Part shown: positions 1-57,667 of the stretch, piece by piece
Layout of the letters: every line of letters begins with the position of its first letter
How positions within the stretch are numbered: the first letter of the stretch is position 1
NCBI GenBank assembly: GCA_903855705.1
Contig: CAINZT010000196.1
Location: forward strand, 1 to 57,667
From: an uncultured Synechococcus sp.
GTDB taxonomy: Bacteria > Cyanobacteriota > Cyanobacteriia > PCC-6307 > Cyanobiaceae
DNA: 57,667 nt
Direction: 5' to 3'
Notes under the pieces: model-generated
Told to the model about the DNA's origin: nothing
The model's database searches: none
What the model saw: the letters and a program-made list of their open reading frames with translations, nothing else
Made by a program: the position numbers and the translations under genes

Positions 1-1573
1 CCCGGGTCTGACCCGGGGTCCAGCCGGTTTTGAGGGCGTCGGCCTGGCGGAGGCGTTCGCCATCTAGGGCCAGCAGCTCATCACCAACGGCCAGGCCGGC
101 CTGCTCGGCAGGGCCGTGTCGATAGACCCGCTGCACCAGCAGGCCCGTGGGCTCGGCCTTCACCGTCAAGCCGAGCCAGGACGATTCGGCCGCCTTGGGG
201 ACGAGCTTGAGCCCCACATCGGCCAGGTAACCGACCAGGTCCGGATCGCTGAGGTCGCGGAGCCAGTGGGGCAACAGGGTCTCCAAGTCGGCGGCTTCCG
301 CGCTGAAGGCGGCCAGTAAGTCGCTCTCCTGGTAGCCCCGGCCCCAGCGGCCAAACTGATGCCAGAGCTGGCGGATCACCACGGCAAGGGCACTGCCCTG
401 GCGGCGCAGGTGCAGGTCGAGCACCAGGGCGATCACGGCCCCCTTGAGGTAATAGCTCACCTGGCTATCGCCGGCATAGGCATCGGCCCGGTAGAGCTTC
501 ACCCAGGCCTCCTGGCTGCTGTCGCGCAGGCTCTGGACCCGGCGGCCCGGGGTGAGCAGGTAGCGGCTGAGGTCCTGACCCAAGTCCTCCAGCAACTCTG
601 ATTCCTTGCTCAAACCCGCGGTCAGGGGGAGGAACTGGTCGAGGTAGCTGGTGATGCCTTCGGCAAACCACAGGCTCGGCACCACCACGGCCTGGTGGTA
701 GTCGATCGGGGTGAGTTCGCTCGGCCGTAGGCGCCGCACGTTCCATTGGTGCAGGTATTCGTGGGCGACCAACTGCAGGAACTTGCGGTAGCCGGCCGGC
801 GTTTGCAGGCTGGCGCGGCCGTAGACAAGCACGCAGCTGTTGTCGTGTTCGAGGCCGCCGTAGCCCTCATCGAGCAGGTGCAGGATGAACAGATAGGCAT
901 CGCAGGAGGGGGCTGGGGCCCCCATCAGCCGGCAACAGGCCTCGGCCGTGGCCTGAACATCGGCCAGCAGGGTCGGGCAATGGCGCTGCAGCCAGCCGCT
1001 GGAGCCCGCTCCGCCCTCCCAGGTGACCCAGCGGTGGGGCACGCCGGCCACGGCAAAACGGTCGCAGCGGTGGGGCCCCAGCTCCAGAGGGGTATCAACT
1101 AGCTGGTCGAAATCGCGGGCCAGCCAGGCTCCATCGCCGTCCTGGGGCAGGGGCACGAAGGCCTGCCAATCGGGCGGCTGGGCGATCTCGAGCCGGTAGG
1201 GAGACCAGCGCTCGCCCTCCACCTCAAGCACCACCGCCGCCAAGGCGAAAAAGCCGTGGTCGCCATCGAGATGGCAGGTGCGGACGGACAGCTCCGTGGC
1301 CATCAACCGGTATTGGATCCGCAGGGGCTCTCCAACCCGTCCGGCCAGGTCCAGCTGCCAGCTGGCCGGGCCCAGGCGCCGGATCGGGCAGGGCTCCTGG
1401 CCACAAACCACCTCGAGGCCCTCGAGATGGCGCACGTAGTCGCGAATCAGGTAGGAGCCAGGGGTCCAGGCGGGCAGGCGAAGGCAGACCTGGGGCCTTG
1501 GGACCTCAAGCTCAATCGTCACGGCCAGGAGGTGGCACTGGGGATCACCCAGATCCAGGCGAACGGTGGGCAC
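1..1573 (-). CDS. M61-family glycyl-aminopeptidase-like metallopeptidase with C-terminal PDZ domain (3' end beyond window)
   Basis: Own minus-strand reading from a GTG at 1573: MPTVRLDLGDPQ..., with LVAHEYLHQWNVRRLRP (HExxH zinc motif) and a C-terminal PDZ-like GLTVKAEPTGLLVQRVYRHGPAEQAGLAVGDELLALDG. Open to the window edge, so absent from the ORF track. Confidence 0.85.
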   Translation of the reverse strand, partial: MPTVRLDLGDPQCHLLAVTIELEVPRPQVCLRLPAWTPGSYLIRDYVRHLEGLEVVCGQEPCPIRRLGPASWQLDLAGRVGEPLRIQYRLMATELSVRTCHLDGDHGFFALAAVVLEVEGERWSPYRLEIAQPPDWQAFVPLPQDGDGAWLARDFDQLVDTPLELGPHRCDRFAVAGVPHRWVTWEGGAGSSGWLQRHCPTLLADVQATAEACCRLMGAPAPSCDAYLFILHLLDEGYGGLEHDNSCVLVYGRASLQTPAGYRKFLQLVAHEYLHQWNVRRLRPSELTPIDYHQAVVVPSLWFAEGITSYLDQFLPLTAGLSKESELLEDLGQDLSRYLLTPGRRVQSLRDSSQEAWVKLYRADAYAGDSQVSYYLKGAVIALVLDLHLRRQGSALAVVIRQLWHQFGRWGRGYQESDLLAAFSAEAADLETLLPHWLRDLSDPDLVGYLADVGLKLVPKAAESSWLGLTVKAEPTGLLVQRVYRHGPAEQAGLAVGDELLALDGERLRQADALKTGWTPGQTR

Positions 1574-1581
1574 GCGTTGGC

Positions 1582-2091
1582 TCAGGGGCGGGGCCGGGGT
1601 TGGGCTAGGGAAGCGGCCAGGGCCTGGTTCAAGCCGTTGCTATCAGGCTCTTCCACGGACAACTGGGCCCCGCTCAAACCGCTACCAGCGGCAGCTTGCA
1701 GGGCTTGGCGCAGGGCATAGCGGCGGCTGAGCTGGCTCAGCAACTCCTGTAGGGGGCTGGCGGCGGCGATTCGGCCCAGGTCGCCCACCAGGGCCAGGGA
1801 TCCATCGAGCTGGCGCGCCCAGCCGAGGCTGAAGCTGGGGCTTAAGGATTGGCTGTTGTTGCGGGCTCCGCGCTTGGACTGGGTCTGGGTCTTGGTCTGC
1901 ACTGGGGCATTGCCCAGGCTGCCAAGGAGCGTCCCGGCCGCTAAATCCAGACGCAGCAGCACCGGCACCCGTTCGCCAGCAAAGCCCTCCACGGCACCAC
2001 CACGGTGGACCTCCTGGCCCAGGTCGGTCAGGGCTGCGGCGAGCAGGTCCTCGTCGCGCAGCAGCGTGGGCAGGATGGACAGATGGGACAT
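1582..2091 (-). CDS. DUF1257/Ycf35-like protein
   Basis: C-terminal part of the 399-aa ORF, starting at MSHLSILPTLLRDEDLLAAALTDLG; N-terminal MSH-start typical of the Ycf35/DUF1257 family. Confidence 0.65.
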   Translation of the reverse strand: MSHLSILPTLLRDEDLLAAALTDLGQEVHRGGAVEGFAGERVPVLLRLDLAAGTLLGSLGNAPVQTKTQTQSKRGARNNSQSLSPSFSLGWARQLDGSLALVGDLGRIAAASPLQELLSQLSRRYALRQALQAAAGSGLSGAQLSVEEPDSNGLNQALAASLAQPRPRP

Positions 2092-2098
2092 GGACGGG

Positions 2099-2842
2099 AT
2101 GCCCGCTTTTTCAGACCCTAGCGATGGCGACCGGGCCGTCCAGTGGCCGTTGCCACCGGCTGGGTGGCTCCTAGCTGAATCAAGCGCCAGGGCTGCTAGC
2201 GCGGTTGGCCCCGGAGCTGGGCCTGAACCAGGGCTCAAAGCGCCTGGGCGCCCCCTGCGCCTGGGGGTGATGGCGTCGGGCAACGGCAGCAATTTCGAGG
2301 CCCTCGTGCAGGCCTGCGCCAACCAGCAGCTGCCCGCCCAGGTGGTCAGCCTGGTGGTGAACAACCCGGGCTGTGGCGCCAGCCAACGGGCCGAACGGCT
2401 GGGCATTGCCGTGACCTGCCTGGACCACCGCACCTTCGTCAGCCGCGACAGCCTCGATGGCGCCCTGGTGGAGCACTTCCATGCCGCTGCGGTCGATCTG
2501 GTGGTGATGGCCGGCTGGATGCGCATCGTGACCCGCCGCCTAATCAAGGCCTTTCCGGAACGGCTGGTGAACATCCACCCCTCGCTGCTGCCCAGTTTTC
2601 GCGGTGTTGATGCCGTGGGCCAGGCCCTGGCTGCGGGGGTCACCCTGGGCGGCTGTACGGCCCATCTGGTGAGCGAGGAGGTCGATGCGGGGTTGATCCT
2701 GGTGCAGGCGGCCGTGCCCGTGTTGGCAGGCGACAGCCACGACTCCCTGGCCCGCCGTATCCAGGCCCAGGAGCACCGCATCCTGCCCCTGGCCGTGGGC
2801 CTGGCGGCCGAGCGGTTGGGTCTGCTCCATCGCCAGCCCTAA
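2099..2842 (+). CDS. purN: Phosphoribosylglycinamide formyltransferase
   Basis: LRLGVMASGNGSNFEALV..., NIHPSLLPSFRGVDAVGQALAAGVTLGGCTAHLVSEEVDAGLILVQ motifs; exact start uncertain. Confidence 0.93.
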   Translation: MPAFSDPSDGDRAVQWPLPPAGWLLAESSARAASAVGPGAGPEPGLKAPGRPLRLGVMASGNGSNFEALVQACANQQLPAQVVSLVVNNPGCGASQRAERLGIAVTCLDHRTFVSRDSLDGALVEHFHAAAVDLVVMAGWMRIVTRRLIKAFPERLVNIHPSLLPSFRGVDAVGQALAAGVTLGGCTAHLVSEEVDAGLILVQAAVPVLAGDSHDSLARRIQAQEHRILPLAVGLAAERLGLLHRQP

Positions 2843-2873
2843 GGGTTCTGGCCAGCGCCAACCGCGCCAGGCC

Positions 2874-3983
2874 TCAGGGATAGAAGGGCAGCAGGGGCAG
2901 TCCCGTGGTGGCGGGCAGGCCGGCTAGCAGGTTGAGGCATTGCACCCCCTGGCCCGCCTGGCCCTTGATCAGGTTGTCGATAGCGCTCATCAACACCAGC
3001 TGGCCGGTGCGCTGGTCCACCTGCACGCCGATCAGGGCCCGGTTGGTCTGGCGCACCCACTTGGTGGAGGGGTAGGTGCCCACGGGCAACACCGACACGC
3101 AGGGAGCCTGGCGATAGGCCGCTTCCAGCACGGTGGTGCAGTCTTCGGCGGTGAGGCCGGGATCGCGCAGGCGGCCATAGACCGTGGCCAGCAGGCCGCG
3201 CACCATCGGCATCAGGTGGGGGGTGAACTGGAGCTGGATCGGCTGGCCCGCCGCCTGGCCCGCCAGCTGCTCGATTTCGCTGGTGTGGCGGTGACCGACC
3301 ACGCCGTAGGGGGCAACAGCCTCGGAGGCCTCGGCCAGGAGCAGGTGTTCCTTGGCGGCACGGCCGCCGCCACTGGTGCCGGTCTTGGCATCAATGATGA
3401 TGCCGCTTGGCTCGATCAGCCCCTGTTGCAGGAACGGCAGCAGGGCCAGCAGGCTGGCGGTGGGGAAGCAACCCGGCGCCGCCACCAGGCGGGCTGCGGC
3501 AATGCGTTCCGCCTCCCACTCCACCAGGCCATAAACGGCTTCGTGGCAGAGATCGGCATCGCTACGGGGAAAGGCCCGCGCCTCACTGCTATACACCTCC
3601 TGCCACTGGGCCAGGGAGCGGAAGCGGTAGTCGGCGGAGAGATCCACCACCTTGACGCCCCGCTCCAGTAGGCCTGGCACCAGGGTGGAGGCCAGGCCGT
3701 TGGGCAGGCTGAGCAGGGCCAGGTCGGCCACCGCCGCAATCGCGGCCGCATCGGGGCTCTGCACGATCGGATCGCCTGGCAGGGGCAGGAACGGCACCAG
3801 CTCGCTCCAGCGTTTGCCGGAACTGCGCTCGCCGCCCAGGTAGGTGACGCGCAGGCTGGGATGGTCCTGCAATAGGCGCAGGGTCTGAAGGCCGCCATAG
3901 CCACTGGCGCCGATCACGGCCACGCGCAGCCCGTCCTGACGATCCGCCGCCTGGGGGGGATGGTCGGGGGACGGAGTGGCCAT
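2874..3983 (-). CDS. argC: N-acetyl-gamma-glutamyl-phosphate reductase
   Basis: RVAVIGASGYGGLQTLRLLQDHP..., APGCFPTASLLALLPF, KTGTSGGGRAAKEHLL motifs. Confidence 0.95.
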   Translation of the reverse strand: MATPSPDHPPQAADRQDGLRVAVIGASGYGGLQTLRLLQDHPSLRVTYLGGERSSGKRWSELVPFLPLPGDPIVQSPDAAAIAAVADLALLSLPNGLASTLVPGLLERGVKVVDLSADYRFRSLAQWQEVYSSEARAFPRSDADLCHEAVYGLVEWEAERIAAARLVAAPGCFPTASLLALLPFLQQGLIEPSGIIIDAKTGTSGGGRAAKEHLLLAEASEAVAPYGVVGHRHTSEIEQLAGQAAGQPIQLQFTPHLMPMVRGLLATVYGRLRDPGLTAEDCTTVLEAAYRQAPCVSVLPVGTYPSTKWVRQTNRALIGVQVDQRTGQLVLMSAIDNLIKGQAGQGVQCLNLLAGLPATTGLPLLPFYP

Positions 3984-4051
3984 GCCGCAAGCTCGGGAAC
4001 GCCAGATCGTACCGGGATCTATAACCAGGGGTACCTGGCCCGTGGCCGTCC

Positions 4052-5896
4052 TTGCCTTCCCATATCCACCAGCTCTCCCCTAGCCAGCCGGGGTCGACAG
4101 ACCAGCCGGTGGCTGCCGAGCCACCGACTCAAACGGCGCCACCGGGAGAGGCACGCCCCATCCGCTTTGATGCCATTGCCGATGCCCTAGCCGCGATCCG
4201 CAACGGCGAGATGGTGGTGGTGGTGGATGACGAAAACCGAGAAAACGAAGGGGATCTGATCTGTGCAGCCCAGTTCGCCACTCCCGAGCAGATCAATTTC
4301 ATGGCCACCGAGGCCCGGGGACTGATCTGCCTGGCCATGGAGGGTGAGCGGCTCGATGCCCTCGAGCTGCCGTTGATGGTGGATCGCAACACCGACGAAA
4401 ACCAGACGGCCTTCACGGTCAGCGTTGATGCCGGCCCGGAAAACGGCGTGAGCACGGGGATTTCCGCCGACGATCGGGCCCGCACCATCCAGGTGGCGAT
4501 CCACCCCACGACCCGCGCCGCGGACCTGCGCCGGCCGGGCCACATCTTTCCGCTACGGGCCCGCCAAGGGGGTGTGCTGAAGCGGGCTGGCCACACCGAG
4601 GCCGCCGTGGATCTGGCCCGGCTAGCCGGCCTCTACCCGGCAGGCGTGATCTGTGAAATCCAGAACGGGGACGGCTCGATGGCGCGCCTTCCCCAACTGG
4701 TGAACTACGCCCAGAACCATGGGCTGCGCCTCATCAACATTGCGGACCTGATCAGTTACCGGCTTGACACGGAGCGGTTCGTGCTGCGCCAGGCCGAGGC
4801 CCAACTGCCCAGTGCCTTTGGCCAGTTCCGGGCGATTGGCTATCGCAATGACCTCGATGGCAGCGAACACATCGCCATCGTTAAGGGCCAACCGGAACGG
4901 GCCACGGGCCCGGTGCTGGTGCGGGTGCATTCGGAATGCCTGACCGGCGACGCCTTTGGCTCCCTGCGCTGCGATTGCCGGCCCCAGCTGGAGGCGGCCC
5001 TGGCCATGATCGAGGCGGAGGGCGAAGGGGTGGTGGTGTACTTACGTCAGGAGGGCCGCGGCATCGGCCTGATCAATAAATTGCGGGCCTACAGCCTCCA
5101 GGACGGAGGACTCGACACGGTTGAGGCCAATGAGCGCTTAGGTTTTGCCGCCGACCTGCGCAACTACGGCGTTGGCGCCCAAATCCTCAGCGACCTGGGG
5201 GTCCATCACCTGCGGTTGATCACCAATAACCCACGCAAAATTGCCGGCCTGGGCGGCTATGGCCTGCAGGTGGAAGATCGGGTGCCCCTGGTGATGGACC
5301 CGGGCCAACACAACGCCAGCTATCTACAAACCAAGCAGGACAAACTGGGCCACCTCATGGGCGGCAACGCGGCGCCCGCAGCCGGCCCGGCGGCCGTATT
5401 GGCTTGGCAGGGGACTCCCCAAGCCCTGGCTAACTGGAGCGCGCCGGACGCCGTCGATGGCTCTTTCGGGGGGGCGGACGCAGGCCCCGACCCCGAAATC
5501 AAGGCCGCCGTGGTTGCCGAGCCAGCGGATGCTGAATGGCAGACCGCAGCCTGGGAGGCGATCTTGGCGAGCCATTGGCAGGACCTCACGGCCTGGGCTG
5601 CCCAGCACCAGCTTGAAATCCAACGGGAAGACCATCCCCGCCTGCTGGCCCTTCTCGATCGCCCTTCCCTGGCGGTGCTGGTCACCGGGTCCAGCCCCGA
5701 GATCCTGAAGGCAGGGCTGACCCGGATGACCCGCTGGCCCGCCACCCAGTCGGTCTGCCTCCTGCTCGCCCCCGATGCCCAGCGCAGCACCCACCCGAGT
5801 GTGTCGATTGAGGCGGAACGCCGGCCCCTGCAGGAGTTGGCCTCCGCCCCAGCGCTACTGCCCAATCAACAGTCGGGCCTCACCCGCTGGTGCTGA
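4052..5896 (+). CDS. ribBA: Bifunctional 3,4-dihydroxy-2-butanone-4-phosphate synthase / GTP cyclohydrolase II with long C-terminal extension
   Basis: Rib[21 protein letters not shown]; Rib[46 protein letters not shown]. About 180 aa follow the GCHII domain. Confidence 0.95.
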
Positions 5897-5938
5897 TTGC
5901 GGGCGAAAAGCCCCACGGCAATCAGGCCAAGATGGACT

Positions 5939-6379
5939 TCAGGGAAGGATCGACAGCTTGGTGATCTTGGTTCCCTTGCGAATCGCCAGCACCACATCGA
6001 GGTTGGTGGCCTGACCAAACACCGTGTGGACCCCATCGAGGTGGGGCTGGGCGGCATGACACAGGAAAAATTGGCTGCCACCGGTGTTCTTACCGGCGTG
6101 GGCCATGGACAGGGTGCCGTCTTGATGCTTGCGGCTGTTGATTTCGCAGGGGATCATGTAGCCGGGGCCGCCGGTGCCGGCCATGCCCTTGGCACCTTCG
6201 CGGGTGTTGGGGCAGCCGCCCTGGGCCATGAAGCCATCAATCACACGGTGGAAGGCCAGCCCGTCGTAGAAGCCCTCATTCGCCAATTTGACGAAGTTGG
6301 CCACGGTGGCGGGGGCATCGGCATCGAACAAGTCGATCTCGAGGGTGCCTGCCTCGGTCTCCATCAGGGCCTTGGTCAC
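5939..6379 (-). CDS. Cyclophilin-type peptidyl-prolyl cis-trans isomerase
   Basis: [15 protein letters not shown]..., [37 protein letters not shown]. Confidence 0.93.
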
Positions 6380-6539
6380 GGATGCTCTGCAAACACATCC
6401 AGTATGGACTTGGCAGTGGTGGGGCGTGATCCAGTGGTCAATGGCTAGATCGAGCCCTGCTTAGGCCCGCGCTGCGCCAGTGCGGCCCATCGACAGACCA
6501 GCGCTTCGGTAGAACGGAACCCTCCCTTTTGCTTCCACT

Positions 6540-7463
6540 GTGACGAGCACCTCCCCCGGCCCCGACCTCAGCGTTGCCCGTTTGGGCGTTCTCGGCGGCA
6601 GTGGCCTCTATGCCATGGAGGGCCTGGAGGTGGTGGAGGAGCTGGTGGTGGAGACCCCCTTCGGGGCTCCCTCCGATGCCCTGCGCCTGGGCCGGCTCGG
6701 GGGAATGGAGGTGGTGTTCCTGGCCCGTCATGGCCGTCACCACACCTATTTACCCACTGAAGTGCCCTACCGGGCCAACATTTGGGCCCTGCGATCCCTG
6801 GGCGTGCGCTGGATCCTCTCCTGCTCGGCCGTTGGCTCCCTGAGGGAGGAGGTGCGCCCCCTCGACATGGTGGTGCCCGATCAATTCATCGACCGCACCC
6901 ATCAGCGCCCGATCAGCTTTTTTGGCCAGGGGGCCGTGGCCCATGTCACTTTTGCCGATCCCTTTTGTGGTGTACTCAGCGACCTGCTGGCCGATACCGC
7001 CTCTGGCTTGATGCCGGATGGGCGCCAGTTGCACCGCGGCGGCACCTACCTGTGCATGGAGGGACCGGCCTTCTCGAGCCGGGCCGAATCGAACCTCTAT
7101 CGCAGCTGGGATTGCAGCGTGATTGGCATGACCAACCACGCCGAAGCGCGGCTGGCTCGCGAGGCTGAGATCGCCTACGCCACCCTGGCGATGGCCACGG
7201 ACTACGACTGCTGGCACCAGGACCACGACAGCGTCACGGTGGAGTTGGTGATCGCCAACCTGCAGGCCAACGCCCAGTTGGCCCAATCAATCCTGGCCAG
7301 GGCCACGGCCCGGATCGCCGAGCAGCGCCCGGCCAGCCCCGCCCATACGGCCCTGCAACATGCGCTGATGACCCCCAAGGACTTCGTGCCAGCCGAAACC
7401 CGCAGCCGGCTGGATCTGTTCACAGCGCCCTATTGGGGTCCCTGGGAGAACGGCAGCAACTGA
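6540..7463 (+). CDS. mtnP: S-methyl-5'-thioadenosine phosphorylase
   Basis: LGVLGGSGLYAMEGLE..., FLARHGRHHTYLPTEVPYRANIWALRSLGV, CMEGPAFSSRAESNLYRSW...GMTNHAEARLAREAEI. Confidence 0.93.
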   Translation: MTSTSPGPDLSVARLGVLGGSGLYAMEGLEVVEELVVETPFGAPSDALRLGRLGGMEVVFLARHGRHHTYLPTEVPYRANIWALRSLGVRWILSCSAVGSLREEVRPLDMVVPDQFIDRTHQRPISFFGQGAVAHVTFADPFCGVLSDLLADTASGLMPDGRQLHRGGTYLCMEGPAFSSRAESNLYRSWDCSVIGMTNHAEARLAREAEIAYATLAMATDYDCWHQDHDSVTVELVIANLQANAQLAQSILARATARIAEQRPASPAHTALQHALMTPKDFVPAETRSRLDLFTAPYWGPWENGSN

Positions 7464-7485
7464 GCTCTCTTATCGCGTGGGTCTG

Positions 7486-8421
7486 CTAAGTGGCCCCCTG
7501 TTCTTGAAGGGCGGCCCGCAGGGACTGGCCCTGGCGGCCAAGGCTGGCCCTGGCCTCGCCGGCGGAAATCCCCGCCTTGGCCATCAGCAAGGCCAGCTTC
7601 ACGGACCCCCCTGTTTCGGCTAGAAGCTGGGCCCCTTGGAGCCGTTCAACGCCGGCCAGGTCGGCCAGGATGCGCAGGGCCCGATCCTCCAACTTGCTGT
7701 TGGTGACCGCCACATCCACCATGCGGTTGCCATGCACCTTGCCCAGGCGCACCATCACGCCGGTGGAGAGAATATTGAGGGCCATCTTTGTGGCCGTACC
7801 CGCCTTCAGCCGGGTGGAGCCGGTGAGCAGCTCGGGCCCGGTGATGAGGCGAATGTCGAGGTCAGCAGGCATGGGCACTTGATCGGCGGGCACGCAGGCC
7901 AGGGCAATGGCCAGGGCCCCCAGGCGGCGGGCATGGCCCAGGCCGCCGTGGACGTAGGGGGTGGTGCCGCCGGCGGCGATGCCAACGAGCACATCGGCGC
8001 TGCTGAAGCCCCGGGCCTCAAGGTCGGCCTGGCCGGCGGCCTCCAAGTCTTCAAGCCCTTCGGAGCTGCGCAGCAGGGCCGCCGCCCCCCCGGCTAGCAC
8101 CCCCTGCACCAACTCCGGTGGCGAACAGAAGGTGGGGGGGCATTCGGCCGCATCTAGCACCCCCAGGCGGCCGGAGGTGCCGGCCCCCAGATAAAAAAGC
8201 CGGCCGCCCTGGGCGAGTCGATCGGCGATGGCGTCGATCGCCGCTGCCAGGGCCGGGGCCGCCGCCGCCACGGCCTCCTGGGGCCGGCGGTCTTCTGCGC
8301 AGAAGAGCTGCACCAGTTCAGCGGTGGCGAGCTGGTCGAGATCGGTGCTGAGCTGATGGGCCTGCTCGGTGAGCAGGTGGCCCCGGCCCTGTGCCTGGAA
8401 CGCCTGGGCGGGGACCATCAC
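7486..8421 (-). CDS. murQ: N-acetylmuramic acid 6-phosphate etherase
   Basis: AIADRLAQGGRLFYLGAGTSGRLGVLDAAECPPTF..., GTATKMALNILSTGVMVRLGKVHGNRMVDV. Confidence 0.94.
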   Translation of the reverse strand: MMVPAQAFQAQGRGHLLTEQAHQLSTDLDQLATAELVQLFCAEDRRPQEAVAAAAPALAAAIDAIADRLAQGGRLFYLGAGTSGRLGVLDAAECPPTFCSPPELVQGVLAGGAAALLRSSEGLEDLEAAGQADLEARGFSSADVLVGIAAGGTTPYVHGGLGHARRLGALAIALACVPADQVPMPADLDIRLITGPELLTGSTRLKAGTATKMALNILSTGVMVRLGKVHGNRMVDVAVTNSKLEDRALRILADLAGVERLQGAQLLAETGGSVKLALLMAKAGISAGEARASLGRQGQSLRAALQEQGAT

Positions 8422-8858
8422 AGCAGGCCCTCGAGGCGACGGCGGAAGGCTTCGAGTTCGGCATCGGCGCCAACAGATTCAGCTGGCTCAACTTCCCCAG
8501 CTGGGGTTCCGGCGCCCCCCCCGTCCTGTTGCCCGAGCAGCTCCTCCTTCCAGTTGGCGACGTCCATGTTCCGCTCCGGTGGGGCGATCAGCAGCCGGTC
8601 TTCGGCGGACTGGGGTAGGAAGCCCGCTGGCACGAACTGGGCCTGGTAGCCGGCCTGGGTGCAGAACAGTTCAATTTCGTCGCGGTCGATCGCTTCAACG
8701 CTTGGCATCGGGAAATCCTGGGCTTCAAGCAGGCCGGCGTAACGTTCGGCATCATCGGGATCTTCGAACAGCAACACCAAGGTGGTGCCGTTCACCTCCA
8801 GGGAATGGATGCCTTCGGTGTCGCTGCCCGCTTCAAAGAGGAGCACGTGCACGGGCAT
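8418..8858 (-). CDS. DUF3110 domain protein
   Basis: MPVHVLLFEAGSDTEGIHSLEVNGTTLVLLFEDPDDAERYAGLLEAQDFPMPSVE; cyanobacterial DUF3110-like; end overlaps murQ start. Confidence 0.75.
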   Translation of the reverse strand: MPVHVLLFEAGSDTEGIHSLEVNGTTLVLLFEDPDDAERYAGLLEAQDFPMPSVEAIDRDEIELFCTQAGYQAQFVPAGFLPQSAEDRLLIAPPERNMDVANWKEELLGQQDGGGAGTPAGEVEPAESVGADAELEAFRRRLEGLL

Positions 8859-8914
8859 GGAAGGCAGGTCTGGCGGCTCAGGCCTCAGTGTCTCACCAGC
8901 CCGTGCAAACCTCC

Positions 8915-9868
8915 CTAATCCTCGGCCTCACTGGCGAGCTGCTGCAGGCGCCGATAGAGGGCCTCTTCCGCCTCAGTGAGCTCTTCGGGCACCACTACCC
9001 GGATCTCCACCAGCTGGTCGCCCCGCTGGTGGCCCCATTCCAGCCCGCGCCCCCTCAACCGCAACAACCGGCCACTGGAGGAGCCCGCCGGCACCCGCAG
9101 TTGCACTGGCCCCTCCAGGGTCGGCACCGCCACCCGGCAGCCCAACACCGCATCGGCGGGAGCCAGGTCCAGCTGAAACAACACGCGCAGCCCATCGATG
9201 CGCAGGCCTTCCTCGGTGCGCACCCGCAGTTGCAAAAAATGGTCGCCACCGCCGGCTACCACCCCGGCCAGGCGCAGGCGCCAGCCATCACCGGCCAGGG
9301 GGGGCGTCCAGGTTTCCAGCACCGTGCCATCGGCCAGCTCCAGTTCGATGCGATCGCCTGTGAGGGCCTGCTCCGGCGTGAGTTCCACCACCGTTTCGGC
9401 ATCGACACTGGCCACCACCGGCGGCGGCGGCGGTGGCGAGGGCGTTACCCCCCAGCCCCGACCTGGTGCCTCAGGCTGGGGATCCGGCACCTGGGGATCC
9501 GGCCAACCCTCGGGATCGGCCCCGACAGGCCCAAATTCCGGTTCGGCTCGGGCCTGGCGCCGCCCTAAAAGGGCGTCGAGATAGTCGTCGAATTCCGGAA
9601 AACCGCTGGCGAAGCGATCCGGCGGAGCGCTGCCGCTTGCCCCCTGGCCCCGTTCCCAGGCCTGGCGGCGGCTGGGGTCGCTGAGGATCGCGTAGGCGGC
9701 GTTCACCGCCTTGAAGCGCTCTTCGGCTACGGGGTCATTGCCGTTGAGGTCTGGGTGCCAGAGGCGGGCCTGCTGGCGGAAGGCCCGCTTCAGGCTGGCG
9801 GCATCGGCGCCGGGCTCCAGGCCCAGCACGGCCCAGAGATCGGCGGTGTGGGGCGGGCTCTCCAACAC
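8915..9868 (-). CDS. dnaJ: DnaJ-class co-chaperone (DnaJ3-like, paired with dnaK3)
   Basis: J-domain DLWAVLGLEPGADAASLKRAFRQQARLWHPDLNG (HPD) and DnaJ C-terminal substrate-binding domain; stop codon of dnaK lies just upstream. Confidence 0.9.
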   Translation of the reverse strand: MLESPPHTADLWAVLGLEPGADAASLKRAFRQQARLWHPDLNGNDPVAEERFKAVNAAYAILSDPSRRQAWERGQGASGSAPPDRFASGFPEFDDYLDALLGRRQARAEPEFGPVGADPEGWPDPQVPDPQPEAPGRGWGVTPSPPPPPPVVASVDAETVVELTPEQALTGDRIELELADGTVLETWTPPLAGDGWRLRLAGVVAGGGDHFLQLRVRTEEGLRIDGLRVLFQLDLAPADAVLGCRVAVPTLEGPVQLRVPAGSSSGRLLRLRGRGLEWGHQRGDQLVEIRVVVPEELTEAEEALYRRLQQLASEAED

Positions 9869-9873
9869 TCGCC

Positions 9874-12492
9874 TCAGTCCTCAGCCCAGGGGTCGTCCTG
9901 GGGCGGGCGGGGCCGGGGTGGCATGGGCTCGCCGCGGCGCTGGCCGTAGGAGGGGTTGGCGCCACCTTCGCCGGCATAGGGATCAAGATCCCGCTCCGGG
10001 TAGGAGCCGTAGGGGCTGGCTGGCTGCTGAGCCCAACTAGAGCGATTGATGGCAGCCCCATCCGGGCCTGGCCGGCGATCCCTTGGCCGATCATCGCTGG
10101 CGTCAAAGTCCCGATCCCTTTGGCGTGGATCCCAGCGTTCCTGGGACCCATCCCCTGGTCGATCGATCGAACGCTCAGACGCCCAATCCGCCGAGCGACC
10201 CCCAGGCGGTTCAAAGGACCTGTCCGCAGACCTGTCTGGAGACCTGTCTGGAGACCTGTCCGAAGCCCAATCTGCAGACCTGTCCGAAGACCAATCCGAA
10301 GACCTTTCAAAGGAACGGTCTGCTTGGCGGTCATCGAAGCGCTCTCTTGAGCGTTCTCCTGAGGGGAAAGCGGAACGGTCCAAGGTCTGATCGCGATCCC
10401 GACCCTGGCCCCAATCGGCCCTGGGTTCATAGCGATCGCGGCCATCCCCACGGGAAGGGGGCATGCCCACTCCACCGAGAGTGGAACTGCCTCCCCAGTT
10501 GCTGCCCAGGTCGCTGCGGAGCTCACCTCCCCAGCTGGACTCCCGCCAGGGGTCCTGTAGGCCGCGGCGGCTGCCGCCCCGGTCCCAGTCATCCCAGTCG
10601 TCGTCGGCGAACAACTCATCCTTGAGGGAGCCCAGGGTGTTTTTAAGGCCCTGGAGAGGGCCGCCCGCCTCACTGCGCCGCTCGCTGGTGAGGCGGCGAT
10701 TGAGGCCATAGAGGGCCTCCTGCAGTTCGCTCACCGCCACCTCCAGCTCGGCCAGGTCGCCGGCGGCGAGCAGGTCCTGCACCTGGCGCAAGGACAGTTC
10801 CACGGCCCGTTGCTGGCGGTCGGCCCCGTAGGGCCCCAGTTCCAGGGCGGCATCGCGCAGGCGCCGTTCCGCCTGGGCCACCAGGGTCTGGGCCCGGTTG
10901 CGGCGGTCGATCTCGCTGCGTTTGCGCCGATCTTCGGTGGCCTTCTGCTCGGCCTCGGCCAGCAGGCGCTGGACCTCCTCCTCGCTGAGGTTGGAGCCCC
11001 CCTGGATGCTGACGCTCTGTTGGCGGCCCGTGGTGCGGTCGGTGGCGGACACCTGCAGCAGGCCGTTGGCGTCGATGTCAAAGGACACCTGCACCTGGGG
11101 CACACCCCGGGGCGCCGGTGGAATCCCCGACAATCGGAAGCGGCCCAGGGACTTGTTGTCGCTGGCCATCTGGCGCTCCCCCTGGAGCACATGGATTTCC
11201 ACCGAGTTTTGATTGGCCTCCGAGGTGGAGAACACATCGGATTTGCGCACCGGAATCGGCGTATTGCGTGCAATCAGCACCTTCATCACGCCGCCAATGG
11301 TTTCCAGACCCAGGGAAAGGGGACTGACGTCATTGAGCATCAGGTCGCGCAATTCGCCGGTGAGAATGCCGGCCTGGACGGCGGCACCGATCGCCACTAC
11401 CTCGTCGGGGTTGACCGATTGGCAGGGCTCCAGGGGGACCAGGGTGCGCACCATGGCTTGCACCATTGGCATCCGGGTGCTGCCGCCAACCAAAACCACA
11501 TCGTCGATGTCTTCGGCGGCTAGGCCCGAATCGCGCAGGGCCCGCTGCACGGGGCGCAGTAGGCGATCGAGTAGGTCACCGCAGAGGCCTTCAAAGGTGC
11601 GGCGCTCCAGGGTCGTTTCGATGTGGAGGGGCCCGGCGTCAACGGTGGCAATAAAGGGCAGGGAAATCGGCGTGCTCTGAACGCCGGAGAGCTCCTGTTT
11701 GGCTTTTTCGGCCGCTTCGGTGAGCCGCTGCAGGGCCTGGCGATCACGGCGTAGGTCGATTTGGTGCTGGGCCAAAAAGGCTTCAGCCAGCCAATCGACG
11801 ATGCGCCGATCCCAGTCGTTGCCGCCGAGTTGGGTGTCTCCGCTGGTGGCCTTGACGTCAAAGACGCCATTGGTGATACGCAACACCGACACATCGAAGG
11901 TGCCACCCCCCAGGTCGAACACCAGCACCCGTTTGACGGCGCTGCGATCGAAGCCATAGGCCAGGGCTGCAGCGGTGGGTTCGTTGAGGATCCGCTCCAC
12001 GCTGATGCCGGCGAGGCGTCCGGCATCGCGGGTGGCCTGGCGTTGGGCATCGTTGAAATAGGCCGGCACGGTGATCACCGCCGCCTCGACCGGCTCGCCC
12101 AAGTAGGTGGCGGCGTCATCGACGAGCTTGCGCAGCAGGCTGGCGACCAGTTCTTCGGGGGCGTATTCCCGTTCCGTGGCCGGGCAGACCACGCGCACGT
12201 TGCCCTGGTCGTTGGCCCGGATCGTGTAGGGCACTGCCAGGCTGCCCTCTTCCAATTCATCCCAGCGCCGACCGACGTAGCGCTTGAGGTTGGCAAAGGT
12301 ATTGCGCGGATTGAGCACCAACTGGCGCCGGGCCAACTGGCCCACCAGCAACTCCTGCTCCCTGTTGAAGCCCAACACCGAGGGGGTCGTGCGCCCCCCT
12401 TCGGCGCTGGCGATCACCTGGGGACGGCCGCCTTCCAGCACCGCCACCACGGAGTTGGTGGTGCCAAGGTCGATGCCAACGATCCGCCCCAT
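9874..12492 (-). CDS. dnaK: Hsp70 chaperone DnaK (DnaK3-like) with long Arg/Asp/Ser-rich repetitive C-terminus
   Basis: MGRIVGIDLGTTNSVVAVLEGG..., VLVFDLGGGTFDVSVL..., VVLVGGSTRMPMVQ; C-terminus with DRSADWASDRSPDRSPDRSADRSF repeats. Confidence 0.95.
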   Translation of the reverse strand: MGRIVGIDLGTTNSVVAVLEGGRPQVIASAEGGRTTPSVLGFNREQELLVGQLARRQLVLNPRNTFANLKRYVGRRWDELEEGSLAVPYTIRANDQGNVRVVCPATEREYAPEELVASLLRKLVDDAATYLGEPVEAAVITVPAYFNDAQRQATRDAGRLAGISVERILNEPTAAALAYGFDRSAVKRVLVFDLGGGTFDVSVLRITNGVFDVKATSGDTQLGGNDWDRRIVDWLAEAFLAQHQIDLRRDRQALQRLTEAAEKAKQELSGVQSTPISLPFIATVDAGPLHIETTLERRTFEGLCGDLLDRLLRPVQRALRDSGLAAEDIDDVVLVGGSTRMPMVQAMVRTLVPLEPCQSVNPDEVVAIGAAVQAGILTGELRDLMLNDVSPLSLGLETIGGVMKVLIARNTPIPVRKSDVFSTSEANQNSVEIHVLQGERQMASDNKSLGRFRLSGIPPAPRGVPQVQVSFDIDANGLLQVSATDRTTGRQQSVSIQGGSNLSEEEVQRLLAEAEQKATEDRRKRSEIDRRNRAQTLVAQAERRLRDAALELGPYGADRQQRAVELSLRQVQDLLAAGDLAELEVAVSELQEALYGLNRRLTSERRSEAGGPLQGLKNTLGSLKDELFADDDWDDWDRGGSRRGLQDPWRESSWGGELRSDLGSNWGGSSTLGGVGMPPSRGDGRDRYEPRADWGQGRDRDQTLDRSAFPSGERSRERFDDRQADRSFERSSDWSSDRSADWASDRSPDRSPDRSADRSFEPPGGRSADWASERSIDRPGDGSQERWDPRQRDRDFDASDDRPRDRRPGPDGAAINRSSWAQQPASPYGSYPERDLDPYAGEGGANPSYGQRRGEPMPPRPRPPQDDPWAED
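10216..10335 (-). repeat. 12-bp tandem repeat (tetrapeptide repeat) inside dnaK
   Basis: Plus strand: ggacctgtccgc agacctgtctgg agacctgtctgg agacctgtccga agcccaatctgc agacctgtccga agaccaatccga...; minus-strand protein periodicity of 4 aa (DRSx). Confidence 0.9.
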
Positions 12493-12608
12493 GGATCCGC
12501 GCATGGAAAACCCAAACTAACGGCCCGAAAGCCCTGATCTCCCCCACAGCAGCCGTCCTGCCAACCGGCTGACCAATCCCCAGCCTGGGGACTTCGAAAA
12601 CAAGCCAT

Positions 12609-12633
12609 AAAAAAACCGGCGTGAGCCGGTTTT
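12609..12633 (-). terminator. Intrinsic terminator downstream of tRNA-Ser
   Basis: Minus strand AAAACCGGC-TCAC-GCCGGTTTT followed by T-tract; directly 3' of the tRNA. Confidence 0.9.
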
Positions 12634-12636
12634 CAA

Positions 12637-12723
12637 CGGAGAGGGAGGGATTCGAACCCTCGATAGAGTTGCCCCTATACAGCATTTCCAATGCTGCGCC
12701 TTCGACCACTCGGCCACCTCTCC
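12637..12723 (-). tRNA. tRNA-Ser (anticodon GGA)
   Basis: Minus strand GGAGAGGTGGCCGAGTGGTCGAAGGCG CAGCATTGGAAATGCTG ...GAGGGTTCGAATCCCTCCCTCTCC; acceptor, anticodon and T arms pair; long class II variable arm; CCA not encoded. Confidence 0.97.
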
Positions 12724-12784
12724 CTAAGTTCGGGGGCTAGTGGGGCAACTGGGAGAATGTAGCAGTCACCCCCCAGGGCCCCAG

Positions 12785-13153
12785 ATGGCGCAGCATTTCC
12801 CGATCACGGTGCACTGGCGTCAAGAGCAGCGCACCATCCGCCTGGACGTGCCCGAAGGCGAGTACATCCTGCGCAGCTTTGAAGCCCAGGGCCAGCCCTT
12901 GCCCTTCAGCTGCCGCAATGGCTGTTGCACCGCCTGCGCCGTGCGGGTGCTCAGCGGTGAGATCGACCAGCGTGAATCCCTGGGGTTGTCCAAAGAAGTG
13001 CGCGGCAAGGGCTACGGCCTGCTCTGCGTCGCCCGGGCCCTGGGCCCGCTGGAGGTGGAAACCCAGGATGAGGACGAGGTCTACGACCTGCAGTTCGGCC
13101 GCTTCTTTGGCCGTGGCAAGGTGCGTCCTGGCCTGCCCCTCGACGACGAATGA
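12785..13153 (+). CDS. Plant-type [2Fe-2S] ferredoxin family protein
   Basis: ILRSFEAQGQPLPFSCRNGCCTACAVRVLSGEID...LLCVARALGPLEVET: Cys spacing of 2Fe-2S ferredoxins. Confidence 0.9.
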   Translation: MAQHFPITVHWRQEQRTIRLDVPEGEYILRSFEAQGQPLPFSCRNGCCTACAVRVLSGEIDQRESLGLSKEVRGKGYGLLCVARALGPLEVETQDEDEVYDLQFGRFFGRGKVRPGLPLDDE

Positions 13154-14058
13154 GCCAGCCCAGCCGCTGCTCCGACCTGAGCCTGCAGGACTCCGGCCTG
13201 GACCATCCAGCCCTGGAACGCCTAGTGGCCGTGGCCCGGGAGGCCGCCAGCGCCGGCGCTGAGCGGTTGATGCACCATTTCGGCCACTTGGAGCGCATCC
13301 ACGAAAAGGGCCGCGCCGGCGACCTGGTGACCGAAGCCGACGAGGCGGCTGAGGCGGCCGTTCTGGCCGTGCTGCAGCGCCACACCCCCGACTTCGGGGT
13401 GTTGGCCGAAGAAAGCGGCTGGAAGGAAGGCCAATCGGACCTGGCCTGGTGCGTCGATCCCCTCGATGGCACCACCAACTTCGCCCACGGCTTTCCCTTC
13501 TTTGCCACCTCGATCGGCCTCACCTGGCAGGGACGCCCCCTGCTGGGGGCCTTGGCCGTGCCGGCCCTGCAGCAACACTTTTGGGCGGCCCCAGGCCTGG
13601 GGGCCTGGTGCAACGACCAGCCCATCCAGGTCAGCGCCTGCCAGGACCTGGGCTCCTCACTGCTGGTGACGGGCTTTGCCTACGACCGCCACACGCGGCT
13701 CGACAACAACTACGCCGAATTCGCCTACTTCACCCACCGCACGCGTGGCGTGCGCCGGCCCGGGGCGGCGGCGGTGGATTTGGCCTTTGTGGCCGCCGGC
13801 CGCCTCGATGGCTACTGGGAACGGGGCCTCTCCCCCTGGGACCTGGCCGCCGGCGTGGTGTTGGTGGAGCAGGCAGGGGGCCAGGTATGCGCCTACGACG
13901 GCGGCCCAATCAACCTGGCCGAAGGGCGGCTGATCGCCTGCGCCCCCGGCCTGCGCCAGCCCCTGATCGAGGGGCTGGCGGCCTGCTCACCCCTGGCCGG
14001 GGCCAGCTATGGCGCCCCGGAGCTCGATCAGGCCGGGGCCATGACCCTGGAGAGTTGA
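13150..14058 (+). CDS. Inositol monophosphatase family protein (SuhB-like)
   Basis: DLVTEADEAAEAAV..., GVLAEESGW..., WCVDPLDGTTNFAHGFPFF, GYWERGLSPWDLAAGVVLVEQAGG. Confidence 0.93.
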   Translation: MSQPSRCSDLSLQDSGLDHPALERLVAVAREAASAGAERLMHHFGHLERIHEKGRAGDLVTEADEAAEAAVLAVLQRHTPDFGVLAEESGWKEGQSDLAWCVDPLDGTTNFAHGFPFFATSIGLTWQGRPLLGALAVPALQQHFWAAPGLGAWCNDQPIQVSACQDLGSSLLVTGFAYDRHTRLDNNYAEFAYFTHRTRGVRRPGAAAVDLAFVAAGRLDGYWERGLSPWDLAAGVVLVEQAGGQVCAYDGGPINLAEGRLIACAPGLRQPLIEGLAACSPLAGASYGAPELDQAGAMTLES

Positions 14059-14105
14059 CCCCGGCTCCATAGGATCCGCAACAGATCGCCGCTGTTCCCA
14101 GTCCC

Positions 14106-15314
14106 ATGGCCCTGCAACCCGCCGCCGGCGCCAGGGACCTCAATCCCCAGCAGGTGGATGGAAACCGCACCCTGGTCAGCCAGCTGGCCGCGGTCTATCG
14201 CCTCTGGGGCTACGAGGAGGTGGCGCCACCGACGATTGAACGACTGGAAACCCTCCAGGCCGGAGGTGGCATCGATGGTCGCGAGGTGGTCCGGCTTGCG
14301 ACCGAGGAGGCCCTGGGCCTCAGGCCCGAGATGACGGCCTCGATCGCCCGGGCTGCCGGTACCCGCATGGCAGCCCGCAGCCGGCCCCTGCGGCTCTGGT
14401 ACACCGGCCCGATCTACCGCAGCCGTCAGGCCGACGGTGGTGGGGCCGGGGGCGGCCAACAAATTGTCGAAGAACTGCAGAGCGGCGTGGAACTCCTGGG
14501 GGGAGCCAGCGCCGCTGATGACAGCGAATTGTTGCGTCTATTGCTCGCCTGCCTGCGCAGCCTCGGCCTAGGCCAGAAGCAGCAAACCCAGCTGTTGCTT
14601 GGCCACCACGGCGTGCTTGCCGCGCTGTTGGATCAGGTGCCGGCCGATCAGCGCACGGCCGCCAGGCAGGCCTTAACGGGATTTGATTTCATGGCGATTG
14701 CCGCCCTGCCCTTGCCTGAGGTCCAACGCCAGGGCCTGCAACGGTTGATGCGACTGCGGGGCGAGCCGGTGGCGGTGCTCTATCAACTGGAGCAGTTGCT
14801 GGGCCCCTGTGCCCTCCTCGAGACCCTGGCCACGACCCTGGACGCCTTGGCTCCTACCGCCGCTGCCCAGGGGGTGGGCCTCAGCTTCGATCCCACCTTC
14901 CAGCCCCATTTCGCCCTTTACGACGGTTTGGTGCTCAAGGTGGTTTGCCAGGGGGCGGACACGGCCCCGGTGGAAATTGCCAGTGGCGGCCGCTACGACG
15001 CCCTAGTGGGCCGCTTCTGCGGGGCAGACAGCCAGGCGATGGCGGCTGGCATGGGCTTTGGCTTCGCCGTAGAGCCGATCCGAGACCTGCTTGAGGCTAC
15101 GGCCAGCGCCCGGTCAGGGGACGCCCCTGGCCAGGGGCCGATCCTGGTGGCCTACGGCCAGGCCAGCCAGCTGGCCCAGGCCCTCGACCAGCTCGAAACG
15201 CTGCATAGCCAGGGACAAGCGGCCGAACTGTTGAGCCGCCCCTGTGCCACGGCCGCCGAGGCGGAAGTGCAAGCGGCCCGCCGAGGCTGTGGCTCCACCC
15301 TCTGGATCGCCTAA
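14106..15314 (+). CDS. hisZ: ATP phosphoribosyltransferase regulatory subunit
   Basis: HisRS-like without anticodon domain: YEEVAPPTIERLE..., LRPEMTASIARAAGTRM, LWYTGPIYR, SGGRYDALVGRF. Confidence 0.88.
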   Translation: MALQPAAGARDLNPQQVDGNRTLVSQLAAVYRLWGYEEVAPPTIERLETLQAGGGIDGREVVRLATEEALGLRPEMTASIARAAGTRMAARSRPLRLWYTGPIYRSRQADGGGAGGGQQIVEELQSGVELLGGASAADDSELLRLLLACLRSLGLGQKQQTQLLLGHHGVLAALLDQVPADQRTAARQALTGFDFMAIAALPLPEVQRQGLQRLMRLRGEPVAVLYQLEQLLGPCALLETLATTLDALAPTAAAQGVGLSFDPTFQPHFALYDGLVLKVVCQGADTAPVEIASGGRYDALVGRFCGADSQAMAAGMGFGFAVEPIRDLLEATASARSGDAPGQGPILVAYGQASQLAQALDQLETLHSQGQAAELLSRPCATAAEAEVQAARRGCGSTLWIA

Positions 15315-15350
15315 GGCCCTGCCTAGGATCGCGGTCGCTTTGATCCCCCA

Positions 15351-15572
15351 ATGGCCCACACGATCCTCACCGATGTCTGCGAGGGTGTGGCCGACTGCGT
15401 GGATGCCTGTCCGGTGGCCTGCATCCACCCCGGCAGCGGCGCTAATAGCAAAGGCACTGCCTTCTATTGGATCGATTTCGACACCTGTATCGACTGCGGA
15501 ATCTGCCTGCAGGTCTGCCCGGTGGCCGGGGCGATCGTGCCCGAGGAGCGGCCAGACCAGCAGCGCTCTTGA
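15351..15572 (+). CDS. Bacterial-type ferredoxin with two Fe-S cluster motifs
   Basis: TDVCEGVADCVDACPVACIHPG ... DTCIDCGICLQVCPVAGAI. Confidence 0.9.
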   Translation: MAHTILTDVCEGVADCVDACPVACIHPGSGANSKGTAFYWIDFDTCIDCGICLQVCPVAGAIVPEERPDQQRS

Positions 15573-15690
15573 GTGCGTGCTCCTGAGCGGTTCTCGCCTA
15601 TTCATTTCGCCATTAATCGGGCCCATCCCCCGATCAACGTCGATCCAGTTCTGACCGTGGGGCATGGTGGGGGAGTGTTGGGTTCTCCCC

Positions 15691-16080
15691 ATGGCTGATG
15701 CCCCCTACCTGGTCGCCCTCGCCCTGGTGGAACTGAACGGCAAGCGCAGCCTGCCGATTGGCGGTCGCTCCCAAAGCGCCGCCGCCGCCCACCACGGCGA
15801 TCCAGGCCCGGAGGGCCTCAGTCTGGTCCTAGAGCTGCTCTTGCGGCTGTGGCAACGCAGTGATGAGGGCCCCCTGCAACGGGCGTGCGGTGACACAAGC
15901 CTGCTGCTTGTGGAGATTCCCCTCGCTGAGATGAGCGAAACCCTGCCGATCCTCAAGGCCCGCTGGCTGGCCGAGGGGGATACCGAGGCTTTCCAGGCCG
16001 GGCTCCAGGCCCTGGCCCACCGGGGTTGGCGGGTGGTTTTCACCAAGTACGAACCAGTGGCCCTGGTGGCCTGGCCCTAA
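15691..16080 (+). CDS. Conserved hypothetical protein
   Basis: MADAPYLVALALVELNGKRSLPIGGRSQSAAAAHHGDPGPEGLSLVLELLLRLW...; coding-like, collinear with neighbours. Confidence 0.6.
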   Translation: MADAPYLVALALVELNGKRSLPIGGRSQSAAAAHHGDPGPEGLSLVLELLLRLWQRSDEGPLQRACGDTSLLLVEIPLAEMSETLPILKARWLAEGDTEAFQAGLQALAHRGWRVVFTKYEPVALVAWP

Positions 16081-16164
16081 AGGCCCAGGGCCTTCGGGGG
16101 CTAGATCTTGCCGATACGATTTCGATCCGCCGGCGCCCCAGGCGCACCCGTCTTTCCCTAGCCG

Positions 16165-16509
16165 ATGGCCTGTCCCAATTGCGGCAGCTGGTCCGTGCGC
16201 TCCGATCGCAGCTTGGCCGGTCGCATGGTTTGTGGGCGTTGTGGCTCGCCCCTGTCGGGAACCCGTGGCCAGGGCCGCCGCCCCCGGACCCACGGGCAGA
16301 ACAGGAAGCAGCCGTTACTGGCCCTTCTCTATCAACTCAAGCCAGGCTGGTGGGCTGTGCTGGCCCTGTTAGCGCTTGGGGCGGGACTGGCCCTGTTGGA
16401 GCCGCCCCAAGGGCACCAGGGAAGCCCCATCCCCGGCAGCAGGGGCCTGGGCAGCCAAAGCCTGATGGCGCCAGGCCAGAGCGGAGGCTGGCAGCCCCTG
16501 AACCCGTGA
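16165..16509 (+). CDS. Small zinc-ribbon, single-TM protein
   Basis: MACPNCGSWSVRSDRSLAGRMVCGRCGSPL (two CxxC) then hydrophobic segment WWAVLALLALGAGLALL. Confidence 0.7.
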   Translation: MACPNCGSWSVRSDRSLAGRMVCGRCGSPLSGTRGQGRRPRTHGQNRKQPLLALLYQLKPGWWAVLALLALGAGLALLEPPQGHQGSPIPGSRGLGSQSLMAPGQSGGWQPLNP

Positions 16510-16559
16510 CTGGCTCCTACCCGCTTTGGGGGATCAGGCCTGACTGAGCTGTCGTTCCA

Positions 16560-17312
16560 TCAGATGGCTCGCATTAAATCGAGGCCGTGCAGGCCCTCGT
16601 ATAGCAAGTAGGCCCCAAGCACCAGGGCCAGCACACCCACCAGCCATTCAGCCTTGTGTTGCAACCAATCCTCCAGGCGGGCGATCGGTTCACGGATGGC
16701 GCCCCGGCTCACGAGCCAAGCCAGCGGTGGTAGCAGCAGCAGGGAACTGGCCACCAGGGTGAACAGACCCGTGACTTCGGCATCGGCCTTGAGGCCGGGC
16801 TCGTTGAGCAGCAGCAGACCGGCCTCCTTGAGATAGAAGACCAGATTTTCCGGCGTGAGCAGGGCGCTGGTGGCTCCGATCAACACCAGGGTGACGGTGT
16901 TGAAGTCGGGCAGCTGGTTCATCAGCCGTAGGGCCATGCCCTCTTCACCGATGTTGGCCTGGGGGGTGAGTTGGTAGAGGCCCAGGCCCACTAAGGCACC
17001 GGCGCCGAGCAGGTCGATCAGCACCTGTTCCCGTTCGCCATGGTTGAGGCTGATCGAGAAGGTCTCGCCCACCAGGGTGAGCACCACGATCGCCAGGGCA
17101 TTAGCCAGGGCCCAACCGCTCACGTAGGCCATGGCCCGCTGCAGGGGTGCCTTGCCCAACAGAAGCAGGGCCACCACGGCGATGTGCAGGGGGCTGAAGG
17201 CAATCCCAATTCCGAACAGGGACGACTTGGTGACCAGGGCAGTGGTCAGAACTCCAGGGCTGTAGAGGGCTGGGGGCAGGCTGGCGCTAGCAACCAGGGC
17301 GGAGAGAGACAA
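16560..17312 (-). CDS. GAP-family/LysE-like multi-pass membrane protein
   Basis: SSLFGIGIAFSPLHIAVVALLLLGKAPLQRAMAYVSGWALANALAIVVLTLVGE; about 6 TM segments. Confidence 0.65.
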   Translation of the reverse strand: MSLSALVASASLPPALYSPGVLTTALVTKSSLFGIGIAFSPLHIAVVALLLLGKAPLQRAMAYVSGWALANALAIVVLTLVGETFSISLNHGEREQVLIDLLGAGALVGLGLYQLTPQANIGEEGMALRLMNQLPDFNTVTLVLIGATSALLTPENLVFYLKEAGLLLLNEPGLKADAEVTGLFTLVASSLLLLPPLAWLVSRGAIREPIARLEDWLQHKAEWLVGVLALVLGAYLLYEGLHGLDLMRAI

Positions 17313-17514
17313 ACGGGCAAGGCCTGGCAGATGGCTCGATTGTCAGCGATCGGTGGCCCGAACCGTGGCTGCCGTCGCGAGGGGATCCCCGGACCCTCCA
17401 ACAGAGACAACAACTGCAAGCCGTATCGGGCTCACCACCGAAGCAATCAATCCCCACAAGAGGACATTGTATTAAATCGATCAAGTCCTAGAATCGAAAA
17501 AATATTGATTGTCT

Positions 17515-18204
17515 GTGGCCCTCGGTAAGCAACTTAAAACGACCCTTTGTAATTTGGTTGCCATTATCGGGGTGGCCCGTAGTGGCGGCGATCTAAGGGC
17601 GATTGCCAATCTGGTCGATTCCCTGATCGATTCGCCCCAGATGGCGGACTGCCTGCGGCGCTGCCGCCTCTCTGAGGAAGGGGCGGCCCTGATCGATGGA
17701 CGCTATCCACCCCTGCAGCCGGACATGGCGTTTCTGGGGTCCTTGCCTGAGGGCAGCCTGGGCCGCTCCTACGCCGACCTGATGCTCAGCCGCGGCTATG
17801 ACCCGGAGTTCTTTCGGCCGAGACAACTGGTCAGTGATGCCCACTGGCTGACCCAACGGATTGCCACCACCCACGACATCCACCATGTGGTGAGTGGCTT
17901 TGGCACTACGCCGGAGGGGGAAAGTGGCGTGCTGGCGATCACGGCGGCCCAGATTGGCTTCCCCGCCTACGTGATGTTGAACAATGCCGCCCAGGTGAGT
18001 CGTTTTAGCTTCAAAACCTCGAGCTATGCCCTGATGGCCCGCGCGATTGCCCATGGCACCTCGACCGGCTTCAGCGCTCAGGCCCTCTGGCTTGCCCGCT
18101 GGGAGGAGGGCTGGCATTGGCCGGTGGCGCAATGGCGCCAGCAGCTCGGCATCACCAGCCCTGCCGATCACGAACCCTATGGACTCCTGGCAGTCCCTGG
18201 CTGA
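17515..18204 (+). CDS. Coq4 family protein
   Basis: Contains HDIHHVVSGFGTTPEGE = HDxxHx11E, the Coq4 metal-ligand motif, in a Coq4-like context (GRSYADLMLSRGYDPEFFRP...). Non-ATG start (GTG 17515 or TTG 17509) because an in-frame TGA precedes. Confidence 0.85.
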   Translation: MALGKQLKTTLCNLVAIIGVARSGGDLRAIANLVDSLIDSPQMADCLRRCRLSEEGAALIDGRYPPLQPDMAFLGSLPEGSLGRSYADLMLSRGYDPEFFRPRQLVSDAHWLTQRIATTHDIHHVVSGFGTTPEGESGVLAITAAQIGFPAYVMLNNAAQVSRFSFKTSSYALMARAIAHGTSTGFSAQALWLARWEEGWHWPVAQWRQQLGITSPADHEPYGLLAVPG

Positions 18205-18240
18205 ACAAACCGCACTCCCGAATCGCCCTAGGGTCGCTTG

Positions 18241-18912
18241 ATGGCTCTGCGTCTCCTCCCCTTCCAACCCCTGCCGCCCCCCCCCAGCGACAGCCCCCTA
18301 CTGGAAGTGCCCCTGTCGATCCTGCGGCCGACCCAGATGTGTGTGGGCATGGCCGAGATCCGCAGCCGCCAAGTCGACTTCGCCAAGGACAGCCCCGAGG
18401 AGCGGCGCCGCTACCTGCGCCAAAAACCCACCCCCCTGGTGCGCAGCCAGGCCGGGGACCTCTGGATGGTCGATCGCCACCACCGGCTCCGGGGTCTGAT
18501 GGAAGAGGATCCAGGCGCGACCGCCTTTGGCTATGTGGCCCTGGAACTGCCCTTCAGGGATCCCCATCAGGTGTTGCAAGCCCTGCATCAACGGGGCTGG
18601 CTCTATCTGTTTGATGGCCGGGGTCTGGGCCCCCTGCCCCCCAGCGCCCTGCCGGCGAGGCTCACCGACACCCAGGACGATCCCTACCGCAGCCTGGTCT
18701 GGAAATTGAAGCGGGAGCGGGTGGTGGCGGCGGCTCCCCTGATCCCCTTCCATGAATTCCGCTGGGGTGCCTGGCTGCGCAGCCGCACCCTTCCCCCGTT
18801 CAGCTCCGACCGCCTAGAGCCGGCCCTGCCCTCGGCCCGGGCCCTTGCCCGCTCCAGCGGAGCCTCCCACCTGGCGGGCTGGCAAGGCGCCGCTGGAGCC
18901 CACGGTCCCTGA
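18241..18912 (+). CDS. ParB-like nuclease-fold protein
   Basis: LEVPLSILRPTQMCVGMAEIRSRQVDFA...PLVRSQAGDLWMVDRHHRLRGLME: ParBc_2-like. Confidence 0.7.
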   Translation: MALRLLPFQPLPPPPSDSPLLEVPLSILRPTQMCVGMAEIRSRQVDFAKDSPEERRRYLRQKPTPLVRSQAGDLWMVDRHHRLRGLMEEDPGATAFGYVALELPFRDPHQVLQALHQRGWLYLFDGRGLGPLPPSALPARLTDTQDDPYRSLVWKLKRERVVAAAPLIPFHEFRWGAWLRSRTLPPFSSDRLEPALPSARALARSSGASHLAGWQGAAGAHGP

Positions 18913-18996
18913 ACCTGCCACGCCACCAAGCTTGATTGCTGGAGCCAGTTGATCCGGCCAATCGACCTAGCCTGGGGCCAACCGACGAGGGTTGGG

Positions 18997-19518
18997 ATGT
19001 TTCGCCATCTGCTCGTGCCCACTGATGGCTCGTTGCTGGCCAAGGACGCGGTGGCGCGGGCGGTGCAGCTGGCCCAGGCAGCCGGCGCCCGGATCACCTT
19101 TTTCCATGTTCAGGACAGTCCCGCTATCCATCCGGAGGTGAGCCTGTTTGGGGAGGGCATGGTGCTCGATCCGTTGATCAATGACCATTTCGCCCAGGCC
19201 CACGCGGCCCATGCCGAGCAGCTGCTCAACCAGGCCCGCCTCCAGGCCGAGGCGGCAGGCGTGCCTTGCGACACCCTCACCACCATTAACCCCACCATCT
19301 ACGAGGCCATTCTGGCGGCCGCCAGCGACCGGGGTTGCGACCTGATCGTGATGGCCTCCCATGGTCGGCGCGGTCTGGCGGCGCTCCTGCTGGGCAGCGA
19401 AACCCAACGGGTTCTCACCCATGCGGCGATTCCGGTGCTCGTGATTCCGGCCAGGGCGCCGGACGCAGCGCCAGCGGCTGTTAGCGCTCCGAAGTCCGGG
19501 GTTGCCGTCAGTCCCTGA
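18997..19518 (+). CDS. Universal stress protein (UspA family)
   Basis: MFRHLLVPTDGSLLAKDAVARAVQLAQ...CDLIVMASHGRRGLAALLLGSETQRVLTHAAIPVLVI. Confidence 0.95.
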   Translation: MFRHLLVPTDGSLLAKDAVARAVQLAQAAGARITFFHVQDSPAIHPEVSLFGEGMVLDPLINDHFAQAHAAHAEQLLNQARLQAEAAGVPCDTLTTINPTIYEAILAAASDRGCDLIVMASHGRRGLAALLLGSETQRVLTHAAIPVLVIPARAPDAAPAAVSAPKSGVAVSP

Positions 19519-19590
19519 GTTGGGCCTGACGCTTACCGGCATCGGGACTCCGCTCCGCCGAGATCAGGGTGGAGTGATGGGTGCTGCTCC

Positions 19591-21147
19591 GTGCCGAACC
19601 AAGGGGAGAACGGTCCACGGGCCCGATCCAGGCCGGGGTTCATGCCAGCCTGGCCCCTTGCCCTGGCCGCCGGTGCCTGGTCCAGCAATGGCGTGACCTT
19701 CTTCCTCAAGCTCACCGAAGCGATCGCCAGCCGCCAATCGCTGTTGATTACGGGCCTGGACCCCAATCCGGAGATGCTTCAAAGCTGGAACCGCCATCGC
19801 GGCGGGGGCGGCGGCTCGTTTCTGTCCCAGTCGCGCCGCTGGATCAAGGCGGTGATCGAGGAGACCTCCGACCACGTCTGCGCCTTCAAGCCGAGCCTGG
19901 GCTTTTATCAGGCCCTGGGCGCCGTGGGCCTCGACCTGCTGCAGGAAGTGCGCGAGCTCGTGCCGCCGGAGATCCCCTTAATTCTCGATGCCAAACACGC
20001 CGACCTCAACTCGGCCTCGGCCCTGGCCCACTACGTCTTCGAGGATCTCAATGTCGATGCCGTGTCGCTCTCGCCCCTGGCGGGCCACGATCTAGCGGCT
20101 CCCTTTTTGTTGCATACGGACCGGGCGGTGGTGATTAGCTGCCACAGTTCCAGCCCCGCCTCCCGCATCCTCCAGCACCATCCCAATGAGGCCAATCCGC
20201 TCTACTTGCGCATCGTGGCTGAAAGTCGCCTCTGGGCCACGCCGGAGCAATTGTTGCTGGAAGTGGGCACCAGTGACCCTGAAATCCTGGCCCGGGTCCG
20301 CAACCTAGCTCCCGACCATGTGTTAATCCTGCGCAGCCTCTGGGGCGAGGAGGAACGGCTTGAAAGCCTGCTGCAGGCGGGGCTGGGCAATGCCGCCGAC
20401 GGCCTGTTGCTGCCCGTACCCCAGAACATGCTGATGGAGGATCGCCTCGGCGAGCGGGTGGCGGAACTCAAGGGCCAGATTGCCACCCTGCGCGACCGGG
20501 TGATCAACGCTCGCCAGCCCGCCGCCGACCGTTGTGATCTCTGGCTGCCGCCAGCAAGAACAGAACAACTTGACAGCCTGATCGTCGATCTGTTTGATAT
20601 TGGCTGCCTGCTCTTTGGCGAGTATGTGCAGGCTTCGGGAGCCCTCTTTAATTACTACATCGACCTACGCCGCATCATCTCCAGCCCCAATATCTTTCAC
20701 CGGGTTCTGCATGCTTACAGCACCTTGATCAGCGATCTTGCCTTCGATCGCATCGCCGGGATCCCCTATGGCTCCCTACCCACAGCAACGGGGCTGTCGT
20801 TGCTGCTGCATAAACCCCTGATCTACCCCCGCAAGGAAGTGAAAGCCCATGGGGCCCGGCGCCTGATTGAGGGGGATTTTCAGGAGGGGGAAACGGCCCT
20901 GGTGGTGGACGACATCTTGATCACTGGCGGCAGCGTGTTGGAAGGGATCGGCAAGCTGGAAAGTTCCGGCCTGCGGGTCGACGATGTGGTGGTGTTCATC
21001 GACCATGGCGGCGCTGCGGCCCAGCGGCTAGCCGATGCGGGCTACCGCAGCCGGGCCGTGTTAACGATCGAGCAGATCACCGCCGTGTTGCGCGAAGCGG
21101 GCCGCTTGAGCGCTGAGCAAGCGGCCCTCCTGGGCTGCCACGGGTAA
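19591..21147 (+). CDS. pyrFE: Bifunctional orotidine-5'-phosphate decarboxylase / orotate phosphoribosyltransferase
   Basis: N-term OMPDC: LLITGLDPNPEML..., IPLILDAKHADLNS; C-term OPRT: IAGIPYGSLPTATGLSLLLHKPLIYPRKEVKAHG..., ETALVVDDILITGGSVLEGI. Exact start uncertain. Confidence 0.9.
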   Translation: MPNQGENGPRARSRPGFMPAWPLALAAGAWSSNGVTFFLKLTEAIASRQSLLITGLDPNPEMLQSWNRHRGGGGGSFLSQSRRWIKAVIEETSDHVCAFKPSLGFYQALGAVGLDLLQEVRELVPPEIPLILDAKHADLNSASALAHYVFEDLNVDAVSLSPLAGHDLAAPFLLHTDRAVVISCHSSSPASRILQHHPNEANPLYLRIVAESRLWATPEQLLLEVGTSDPEILARVRNLAPDHVLILRSLWGEEERLESLLQAGLGNAADGLLLPVPQNMLMEDRLGERVAELKGQIATLRDRVINARQPAADRCDLWLPPARTEQLDSLIVDLFDIGCLLFGEYVQASGALFNYYIDLRRIISSPNIFHRVLHAYSTLISDLAFDRIAGIPYGSLPTATGLSLLLHKPLIYPRKEVKAHGARRLIEGDFQEGETALVVDDILITGGSVLEGIGKLESSGLRVDDVVVFIDHGGAAAQRLADAGYRSRAVLTIEQITAVLREAGRLSAEQAALLGCHG

Positions 21148-21211
21148 GCCCGGACCAGGGCGCCACCGAGGCCAGTCCTAGGATCTGCGCCAATAATCGA
21201 ATGGCAAACGA

Positions 21212-22600
21212 ATGGTTGGTGTCGTGTCCCTCGTCAATCCTGGGTCTGCGGGGCCAGGGCTCGACCACGGCGCGATGGCCCTGGCGGCGGTGCCGATTCA
21301 GGCCCAGTTGCTATTCATCGGGGTGCTGTTTCTTGGCACCTTGGCGATCAGTCGTTTTTCCATCCGTATTGGTATCCCGGCGATTCTTGGTGTGCTACTG
21401 CTTGGCTTGTTTATCAATATTAATTACATTGACCTAGATCACCATCAAGCCGAAAATCTGCATACTTTCAGCTTGGCACTGCTGTTGTTTTATGCTGGCC
21501 TTAAAACAGATATCAAAGCCATTCGTGGCTTTCTTGAATATGGCCTGATCCTCGCCATTGGCGGGGTGATTGTGTCTTCTGGGGCCCTGGGGCTGTTGAT
21601 TTTCTGGTTCTCATCGAGTAATGGAGCCCAGATCGTGCCGGGAATCGCCAATTCCATGCCCCTAGCGGCGGCCCTGTTGATCGCCGCCTGCCTGGGCTCC
21701 ACCGACGCCGGGGCCACCTTGAGCGTGCTGTCCCAGTTGCGCCATCGGGTGCCAGCACGCCTCCGCCATCTTCTTGAATTTGAGTCAGCTCTTAACGATC
21801 CGGCAGCCCTATTGGTGTATAGCCTGGTCCTGGGCGTGTTTGTGATCACAGGTGTGGAGGTTCCAGCCGCCCAACAGGGCCTGCAACTCACGGTGCTGGA
21901 TGGCCTGCGCAGTTTCGTGCAACAGATCGGCTCCGGCCTGATTTTGGGCGCCGCCTTCGGCTATGTGGCCAAGTTTGTGATCGACTTTTTGGTGCATGAA
22001 AAGGCCCAACTCCTAGTTGTTGCCATGTCGATCGCCTTCGTGGATTACGGCTGCGCCGATGTCCTCGGGGGGTCTGGGTTTGTGGCCGTCTATGTCACTG
22101 GCGTCTTCATGACCAACATGCGTTACCGCATGGCGGATGTGAACCACGAATCGATCCAGGAGGTGTTGCTGCCCTTCAACACCATGACCGAGATCACCAT
22201 CTTTTTGAGCTTTGGCCTACTGGTTAACCCCAATGATCTGCTGCCGTCTGTGCCGATGGGCCTGGTCAGCGCCGCTGCCCTAATGCTGGTGGCCCGCCCC
22301 TTGAGCGTGCTGGTCTTTCAGCCGTTTTCGCCTTTCTCCTGGAAAGAGGCGCTGCTGATCTCCTGGTGTGGCCTGCGCGGTGCCGTGCCCCTGGCCCTCT
22401 CCTACAACGTGGTGACGGCGATCCCGCGCATCCGTGGCATTGATCAGGCCAGTGGCCAGGTGCTGGCCGAGAACGCCAAGAGCATCATTTTTGTGGTGGT
22501 GGTTCTCAATTTGCTGGTGCAGGGGCTCACCTTGCCCTGGCTGGCCAGTGCTTTGAAGCTGGAGGCTGGAGAGGAGGCAGCAGCAAGCCCCCTCGCCTGA
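21212..22600 (+). CDS. Sodium/proton antiporter (CPA1/NhaP type)
   Basis: About 12 TM; LEFESALNDPAALLVYSLVLGVFV, CGLRGAVPLALSYNVV. Confidence 0.88.
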   Translation: MVGVVSLVNPGSAGPGLDHGAMALAAVPIQAQLLFIGVLFLGTLAISRFSIRIGIPAILGVLLLGLFININYIDLDHHQAENLHTFSLALLLFYAGLKTDIKAIRGFLEYGLILAIGGVIVSSGALGLLIFWFSSSNGAQIVPGIANSMPLAAALLIAACLGSTDAGATLSVLSQLRHRVPARLRHLLEFESALNDPAALLVYSLVLGVFVITGVEVPAAQQGLQLTVLDGLRSFVQQIGSGLILGAAFGYVAKFVIDFLVHEKAQLLVVAMSIAFVDYGCADVLGGSGFVAVYVTGVFMTNMRYRMADVNHESIQEVLLPFNTMTEITIFLSFGLLVNPNDLLPSVPMGLVSAAALMLVARPLSVLVFQPFSPFSWKEALLISWCGLRGAVPLALSYNVVTAIPRIRGIDQASGQVLAENAKSIIFVVVVLNLLVQGLTLPWLASALKLEAGEEAAASPLA

Positions 22601-22664
22601 GTCCACCTGCAGTAAAGGCCTCGATGACCAGACCGGTTTTCCTAATCAACCCCAGGGGCGATGG

Positions 22665-23810
22665 TCAGATCAGTCGCCAGGGCAAGGCCTCGCCGGCATG
22701 GAAGGGCACCAGGGCCAGGGGCGCGTCGGCGTCGCTGCCCAGCTCCAGGGTTAGGGGCACGGTCTCGGCTTGGTCGCTGGTTGGATCCTGGCGCTCGAGG
22801 GTGATCACGCTGCTATTGAGCGGCAGGCCGTAGAAACGCGGACCGTGCTCACTGGCGAAGGCTTCGAGCTTGCCCAGGGCTCCCTCCTGCTCGAACACGG
22901 CCGCATAGCTTTCGATCGCGTAGGGCGCGTTGTAAACACCGGCGCAGCCGCAGGAGGTTTCCTTGGCCTGGCGCCGGTGGGGGGCGGAATCGGTGCCGAG
23001 GAAAAAGCTGGGATCCCCCGAGGTGGCCGCCCGGCGCAGGGCGAGGCGATGGCGTTCCCGCTTCACGATCGGTAAGCAATAGAAATCGGGCCGCAGGCCG
23101 CCGGCAAACAGGGCGTTGCGGTTGATGTGCAGGTGGTGGGGCGTGATCGTGGCGGCGAGCTGGGGGCCGGCTGCGGCCACAAACGCCGCCGCTTCGGCGG
23201 TGGTGATGTGCTCCAGCACCACCTTCAACCCAGGATGGCGGGCCAACAGGGGGAGCAACTGGCGCTCTAGAAACACGGCTTCGCGATCAAAGATGTCCAC
23301 CGCCGGATCGGTGACCTCGCCATGGACCAGTAAGGGCATGCCGATCCGCTCCATCGTTTCCAGCAGGGGCGCAATCGCGGTCAGATCGCGCACACCCGCA
23401 GACGAGTTGGTGGTGGCGCCAGCGGGATAGAGCTTGGCGGCCGTGACTATCCCTTCGGCCTGGCCCCGCACCAGCTCAGCTGGATCGAGGGTTTCGGTGA
23501 GATAGGCCGTCATCAACGGTTGGAAACCCTGGGCAACCTCGGGCCCAAGGGCCGCCAGGATCCTTTGGCGATAGGCGGCTGCGGACGCCGCCGTGGTCAC
23601 CGCGGGAGTGAGGTTGGGCATCACAATCGCCCGGGCGAACTGGCGGGCCGTGGCCCCTGCCACGGCCTTGAGCATGGCGCCATCGCGCAGGTGCACATGC
23701 CAGTCGTCGGGCCGCCGTAGCTGCAGCCGCTGGCCTGGGCTGGCACTAGGGCCCGGGGAGCCGGGCTGGGCCCCTGGGACGTTCTGGTGGGCCGGGGTTG
23801 GATGGGCCAT
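22665..23810 (-). CDS. pyrC: Dihydroorotase
   Basis: [20 protein letters not shown]..., [38 protein letters not shown]. Confidence 0.95.
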
Positions 23811-23837
23811 CGTGCGGCTGTCCCTCGCGAACCAGCC

Positions 23838-24119
23838 ATGACCCTAGAAGCGTCGGCAGACGGGGCCGTGGCGATCCGGGTCCAGCCCCGCAGCCCCTGC
23901 GATGCCGTCGCCGGGGAACGGCAGGGCGCGATCCTGATCCGGCTCAAGGCGCCCCCCGTGGATGGCGAAGCGAATGGGTCCCTGCTCAAGTTCGTCGCCC
24001 GCAAGCTCGGCGTGCGCCAACGGGACGTCACCTTGGTGCGGGGCCAAACCAGCCGCACTAAGTGGATCCAGGTGGCGGGCATGGCTGCCGAGCAGGCGCG
24101 GCAGGGCCTGTTGAGCTGA
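23838..24119 (+). CDS. DUF167/YggU family protein
   Basis: [68 protein letters not shown]. Confidence 0.92.
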
Positions 24120-24290
24120 CGCCTGCTGCGCTCAAGCCAGTTGGCTGGGACGTTTGAGCTGGGCCTACTGAACTCAGGGCCCTGTCGACTTCAAACCCCA
24201 GCCGCAGCGACCATCCAGCCCGTTGGTGGCAACTGCCACGGGCTTGGCGGTCTGATTGCTGGCAAAGTGCGCCCAACCTCGAATCGGTCC

Positions 24291-25364
24291 ATGCCCGTCC
24301 TTCGCAAGCTGCTTCCCAAGGTCTCGCTCGCCAGCACCCTGGGACTAGCCCTGCTGCTGGTCAGTTGCGCCTCCGAAAGCGGTGGCCTGCAGAGCCAGAA
24401 GATCGACCTGATCAAGGGCCGGGGCAAGTTGATCTGCGGCGTGGATGGCAAGTTGCCCGGTTTCAGCTTTGTGGGCTCCGATGGGGCCTACAGCGGCCTG
24501 GATGTGGATGTCTGCAAGGCAGTGGCCGCCAGCCTGCTGGGTGATCCCGCCAAGGTTGACTACCGGGACCTCAACTCCAGTGAGCGTTTCGCCGCCCTAG
24601 CAAGTGGTGAGGTGGACATGCTCTCGCGCAACACCACAGCAACCCTCACCCGCGATGCCGCCGGCGGCAACGCCCTCAGCTTTGCCCCGACCACCTTCTA
24701 TGACGGCCAGGGGGTGATGGTGGCCGCCAGCAGTGGCGTCAAGAGCCTCAAGGACCTAGCCGGCAAGCCGATCTGCGTGGAAAGCGGCACCACCACCGAG
24801 CTCAACCTGGCCGACCGCATGCGCGAGCTCAAGGCCACCTACACGCCCCTGAAGTTCCAGACCGGCGACCAGACCTACGCCGCCTACCTGCAGGGCCGCT
24901 GCCTAGCCGTGACCAGCGACCGCTCCCAGCTGGCCGCCAAGCGCACCAGCTTCCCAGACCCCTCCGCCCACCTGCTGCTGGGCGAAGTGCTCAGCAAGGA
25001 GCCCCTTACCCCCGCCACCACCAACGCCGATCCGGTGTGGTCGGATGCGGTGCGCTGGAGCGTCTACGCCTTGATGCAGGCCGAGGAGCTGGGCATCACC
25101 AAGGCGAATGTGGCCGCCAAGCTGGCCCAAGCCAAGGCCAACCCCAATCAGGCCGACCTGCGCCGCTTCCTCGGGGTAGAAGGGGACTTCGGCAAGACCC
25201 TGGGCTTGCCGGCCGATTTTGTCGTGAAGGAAATTGCGGCGGTCGGCAACTACGGCGAAGTCTTTGATCGCAATGTGGGCCCCGGCTCCAAGCTGAAGCT
25301 GGATCGGGGTCTGAACCGCCAGTGGAGCCAGGGCGGCCTGATCTATTCGCCGCCCTTCCGCTGA
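24291..25364 (+). CDS. aapJ: General L-amino acid ABC transporter, substrate-binding protein
   Basis: Lipoprotein-like leader LLLVSCASES; KLICGVDGKLPGFSFVGSDGAYSGLDVDVCKAVAASLLGD; upstream of two permeases and an ATPase. Confidence 0.9.
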   Translation: MPVLRKLLPKVSLASTLGLALLLVSCASESGGLQSQKIDLIKGRGKLICGVDGKLPGFSFVGSDGAYSGLDVDVCKAVAASLLGDPAKVDYRDLNSSERFAALASGEVDMLSRNTTATLTRDAAGGNALSFAPTTFYDGQGVMVAASSGVKSLKDLAGKPICVESGTTTELNLADRMRELKATYTPLKFQTGDQTYAAYLQGRCLAVTSDRSQLAAKRTSFPDPSAHLLLGEVLSKEPLTPATTNADPVWSDAVRWSVYALMQAEELGITKANVAAKLAQAKANPNQADLRRFLGVEGDFGKTLGLPADFVVKEIAAVGNYGEVFDRNVGPGSKLKLDRGLNRQWSQGGLIYSPPFR

Positions 25365-26356
25365 TGGCCGGCCGCCTGAGCGCTAGTCCCCCCTGGTGGC
25401 AAAACCGGCGCCTGGTGCCCTGGCTGGTCCAAGCGGCCGTAGGCCTGGTGCTGGTGGTGGTGATCGCCTTTTTGCTTGGCAACCTGGTGCGCAACCTGAG
25501 CGCGGCCGGCTTGTTGCTCAGCTGGCGCTGGCTGGGCCAACCGGCCAGCTTCGACATCGCCGAATCCCTGCTGCCCTTCAGCGCCTCTGATCCCTATTGG
25601 CGCGGCCTGCTGGCCGGCCTGGTCAACACCTTGCGGGTTGTGGGCCTGGGTTTTGTTGGGTCCACCCTGCTGGGAACCCTGGTGGGCAGCGCCTCGTTCA
25701 GCAGCAATGGCCTGGTCAAACGGCTGGCCCGGATCTATGTGGAGGTGATCCGCAACATCCCCCTGCTGCTGCAACTGGTGTTCTGGTATTTCGTGGTGTT
25801 TCTTGCCCTGCCGAATGGGGCGGCAGCGATCCAGTTACCGGGGATTGTGCTGGCCAAATCGGGCCTGTTCCTGCCAGGTTTTGAAGGCGGGCTCCATTGG
25901 ACTGGACCGAGCCTGGTGGATGGGGTCTGGCAGGCGCCACTGCGGTTTACGCCCGAATTCGGCGCCCTGCTCACTGGCCTGGTGGTGTACACAGCTGCCT
26001 TCATTGCCGAGGTGGTGCGCGGTGGCATTGCCGCCGTGCCCAAGGGTCAGTGGGAGGCGGCCACCTCCCTGGGGCTGGGCCCCCTGCTGAGCCTGCGGCG
26101 CATCATCATTCCCCAGGCCCTGCGGGTGATCGTGCCGGGACTCAACACCCAGTACATCTCCCTAGCCAAGAATTCCTCCCTGGCAGTGGCCTGCGGCTAC
26201 ACCGACCTCTATTCAGTGGCGGAGACGAGCCTCAATCAAACCGGTCGGGCGATTGAGGTGATCGTGATTCTTTTAGCGGCCTACCTCGCCATCGATCTGG
26301 TGATCTCCCTCGTGATGAATGGCCTGAACCGGTTGGTCCAGATCAAGGAACGCTGA
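25364..26356 (+). CDS. aapQ: General L-amino acid ABC transporter, permease
   Basis: Start overlaps aapJ stop; VKRLARIYVEVIRNIPLLLQLVFWYF..., FIAEVVRGGIAAVPKGQWEAATSLGLGP. Confidence 0.9.
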   Translation: MAGRLSASPPWWQNRRLVPWLVQAAVGLVLVVVIAFLLGNLVRNLSAAGLLLSWRWLGQPASFDIAESLLPFSASDPYWRGLLAGLVNTLRVVGLGFVGSTLLGTLVGSASFSSNGLVKRLARIYVEVIRNIPLLLQLVFWYFVVFLALPNGAAAIQLPGIVLAKSGLFLPGFEGGLHWTGPSLVDGVWQAPLRFTPEFGALLTGLVVYTAAFIAEVVRGGIAAVPKGQWEAATSLGLGPLLSLRRIIIPQALRVIVPGLNTQYISLAKNSSLAVACGYTDLYSVAETSLNQTGRAIEVIVILLAAYLAIDLVISLVMNGLNRLVQIKER

Positions 26357-27577
26357 ATGGGTCCGATGCCACGAGTCACGCCAACAAGCCTGCGCAAGGA
26401 GCTCTTCGCCAACCCCCTCGATGGGCTGGTGAGTGTGCTGCTGATCACCGGACTGGCGGCGGTCGGTTACCGGCTGTTGCATTGGGCCCTGACCCAGGCC
26501 CAATGGGCCGTGATCCAGGCCAACAGCACCCTCTTTGCGGTGGGCCGCTACCCGATCGAGCAGCAGTGGCGTCTCTGGCTGCTGGTGGCCCTGCTCGTCG
26601 CCGCCACAGGCCTGAGCTGGGGAGTCCTCAGGGGCCTGCCGCTGCGGGACCGGCCGATCACGGCCCTCTGGCCCCGCAATGACCGGATTGGCGCGATTGT
26701 GCTGGTGGCCCTAGGCAGCTGGGCACCGGCGGCCCTGGGGCTCACCCTGTCGATCCAGGTCCGCTGGTGGGGGCTGACAGGCCTGCTGCTGCTAATGCGG
26801 TGGCTGGCCGGGCGCTACGGCAGCCGCTTGGGCAAGGCGGCAACCCGGGCCCTCCCCCTGGTTTGGCCCCTGCTTTATCTGGTGGGCATGGTGCTGATTG
26901 GCGGTGGGTTGGGCTTGGTGCCCGTGGGCACCAACGAATGGGGAGGCCTGCTGTTGACCCTGGTGGAGGCCAGTTTCGCGATCCTGCTCAGTGCCCCCCT
27001 AGGGGTGTTGCTGGCCCTGGGCCGGCGCAGTTCCCTGCCCCTGCTGCGTTGGGGCTCGGTGCTTTACATCGAGTTCATCCGGGGCGCGCCCCTGATCACC
27101 CTGCTGTTTTTGGGCCAGAACATCCTGGGCTTCCTTTTGCCTGGGGGCCTGGCGCCCGATCGCATCTGGCGGGCGGCCTGGATCCTCACCTTCTTTTCGG
27201 CCGCCTACCTGGCGGAGGCGGTTCGCTCCGGCCTAGCGGCCGTGCCCCGGGGCCAACTGGAGGCGGCCCGCTCCCTCGGCCTGAGCTTGCCCCAGGCCCT
27301 GGCCCAGGTGGTGCTTCCCCAGGCCCTGAGGATTGCTCTACCGGCCACGGTGGGCCAGTTCATCTCCCTGCTGCAGGACACCACCTTGCTGTCCCTGATC
27401 GGCTTGCTCGATCTTCTCGGCACGGCCCGCAGCGTGATGGCCAATCCGCTTTTCTTAGGCAAGAGCGCCGAGGTCTATCTCACCTTGGCGGTGCTGTTTT
27501 GGTGTTGCTGCGCGGCCTTGGGCCTGGGCAGCCGGGCCCTGGAACGGCGTCTGAATCCACCCAGTCTGGGCCGATAA
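26357..27577 (+). CDS. aapM: General L-amino acid ABC transporter, permease
   Basis: LYIEFIRGAPLITLLFLGQNILGFLLPGG..., YLAEAVRSGLAAVPRGQLEAARSLGLSLPQALAQVVLPQALRI. Confidence 0.9.
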   Translation: MGPMPRVTPTSLRKELFANPLDGLVSVLLITGLAAVGYRLLHWALTQAQWAVIQANSTLFAVGRYPIEQQWRLWLLVALLVAATGLSWGVLRGLPLRDRPITALWPRNDRIGAIVLVALGSWAPAALGLTLSIQVRWWGLTGLLLLMRWLAGRYGSRLGKAATRALPLVWPLLYLVGMVLIGGGLGLVPVGTNEWGGLLLTLVEASFAILLSAPLGVLLALGRRSSLPLLRWGSVLYIEFIRGAPLITLLFLGQNILGFLLPGGLAPDRIWRAAWILTFFSAAYLAEAVRSGLAAVPRGQLEAARSLGLSLPQALAQVVLPQALRIALPATVGQFISLLQDTTLLSLIGLLDLLGTARSVMANPLFLGKSAEVYLTLAVLFWCCCAALGLGSRALERRLNPPSLGR

Positions 27578-27666
27578 CCACCGCACTCAAGCCCCAGCTG
27601 AAACAAGCGCTTTAGTCCTTACCCAAGCCTCCTTAGCCGAAGCCCCAAGCCCTTTCCTCCGAGCCC

Positions 27667-28443
27667 ATGACTGCCGAGAGCATGCCTGCCAACGCAATGG
27701 TCCCTAAGAGCCCCGCCATGATTGAGGCCCGGGGGGTTGAGAAGTGGTATCCCAATGGCTTCCATGCCCTACGCGGCGTGGATCTCACCGTTCAACGGGG
27801 CGAAGTGGTGGTGATCATGGGCCCATCGGGCTCCGGCAAAAGCACCTTCATCCGCACCTTCAATGCCCTGGAGGAGTTTCAGAAAGGCTCGATCACGGTC
27901 GATGGCATCGCCCTGAATGACGACCGGCGCAAGATCGATGCGATCCGGCGCGAGGTCGGGATGGTGTTCCAGCAGTTCAATCTGTTCCCCCATCTCTCGG
28001 TGCTCGACAACCTCACCCTGGCGCCGGTTCTGGTGCGCAGGCGCCCTAAAGGGGAGGTGCTGAGCCAGGCGATGGCCCTGCTGGAGCGCGTTGGCATAGC
28101 CGAGCAGGCCCATAAGTTTCCAGGCCAACTCTCCGGCGGCCAGCAGCAACGGGTGGCGATCGCCCGCTCCCTCTGCATGGAGCCGCGCATCCTGCTCTTT
28201 GATGAACCGACTAGCTCCCTCGATCCGGAGATGGTGCGGGAGGTGCTGGAGGTCATGCAGGGATTGGCAGCCGATGGCATGACCATGGTGGTGGTGACCC
28301 ACGAGGTGGGCTTTGCGCGCCAGGTGGCCGATCGGGTGGTGTTAATGGCCGATGGCCAGGTGGTGGAAGAGGCCACACCGGAACGCTTCTTTGACCACCC
28401 CCAGCACGAGCGCAGCCGCCAGTTTCTGGCCCAAATTCTTTGA
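27667..28443 (+). CDS. aapP: General L-amino acid ABC transporter, ATP-binding protein
   Basis: Walker [49 protein letters not shown]. Confidence 0.95.
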
Positions 28444-28539
28444 ACCGCTCGACTACCCAGCGATGGCCAACTGATTAGGGCCAGACGGTCTAGATTGCTT
28501 TGGCTGGGTTAACTGCCTACAGAGCTGACGAGCTAAGAG

Positions 28540-29529
28540 TTAGCCAGTTGCTTCAACTAATGAGATTAAGCGCAGGTCCTTGGAGTCCCAGAGGATGTAG
28601 CGGAAGCAGTCAGGGATCTCGGCCAGGCTCAGGCGTTTGGCCCCTGTAAGCAGGTGGGCGTTGCGCTCGTGGCACTGACGCAGACGGTAATTGGGAATCC
28701 GCTCACAAAGGTGGTGGATGCTGTGGAAAGCAATGTCGGCCGAAAACCAGTTCAAAATCCAAGGCAATTCCAGATTGCTGCTACCGGCCACGGCCCCCTG
28801 CAGATAGCTCCAGCCCTCATTGCCACTGGCATAGGAGCCGGCGTAGTTGTGCTGCACAAAAAAGATGCAGATGAAGATCGCCGCCGAGAAAGTCATCACG
28901 GTGGCGTAACAACACCAAAACAGACCTAGCCCGAGCCACTGGCCCATGGCCCACCAGCTGGCGATCACCAGCAGGTTATTGGCAATCAAATCGGCAAGTT
29001 CAGCTTGGGTCGGTTGGTAGCGCTTAGGTGGGGTTGCCTTAGGGCCCTTGAATCTTGAACCAATTAAATCGACAAGGGCTAAAATCAGGGCGATACGCGG
29101 CTTAATCACCAAGTAGAAAAATCCACCCGGCAGCAACATCAACGGATGCCGGCTTAAGCCATAGAGGCGTTGGTTGAAGGGGGAGAGGGAGCGGTATTGG
29201 TCGAGGGTCAATAGGGCCGAAGGGCCGCGGTAGCGGTCCCAGTTGCCATTGTGTTTGTGGTGGTACGCATGGCCCCGCGACCAGGGATGCTCGGGGATGC
29301 CATTGATCACCCCAAAGGCAAAACCAAACACCTGATTCAGCCAGCGGCTGGCAAAAAGGGAGCGGTGACCGCAATCGTGCATCAGCGAAAAGCTGCGAGA
29401 CGAAAAGAGCACCAGTAGGGCCAGGATCGGCACCAGCAGCAGTCGCTGCGCCAGCGGACCGGCCATCACTTGGGGGATCAACCACCAGAGCGCAGCCATG
29501 GGAGCCAGGGTGCTGATCACTTGCCACAA
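28540..29529 (-). CDS. Fatty acid desaturase family protein; N-terminal boundary unresolved
   Basis: His boxes HDCGHRS, HAYHHKHNG, HSIHHLCE. The ORF-track start is TTG at 29529; the same frame continues upstream to a TAA near 29676 without ATG/GTG. Confidence 0.88.
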   Translation of the reverse strand: MWQVISTLAPMAALWWLIPQVMAGPLAQRLLLVPILALLVLFSSRSFSLMHDCGHRSLFASRWLNQVFGFAFGVINGIPEHPWSRGHAYHHKHNGNWDRYRGPSALLTLDQYRSLSPFNQRLYGLSRHPLMLLPGGFFYLVIKPRIALILALVDLIGSRFKGPKATPPKRYQPTQAELADLIANNLLVIASWWAMGQWLGLGLFWCCYATVMTFSAAIFICIFFVQHNYAGSYASGNEGWSYLQGAVAGSSNLELPWILNWFSADIAFHSIHHLCERIPNYRLRQCHERNAHLLTGAKRLSLAEIPDCFRYILWDSKDLRLISLVEATG

Positions 29530-29865
29530 GGCCCGGCCGTTATCGCTGGTGCGATAGGCCTCCAGCTCAAAATCGCTGCGCCGCAGCGGGCGAGTCGCCG
29601 TCCCCGGCGCCTGAAAGTCGGTGAAGGTCAGCGGATGGGTCCCAGAGGGCAGGCCATCGTGCCACCTGCGTTCTTACAGCCTAATGGCGCCTGGCCAGGG
29701 GCGCCTTTAGGGCAGGGGCTGGGACACCTTGGGCCCAGGCCCCCTAATGCCGGTATCGGCTGGTGGGACGCCGGCTGGAGTGCCTTGGGGAGCTCGCCGA
29801 TGTGGTTTCAGCCACGCCTGCTCGGCAATCAGGTTTCAACAATGGGGTCATCCTGGGACCACCCC

Positions 29866-30057
29866 ATGGCGGAACAAGCTCCAACGGCCCCAATCGGCGA
29901 ACTCCCCAATAACTTAGGCCCCACCTTGTTGATCATTGGTGGCAGCTTTCTTCTACCCCTGTTACTAGGGATACCCCTGCTGCTCATGGGCATCAGCCAA
30001 TTGCGCCGCGCCGACGGCAGCCGCGCCATTGCCGGTTGGCCGCTACAGCTGCCGTGA
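29866..30057 (+). CDS. Small single-TM hypothetical protein
   Basis: MAEQAPTAPIGELPNNLGPTLLIIGGSFLLPLLLGIPLLLMGISQLRRADGSRAIAGWPLQLP. Confidence 0.45.
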   Translation: MAEQAPTAPIGELPNNLGPTLLIIGGSFLLPLLLGIPLLLMGISQLRRADGSRAIAGWPLQLP

Positions 30058-30575
30058 TCGCAGTTGGCCAGGGCAAGGGAGATGGCAGCAGCGAGGGAAG
30101 TTGCGATGCCAACAACAAGGGCCACGATCCCAACCAGGGCGACGTGGGAGCCAGGGCGGCCTATGACCGGCTAGTTGCCGAGGCCCGACGTTCGATCGTG
30201 GAACTGAGCCCCAGGTCCCTGCGCAACTGGCTTAAGCAGGGCGCCGTACTGATTGACGTGCGCGAGCCCGATGAGTTTGCTGTGGGTCACCTGGAGGGGG
30301 CAATGCGCATTGATCGCGCCGAACTGGGGCTGGTTATCGATCAGTTGGTGCCCGACCTGGCCACCCCGATCGCCTGCTGTTGCTCCCGGGGCAACCGCAG
30401 TGCCTTGGTGGCCTATCAATTGCAACAGCTCGGCTACGGCAGGGTTGGCTCCCTGAGGGATGGGTTGGAACGATGGGATCAGAAAAAATCCCTACAACGC
30501 TCAAGGGAATCCGGGGCTGAGTCCCTTGAGCAACCCGAGCCTGCCCCGATTGAGGTTATGGAGCAGGGACCTTAA
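30036..30575 (+). CDS. Rhodanese-like domain protein
   Basis: LKQGAVLIDVREPDEFAVGHLEGAMRI...IACCCSRGNRSALVAYQLQQLGYGRVGSLRDGLERW; CSRGNRS active-site loop. Confidence 0.88.
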   Translation: MAATAAVIAVGQGKGDGSSEGSCDANNKGHDPNQGDVGARAAYDRLVAEARRSIVELSPRSLRNWLKQGAVLIDVREPDEFAVGHLEGAMRIDRAELGLVIDQLVPDLATPIACCCSRGNRSALVAYQLQQLGYGRVGSLRDGLERWDQKKSLQRSRESGAESLEQPEPAPIEVMEQGP

Positions 30576-30587
30576 CCAAAACGGCAA

Positions 30588-31244
30588 TTACCACATCCCT
30601 TTGACAGGTTTTAGGGGCGCACTGTTAGGGGGAGCAAGGCTAGAACTAGAGCTTGCGACTTGCCTAGCCTGGATACAGGCGGGCAGGAAGACATACCACG
30701 ACAAGAGTGAGGTCGACTGGGCAGGCGTGGTGGCATGGACCCGATCGCAGACGTTTTGCTTACCATCGAAACGATCGGTGTCGGCAAGCCGGAAATCGAC
30801 CGGCAAGGCAGCCAATATTCCTGCAGAGGAGATCGAGCCATCAAGGGCATCGGCCATGATCGCTGAGCGCAGGGCCACAACGGCATCCTGCTTCAAAGTC
30901 CAGTAGGGAAGATAGCTGCGGGTTTGCTCATCAAGGAACTGTACGCCGGCGGTGGAGTAGAGGAAATTAGCAACCGAAAGAAAATCAACGCTATAGGGCT
31001 TATTCATGCCAGCGCGAATTTCTTCTGCCGTCCAACCGGAGAGATGGATGCCATCTTGCAAGCCCCGATCCGTGATCGCCCCAGTGGACAGGAACGTGGT
31101 GATCGGCTGCTGATAGGTCGACCAAACTGCGCCGCCGGTGTTCCAACGGATCGGCCGCTCGGCCGCCTGGGCCCCGATGGGGGAAAGGATGGCGCCAGCA
31201 AAACCTGCGCCAAGAAGCATGGCAGGAATAATGGTGCGTTTCAT
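30588..31244 (-). CDS. Secreted DUF1400-like protein
   Basis: Signal peptide AMLLGAGFAGAILSPIGAQAAE; GWTAEEIRAGMNKPYSVDFLSVANFLYSTAGVQFLDEQTRSYLPYWTLKQDAVVALRSAIMADALDGSISSAGILAALPVDFRLADTDRF. Confidence 0.7.
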   Translation of the reverse strand: MKRTIIPAMLLGAGFAGAILSPIGAQAAERPIRWNTGGAVWSTYQQPITTFLSTGAITDRGLQDGIHLSGWTAEEIRAGMNKPYSVDFLSVANFLYSTAGVQFLDEQTRSYLPYWTLKQDAVVALRSAIMADALDGSISSAGILAALPVDFRLADTDRFDGKQNVCDRVHATTPAQSTSLLSWYVFLPACIQARQVASSSSSLAPPNSAPLKPVKGMW

Positions 31245-31273
31245 GGACTGTCAATGGTTCGCCCTTTCAAGTT

Positions 31274-31292
31274 ATTCATTCCTGCAATGAAT
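31274..31292. promoter_or_regulatory. Perfect inverted repeat (operator candidate) upstream of the DUF1400-like gene
   Basis: ATTCATT-cctgc-AATGAAT, about 30 bp upstream of the start at 31244. Confidence 0.4.
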
Positions 31293-31451
31293 TGGCACAA
31301 AAACCACATTTAGGCCAGATTGACCGCAGCATGCAGCAGATTGTTGGTACCAGCCACCAAACTCAAGCCCCCAGCAAAGATTGATCGCTAGCCATCACTG
31401 ATACGAGCAGCTCAATGCGACTCCTCCTGAACACCCTTAAGGGCCGTTGCC

Positions 31452-32636
31452 CTAAGCGTCAGAGCCCTCGAGCACGTGCCGAAGCCAGGGGCCAATCAAT
31501 TCCTCCTCCAGCAAGAAACCGTCGTGGCCATGGCGTGAATCGATCGTCACCAACCGCACGGGTGAACGGATTTGCGCAGCAATCGCTTGCTGTAAGTCCG
31601 CAGGGAACAGGCGATCGGAGCGAATCGATAAAATCTCCGTTCGAGCTTGAATCCGGGCCAGGGCTGCGGCAACGCCGCCCCGGTCGCGGCCGAGGTCGTG
31701 CCTGGTCATCGCTCCACAGAGAGCCCGGTAGCTGTGGGCATCGAAGCGGCCCAGAAAGTCCACCAGCTCCTGATGCTGGTGGCTGAGCCCAACTAAGCCA
31801 TGGGCCAAGTCTCCTAGTTGGCGATGGGAGAAGGGGCCTATGGGAAGGTGCCCAGAGGCCATTCCTAGTCGTCCAACCCCAAGATCATCAAGGGGCGACA
31901 GTCCATTAGGGGCTCCGTAGGAGACCAGGGCAATTGAGCGGGCCAGGGCCAGGCCCTCCAGCCGGACTGGTGACGCAGCGCTTGCCGGCCCGGTGCCTGA
32001 GATCTCCAGTCCAGGCTGGCCAGCGGCCCGCCAGGCTAGGGCCTGCAACTCCAGCTGGTGCCAAAGCTCCTGTTGGGGCGACGCAGCGGCTGCCGTGGCC
32101 AGCAGTCCCAGACGAGGCACCCGCCCTGGAGCCAGCAGGGCCCATTCCAGGGCCCGCATGCCACCCATTGAGCCACCGATCCCCCCATGCCAGCGGCCTA
32201 TGGCCAGGTGATCGGCCAGGGCCAACTCGCAGGCCACCTGGTCGCGAATCGTGATCCGGGGAAAGCCCAACCCGTAGGCCTGGCCATCGGCAGCTAGGGA
32301 ACTGGGGCCGCTGCTGCCCTGGCAGCCGCCGAAAACGTTGGGACAGATCACCCAGAAGCGATCGGTGTCGATCGGCCGGCCAGAGCCGATTAGCTGGTGC
32401 CACCAGCCAGCGGTGGGGTGGCCGGGTTCCCTGGGACCGGCCGCATGGCTATCGCCAGAAAAGCCATGGAGTAGCAACACGCCATTGGAGCGCTCCCGGT
32501 TGGGCTGGCCCCAGGATTCGTAGGCCAGCGTGATCGGCCCGAACGGCTCACCTCCTTCCAAGCGAAGGGGCTGCCTCTGAAATAAACTGGCGTATTGCCG
32601 CTGGCCGGGGGGATCGCCCGGTTGCCAGGCACCCAT
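31452..32636 (-). CDS. metX: Homoserine O-acetyltransferase
   Basis: ITLAYESWGQPNRERSNGVLLLHGFSGDSHA, PNVFGGCQGSSGPSS, GGSMGGMRALEWALL, RLVTIDSRHGHDGFLLEEE. Confidence 0.95.
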   Translation of the reverse strand: MGAWQPGDPPGQRQYASLFQRQPLRLEGGEPFGPITLAYESWGQPNRERSNGVLLLHGFSGDSHAAGPREPGHPTAGWWHQLIGSGRPIDTDRFWVICPNVFGGCQGSSGPSSLAADGQAYGLGFPRITIRDQVACELALADHLAIGRWHGGIGGSMGGMRALEWALLAPGRVPRLGLLATAAAASPQQELWHQLELQALAWRAAGQPGLEISGTGPASAASPVRLEGLALARSIALVSYGAPNGLSPLDDLGVGRLGMASGHLPIGPFSHRQLGDLAHGLVGLSHQHQELVDFLGRFDAHSYRALCGAMTRHDLGRDRGGVAAALARIQARTEILSIRSDRLFPADLQQAIAAQIRSPVRLVTIDSRHGHDGFLLEEELIGPWLRHVLEGSDA

Positions 32637-32641
32637 GGGGA

Positions 32642-33934
32642 TCAGGCCGCCAGGGAGGCGAAGGCCAGGTCCAGATCAGCCAGGAGATCAGCCACGCTTT
32701 CCAGACCGATCGAAAGTCGCACCAAGCCCTGGGTTACCCCTGAACTGGCCAATTCACTCTCGCTCAGTTGGCTGTGGGTAGTAGAAGCAGGGTGAATAAT
32801 CAGGCTACGCACATCGCCGACATTGGCCAAGTGGCTGAACAGCTCGGTGGCCTCGACGAAGCGGCGCCCGGCTTCCAGGCCGCCCGGCAGTTCGAACGAC
32901 ACAATCGCCCCCTGGCCCAGGGGCAAATAGCGCTGGGCACGTCCATACCAGGGGCTGCTGGCCAAACCTGGATAGATCACCCGGCTTACATCGGAGCGCT
33001 GCTCCAGCCAGGTGGCGACAGCCAGGGCATTTTGGCTGTGGCGCTCCAGGCGAAGGGACAGGGTCTCGATCCCTTGTAGAAACAGAAAGGCGTTGAAGGG
33101 GGCCACCGCATTACCCAGGTCGCGCAGCAGGGTGACCCGGGCCCGCAGGATGTAGCGAGCCGGGAACAGGGGGGCTGGCAGCTGGCTAAACACCAGGCAG
33201 TGATAACTGGGATCGGGCTGGCTGAATTGGGGGAAGCGGCCACTGGCCTCGTAGTCAAACGTTCCCCCATCCACGATTACGCCACCGATCGAGGTGCCAT
33301 GGCCACCGATGAATTTGGTAGCCGAATGGACGACGATGTCGGCGCCATGCTCCAAGGGCCGCAGGAGGTAGGGGGTCGCCAGAGTGTTATCGATCACCAG
33401 GGGAATCCCGGCCCCATGGGCGACGCCCGCTACCCCCTCGATATCGAAGACATCCCCCTTTGGATTGCCGATGCTTTCGCCAAAGAAGGCCTTGGTGTTC
33501 GGCTGGATGGCGGCGCGCCATTGCTCAAGAACATCGGGATTCTCCACAAAACTGACGGAGAGCCCCAATTTCGGGAAGGTATGGCGAAAGAGGTTGATCG
33601 TGCCGCCATAGAGGGAGGAACTGGCGACGATGTGGCCGCCATGTTCAGCCAGATTCAACAGGGCTAGGGCTTCAGCCGACTGGCCGCTGGAGGTGGCCAG
33701 GGCCGCCACGCCACCTTCCAGGTCGGCGATGCGTTGTTCAAACGCCGCCTGGGTTGGATTCATGATGCGCGTATAGATATTGCCCAGCTCCCTTAAGCCA
33801 AACAGATCGGCCGCATGGTTCGTGTCTCGAAACACGTAGCTAGTCGTCTGATAGATCGGCACAGCCCGGGCTCCCGTGCTGGGATCGGGAACGGTGCCCG
33901 CATGGATCTGGCGGGTTTCAAATCCTTGGGCCAT
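32642..33934 (-). CDS. metY: O-acetylhomoserine aminocarboxypropyltransferase (sulfhydrylase)
   Basis: MAQGFETRQIHAGTVPDPSTGARAVPIYQTTSYVF..., VVHSATKFIGGHGTSIGGVIVDGG; internal start chosen within the 510-aa ORF. Confidence 0.94.
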   Translation of the reverse strand: MAQGFETRQIHAGTVPDPSTGARAVPIYQTTSYVFRDTNHAADLFGLRELGNIYTRIMNPTQAAFEQRIADLEGGVAALATSSGQSAEALALLNLAEHGGHIVASSSLYGGTINLFRHTFPKLGLSVSFVENPDVLEQWRAAIQPNTKAFFGESIGNPKGDVFDIEGVAGVAHGAGIPLVIDNTLATPYLLRPLEHGADIVVHSATKFIGGHGTSIGGVIVDGGTFDYEASGRFPQFSQPDPSYHCLVFSQLPAPLFPARYILRARVTLLRDLGNAVAPFNAFLFLQGIETLSLRLERHSQNALAVATWLEQRSDVSRVIYPGLASSPWYGRAQRYLPLGQGAIVSFELPGGLEAGRRFVEATELFSHLANVGDVRSLIIHPASTTHSQLSESELASSGVTQGLVRLSIGLESVADLLADLDLAFASLAA

Positions 33935-33989
33935 GGCGGTATAGGAAGCAGCGGGTGGGTGGAGCGGAAGCGGGAAGCAGACGTGGAAA

Positions 33990-34505
33990 TCAGGCGAGAT
34001 GCTTAAGCTGCACTCTCTGCACCTGGGGGAGGACCCGGGCAGCAATCGCTGGGCCCAGTAACAGCCCAAACGAGAGGAGCAGCACGGGCACGGGCATGAG
34101 CTGCAAGCCCACAAGGACAGCACCGCCCGCCAGCAGGGCAGCCACCGTGACCGGTTCCTGGGCAACGGCGACAATCGGGGGCTGAACTCCGGCTAGGGGT
34201 AGCTCAAGTTCACGCCAATGGGTTAAGCCACCATCGAGCCATTGCAGGCTGCGGCCGTAGCCGGAGTCATGCAACAGGCCAATAGACTGTTGGGCCTGGG
34301 GATTATCGTCTGCCAGCACGATCCAATCGCCATCGGGCCACTCCTGGCTAAGCAACAGGGGTAGAGGAATGTTGTGGCTACCTTCGATATGGTGCTGGCG
34401 GAACGAACGACGCGAGCGGATATCGATTAACAGGGCAGGATCCGCCGACGCTTGGGACTCAAGCAACTGGCTTGGTGAAAGGCTGGACAGGGTCTGGGTT
34501 GTCAT
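33990..34505 (-). CDS. Rhodanese-like domain protein with C-terminal TM segments
   Basis: MTTQTLSSLSPSQLLESQASADPALLIDIRSRRSFRQHHIEGSHNIPLPLLL...; two hydrophobic C-terminal stretches. Confidence 0.75.
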   Translation of the reverse strand: MTTQTLSSLSPSQLLESQASADPALLIDIRSRRSFRQHHIEGSHNIPLPLLLSQEWPDGDWIVLADDNPQAQQSIGLLHDSGYGRSLQWLDGGLTHWRELELPLAGVQPPIVAVAQEPVTVAALLAGGAVLVGLQLMPVPVLLLSFGLLLGPAIAARVLPQVQRVQLKHLA

Positions 34506-34804
34506 GGCTGGAAGAGAAATGGGGGATAAGGAGCAGCGGTGATCGAGCGTCCCTGGAGGCGCTTCGGCATTCGGAACCATCCGCAACATCGCCATGCCAT
34601 TGGCCCAACCAGGTCCCAGGGATCGGGCCATTGTCAGCCTTTAGGAGGCAAAAAGCGGTATCCCGAGCCACAAACCGTAGAATTAGCACCAATCGGAGGT
34701 GTGGCGGCCCTGGTCCTGGCCTGCAGGCCCCAGTTGGCACCTAGAGAAGAGCAAGATCAGGCCTTCAGGGGTTGGGGTGGCGGCGAGCGTATGCCCCGCT
34801 TTGC

Positions 34805-34834
34805 CATAAAAAGGCCCCGGTTGGAGCCGGGACC
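34805..34834 (-). terminator. Intrinsic terminator
   Basis: Minus strand GGTCCCGG-CTCCAA-CCGGGGCC-TTTTTAT. Confidence 0.8.
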
Positions 34835-34985
34835 GGTGATTCCACTCCCTAACAGTTCCGAACAAGAATTCAGAGGAGCTTGTTCAAGTTCTGCACCATC
34901 AGCTTGCGGGCTATGGCAGGCATCGGTGGTGCGCCCGACTACAGGCCCGCAAGCCGATGACTACATCGTGGCTAAACCGGCTCGC
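34805..34985 (-). ncRNA. Putative structured RNA (sRNA or leader/attenuator), three tandem hairpins ending in an intrinsic terminator
   Basis: Minus-strand stems CATCGGCTTGCGGGC/GCCCGCAAGCTGATG (34959-34897), CAGAAC-TT-GAACAAG/CTTGTTCGGAACTG (34893-34853), GGTCCCGG/CCGGGGCC plus T5 (34834-34805). 5' end not defined. Confidence 0.5.
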
Positions 34986-35043
34986 ACGTGTTCCTGGCGT
35001 TACATGCCATTGAGCCACCAACGATAGGCTGAGACCAAATGAA

Positions 35044-35502
35044 GTGATGGCGATGGGCTACGACCATTCCTGTTTTGATGAGCAAGGCGGTCAGGCCCCT
35101 AGCCAGCCCACCCGACTGGACTCGGTGACCAATCCGCTCACCCAGGACGTTGACAGCGAAGCTGGCGGACTGGCCAAGGTGCACAGCCTGATGCCCCTAG
35201 AAGCTAGGCGCCTGATTTGGGAGGGGGCGTTGGTGCTTGTTCTCGCGCCAGAAGCCAAGCAGCACCTAGAACTGGGCGCGCCTATCGGCCGGCGCGTTGA
35301 GATTTGCCTGAATCGCCCTTGGGGTCGGGAGCTCAAGCGACTGGTCAACGACCCAGCTTTGCCGATCATCTGCTGCGAAGATGACCCCAAAAACCAGCGC
35401 CGCATCACCGGAAAATTACAGAAGTTGGGCTTCCAACATATTTTCACGGTTCAGCCCCATCCGATCACCGGAGTGAGTAATAACGACTCAATAAACCAGT
35501 GA
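35044..35502 (+). CDS. Hypothetical protein
   Basis: 152-aa ORF with coding-like composition: SLMPLEARRLIWEGALVLVLAPEAKQHLELGAPIGRRVEI...; divergent from the RNA candidate. Confidence 0.6.
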   Translation: MMAMGYDHSCFDEQGGQAPSQPTRLDSVTNPLTQDVDSEAGGLAKVHSLMPLEARRLIWEGALVLVLAPEAKQHLELGAPIGRRVEICLNRPWGRELKRLVNDPALPIICCEDDPKNQRRITGKLQKLGFQHIFTVQPHPITGVSNNDSINQ

Positions 35503-35632
35503 ATTTAAGCTTGGTATCGATTGCCCATATCATTGACATCGAAGGTACCTAAAACCCCGATCCCTTTGGGCGATCGCTCTTGATTTGGTTGCTCCATAGT
35601 GTGCAATGAGCTAGTGCCTAGGCGACGCACCC

Positions 35633-36439
35633 TCAAACCAGGGCCTGTCCTAACGCTGGTTCAGGGATGTGGTGGGCCACCAGTTCACCGGAACGGAGCA
35701 GCAGGGCTTCGCCGTTTAGAAGCGGCAGCCACTGCTCGTTGGTGGTGAGGGGTTGGGTGCTCACAATCGTCACCACATCGCGATCCGTGGTCACCTGGGA
35801 GAAATCGACAGTGAGATCCTCATCGGCCAGGGTGGCGGTGGTGAAGGGGGCCCGCCGGGTGAGGCGATGCAATTTTGTGGTGGCATAGGCAAACAACCAA
35901 GCGCCATTGCTGATCAGGCAATTGAAGATGCCCATGGCCGCCAGCTGGTTGGCCCTAGCCAGAAGGGCCTCAAACAGGGCGTTGGGATTCTGGGGATCGA
36001 TGCGGTCACGATCTAGACCATTGAGGATCCAGCAAAAGGCTGCCTCACTATCGGTACTGCCGTAGGGCTGAAATACTCCCGCCGGGTCTAGCTGGCCCTT
36101 GATGTCGCCATTATGGGCAAACACCCATTCCTGACCTTGCCATTGGCGGTGAAACGGATGGCAATTCTCAATGGCAATTACCCCCTGGGTGGCCTTGCGG
36201 ATATGGGCAATGGAACAATGGGCCTTGAGGGCAAGATCAGCCACCTCGGCCGCCACTTTAGAAAAGGCCGCCGGAGTTTCTTCCCGGTAGATGGTGACTC
36301 CCTGGCCAGCTGGATCAAAACTGGCTAGCCCCCAGCCATCGCCATGTTCACCGGTAGCTCCTCCGCGGCGGGCCAGGCCGCGGAAGGAAAAGGTCATATC
36401 GGTGGGGGTATTGGCACTGAGGGCCAGCAATTCACACAT
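35633..36439 (-). CDS. Class II glutamine amidotransferase (YafJ-like)
   Basis: MCELLALSANTPTDMTFSFRGLARRGGATGEHGDGWGLASFDP..., IAHIRKATQG, NCHPFHRQWQGQEWVFAHNGDI; N-terminal Cys2. Confidence 0.93.
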   Translation of the reverse strand: MCELLALSANTPTDMTFSFRGLARRGGATGEHGDGWGLASFDPAGQGVTIYREETPAAFSKVAAEVADLALKAHCSIAHIRKATQGVIAIENCHPFHRQWQGQEWVFAHNGDIKGQLDPAGVFQPYGSTDSEAAFCWILNGLDRDRIDPQNPNALFEALLARANQLAAMGIFNCLISNGAWLFAYATTKLHRLTRRAPFTTATLADEDLTVDFSQVTTDRDVVTIVSTQPLTTNEQWLPLLNGEALLLRSGELVAHHIPEPALGQALV

Positions 36440-36587
36440 GCTTGCAATGAATACGTGATCTAGCCCATTCAGTTCAGGTCGGCGAGATGGGTTGCCAGGG
36501 CAGGGCCTTCTAATCACTTTACAGGGAGCAGCTTTGCCAAGCTGGTCAGGGTGTACAAACTCAATAGGTCTGCTGGCCTGGGTCAAT

Positions 36588-36615
36588 AAAAAGCCCCAAC
36601 CGCTCGGGCCGGGGC
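36588..36615 (-). terminator. Intrinsic terminator downstream of sbpA
   Basis: Minus strand GCCCCGG-CCCGAGCGG-TTGGGGC-TTTTTATT. Confidence 0.8.
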
Positions 36616-36678
36616 AGGGGGGTGGTGTGGTGAACCCCAGGCTCAGAACCCCACTGGGGTCCTGGCCGTGGGACCAGA

Positions 36679-37740
36679 TCAGCGGCTCTTGCTGAAGATT
36701 TGATCCCAGAGGCCACCCTTACCAAAGAACTTCTTGTTGACATTGGCCCAGCCGCCAAAGTCGGCCACCGTGAAGGTTTTCACCTGTTGGAATTTGCCCT
36801 TGGCAAAGGTCTTGCCTTCGGCGGTCACAGGCCGGAAGCCATTGTCCACAAAGGCTTTCTGGGCTACGGGGGTGTAGAGGTACTTGGCAAAGGCTTCTGC
36901 CACCTTGCGGGTACCGTGCTTGTCAACGTTTTTGTCGACGACAGCAATAGGACCCTCGATCAAGATGTTGGGGGTGGGCAGCTTGTAAGGCACGGTCCAC
37001 TCGCCTGTTCTACGGGCCAGGATCGCCTCGTTTTCATAGTTGAGCAGCACATCGCCCTTGTGGCGCTTCACGAAGGTGTCGGTGGCTTCCCGGGCATCCT
37101 TAGGCAGCACATCGACATTTTTGTAAACTGTTGTGACGTATTTGCGGGCGTCAGCATCGCTGCCACCGTCCTGGGTCACCGAGCCATAGAGGCCAAGGAA
37201 GTTCCAGCGGGCACCACCAGAAGTCTTGGGATTACCGGTCACGACGTCGACCTCCTTGTTGTCCAGGTCTTTCCACGTGGTGATGTGCTTGGGGTTGCCT
37301 GGCCGCACAAAGAAGGCCACCACCGAATTGGTGATGATCGAATTGTTGGGGTTCTTACGTTCCCAACCAGGCTGGATCAGGCCCGCCTCTTGGATCTTGA
37401 GCACGTCACCACTGAGGGCGACGCTAACCACATCGGCTTCCAATCCATCAATCACGGCACGGGTCTGGGAGCCGGAGCCGCCGTAACTGGATTTGATCTG
37501 GATGCTCTGTCCAGTCTTCTTCTTCCAGTCGGCTTCGAACAGGGGAATGATCTGGTCGTAGGCAGCCTTGGTGACGGCGTAGCTGACCAGCAGGATCGTT
37601 TGCGGAGCAGCGGCTGGCCCCTTCTTAGCGGCTGCTAGAGCGGCTGGGCTGCCTAGGCCACCCAGGCTGAGCGAAGCTAGGGCCGAGAGGGCGACACCGG
37701 CCCCCAGGCGGCGGGACAGGGGGGAAGGGAGGTAAACCAC
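36679..37740 (-). CDS. sbpA: Sulfate ABC transporter, substrate-binding protein
   Basis: ILLVSYAVTKAAYDQIIPLFEADWKKKTGQSIQIKSSYGGSGSQTRAVIDGLEADVVSVALSGDVLKI. Confidence 0.94.
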   Translation of the reverse strand: MVYLPSPLSRRLGAGVALSALASLSLGGLGSPAALAAAKKGPAAAPQTILLVSYAVTKAAYDQIIPLFEADWKKKTGQSIQIKSSYGGSGSQTRAVIDGLEADVVSVALSGDVLKIQEAGLIQPGWERKNPNNSIITNSVVAFFVRPGNPKHITTWKDLDNKEVDVVTGNPKTSGGARWNFLGLYGSVTQDGGSDADARKYVTTVYKNVDVLPKDAREATDTFVKRHKGDVLLNYENEAILARRTGEWTVPYKLPTPNILIEGPIAVVDKNVDKHGTRKVAEAFAKYLYTPVAQKAFVDNGFRPVTAEGKTFAKGKFQQVKTFTVADFGGWANVNKKFFGKGGLWDQIFSKSR

Positions 37741-37791
37741 TTAAAGCCGATGCAACACGAGTGGAATTAAAGCAGATGGGCTGGCCAGGGC

Positions 37792-37807
37792 TGTGGCCGT
37801 CGTCACA
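37792..37807. promoter_or_regulatory. CRP-type site candidate between sbpA and rrf2-like gene
   Basis: TGTGG-CCGTCG-TCACA; one mismatch from TGTGA-N6-TCACA. Confidence 0.45.
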
Positions 37808-37883
37808 GTTGCAGATCTGGCGGCCTTTCGAGGCGGGAGTCCTGCTGCCACAATCCGAATAGTCCCCTGCTCTTTGCTTCGCC

Positions 37884-38312
37884 GTGGCCTTCAGTTCCAA
37901 GACGGAGTACGGACTGGTGGCCCTGATTGAGCTTGCCAGCATTTATTCCAGTGGGGGCGTGCTGCAAGTAGCCGAGATCGCCGCCCGCCAGGGGATCCCT
38001 GACCGCTATCTAGAACAGATGCTCACCAGCCTGCGCCGCGGCGGCATCCTGCGCAGTATCCGCGGTCCCCGTGGGGGGTATCAGCTGGTTCGCCCACCGG
38101 CAGAGGTAGCCGTAGCCGAAGTGGTGCTGTGTCTGGATGGGGATCCGGCCAGCCGGGATGGAGCCCCGGAAACGCCCGAATACCAGGTGCTGCAGTCGCT
38201 GGCGAGCCAGCTGGAGCAGGCCCGACTCAAGGTGGTGCGGGCCACCAGCCTGCAAGACCTTCTGGATCGTCGCGATGGCCTGCTGCAGGCCCAGAGCATG
38301 TACTTCATCTGA
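37884..38312 (+). CDS. Rrf2-family transcriptional regulator lacking the IscR cysteine cluster
   Basis: SSKTEYGLVALIELASIY...VAEIAARQGIPDRYLEQMLTSLRRGGILRSIRGPRGGYQLVRPPAEVAVAEVV; only one Cys. Confidence 0.9.
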   Translation: MAFSSKTEYGLVALIELASIYSSGGVLQVAEIAARQGIPDRYLEQMLTSLRRGGILRSIRGPRGGYQLVRPPAEVAVAEVVLCLDGDPASRDGAPETPEYQVLQSLASQLEQARLKVVRATSLQDLLDRRDGLLQAQSMYFI

Positions 38313-38328
38313 GTCCGGGGACATTTCC

Positions 38329-38350
38329 CGCATGCCCGAGTGGGTATGCG
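38329..38350. promoter_or_regulatory. 22-bp palindrome upstream of cysR-like gene
   Basis: CGCATGCCC-GAGT-GGGTATGCG, 9-bp arms, one mismatch. Confidence 0.5.
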
Positions 38351-38463
38351 TGCTATGGTTTTGGCATCCCTGGGAGAAGCCGATGGGTTGTTGTCGCCGA
38401 ATGCTCCTGGCCGGTTGATGCCGGCCTCGCCTAACGCCATGACCGTTCCTTTGCCTTCTCGCC

Positions 38464-39048
38464 ATGACTTTTGCTCAAGCCCCGGCTCTTGCCCATCCAC
38501 CGCTCCGCCTAACGCTTCTGCCCAATGACGTTCTGCCGGAACGGCTGAACTGGCGGATCCAGGAGGGCTACATACGCACAGCAGCTTGGGACGAAGATGG
38601 CGACACCATCACCCTGGGGGTTTGGGGTCCTGGGGATTGGATCACCTCGGCCTACTCCGCCCTGCGCCCTGTAGAAATTCAGTGCCTCACCACCGTCGTG
38701 GTGGAGCAGTTCAGCCCCGGAGCCGCCGACATCGAGCAGTTGCTTCTGCGGCAGATTCAGAACCTCGAAGAAATCTTTCAGATCAACCGCATCCGTGCCG
38801 CTTACCAACGACTACTGGGTCTTCTTGCCTGGATTGGTCGCCGCTTTGGCCAGGTGAGCACCCGGGGTTATCGCCTCTCCCTTAAGGACATGAATCTCAC
38901 CCATAAAGCTCTCGCCGATATCTGCGGCCTGACCCGGGTGACGGTTACAAAAATGCTGAACCGCTACAAGAGTGATGGGGTTCTGCAACAGGTTAGCAAA
39001 GATGACCTCTTCATTCCATCAATCGCGCTCACGCCCGTTGCCGCCTAA
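38464..39048 (+). CDS. cysR: Crp/Fnr-family regulator, CysR-like by context
   Basis: C-terminal HTH MNLTHKALADICGLTRVTVTKMLNRYKSDGVLQQV; located within the sulfate transport cluster. Confidence 0.75.
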   Translation: MTFAQAPALAHPPLRLTLLPNDVLPERLNWRIQEGYIRTAAWDEDGDTITLGVWGPGDWITSAYSALRPVEIQCLTTVVVEQFSPGAADIEQLLLRQIQNLEEIFQINRIRAAYQRLLGLLAWIGRRFGQVSTRGYRLSLKDMNLTHKALADICGLTRVTVTKMLNRYKSDGVLQQVSKDDLFIPSIALTPVAA

Positions 39049-39169
39049 GCCATTGGCCAGGCCGCTTACACCTCTGACAGGGACTGGCAGCCGGCCAACA
39101 CCCCTTGGCATCCCTAGATCCATACGCAATTGCTTTAACTAAACAAACACCCCTTACAAAAGCACCACC

Positions 39170-39382
39170 ATGGCGATTCCAGCAGCCAAGAGTATTAGGA
39201 GCGGCCCACCCCTTGGCCAGCAGCTCTACACCATCAAGTTTAAAAATGGCCAGGTTCTCAAACATCAGGACCCGTTTGCCTTAAGCCAGTTCCGATCCGA
39301 CGGCAGGCTGGCTGCCGTTCTCCGCGAGGCAACCCACGGCGTCAGTAAACGACTGCCAGGCGAAGAGAGTAGCGGGCCCTGA
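39170..39382 (+). CDS. Small hypothetical protein in the sulfate cluster
   Basis: MAIPAAKSIRSGPPLGQQLYTIKFKNGQVLKHQDPFALSQFRSDGRLAAVL... Confidence 0.4.
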   Translation: MAIPAAKSIRSGPPLGQQLYTIKFKNGQVLKHQDPFALSQFRSDGRLAAVLREATHGVSKRLPGEESSGP

Positions 39383-39509
39383 GCCATGCCGACCATGTGC
39401 GGAGAGCCGATGAGTTTGGTCGTAATGCCACTTTCATCGTCTTTTTATTGGTGAACTTTGCCCAGGAAGGCGTACTCCCACGAGGGAGCTCTAGTGCAGC
39501 ACCAGGTGC

Positions 39510-40553
39510 CTAAATCATGTAATCCGCTTCGAAGCTACGTACCTGGCGGCTAACGATATGCAAGCCATCCCCCGGCTTGATCGCCTGGTAATCGATCTGC
39601 TCCCGGGGAAACTGGGCCATCAGCACCTCTCCATCAGCAAGCACCAATTCAGCTTGGAGATCCCGGCCCATGTGGCGCAGGCGCCGCAGCTGGGCCGGCA
39701 CGCTGCCCTCCTGGGGCGTGGTGTAAACCTGCACATCGTGGGGCCGAATGAACACGGGTTCGGCTTCGCCCTGGGCCTCTCGTGGGAGGCCTGGTGCGGC
39801 CTGGCCTGGGTCCTGGGCCAATAGGGCGGCGCGGGGGACCACATTGACGGCGCCAACGAAGCTCATCACAAACGGGGTAGCCGGCTGGTCGTAGATCTCG
39901 GCCGGGCTACCGATCTGCTCAATGCGGCCTTCATTCATGACCACAATCCGATCGGCCACCTCCATTGCCTCTTCCTGGTCGTGGGTCACGATCACGGTGG
40001 TGACGTGCATTTCATCGTGGAGATTGCGCAGCCAGGCGCGCAGCTCCTTGCGCACCTTGGCATCAAGGGCGCTGAAGGGTTCATCCAGCAGCAACACCCG
40101 CGGCTGAACGGCCAAGGCCCGGGCCAGGGCCACCCGCTGGCGCTGGCCACCGGAGAGCTGGGAGGGGAAGCGGTTGCCATAGCCCTTGAGCTGCACCAAA
40201 TCAAGCAACTCATCGACGCGTCGCTTGATGGCATCCCGTTTCCAGCGGCGCAGCTCTAGGCCGAAGGCCACGTTCTGGCGCACCGTACGGTGCTTAAACA
40301 GGGCGAAGTGCTGGAAAACAAAGCCCACCTGGCGGTCTTGAACGGAGCGCTCGGTGGCCTCTTCGCCCGTGATCCAGATGCGGCCAGTGTCGCGGCTCTC
40401 AAGGCCGGCGATCAGACGCAGCAGGGTGCTCTTGCCAGAGCCAGAGGGCCCTAGCAGGGCCACGAGCGAGCCGGTCTCCACATCGAGGCTGACGTCGTCT
40501 ACGGCCTTGAACTCACCAAAATGCTTGCTGACGCGCTCAACCCGGATGCCCAT
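39510..40553 (-). CDS. cysA: Sulfate ABC transporter, ATP-binding protein
   Basis: [68 protein letters not shown]-like C-term. Confidence 0.95.
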
Positions 40554-40637
40554 GGCTGCTGTTCGTTTGGCCCAGTGTGATCAATCATTGCTGATTGCTG
40601 CCCGGCCGGCCAAAGCCTGACCCAAGCTATTGCCACC

Positions 40638-40665
40638 TTACCCGAGTGAGTAAACGGTGCTTTAC
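40638..40665. promoter_or_regulatory. Two overlapping palindromes in the cysA/cysT divergent region
   Basis: TTACCC-GAGT-GAGTAA-type (40638-40653) overlapping GTAAA-CGGTGC-TTTAC (40650-40665). Confidence 0.45.
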
Positions 40666-40709
40666 CGGTCTGCGGGTGATACGTTGCTTGGGTTGGCGAT
40701 TCCGACCCA

Positions 40710-41573
40710 ATGGCACCCGCCTGGCTCCGCTCTGGAAAACTGCCGCAGCTGAAGCTACCCAGCTGGCCTTGGCGGATCACCTGGCTCTACTTGGGCTTCG
40801 TGCTCTTTCTCCCCCTAGGGGCGATCAGCCTGCGGGCGGCTGGGGTGGGGCCCACTGGCTTCTGGGAGCTGGCCACGACGCCTGAGGCGATAGCCACTTA
40901 CAAACTTAGTTTCGGCCTAGCCTTGCTTGCCAGCTTGATCAACGGCCTGTTTGGCCTGGTGATCGCCTGGGCCCTGGTTCGGAGCCGCTTTCCCGGCCAA
41001 CGCCTGCTGGATTCGTTGATTGACCTTCCCTTTGCCCTGCCGACTGCCGTGGCGGGGCTTGCCCTGGCGGCGGTCTACAGCAGTGAGAACGGCTGGCTCG
41101 GGGAACCCCTCTATCGATTATTTGGCATCAAGGTTGCCTTCAGCGCCGTTGGAGTTGGAGTAGCGATGGTGTTTATCTCCCTACCCTTTGTAGTTCGCAC
41201 CGTGGAACCGGTACTGCGATCCCTAGAGAAGGAACAGGAAGAGGCCTCCTGGTGCCTGGGGGCCTCCCAAGTGCAGACCTTTATTCGGGTGGTGTTGCCC
41301 CAGCTGTTGCCAGCCATTCTGGGCGGGGTCGCCCAGGGTTTCAGCCGGGCCGTGGGCGAATACGGTTCTGTGGTGATGATTTCAAGCAACATCCCTTTTG
41401 TTGACCTGATTACGCCGACTTTAATCATTCAAAAGCTCGAGGAATATGACATCGACGGCGCTACGGTGATTGGCTCTGTGATGTTGCTCTTTGCCCTGGT
41501 CAGCCTGCTGGTGATCAACCTGATACAGGTGTGGGGTCAGCGCTATCAAGCCACCAGTTCAGGTGTGGGATAA
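40710..41573 (+). CDS. cysT: Sulfate ABC transporter permease
   Basis: LIDLPFALPTAVAGLALAAVYSSENGWLG..., EEASWCLGASQVQTFIRVVLPQLLPAILGGVAQGFSRAVGEYGSVVMIS. Confidence 0.94.
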   Translation: MAPAWLRSGKLPQLKLPSWPWRITWLYLGFVLFLPLGAISLRAAGVGPTGFWELATTPEAIATYKLSFGLALLASLINGLFGLVIAWALVRSRFPGQRLLDSLIDLPFALPTAVAGLALAAVYSSENGWLGEPLYRLFGIKVAFSAVGVGVAMVFISLPFVVRTVEPVLRSLEKEQEEASWCLGASQVQTFIRVVLPQLLPAILGGVAQGFSRAVGEYGSVVMISSNIPFVDLITPTLIIQKLEEYDIDGATVIGSVMLLFALVSLLVINLIQVWGQRYQATSSGVG

Positions 41574-41627
41574 CCGGTAGGCTTCACTAATCGTTCAAGT
41601 CTTCAAACTCACTCCTGTCCTGTCACC

Positions 41628-42536
41628 ATGACCTTCGTTGTTCCTGATCTCGAGATCTATAAGCCGCCTAGCCTGGGCAAGGGAGCCAAGGCACCAAGCC
41701 TACGCTCGAAAGTCTTGGGGGCGATTATCCCCCTAATTGCCTGCCTCTATGTGGGCCTGGTGATCCTCACTCCAGCCTTGAGTGTGGTTGTTCAGGCTTT
41801 TGCGAAAGGCGTGCAGCCATTCCTTGAGAATCTTAGCTCACCCGATCTACTTTCCGCGGTGAAAATGACCCTTCTCACGGCAGCCATTGCCGTGCCAGCC
41901 AACACCATTTTTGGCCTAGCTGCCGCCACCGCAATTGCCCGCAAAAAATTCCGGGGGAAGGCCCTGCTTCTGAGCATCATCGACTTGCCCTTTTCGATTT
42001 CACCGGTGGTTGTTGGACTGATGCTGGTGCTGCTCTACAGCCCCAACCATGGTGTCTTTGGCGGTGTGATCAATAGTTTGGGTTGGAAAATTATCTTCTC
42101 ATGGCCCGGTATTGTTATGGCAACGATCATCGTCACCTTTCCCTTTATGGCTCGGGAAGTGATTCCCTTGCTTGAGGAGGAAGGCTGGGAGCAGGAGGAG
42201 GCCGCCAAAACCTTGGGGGCCAATGACTGGCAGGTGTTCTGGAAGGTGACCCTTCCTTCGGTGCGCTGGGCCGCCCTCTATGGCCTGATATTGACCACAG
42301 CACGGGCCCTCGGTGAATTCGGGGCTGTATCGGTTGTGAGCGGCAATATCCGCGGCGAAACCCAAACGTTGCCACTGTTTGTGGAGGATGCCTACAAGCA
42401 ATATCAAACGGAACTCGCCTTTGGAGCTGCCGCAGTGCTTGGTGGGGTCGCCCTGGTGTCGATGCTATTGAAGTTTGTGGTGGAGCAGCTGCTCGAGCAG
42501 GACAAAAAAGCCCATCAGATCAAGTCAGATGCTTGA
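41628..42536 (+). CDS. cysW: Sulfate ABC transporter permease
   Basis: IIDLPFSISPVVVGLMLVLLYSPNHGVFG..., QEEAAKTLGANDWQVFWKVTLPSVRWAALYGLILTTARALGEFGAVSVVSG. Confidence 0.94.
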   Translation: MTFVVPDLEIYKPPSLGKGAKAPSLRSKVLGAIIPLIACLYVGLVILTPALSVVVQAFAKGVQPFLENLSSPDLLSAVKMTLLTAAIAVPANTIFGLAAATAIARKKFRGKALLLSIIDLPFSISPVVVGLMLVLLYSPNHGVFGGVINSLGWKIIFSWPGIVMATIIVTFPFMAREVIPLLEEEGWEQEEAAKTLGANDWQVFWKVTLPSVRWAALYGLILTTARALGEFGAVSVVSGNIRGETQTLPLFVEDAYKQYQTELAFGAAAVLGGVALVSMLLKFVVEQLLEQDKKAHQIKSDA

Positions 42537-43190
42537 GTTGAATGACGGGCTGACCCGTTTGCCTGGCGATTCACAGGTCCGGGGCTAAGCAGAAGTTCAT
42601 AATTGAAAGATGCAAAAGGCTGATTCACAGCCATCGGCCATTTTACAATGCCAGTCCTCTGCCATCTTTGGAGGGCTAAGCATCAAAATACTTGCGGTTA
42701 TCGAGCAGCTAGTCTGACCACGCTACTTCACAAAGCAGGAGAAGGCAGTGAGTAATTGCGACAAGCTATTTGGCCACGGAATATACGAACTCAAAACAAT
42801 CCAGCGCTCCTCCAGCATACCTATAAAAGCCTAAGGACCATTAGCCCAGATTCAGGTCTTTCAGGCTAGCCGGGCCCTTAGCTTAAGCACAACAGTGCGC
42901 TTTACTTTAATCCGATAACCCCAAAGTCAATGAGGTCGACTACCGCCCATCGACCAGCAAAAGCCTTAGTTAAACCGCCGCAATGAATTCTTATGGGATG
43001 CGAACCCGTGCGAATCAGCGCAAGCAATTGATAAGCTGACAGCCAGTAGCGACCCATTGACAGTATGCCCCTGAATCCCTCGCAAACATCATTGGGGTAA
43101 GAGGGTATTGCGAGTTCGTTCTTGGCGCATCCGGTTGCGATAGACCCCAAACGCCGAGCCAAGGGGGCTCCGCCTTGGCAGGATTCCGCC

Positions 43191-44705
43191 ATGGTCACTT
43201 TTCTGCGGCGTTTCTCCCCCCTGGCCCAGCTGCTGGTGGCAGGGCTGGTGGCACGGATTTTGCTGGCCCTGGTGTTGCCGCCGGGCTACGACGAGGCCTA
43301 TTACCTCTTCTATGGGCGCCATCCCAACCTCAGCTACCTGGACCATCCGGTAGCCGTTGGGGTTTGGTCCCTGGTCGGTAACGCCCTGGGCGGATCGATT
43401 GTTGCCCTACGCCTGCCCTCGCTGCTCTCCTACACGGCCGCCCTGGCCCTTCTGGCTTCGGCGACGGGCCGCTGGTTTGGACCCAAGGCCGGCCTCTGGT
43501 CTGTGGCCGTGGGCAGTCTCTCGCCGCTGCTGTTTGCCTGTGGTGGCCTGTTATTGCTGCCCGATAGTCCCTTGCTGTTGGTGTTGGCCGCCCTGATGTG
43601 GTGGCTGTCGCGCCATCCCCTGGCCGTTCCGAGCAACGCCAGGCAGGCCGCGGGCCTGGGGGCTTTGCTGGGCCTCTTGACCCTCTGCAAATACCACTCC
43701 CTTTTGGTGTTGCTGGCCCTATTGGGCTGGAGTTTGGCGAACGCCGAGCGCCGCGCTGCCCTGGCCAAGCCTTGGCCCTGGCTAGGAGTTGGGGTGTGGG
43801 CTGCCGTCTCCAGTCCCCTGTGGATCTGGAACCTGCAACACCACTGGGCCTCTTTTCTGTTCCATGGCGGCCGCACCCTGGGTGAGCACACCTACAACCT
43901 CTCAGGGCCGCCCCTGTTCTTGCTCACCCAGCTCCTGCTGCTGTTTCCAACGATCGGGCTGCTGCTGTGGGCGTCCCTGCTGCCCCAGGAACGGACGGCG
44001 GCCAACCCGCAGGCGCGCCAGTTGCTGCGCTGCCTGGCCCTACCGATCCTGATCACCTTTACCCTGCTATCCGGGCGGATGCAGGTGCTTTCAAGCTGGC
44101 TGGTGCCGGCCTGGTGGTTGTTGTTGCCCCTGGCCGGCGACTGGTTGGCTCGCCGCCCAACTCCCTGGCCTTCAGGGCTGGCCTGGAGTCGCACCATCAC
44201 CCTGGGCTTACTTCCGCCCCTATTGGCCCTGGCCGCTGTTCAGGTGCGATTTGGGGTCCTCGATCGAGTTCTGCCGCCAGGGATGGATACCTCCAACCAA
44301 TTAATGCCAGCAGACAGCCTGAGGCAGGCCCTAAAAAGCAATCCCCGGGTCTGGGCGGCCCTTAGCCAAGCCGATGTGATCGCGAGCCGCCGCTATGAAT
44401 TGCCCGGGTTTTTAGCCCTAGCCCTGAACCAGCACAGCCGGGCTGCTTACACCAGTTTCAGTGGCGATCCCCGTGGCTTCACCTACTGGTTGCCAGCCGA
44501 TGGCTACCGGGGCGCCCGCGGCGTGATTTTCGCCCTGGAGGATCCAGGCCATCCCGAGGACAGGATCGAATGGCCCAAAGAGGTGGGTCCATTAACACCC
44601 CTGGGCTCGGTGCAGCTGCAACGGGGCGGGCTGCCATCGGTGCGGTTGCAGTTCGTGGGCTTCGGGCCCCTGGTCCAGCCGCTGCCCGGTCCGCCTGCGC
44701 CCTGA
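43191..44705 (+). CDS. Glycosyltransferase family 39 (ArnT/PMT-like) membrane protein
   Basis: LPPGYDEAYYLFYGRHPNLSYLDHPVAVGVWSLVGN...LPSLLSY; D-E motif in first periplasmic loop, multiple TM. Confidence 0.85.
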   Translation: MVTFLRRFSPLAQLLVAGLVARILLALVLPPGYDEAYYLFYGRHPNLSYLDHPVAVGVWSLVGNALGGSIVALRLPSLLSYTAALALLASATGRWFGPKAGLWSVAVGSLSPLLFACGGLLLLPDSPLLLVLAALMWWLSRHPLAVPSNARQAAGLGALLGLLTLCKYHSLLVLLALLGWSLANAERRAALAKPWPWLGVGVWAAVSSPLWIWNLQHHWASFLFHGGRTLGEHTYNLSGPPLFLLTQLLLLFPTIGLLLWASLLPQERTAANPQARQLLRCLALPILITFTLLSGRMQVLSSWLVPAWWLLLPLAGDWLARRPTPWPSGLAWSRTITLGLLPPLLALAAVQVRFGVLDRVLPPGMDTSNQLMPADSLRQALKSNPRVWAALSQADVIASRRYELPGFLALALNQHSRAAYTSFSGDPRGFTYWLPADGYRGARGVIFALEDPGHPEDRIEWPKEVGPLTPLGSVQLQRGGLPSVRLQFVGFGPLVQPLPGPPAP

Positions 44706-44757
44706 CCACCTGGGCCGTGACCACCTGCGCCCTGACTACCTCGGCCCTGAACGCCCC
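44698..44757. repeat. Degenerate 15-bp tandem repeat spanning the stop codon of the GT39 gene
   Basis: gcgccctgaccacct gggccgtgaccacct gcgccctgactacct cggccctgaacgccc. Confidence 0.7.
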
Positions 44758-45196
44758 AAAACTGCTCCCTTGGGTGCGCTGGCGAACACTCTCCAGGTCT
44801 TGGCCAAGACAGCCCTGGCGAGAACTTTGGCCTGAACTTGGGGTCCTGTTGGGCCGATGGAATGGGCACCGGGTTACCAGGCTGGTCTGGGGCAGTCGGG
44901 TCCTGCCTGGCCATCCAGGCAGCAATTCTGATGGCCGGTTCGCTTCTTGGGGTGAATCAGCATCTTGAGCTCCGCGGGCTCCCGCTCAAGGCAGCATCCC
45001 TGCCCCTCGGGCGCTCGAGCCTGCTGGAGAACGGAGCAGCGCCGCTAAGCCCTGGCTGGAGCCCGCAGGTCCGCACCGTGCCCCTGAATACCATCAGATA
45101 ACCAGTCCTTAATCCCTCTAGCTTGATCACAGCCCAGAGTGAACCCATGGCCGCGTGGTGAACCTGCGGCCCGGCCCCTGAGTTCGGGAGAGGGTG

Positions 45197-46084
45197 ATGG
45201 ATGCTAGTCCGAGTGGTGGCAGCTATGCGGCGGACCTCTTGGAGGGGCAGATCAAGGCGATCGTGGGTCTGCAGAGTGGCGTGCTGAAGGATCAAGACCC
45301 GGAACCCTTGCACCAACTGAGGGTCCGCTTTCGAAGAGTGCGCACGCTGCTGGTCCAATTTGGCCCCGCCCTGGTGCTGCCGGAGCGGGTCAATGAGCAG
45401 CAGTTGGCCAAGACCGGGCGCCGTCTGGGGCTGGTGCGCGATCTCGACGTGTTGCTCGGCCAGCTTGAGAAAAAGTATCTGCCCTCTTTACCGAGCCAGG
45501 AGCAGTTGTTGCTGAAGCCTTTGCTCAAATCGCTGCGGAGAGGCCGCAAATTGGCCTTTGCAGAGCTGACGGAGGAGTTGCGCAGCCGCCGCTATCTGCG
45601 GCTGCTGGCCAAACTGCAGGCCTGGCTACGCCAACCGTTGCTGACGGCGATGGGCGAAGAACCCGCGCGCAACTGGTTAGTGGAATGGAAGGCACCGGTT
45701 CTGGCCGGTCTACTCAGCCATCCCGGTTGGCGAGCAAGCGATCCGGATCGCGATGGCCTCGGTCTGCACGACCTACGCAAACGGATCAAACAGGCCCGCT
45801 ATGGCCTCACCAATTTGGTCGCGCTTGAAACCCAACCGCTTGCCCCCTGGCTGGAGCGTTTCAAAGCGATGCAAGACAATCTGGGTGAACTCAATGACCT
45901 ACAGGTGTTGGAGAAGGCCTTGGGGGATCATCTCATTGGTGAACTGGCCAAAGAGTTGCCCGAATTAAGCCAGCAGGTCCAAACGCACAAGGGCCAGCTC
46001 TTTCAGCGCTGGCAGGACCAGGCCTGTTGGATGCTGGCGGCGCCGGGCCGCAGCGGTCTGCATGGTCTGCTCAGCCCCGGTTAA
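45197..46084 (+). CDS. CHAD domain protein (polyphosphate-binding family)
   Basis: PEPLHQLRVRFRRVRTLLVQFGPAL...LGLVRDLDVLLGQLEKKY...LHDLRKRIKQARYGLTNLVAL...MQDNLGELNDLQVLEKAL. Confidence 0.9.
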   Translation: MDASPSGGSYAADLLEGQIKAIVGLQSGVLKDQDPEPLHQLRVRFRRVRTLLVQFGPALVLPERVNEQQLAKTGRRLGLVRDLDVLLGQLEKKYLPSLPSQEQLLLKPLLKSLRRGRKLAFAELTEELRSRRYLRLLAKLQAWLRQPLLTAMGEEPARNWLVEWKAPVLAGLLSHPGWRASDPDRDGLGLHDLRKRIKQARYGLTNLVALETQPLAPWLERFKAMQDNLGELNDLQVLEKALGDHLIGELAKELPELSQQVQTHKGQLFQRWQDQACWMLAAPGRSGLHGLLSPG

Positions 46085-46202
46085 CCCCCTGCCGCAGCAG
46101 GGCTGAAGAGCCATCCAGCTCCGGCCACGGGAGACAAGGAGCAGGCCTAGGGAGAGGTGCGCAGGGGGTGTGGGCTGGCACAAGCTGCAGATTTGAAGCG
46201 TT

Positions 46203-46221
46203 CTTAAGCCCGTCATAACGA
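46203..46221 (+). promoter_or_regulatory. Candidate Pho box upstream of pstS
   Basis: CTTAAGCC-CGT-CATAACGA: two degenerate 8-bp units with 3-bp spacer (11-bp period), about 53 bp before the ATG. Confidence 0.4.
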
Positions 46222-46273
46222 CAACGGGAGGGGCGCAAGGGTAAACATGTGTTGCTCACAAAAGGCCGAACCC

Positions 46274-47254
46274 ATGACCTTCGCGAAGAAGGCCCTGACC
46301 CTGACAGCACTGGCTGCCATCGCTGGTGGCGCTACTGCCAGCGCAGCCAATAACCTCAATGCAGCGGGAGCCACCTTCCCGGCTCCCATTTACCAGCGTT
46401 GGTTCGCTGATCTGGCCTCAGGTGGTGGCCCCAAAACCAACTATCAGGCCGTAGGTTCTGGCGCCGGAATTCGCCAGTTCATCGCCGGCACCGTGGATTT
46501 CGCCGCCAGTGATGAGCCGATCACTAGCGCCCAAGCTGCCAAGGTCAAGCGTGGCGTCGTCCAATTTCCTGCCGTTGGCGGCACGAGCGCGATTGCCTAC
46601 AACAAGCCTGGCTGTGATCTGAAGCTGACCCAGAAGCAGGTAGCCGATGTGTTCCTCGGAACCATCAACGACTGGAAGCAGCTCAAGTGCGGCGCCGGTA
46701 AAATCACCGTGGCTCACCGCTCCGATGGCAGCGGCACCACCTTCGCGTTCACCAACTCCCTTTCCGCTTTCTCATCCGACTTCAAGACCAAGCTTGGTGT
46801 CGGCAAATCGGTGAACTGGCCCGTGGGCGTGGGTGGCAAGGGCAATGACGGCGTTGCCGGCGTGCTGAATAACACCCCAGGCTCGATTGGCTACGTCAAC
46901 CAGGCGTTTGTCAAGGGAGTTCTCAAGGCTGCTGCCCTGCAGAACAAGGCTGGCAATTTCGTCAAGCCGAGCTTCAAGAGCGGCACTGCTGCCCTAAATA
47001 GCATTGTGCTCGATGCCAACCTGGCCGGTGAAGAGCCCAATCCTCCCGGCGCCCAGAGCTACCCGATCAGCACCCTCACCTGGATCCTGGCCTACAAAAA
47101 CGGCAACGGCGCGAAGGCTGGTGACCTGCGCGAAGTGTTTATGTACATGTTGAGCAACAAGTCCCAGGCCTTAGCCGATGACCTCGGTTATGTGCCCCTG
47201 CGTGGCGACATCTACAAGAAAGCAAAAGCCGCCATCGGCAACGTTGCTGATTGA
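46274..47254 (+). CDS. pstS: Phosphate ABC transporter, substrate-binding protein
   Basis: NLNAAGATFPAPIYQRWFADLA...NYQAVGSGAGIRQFIAGTVDFAASDEP..., VAHRSDGSGTTFAFT. Confidence 0.95.
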   Translation: MTFAKKALTLTALAAIAGGATASAANNLNAAGATFPAPIYQRWFADLASGGGPKTNYQAVGSGAGIRQFIAGTVDFAASDEPITSAQAAKVKRGVVQFPAVGGTSAIAYNKPGCDLKLTQKQVADVFLGTINDWKQLKCGAGKITVAHRSDGSGTTFAFTNSLSAFSSDFKTKLGVGKSVNWPVGVGGKGNDGVAGVLNNTPGSIGYVNQAFVKGVLKAAALQNKAGNFVKPSFKSGTAALNSIVLDANLAGEEPNPPGAQSYPISTLTWILAYKNGNGAKAGDLREVFMYMLSNKSQALADDLGYVPLRGDIYKKAKAAIGNVAD

Positions 47255-47347
47255 TCAACAAGCGGGCCCTGGCAACCAGCTCCTAAAAAATTTGGTTGCC
47301 AGGGACAACATTTCTGTTGGTTTGTTAACTCAATCGTATTCATTATA

Positions 47348-47373
47348 GGAGCCCTTTAGGGCTCCTTTTTTTT
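47348..47373 (+). terminator. Intrinsic terminator downstream of pstS
   Basis: GGAGCCC-TTTA-GGGCTCC-TTTTTTTT. Confidence 0.93.
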
Positions 47374-47463
47374 GGATCCCCATCTCTGGGTTTAAGCGCT
47401 AACCAGAACTTAACCCGGCGCCTACCAGAGCTTTGCTCAGATCAAAGTGTTGCTCCATACACT

Positions 47464-48132
47464 ATGCCTATCCCACTGCAAGGATGCGCCATGGTGTTCA
47501 CGCCACCCCGTGACTCCAGTCGCCAAGACAAGCTCCGTGTCCTGCTGGAAGACACCTATCACAAGCGCAATCTCGTCCACCTCTCGGCGGGCAGTGCGGT
47601 GCCCCTGCTGCGCAACAGCCTTTGGCTGGTTGTGAGGGGCATGGTGAAACTGGGCGCCATTTCCATCCATGGCGACGAACTGCTCCTGGGCCTCGCCGGA
47701 CCGAATGAACCCTTCGGTGAACCGATGAGCAATGTGGAGGCCTATGAAGCCACCACCCTTGCCGATAGCGATCTGCTTTGCTTCAGCCTCGATGAAATCG
47801 AGCAGACCCCCTATTTGGCCATGGCCTTGCTGCGGGCAGCCACCAGCCGCATGCGTCAATCAGAAGCCCTGATTGGCCTTCTTGGCCTACGTCGTGTCGA
47901 AGAGCGTCTAAGGGGGTTCCTAGAACTGCTAGCCGCCGACTATGGCCAACCCTGCGACGAAGGTTTAAAGCTGAATCTGCGACTCACCCACCAGGATCTG
48001 GCCAGTGCCCTTAGCACCACCCGCGTCACCGTAACCCGGGTGCTCGGCCAGCTGCGCGAAGAAGGTTGGCTGCAAATTGATAGCCAGCGCCATCTAGTGG
48101 TGGCGAATTTACCGAAACGAAGGGTTGCTTGA
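47464..48132 (+). CDS. Crp/Fnr-family regulator, PtrA-like by position next to pstS
   Basis: C-terminal HTH LRLTHQDLASALSTTRVTVTRVLGQLREEGWLQI; may start at ATG 47491. Confidence 0.85.
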   Translation: MPIPLQGCAMVFTPPRDSSRQDKLRVLLEDTYHKRNLVHLSAGSAVPLLRNSLWLVVRGMVKLGAISIHGDELLLGLAGPNEPFGEPMSNVEAYEATTLADSDLLCFSLDEIEQTPYLAMALLRAATSRMRQSEALIGLLGLRRVEERLRGFLELLAADYGQPCDEGLKLNLRLTHQDLASALSTTRVTVTRVLGQLREEGWLQIDSQRHLVVANLPKRRVA

Positions 48133-48190
48133 GGGCTTTAGGCGGAACCAAGAAGGGATTAACTCAAGGAGAAAGTCCATTGCCTGGAAC

Positions 48191-48227
48191 GAACCCCTAA
48201 TTATCATACCGGATGGATAAGGGGTTC
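48191..48227. repeat. Hairpin-forming inverted repeat in AT-richer intergenic region
   Basis: GAACCCCT(aat)TATC-ATACCGGATG-GATAAGGGGTTC; 12 bp paired with a 3-nt bulge. Confidence 0.6.
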
Positions 48228-48847
48228 AATAAAAGCTTTGCTTAATTTTCATGTTAGCGAGCGATTATTTGAGATTCTGGCACCCTAGATCTTTTCCTGG
48301 AGTTATCACAGTTGGCCATCAAAGATCATTGAAGCGACGCAGGTTTATATTCAAGCTTTGCCTAGCTGCAAAGAGCAACACCATCCGTCTTGGAATCGAT
48401 AGTGAGAGTGCGGTGATTAACCTATCAAGACCTATGGCCCATCGGGAGACATCTAGCCCAACATAATTGCGACCCCTTATCCTTCTGCCTCGATAAGTCA
48501 CTGAGACACCTCGATGGCTTTAAGGAGTTCTCCCTCTGGACCAATCTGATGCTATGCCATTGTTCCTAGGCTCCGCTCAGGTGTGCAAGGGGCTTGTGCG
48601 CTTTAATAGCTTCAGCGCCATTGGCGGCAAGCTCTTGGGTGCGCTCATAGCCCGGTTGGTGAACCCCGAAATTCTTAGACTCCTATCGATCCATACCTGC
48701 CGATCAGGGCCGCACTAAACTATCCACCAGTAGCGAGTCTTGAAACATGATCAGTACCAATCAACGCCAGCCCTGTGGATGCGGGGCTATGGGATTCTGG
48801 GTTTGGATCTCTGAACTTGGGGGCATGATACATTTCTATCTAAACTA

Positions 48848-48872
48848 CTGATATCAGACCTCTTGATATCAG
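48848..48872. promoter_or_regulatory. Two tandem TGATATCAG palindromes upstream of the Tat hydrolase
   Basis: CTGATATCAG-acctc-TTGATATCAG, centre-to-centre 15 bp, about 32 bp before ATG 48904. Confidence 0.5.
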
Positions 48873-48903
48873 CACCATTGCCAACGACACCCATACGTCG
48901 ACC

Positions 48904-49851
48904 ATGAGGGGGGCCTGGACTCGCCGCGATCTATTGGCATTTGTAGCTGGAGGACTGGGTGCCAGCCTCGGATCGGGGGTGATCAACAGGGCTATAGCCA
49001 ACGCCCAGACCTCGGCCCAGACCAATACGAAGCCTGGGATGGCTAGAAATGGTTTTGTACAGTTTTTCCCAAACCACTCAAGCGTTGGTGATCCCATTCC
49101 CGTTTGGACTTGTTTGCCAGAGACGTTGACTGCAGCCAGCCCCATTCTCATTGTGATGACGGGAGCTCAACGGGATGGCAAGGCTTGCCGCGACCTTTGG
49201 AGCCAACACAGTCGCAATCTAGGGGCCATCCTGTTGGTGCCTGAGTTCAGCACTGGGCAATACCCAGCGGCCGCCTATCAACAGGGCAACATAATCAATT
49301 CCCAAGGCTTATTGACGGCACAATCAACTTGGAGCTTTGCCGTGGTCGAAGCACTATTTGATTACGCAAAAGCACTCTATTCTAATCAAGTTGCAACATA
49401 CTCTATTTATGGCCACTCAGGGGGTGGCCAATTTGTGCAACGCATGGTTCTATTGATGCCAGAAGCGCGCTATCAACGGGCGATCATTGCCAATGCGGGG
49501 TTCTATACTTTCCCCGATCCAAATAGTCCCTATCCCTATGGATTAGGAGGCTTGCCCCAGTCGATCTTGCCCAAGGCTGACTGTTGGCATCGGGACGTGG
49601 TGGTATTGCTTGGCGAGGCAGATACCAACGAAAACGATCGGGAGTTGCGCCATAACCCCCTAGCTGACGCCCAAGGGTTGAACCGCTACGAGCGCGGACT
49701 CAACTTCTTCCATGCTGTCGAGACCAAGGCCCAGCAATGGCAGACAGCATTGAACTGGCGATTGGTAACGGTGCCAGCAGTGGGGCATTCCATCGGGCCT
49801 ATGGCGGCTGCCGCAGGGCGGATTCTGCAGGAGAATCGACCAGCCCAATGA
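48904..49851 (+). CDS. Tat-exported alpha/beta-hydrolase-fold protein
   Basis: Tat-like leader WTRRDLLAFVAGGLGASLGSG; nucleophile elbow IYGHSGGGQFVQRM; late VPAVGHSIG (His). Confidence 0.75.
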   Translation: MRGAWTRRDLLAFVAGGLGASLGSGVINRAIANAQTSAQTNTKPGMARNGFVQFFPNHSSVGDPIPVWTCLPETLTAASPILIVMTGAQRDGKACRDLWSQHSRNLGAILLVPEFSTGQYPAAAYQQGNIINSQGLLTAQSTWSFAVVEALFDYAKALYSNQVATYSIYGHSGGGQFVQRMVLLMPEARYQRAIIANAGFYTFPDPNSPYPYGLGGLPQSILPKADCWHRDVVVLLGEADTNENDRELRHNPLADAQGLNRYERGLNFFHAVETKAQQWQTALNWRLVTVPAVGHSIGPMAAAAGRILQENRPAQ

Positions 49852-50037
49852 TGGCACAGCTGATCAACACGTACAACCGCTCAGCCGCTGGGCCAAAGGG
49901 TAGACGCGTTTCCCATACTCCAGCCGTCTAACCAAGGGTGGGGTTGTGTCGCAAACCGCTCAAAAATTATGCCCTCCTTGGTGACAAGAGAGAACTCTTA
50001 AAGCGCCAGCTCAGGAACCACCTGATCACTTTCCAAT

Positions 50038-53000
50038 TTAAGGCTTGAGCAGCGCGGGGCTTTGCTCCTTTCTCAACCCCAGCCGCCGGGCTAACCGTTC
50101 CGCCATCACATAGGAAACTGGGGTGACATAGAGGGTGACCAGCTGGGAGATCAGCAGGCCACCCACCACCACCAGACCGAGGGAGCGGCGGGTTTCAGCC
50201 CCCGCTCCCCAGCCAATGGCAATCGGCAGGGTGCCGACGATGGCCGCCAGGGTGGTCATCATGATCGGCCGAAAGCGCAGCATCGAGGCACTGTGAATGG
50301 CCTGCTTGAGGCCAACCCCTTGGCGCCGTTTATTGATAGCGGCATCCACCATCATGATCCCATTTTTCTTGACGATACCAATCAACAACACCAGGCCAAT
50401 CGTGCTGTAGAGATTCAATTCAGATCCAAACAGGATCAAGGTGGCCAGGCCTCCTACGGCCGCTGAAGGCAAGCTGGTGAGAATCGTGAGCGGATGAATC
50501 AGATCCTCATAAAGGATGCCCAGCACCAGGTAGATCACCAGCACGGCAGCCAGCAACAACCAACCCAGCCCCGAGACGGATTGTTCAAACACCTTGGCGG
50601 AGCCCTGAAACGATCCTGTGGTGCCCACGGGCAATAGCTGCTCGGCTAAGGATCGAATTTCGGCAGTGACCGTATCGAGGGAGACGCCTGGATTGGTGTT
50701 GAAAGAGAAGGTGACTGAGGGCAGCTGGTCGGTGTGGTTAACCGTGAGGGCCGTGGCCGTAGGGCGGCTAGTGGCCAGGGTGGAGAGGGGGATGAGCTGG
50801 CCCTGGGCATTGCGCACGGTCAACAGATCCAGGTCGGCGGGGCTGTTTTGGGCGGCTAGGTCGACCCCCAGGATGACCGGGAATTGGCCATCGGAGCGGT
50901 AGATGGTGGAGACCTGCTGCTCGCCATAGGCGCTGCGCAAGGCTGTCTGCACGGCGGTGGCATCGACCCCCAAGCTGGCGGCCCGGTCGCGATCGACCGT
51001 GATTTCCAACTGGGGATTGTGGGATTGCAGGTCGCTACTGACATCACTAAGGCCCTTGAGGCTGCGTAAGCGCTGCTCAAACTCAGGGGCCGCCTCCAGC
51101 AGGGCCTCTTGATCAATCGCCTGGAGGCTGTAGAGGTATTGGGCGCGGCTCTGCACGGCCCCCACATTCACCGCCGCCGGCACTTTGACAAAGCCGCGCA
51201 GCCCCGGAACGCTGTTGACCACTCGTCGCAGGCTGCGGGCCAGGGCTGCCGCTGACTGGTTGCGCTCGGAGCGGGGCTTCAATTTGAGAAACAGGCGGCC
51301 ATTATTCGCCGTGGAATTGGGTCCGCCGGAGCCCACCGTGTTGTTCACTCCGGCCACCGCTGGATTCGCCTGGAGTTTGCGGGCCAGGATGGTCTGCATG
51401 GCGGCCATCTCCTCAAAGGAGGTGCCCTCAGCCGCCTGGGTGTTGACGGTGAGCTGGCCCGTATCGGCATCAGGGATGAACCCCTTAGGCACCAGTAGGA
51501 ACAGAATCACAGTGAGCAACAGCAAACCGGCAGAGAGGCTCTGCACCAGCCGGGGCCGGCGTAGTGCGGTCGCCAAGCTGAGGCCGTAACTGCGGCTGAG
51601 CTGCTCAAACAGGCGATCGAACCGTTGCAACAGGGCGTGGCCGCGCAGGGCAACGCCTGGCTCGGGCAGCAGCCGGGCCGCCAACATCGGCGTGAGGCTT
51701 AGGGCGACCAGCCCGGAGAGCAGGATCGCCAAGCTGAGGGTGACGGCAAATTCCCGGAACAGGCGGCCCAGCAAACCGCCCAGAAACAGGATCGGGATGA
51801 ACACTGCCACCAAGGACAGGGTCATCGACAGGATCGTGGGGCCAATTTCGCGGGCACCGCGCAGGGCTGCCAGCCAGCGGCTTTCGCCGTCTTCCTGGCG
51901 GCGCACGATCGCCTCCACCATCACGATGGCGTCATCGACCACAAAACCCACACTGAGGGTGAGTGCCATCAACGACAAGTTGTCGAGGGAGTAGCCCAGC
52001 AACGCCATGGCCCCGAAGGTGCCGATAAGGGACACGCCAATGGCCAGGGCCGGTAGGGCTGTGGTGATGCCGGTACCGAGGAACAGGGCCACCACACCCA
52101 CCACTAGGGCGATCGTGATCACCAAGGTGAGTTCCACGTCCCGGATCGCTTCGCGGATGCCCTCGGAGCGGTCAAACAACACCTGCAGCTGAATGGCCCC
52201 TGGCAATTCAGCGCGCAGGGTTGGTAGCAATGCATGGACGGCATCGGCAATCGCCACGGTGTTGCTGCCGCTCTGCCGTTGCACCGCCACCACAATCGAG
52301 CGACTGCCGTTGTACCAACTGGCGCTGCGTTCGCTGTTAACGCTATCGAGCACTTCGGCCACCTCGCCGAGTTTCACCGGCGACCCGTTGCGGTAAGCCA
52401 CGACCAGCTGGCGGTAGGCGGCCGCATCATTGAGCTGGCCGTTGTCCTGGACGCTGACGGTTTGGCGGGCGCCGTAGAGGTTGCCGGTGGGCTGGTTGGA
52501 ATTGCCGGCGCGGACCGCCCCATTGACTTGATCGATGCCGATGCCTTTAGCACTGAGGGCCTGGGGATCGACGCGGATGCGCACGGCGTATTTCTGGGCG
52601 CCATAGAGCTGCACCTGGGAAACGCCATCGAGGGTCGAGAGCCTCTGGGCCACCCGCACCTGGGCCACCTGGGTGACCTCCGATAGGGGCAACAGATCGG
52701 AGGTGAGCACCAGATAGAGAATCGGCTGCTCAGCTGGATTGACCTTGCGAATCGAGGGGGGCGTGGGCAAATCCGCCGGCAACTGGCGCGCTGCCTGGCT
52801 GATCGCCGTTTGCACATCCTGGGCGGCCGCATCGATATCCCGTTCCAGGTTGAACTGAAGGGTGATCTGGCTGCTGCCCTGGGCGCTGCTGGAGCTCATC
52901 TCGGCGATGCCGGCAATGCTCGAAAACTGCTGCTCCAGGGGTGTGGCCACGGAGGTGGCCATGGTGGTGGGACTGGCCCCCGGCAGGGAGACATTCACCT

Positions 53001-53142
53001 GCAGGGTGGGGAAATCGATGCTGGGTAGGTCACTGATCGGCAGGCGGGCGTAGCCCACCACCCCGAAGATCACCAGAGCCAACATCAACAGGATCGTGGT
53101 GATCGGGCGGCGTATCAGCCGCTCACTGAACGAGCCCATCAC
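50038..53142 (-). CDS. RND-family efflux transporter inner-membrane permease (AcrB/MdtB-like)
   Basis: SFSERLIRRPITTILLMLALVIFGVVGYARLPISDLPSIDFPTLQVNVSLPGASPTTM..., GFVVDDAIVMVEAIVRR. Confidence 0.95.
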   Translation of the reverse strand: MMGSFSERLIRRPITTILLMLALVIFGVVGYARLPISDLPSIDFPTLQVNVSLPGASPTTMATSVATPLEQQFSSIAGIAEMSSSSAQGSSQITLQFNLERDIDAAAQDVQTAISQAARQLPADLPTPPSIRKVNPAEQPILYLVLTSDLLPLSEVTQVAQVRVAQRLSTLDGVSQVQLYGAQKYAVRIRVDPQALSAKGIGIDQVNGAVRAGNSNQPTGNLYGARQTVSVQDNGQLNDAAAYRQLVVAYRNGSPVKLGEVAEVLDSVNSERSASWYNGSRSIVVAVQRQSGSNTVAIADAVHALLPTLRAELPGAIQLQVLFDRSEGIREAIRDVELTLVITIALVVGVVALFLGTGITTALPALAIGVSLIGTFGAMALLGYSLDNLSLMALTLSVGFVVDDAIVMVEAIVRRQEDGESRWLAALRGAREIGPTILSMTLSLVAVFIPILFLGGLLGRLFREFAVTLSLAILLSGLVALSLTPMLAARLLPEPGVALRGHALLQRFDRLFEQLSRSYGLSLATALRRPRLVQSLSAGLLLLTVILFLLVPKGFIPDADTGQLTVNTQAAEGTSFEEMAAMQTILARKLQANPAVAGVNNTVGSGGPNSTANNGRLFLKLKPRSERNQSAAALARSLRRVVNSVPGLRGFVKVPAAVNVGAVQSRAQYLYSLQAIDQEALLEAAPEFEQRLRSLKGLSDVSSDLQSHNPQLEITVDRDRAASLGVDATAVQTALRSAYGEQQVSTIYRSDGQFPVILGVDLAAQNSPADLDLLTVRNAQGQLIPLSTLATSRPTATALTVNHTDQLPSVTFSFNTNPGVSLDTVTAEIRSLAEQLLPVGTTGSFQGSAKVFEQSVSGLGWLLLAAVLVIYLVLGILYEDLIHPLTILTSLPSAAVGGLATLILFGSELNLYSTIGLVLLIGIVKKNGIMMVDAAINKRRQGVGLKQAIHSASMLRFRPIMMTTLAAIVGTLPIAIGWGAGAETRRSLGLVVVGGLLISQLVTLYVTPVSYVMAERLARRLGLRKEQSPALLKP

Positions 53143-54326
53143 TTGGAGCGGTGCCCAGCCTGTTTTTTGGCCAGGCGAATCGCCGCGCCGGGGCTAAGGG
53201 CGAACTGGCCCTTAACCACAACCTTTTCCCCCGGACGCAGGCCGGCGGTAACCACCACGTCGTCTCGACCGGCGGGACCGAGCTGGAGCTGGCGAGGCTT
53301 GGCGACCTTGCCTTTGACCACATACACAAACGGTCCCTTCTGGCCGGTCTGGATGGCGATCTGGGGAATCAGCACAACCTGATGGAGGCGCTGCAGCTCT
53401 AGGGATCCCTTCACATAGGCACCGGGCACCAGGTGCTGGGAGCCGTTGGCAAAGGTGGCCTTAACGGCCGTGGTGCCAGTGCTGGGGTCAACGGCGTTAT
53501 CGATCGAGCTCACCTGGCCCACCTCGCCTGGGTCAAGTCTCACCTTGAGCCCCAGCTCCAGGCGCGGGATGAGCCGTTGGGGCACGGAAAATTGAACCGT
53601 AATGGGCCGAAATTGGTTGACCACCAGCAAGGGGCGATCCTCGGCATCGCGCACCAGGTTGCCGGCGGTGAGCCGCAACTGGCCGGCCCGGCCCCGGATC
53701 GGCGAGCGGATTGTGGTTCGCTCCAGGTTGAGCCTGGCGTTGGATTCGGCCGCCCGGGCCGCCGCCAGGTCTGCCCGGGTGCTTTGCACCTCACTGACGC
53801 GGCTGTTGACGGTGGCTTCCAACGAGAGGGCCTCGCTGCGGAATTGCTCGGCCTGGTCGACGCTGATCGCACCCTGGTTGCCGAGGGAGCCATAGCGGTT
53901 GGCCCGTTGGCGTGCGAGGCGGGCTTCGGCCCGGCTGCGCTGAACTTCAGCCTTGGCCTCCCGTTCTTTGGCGATCGCTTTGTTGCGGTTGGCGATCGCC
54001 TGGTTGAGGGCCGCCTGCCAGGGGCTGGGGTCAATGCCGATGAGGGGTTGGCCAGCCTCTACCTCCTGGCCCTCGCGGAAATAGACCCGCTGCACCACCC
54101 CCGAAACCTGGGAGCGAATCGCCGCCGAGGCCAGGGGCTTGACCTCGCCCGTGATTGGGAAGGTCTCATCGAAGTCGCCCAGGCTCACAGGCGCCAGGGA
54201 CACCAACACCGCCGGTTTGCGTTTGGACTCGTCCCCCTGGGGCCAGCAGCCCCGGGCGAGAAGCAACAGCAGCAGCAGACCCCCCCCAAGGAAGGCCAGG
54301 TTGCGGGGGCGGGTCGGCATTTTCAC
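53139..54326 (-). CDS. RND efflux periplasmic adaptor subunit
   Basis: VSGVVQRVYFREGQEVEAGQPLIGIDPSPWQAALNQA...TTIRSPIRGRAGQL...; start overlaps RND permease by ATGA-type junction. Confidence 0.94.
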   Translation of the reverse strand: MKMPTRPRNLAFLGGGLLLLLLLARGCWPQGDESKRKPAVLVSLAPVSLGDFDETFPITGEVKPLASAAIRSQVSGVVQRVYFREGQEVEAGQPLIGIDPSPWQAALNQAIANRNKAIAKEREAKAEVQRSRAEARLARQRANRYGSLGNQGAISVDQAEQFRSEALSLEATVNSRVSEVQSTRADLAAARAAESNARLNLERTTIRSPIRGRAGQLRLTAGNLVRDAEDRPLLVVNQFRPITVQFSVPQRLIPRLELGLKVRLDPGEVGQVSSIDNAVDPSTGTTAVKATFANGSQHLVPGAYVKGSLELQRLHQVVLIPQIAIQTGQKGPFVYVVKGKVAKPRQLQLGPAGRDDVVVTAGLRPGEKVVVKGQFALSPGAAIRLAKKQAGHRSK

Positions 54327-54421
54327 GGACTAACCCTAGGGAGCGACAGAGCTGGATCCAGGTTCTGCCGAATACACCCCTAGGGGCAGCCCAAACGGAC
54401 AAACAGCGTTGGGCCGAAAAG

Positions 54422-54453
54422 ACGCGGGCAGGTCAGGGGGCACCGGCCCGCGT
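54422..54453 (-). terminator. Candidate intrinsic terminator after the secreted hypothetical
   Basis: Minus strand ACGCGGGC ... GCCCGCGT followed by CTTTTC; perfect 8-bp stem, short T-run. Confidence 0.5.
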
Positions 54454-54485
54454 GGGTTAGGCATCAAAGCCGCTGGGGGAGGGGC

Positions 54486-54959
54486 TCAGTAGCCGCTGCA
54501 GCCCTGCACGGAGATGCGGTAGCTGAAGCCAAGGGCACCGGGATCATCGCTATTGCCCACCTTGAAATTCATCTGGCTGGCCTGCTTGCCGGGGATGGCG
54601 GGGAAGGGACCAAACATGCGGCCCGTGCCAATCGGCGGATTCATCGTTTCATTGATGACCTGCAGGTTGCTGCCATCGCTGAACTTCATGAAGCCAGAAA
54701 CGGGATATTTGGCGCCGGGATCAGCTGAATTGGCGGTGAAGAAGAATTTGAAGCTGGTGAAGGGCTGGTTAACGATGAAATCGGTATTCCAGTTGGGGCG
54801 CCCGATCAGGTGGCCGCGGCTCACCGATTTGGCCACAATCGGGGTGACTCCATTGCCGCCAATGGGCTGGAGGAACTGGCACTTCGGGGCAGCCTGGGCA
54901 GCCCCGCCGAAAGCGAGCATCAAGGGGGCGGCAGCCAGCAACAGGGAACGGGACAGCAT
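54486..54959 (-). CDS. Secreted hypothetical protein
   Basis: MLSRSLLLAAAPLMLAFGGAAQAAPKCQFLQPIGGNGVTPIVAKSVSRGHLIGRPNWNTDFIV...; signal peptide and two Cys. Confidence 0.7.
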   Translation of the reverse strand: MLSRSLLLAAAPLMLAFGGAAQAAPKCQFLQPIGGNGVTPIVAKSVSRGHLIGRPNWNTDFIVNQPFTSFKFFFTANSADPGAKYPVSGFMKFSDGSNLQVINETMNPPIGTGRMFGPFPAIPGKQASQMNFKVGNSDDPGALGFSYRISVQGCSGY

Positions 54960-55069
54960 GGGCCTGAACGACTTGTCCGGCCAAGGGTACGCCCCGCAAT
55001 CCAGGCTGGCTCGAGCCAACGGCGCTAATGCAACAGCCTGAACTTGGTTTGGGCAGGCCGAGACCTGAC

Positions 55070-55240
55070 TCAATGGCCGTCGCCGATCTGGCACTCGGTG
55101 AGGCTGGGATCGCAAAGCCGTTCCAGAACCCGCTGCAGATCCACCGGGGACAACTCGCCATCGCAGCCCCATTTGAGTGTGGTGCTGGCAGGGCCGGGAT
55201 CGGAGCCGGGGCCGGGGGGCCGGGAGGGAAGCTGGTTCAT
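55070..55240 (-). CDS. Small hypothetical protein
   Basis: MNQLPSRPPGPGSDPGPASTTLKWGCDGELSPVDLQRVLERLCDPSLTECQIGDGH; C-terminal half protein-like. Confidence 0.4.
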   Translation of the reverse strand: MNQLPSRPPGPGSDPGPASTTLKWGCDGELSPVDLQRVLERLCDPSLTECQIGDGH

Positions 55241-55307
55241 GCGGATTGATGCATGTCCTGAATCCAACACTAAATCCCGCCCACCTCCTTGTCTATTGAG
55301 TTAAGGG

Positions 55308-56021
55308 TCAAACAGAAACCAGTTTGGGCTCCCTGTAAGGGATGAAATTGGCTTTGCTTGTGCCGCAGATCGGGCAGATCCAGTCGGCCGGGATGGCCTC
55401 AAAGGCGGTGCCTGGGGCTATGCCCGAGTCGGGGTCGCCCTGGGCGGGGTCGTAGATCATTGAGCAGATCCGGCAGATCCACTTGCCGCCAGTGGGCTCG
55501 CTGGAGTCACCCAGCTCGCCACCTCCCTGCAGGGCCAGGAGGGCAATGCCATAGCGCTCGGCGTGGTGTTGCTCGATCGGGCCCAAGAGGCCGAAGGTGC
55601 TGGCCGCCTTGCGGAAGATGGCGGCATGGTCCTGGGATTCGGCCACCTGGGCGTTGAATTCGGCCTCGGCCGCCCCATCCCGTTCCTGGCGCGCCTGGGC
55701 GGCGAACTCGGGATACATGGTGGTGAACTCATAGGTTTCCCCCTCGATCGCCAGCTCCAGGCAGCGGCTGAGGATGGCCTGTTTGTGTTCGGAGCTGAGG
55801 CTGGCGGGATCGGCCACAACCAGCTCGGGATGGAGCAGGCGGAAGTGGGCGAAGGCGTGCTCGGTTTCCTGGTGGGCCGTGTCGCGGAACAGGCGTGCCA
55901 ACGCGACATTGCCGAGCTGCTTGGCCAGATCGGCGAAGAACAGGTATTTGCGGTTGGCCATGCTTTCGCCGCCAAAGGCGGCCTCGAGGTTGGCCAGGGT
56001 GGCTGGATTGGAGAGATCCAT
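55308..56021 (-). CDS. Rubrerythrin with C-terminal rubredoxin domain
   Basis: Diiron motifs [32 protein letters not shown]; rubredoxin [46 protein letters not shown]. Confidence 0.95.
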
Positions 56022-56186
56022 GGCGGGGGTTACGGGATGGATTCAGCTTACACGAAGTCGAAGTGAGTATGAGTTAGCCGGTTCAAAGGGTGGGGCTCGC
56101 TGCCTCGCTGGATCGGGAAGCCGTTGCCAGGGGCTGGCGGCGCGACCAGAGTCGGACCAACCTTCCTGCCCAAGAGCAATCCAGCC

Positions 56187-57257
56187 ATGGCCGACCTGTT
56201 CAGCCCGATTCGGATTGGCTCCCTGGAGCTGGACAACCGGCTGTGGATGTCGCCTTTGACCCGCTGCCGCAGCGAAGCCGGCCACCAGCCGGGGCCGCTG
56301 ATGGCCGAGTACTACGCCCAGCGGGCCTCGGCCGGTCTGCTGATCGCCGAAGCCACGATGGTGAGCGAGGGCCATTCGGCCTTCGGGAGTGAGCCCGGCA
56401 TCTACTCCGAGGCCCAGGTGGCGGGCTGGCGCCTGACCACCGACGCCGTGCACCGGGCCGGCGGCCGGATTGTGTTGCAGCTCTGGCATGGCGGCCGCGC
56501 CTGCCATCCCCTGCTGAATAGCGGTCGCCAACCGGTGGCCCCCAGTGCAATCGCGATCACGGGCGACACGGTCAACACCCCCGAGGGCAAGCAGCCCTAC
56601 GTGGTGCCCCGGGCCCTAGCCGATGGGGAACTGCCAGGGATCGTGGCGGACTTCCAGCGGGCGGCCCACAACGCCATGGCCGCCGGGTTCGATGGGGTGG
56701 AGATCCATGGCGCCAACGGCTACCTGCTGGACCAGTTCCTGCGCGATGGCAGCAACCAGCGCCAAGGTGCCTACGGCGGCAGCCGCGAGCACCGGGCCCG
56801 GTTGCTGTTTGAGGTGATCGAGGCCGTGGGCCAGGAGGCTCCAGTGGTGGGTCTACGCCTCTCCCCTTTGAACAGCTACAACGCCATGGTCGATAGCGAC
56901 CCGCTCGGCCTCTCGAGCTGGCTGGCGGGGGAACTCAACAGCCGGGGCCTGGCCTACTTGCATCTGATGCGGGCCGATTTCCTCGGCCAGCAGCAGGGCG
57001 ATGTGCTTTCCCTGGTGCGCCAGGCCTTTGAGGGAGTGCTGGTGGCCAACACCGGCTACGGAGCCCCTGAAGCCAACCAAGCGATCGGCGACGGGGCCGT
57101 GGATGCGGTGGCCTTCGGCACACCCTTTCTGGCCAATCCGGATCTGCCCGAGCGCTTCCGCCGCGGTGCCGCCCTCAATGCCCCGGACCCGAACAGCTTC
57201 TATAGCCCGGGCCCCGTGGGCTACACCGACTATCCCACTCTCGAGCCGGCGGGCTGA
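56187..57257 (+). CDS. Old yellow enzyme family NADH:flavin oxidoreductase (NemA-like)
   Basis: MADLFSPIRIGSLELDNRLWMSPLTRCRS..., IVLQLWHGGRACHPLL, GFDGVEIHGANGYLLDQFLRDGSNQRQGAYGGS. Confidence 0.94.
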   Translation: MADLFSPIRIGSLELDNRLWMSPLTRCRSEAGHQPGPLMAEYYAQRASAGLLIAEATMVSEGHSAFGSEPGIYSEAQVAGWRLTTDAVHRAGGRIVLQLWHGGRACHPLLNSGRQPVAPSAIAITGDTVNTPEGKQPYVVPRALADGELPGIVADFQRAAHNAMAAGFDGVEIHGANGYLLDQFLRDGSNQRQGAYGGSREHRARLLFEVIEAVGQEAPVVGLRLSPLNSYNAMVDSDPLGLSSWLAGELNSRGLAYLHLMRADFLGQQQGDVLSLVRQAFEGVLVANTGYGAPEANQAIGDGAVDAVAFGTPFLANPDLPERFRRGAALNAPDPNSFYSPGPVGYTDYPTLEPAG

Positions 57258-57417
57258 CTAAGCGTCAAGCTGGAATAAGCAGGCCCGGGGATCGGTCGGT
57301 GCAGGGGCCATTAGGGGGACCATGATCGCCGTTATCGGGACGACCCCCAACTGTTTTGAAGCCGACGGCCAGGAGCCATGGTTGTGGTGAAGATGGGATT
57401 GTCCTGCGGCTGGCCAG

Positions 57418-57667
57418 ATGCCCTCCCTGTTTTCAGGCCCTGAAGCCAGGCGCAGGTATCGGTTTGTGGATCGCAGCGGCCAGCCCCACCCGATCCTCGA
57501 TGAGCACTTCGAGAGTCTCGATGGGGCCTGGGAAGCGGCCCAGGCCTTGCTAGGGGATCGGGGCCTGAGTGCCGCCGCCATGCCGGCAGCCCTGGCCGAG
57601 GAATTTGGCATCGAGGTGACCACCGCTAACGGCCACTGGCGCACCCTGCGGCACCCGGGGCAACCCC
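57418..57667 (+). CDS. Hypothetical protein (3' end beyond window)
   Basis: MPSLFSGPEARRRYRFVDRSGQPHPILDEHFESLDGAWEAAQALLGDRGLSAAAMPAALAEEFGIEVTTANGHWRTL...; open frame to window end. Confidence 0.6.
   Translation, partial: MPSLFSGPEARRRYRFVDRSGQPHPILDEHFESLDGAWEAAQALLGDRGLSAAAMPAALAEEFGIEVTTANGHWRTLRHPGQP

Follow-up and report, generated by a model that had tools for sequence, protein, structure and literature searches.

The locus considered here lies in a 57,667-nt stretch of DNA from an uncultured Synechococcus sp., referred to as the window throughout, whose source, a freshwater Synechococcus-like genome, is a draft assembly of 2.63 Mb in 229 contigs with a completeness of 93%. A segment with strong folding potential (34805-34984) is placed between a minus-strand sulfur operon, consisting of a rhodanese gene and two downstream genes which we take to be metY and metX, and the divergent plus-strand gene ORF152. 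The designations metY and metX were adopted from a first-pass annotation of this DNA and from similarity to known proteins. The features relevant to the following are:

33990-34505, minus strand: rhodanese gene (Pfam Rhodanese), first of the rhodanese-metY-metX operon and a neighbour only
34656-34677, minus strand: 22-nt dyad CGGTTTGTKGCTCGGRATACCG, probable operator/promoter of rhodanese-metY-metX, upstream of rhodanese in relatives
34808-34834, minus strand: hairpin 3, intrinsic terminator with an 8-bp stem (34834-34813) and a U-run (34812-34808); equivalents in relatives covary
34835-34859, minus strand: purine-rich spacer, core AGGGAGTGGA at 34850-34841; purine-rich in 11 loci, near-repeat in G055
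34852-34894, minus strand: hairpin 2, predicted fold; relatives also have a hairpin at the equivalent place
34896-34960, minus strand: hairpin 1, 65 nt, predicted fold, lineage-specific; arms absent from the nearest relative G001
34968-34978, minus strand: weak copy (weak match) of an upstream motif, GGTTTAGCCAC, which reads GTGTTCACAACCAC in relatives
35053-35502, plus strand: ORF152, divergent rhodanese-like protein with homologues in G001, G010, G183, G265 and others
35633-36586, minus strand: class II glutamine amidotransferase gene (Pfam GATase_4), convergent with ORF152

ORF152 itself has no Pfam match; its homologue in G055 matches Pfam Rhodanese (E 4.6e-8), and by this kinship the gene product is classed as a degenerate rhodanese-like protein. 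Further along the sulfur region, adjoining sbpA, regulators of the Rrf2 and Crp families are encoded side by side (37884-39048, plus strand), the Crp-family member being CysR-like by position.

The three minus-strand hairpins proposed in the first-pass annotation are all present as described, and their coordinates were recovered. Hairpin 1 pairs two 15-nt arms (34897-34911 and 34945-34959, one G-U on the minus strand), while in hairpin 2 GAACAAG at 34885-34879 pairs with CTTGTTC at 34866-34860, lengthened by G-U pairs and by GCAG/CTGT. With a G+C-rich stem-loop directly followed by TTTTT at 34812-34808, hairpin 3 has the make-up of a true intrinsic terminator; such strict terminators are rare, with three in the whole 57-kb window including this one. 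Another of them (36588-36615, minus strand) immediately follows sbpA and precedes the amidotransferase gene. Folding of the minus strand at 34805-34984 yielded z = -5.1 compared with -2.2 for the plus strand, which is rank 3 among 768 windows of 180 nt, both strands counted. A 221-nt stretch covering the segment gave z = -3.5, and none of 200 shuffles was equally stable. Other very low z-scores (-5.3 to -4.6) were obtained at 47255-47434, 16955-17134, 11705-11884 and 52055-52234, all on the plus strand, the first of these containing a strict terminator at 47365 (plus strand). The assignment to the minus strand had been argued from pairs that are G-U on this strand and A-C on the other; this is correct but weak, and the U-run is the better evidence. 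Likewise, the statement that no convincing ORF explains the segment holds, as the plus-strand ORF of 162 aa is without a Pfam match.

Such folding could also be a by-product of conservation for another purpose. The 160 nt upstream of ORF152 might be conserved plus-strand promoter or leader DNA, with hairpins 1 and 2 on the minus strand arising incidentally or by chance. It is consistent with this that the part of the window aligning best with G001 is the ORF152 side, and that stems of the hairpin 1 type are not unusual, about 15 occurring in 57 kb (at least 16 pairs, loops of up to 40 nt, G-U and one mismatch allowed). A leader of ORF152 does not, however, account for a covarying terminator with its U-run on the minus strand only, nor for a minus-strand fold much stronger than that of the plus strand, and is considered improbable. 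No sigma-70-like promoter site was recognized on either strand of the segment.

As had been noted by eye for several of them, the segment matches no known RNA family in Rfam: the covariance models of Rfam 15, including the SAM/SAH riboswitches, tmRNA, SRP and the Yfr RNAs contained there, gave no match at gathering or relaxed thresholds. The 6S RNA (RF00013) of the same genome is located on contig C140 (98.8 bits), so that the segment itself is not 6S RNA. A description of the locus or of such an RNA was not found in the papers searched, which dealt with small RNAs and with sulfur control in cyanobacteria, and the CysR paper PMC12016511 has no binding-site text.

The first-pass annotation had placed the hairpins about 300 nt upstream of the sulfur operon, and the distance from the terminator to the rhodanese ATG at 34505 is indeed about 300 nt. 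The reading as a structured leader of rhodanese-metY-metX, such as an attenuator or riboswitch, had several points in its favor, the segment being co-directional, terminator-ended and beside sulfur genes. The suggested link to this operon was not supported by the comparison of relatives. The 22-nt dyad is located downstream of the terminator, in the interval before the rhodanese gene; its consensus (CGGTTTGTTGCTCGGAATACCG) occurs in most of 22 Cyanobiaceae loci, approximately 70-315 nt upstream of the aligned start of rhodanese. In the window the dyad is unique, elsewhere in its genome only matches with three mismatches occur, and in each of eight other genomes it is the only zero-mismatch site. 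It is probably the operator/promoter of the operon, which shifts the likely control point to a site downstream of the terminator. The dyad is often trailed by TTAA, approximately 3-6 nt on, and the neighboring Rrf2- and Crp-family regulators are candidates for binding it. Moreover, G265 retains the element and ORF152, with none of rhodanese, metY and metX following downstream, and G001 together with several other loci has the operon, in several cases including the dyad, without the element. In view of this and of the missing Rfam match, a leader function for the operon is very unlikely. As this case shows, a hairpin that precedes a metabolic operon does not have to be its leader.

The search for copies in relatives by DNA similarity, as the first-pass annotation had suggested, yielded none beyond the window (149 relatives, 400 family genomes, phages and plasmids). 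Since the element is single-copy in its genome, it does not represent a repeat or MITE family. G001, a MAG of the sister species Synechococcus sp. UW140, is the nearest relative in which the locus occurs; it keeps ORF152 and the operon. Its gap lacks hairpins 1, 2 and 3, and aligns with that of the window over some 70 nt toward ORF152 and over the stretch before the rhodanese gene. Four further genomes of the same genus (G002-G005) have no close homologue of rhodanese or ORF152. In other Cyanobiaceae, a terminator was found on the same strand at the equivalent place, divergent from the small rhodanese-like ORF. A hairpin, a purine-rich spacer and a terminator are common to G010, G151, G206, G265, G274 and G343, which represent one other Cyanobiaceae genus, and to G183, all seven scoring at least 73 bits against the model; G331 features a similar arrangement with a degenerate U-run. 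The distance from the terminator to the ORF152 start is 160-163 nt in eight genomes, and the gap between terminator and dyad is variable (26 to 63 nt). In other genomes the model gave weak matches, which, as far as checked (G200, G079 and others), did not neighbor the marker genes. The possibility of a small conserved ORF in these relatives (ending CE-stop or CA-stop) was rejected, as there is a 1-nt indel and the substitutions are distributed across codon positions.

The conservation and covariation of the stems, on which the proposal of a structured RNA had been made to depend, was obtained in part: the terminator covaries in relatives, but hairpins 1-3 do not occur in G001. The alignment comprised eight relatives (six of one genus, G183 and G331) and left out the window. 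Two-sided changes were observed in five of the ten pairs of the terminator stem, 97.5% of the cells were paired as against at most 54% when the stem was slid, and 0-1 of 500 shuffles reached the main covariation measures. The stem is kept by selection in these eight relatives, G001 being without it. For the hairpin before the spacer, little covariation and weak pairing support were found in the relatives with two alternative pairings tried.

Several similarities suggest that the window copy is homologous to the elements of the relatives. A model (R1) built without the window from six of the seven genomes scoring at least 73 bits, with G265 left out, has its best match in the window at 34803-34889 on the minus strand (11.9 bits), with a weak E of 0.3 over 57 kb and of 0.003 in the local 600 nt; this counts as moderate evidence, because the resemblance of the window had already been noticed before the model was built. 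The window spacer GGGAGTGGAATCAC matches GGGAGTGG-ATCAC directly before the G055 terminator, and 0.6% of 30-mers drawn at random from these loci match as well as this. Purine richness of the spacer extends to 11 loci (0.67 vs. 0.48); these are related, so that the P value from resampling is not a true probability. In addition, a motif like GTGTTCACAACCAC is located 80-81 nt before the terminator in seven relatives and 89 nt before it in G337. Its weak copy in the window, which has TAGCCAC in common with G183, stands at -144, and subtraction of the 65 nt of hairpin 1 gives -79, compared with -80 in the relatives. As the distance is restored without hairpin 1, this hairpin was presumably added in the lineage of the window.

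In the main rival reading, hairpin 3 is regarded as the plain terminator of the upstream co-directional amidotransferase gene, a possible source of read-through transcription into the segment. Read-through would then cross ORF152 antisense and stop at hairpin 3, insulating the sulfur operon, and the rest of the segment would be 3' untranslated sequence with incidental folding. The amidotransferase gene is convergent behind ORF152 in nearly all genomes, with little or no space between the two in most, and the next strict minus-strand terminator after this gene is the one at 34812. Where the amidotransferase gene lies directly before the operon, G337 and G220, both without ORF152, have a terminator directly behind it, whereas none was found in G300, G325, G409 and G026. 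In G183, however, which has the amidotransferase gene on the far side, the element is retained between ORF152 and rhodanese, and the approximately 4.5 kb seen upstream of it contain no real gene on its strand. The block from ORF152 to metX is turned in this genome relative to the amidotransferase-sbpA-rrf2 block. Besides, a spacer, an upstream motif and a fixed length are unexpected for a plain 3' end. Because of G183 and this fixed geometry, a mere 3' end of the amidotransferase transcript is not preferred and is held to be possible but somewhat doubtful. The arrangements in G265 and G183 imply that the element tracks ORF152, and neither the sulfur operon nor, strictly, the amidotransferase gene.

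The explanation favored here, which we rate as nearly an even prospect, is that a small or antisense RNA runs divergently from ORF152, that the segment represents its 3' part, and that its terminator additionally shields the operon controlled by the dyad. We infer transcription of the element, with a start, size and target as follows. A non-coding minus-strand transcript would start between ORF152 and the segment, or antisense within ORF152, with its 3' end at the intrinsic terminator (34834-34808). As conserved core it would contain the purine-rich spacer followed by the terminator, usually preceded by a hairpin and amounting to about 100 nt in the relatives, while the version of the window, with its added 65-nt hairpin, would reach roughly 150-180 nt. 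The element would belong with the divergent rhodanese-like ORF152 and might act through its purine-rich single strand or by covering the 5' region of ORF152, and the terminator might prevent this minus-strand transcription from entering rhodanese-metY-metX, an operon under separate control. This explanation is not rated higher owing to the lack of a recognizable promoter and the absence of the element in G001. Extending this further, an undescribed Cyanobiaceae family of small RNAs (hairpin, purine-rich seed and terminator), paired divergently with a degenerate rhodanese-like protein and involved in sulfur/cysteine control, is a tentative and rather unlikely proposal, in which the window copy would carry the added 65-nt hairpin. 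If transcribed on its own, the element would be a picocyanobacterial small RNA whose genomic partner is fixed and whose neighborhood is one of sulfur assimilation. Both leading readings are of known kinds, so that the novelty is modest and would be confined to the family and the gene it is paired with.

Compared with known systems, the element has in common with SAM/SAH riboswitches that structured sequence is found ahead of methionine genes, but it has no Rfam match and lies outside the probable transcript of the operon. With bacterial trans-acting and antisense RNAs it shares a short non-coding stretch, a hairpin, a single-stranded spacer, a terminator and the divergent orientation to a gene, whereas it matches no Rfam family, shows no recognizable promoter and is a candidate only. 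Excludon-like and other long antisense 3' ends of convergent genes resemble it in occupying the opposite strand upstream of ORF152 with a convergent gene behind, yet in G183 the element is retained without this convergent gene. Intrinsic (Rho-independent) terminators feature the same G+C-rich stem, short loop and U-run, are strand-specific and have a stem covarying in relatives; in the relatives, a spacer rich in purines and a motif at a fixed distance upstream are kept in addition, which is more than a bare terminator needs.
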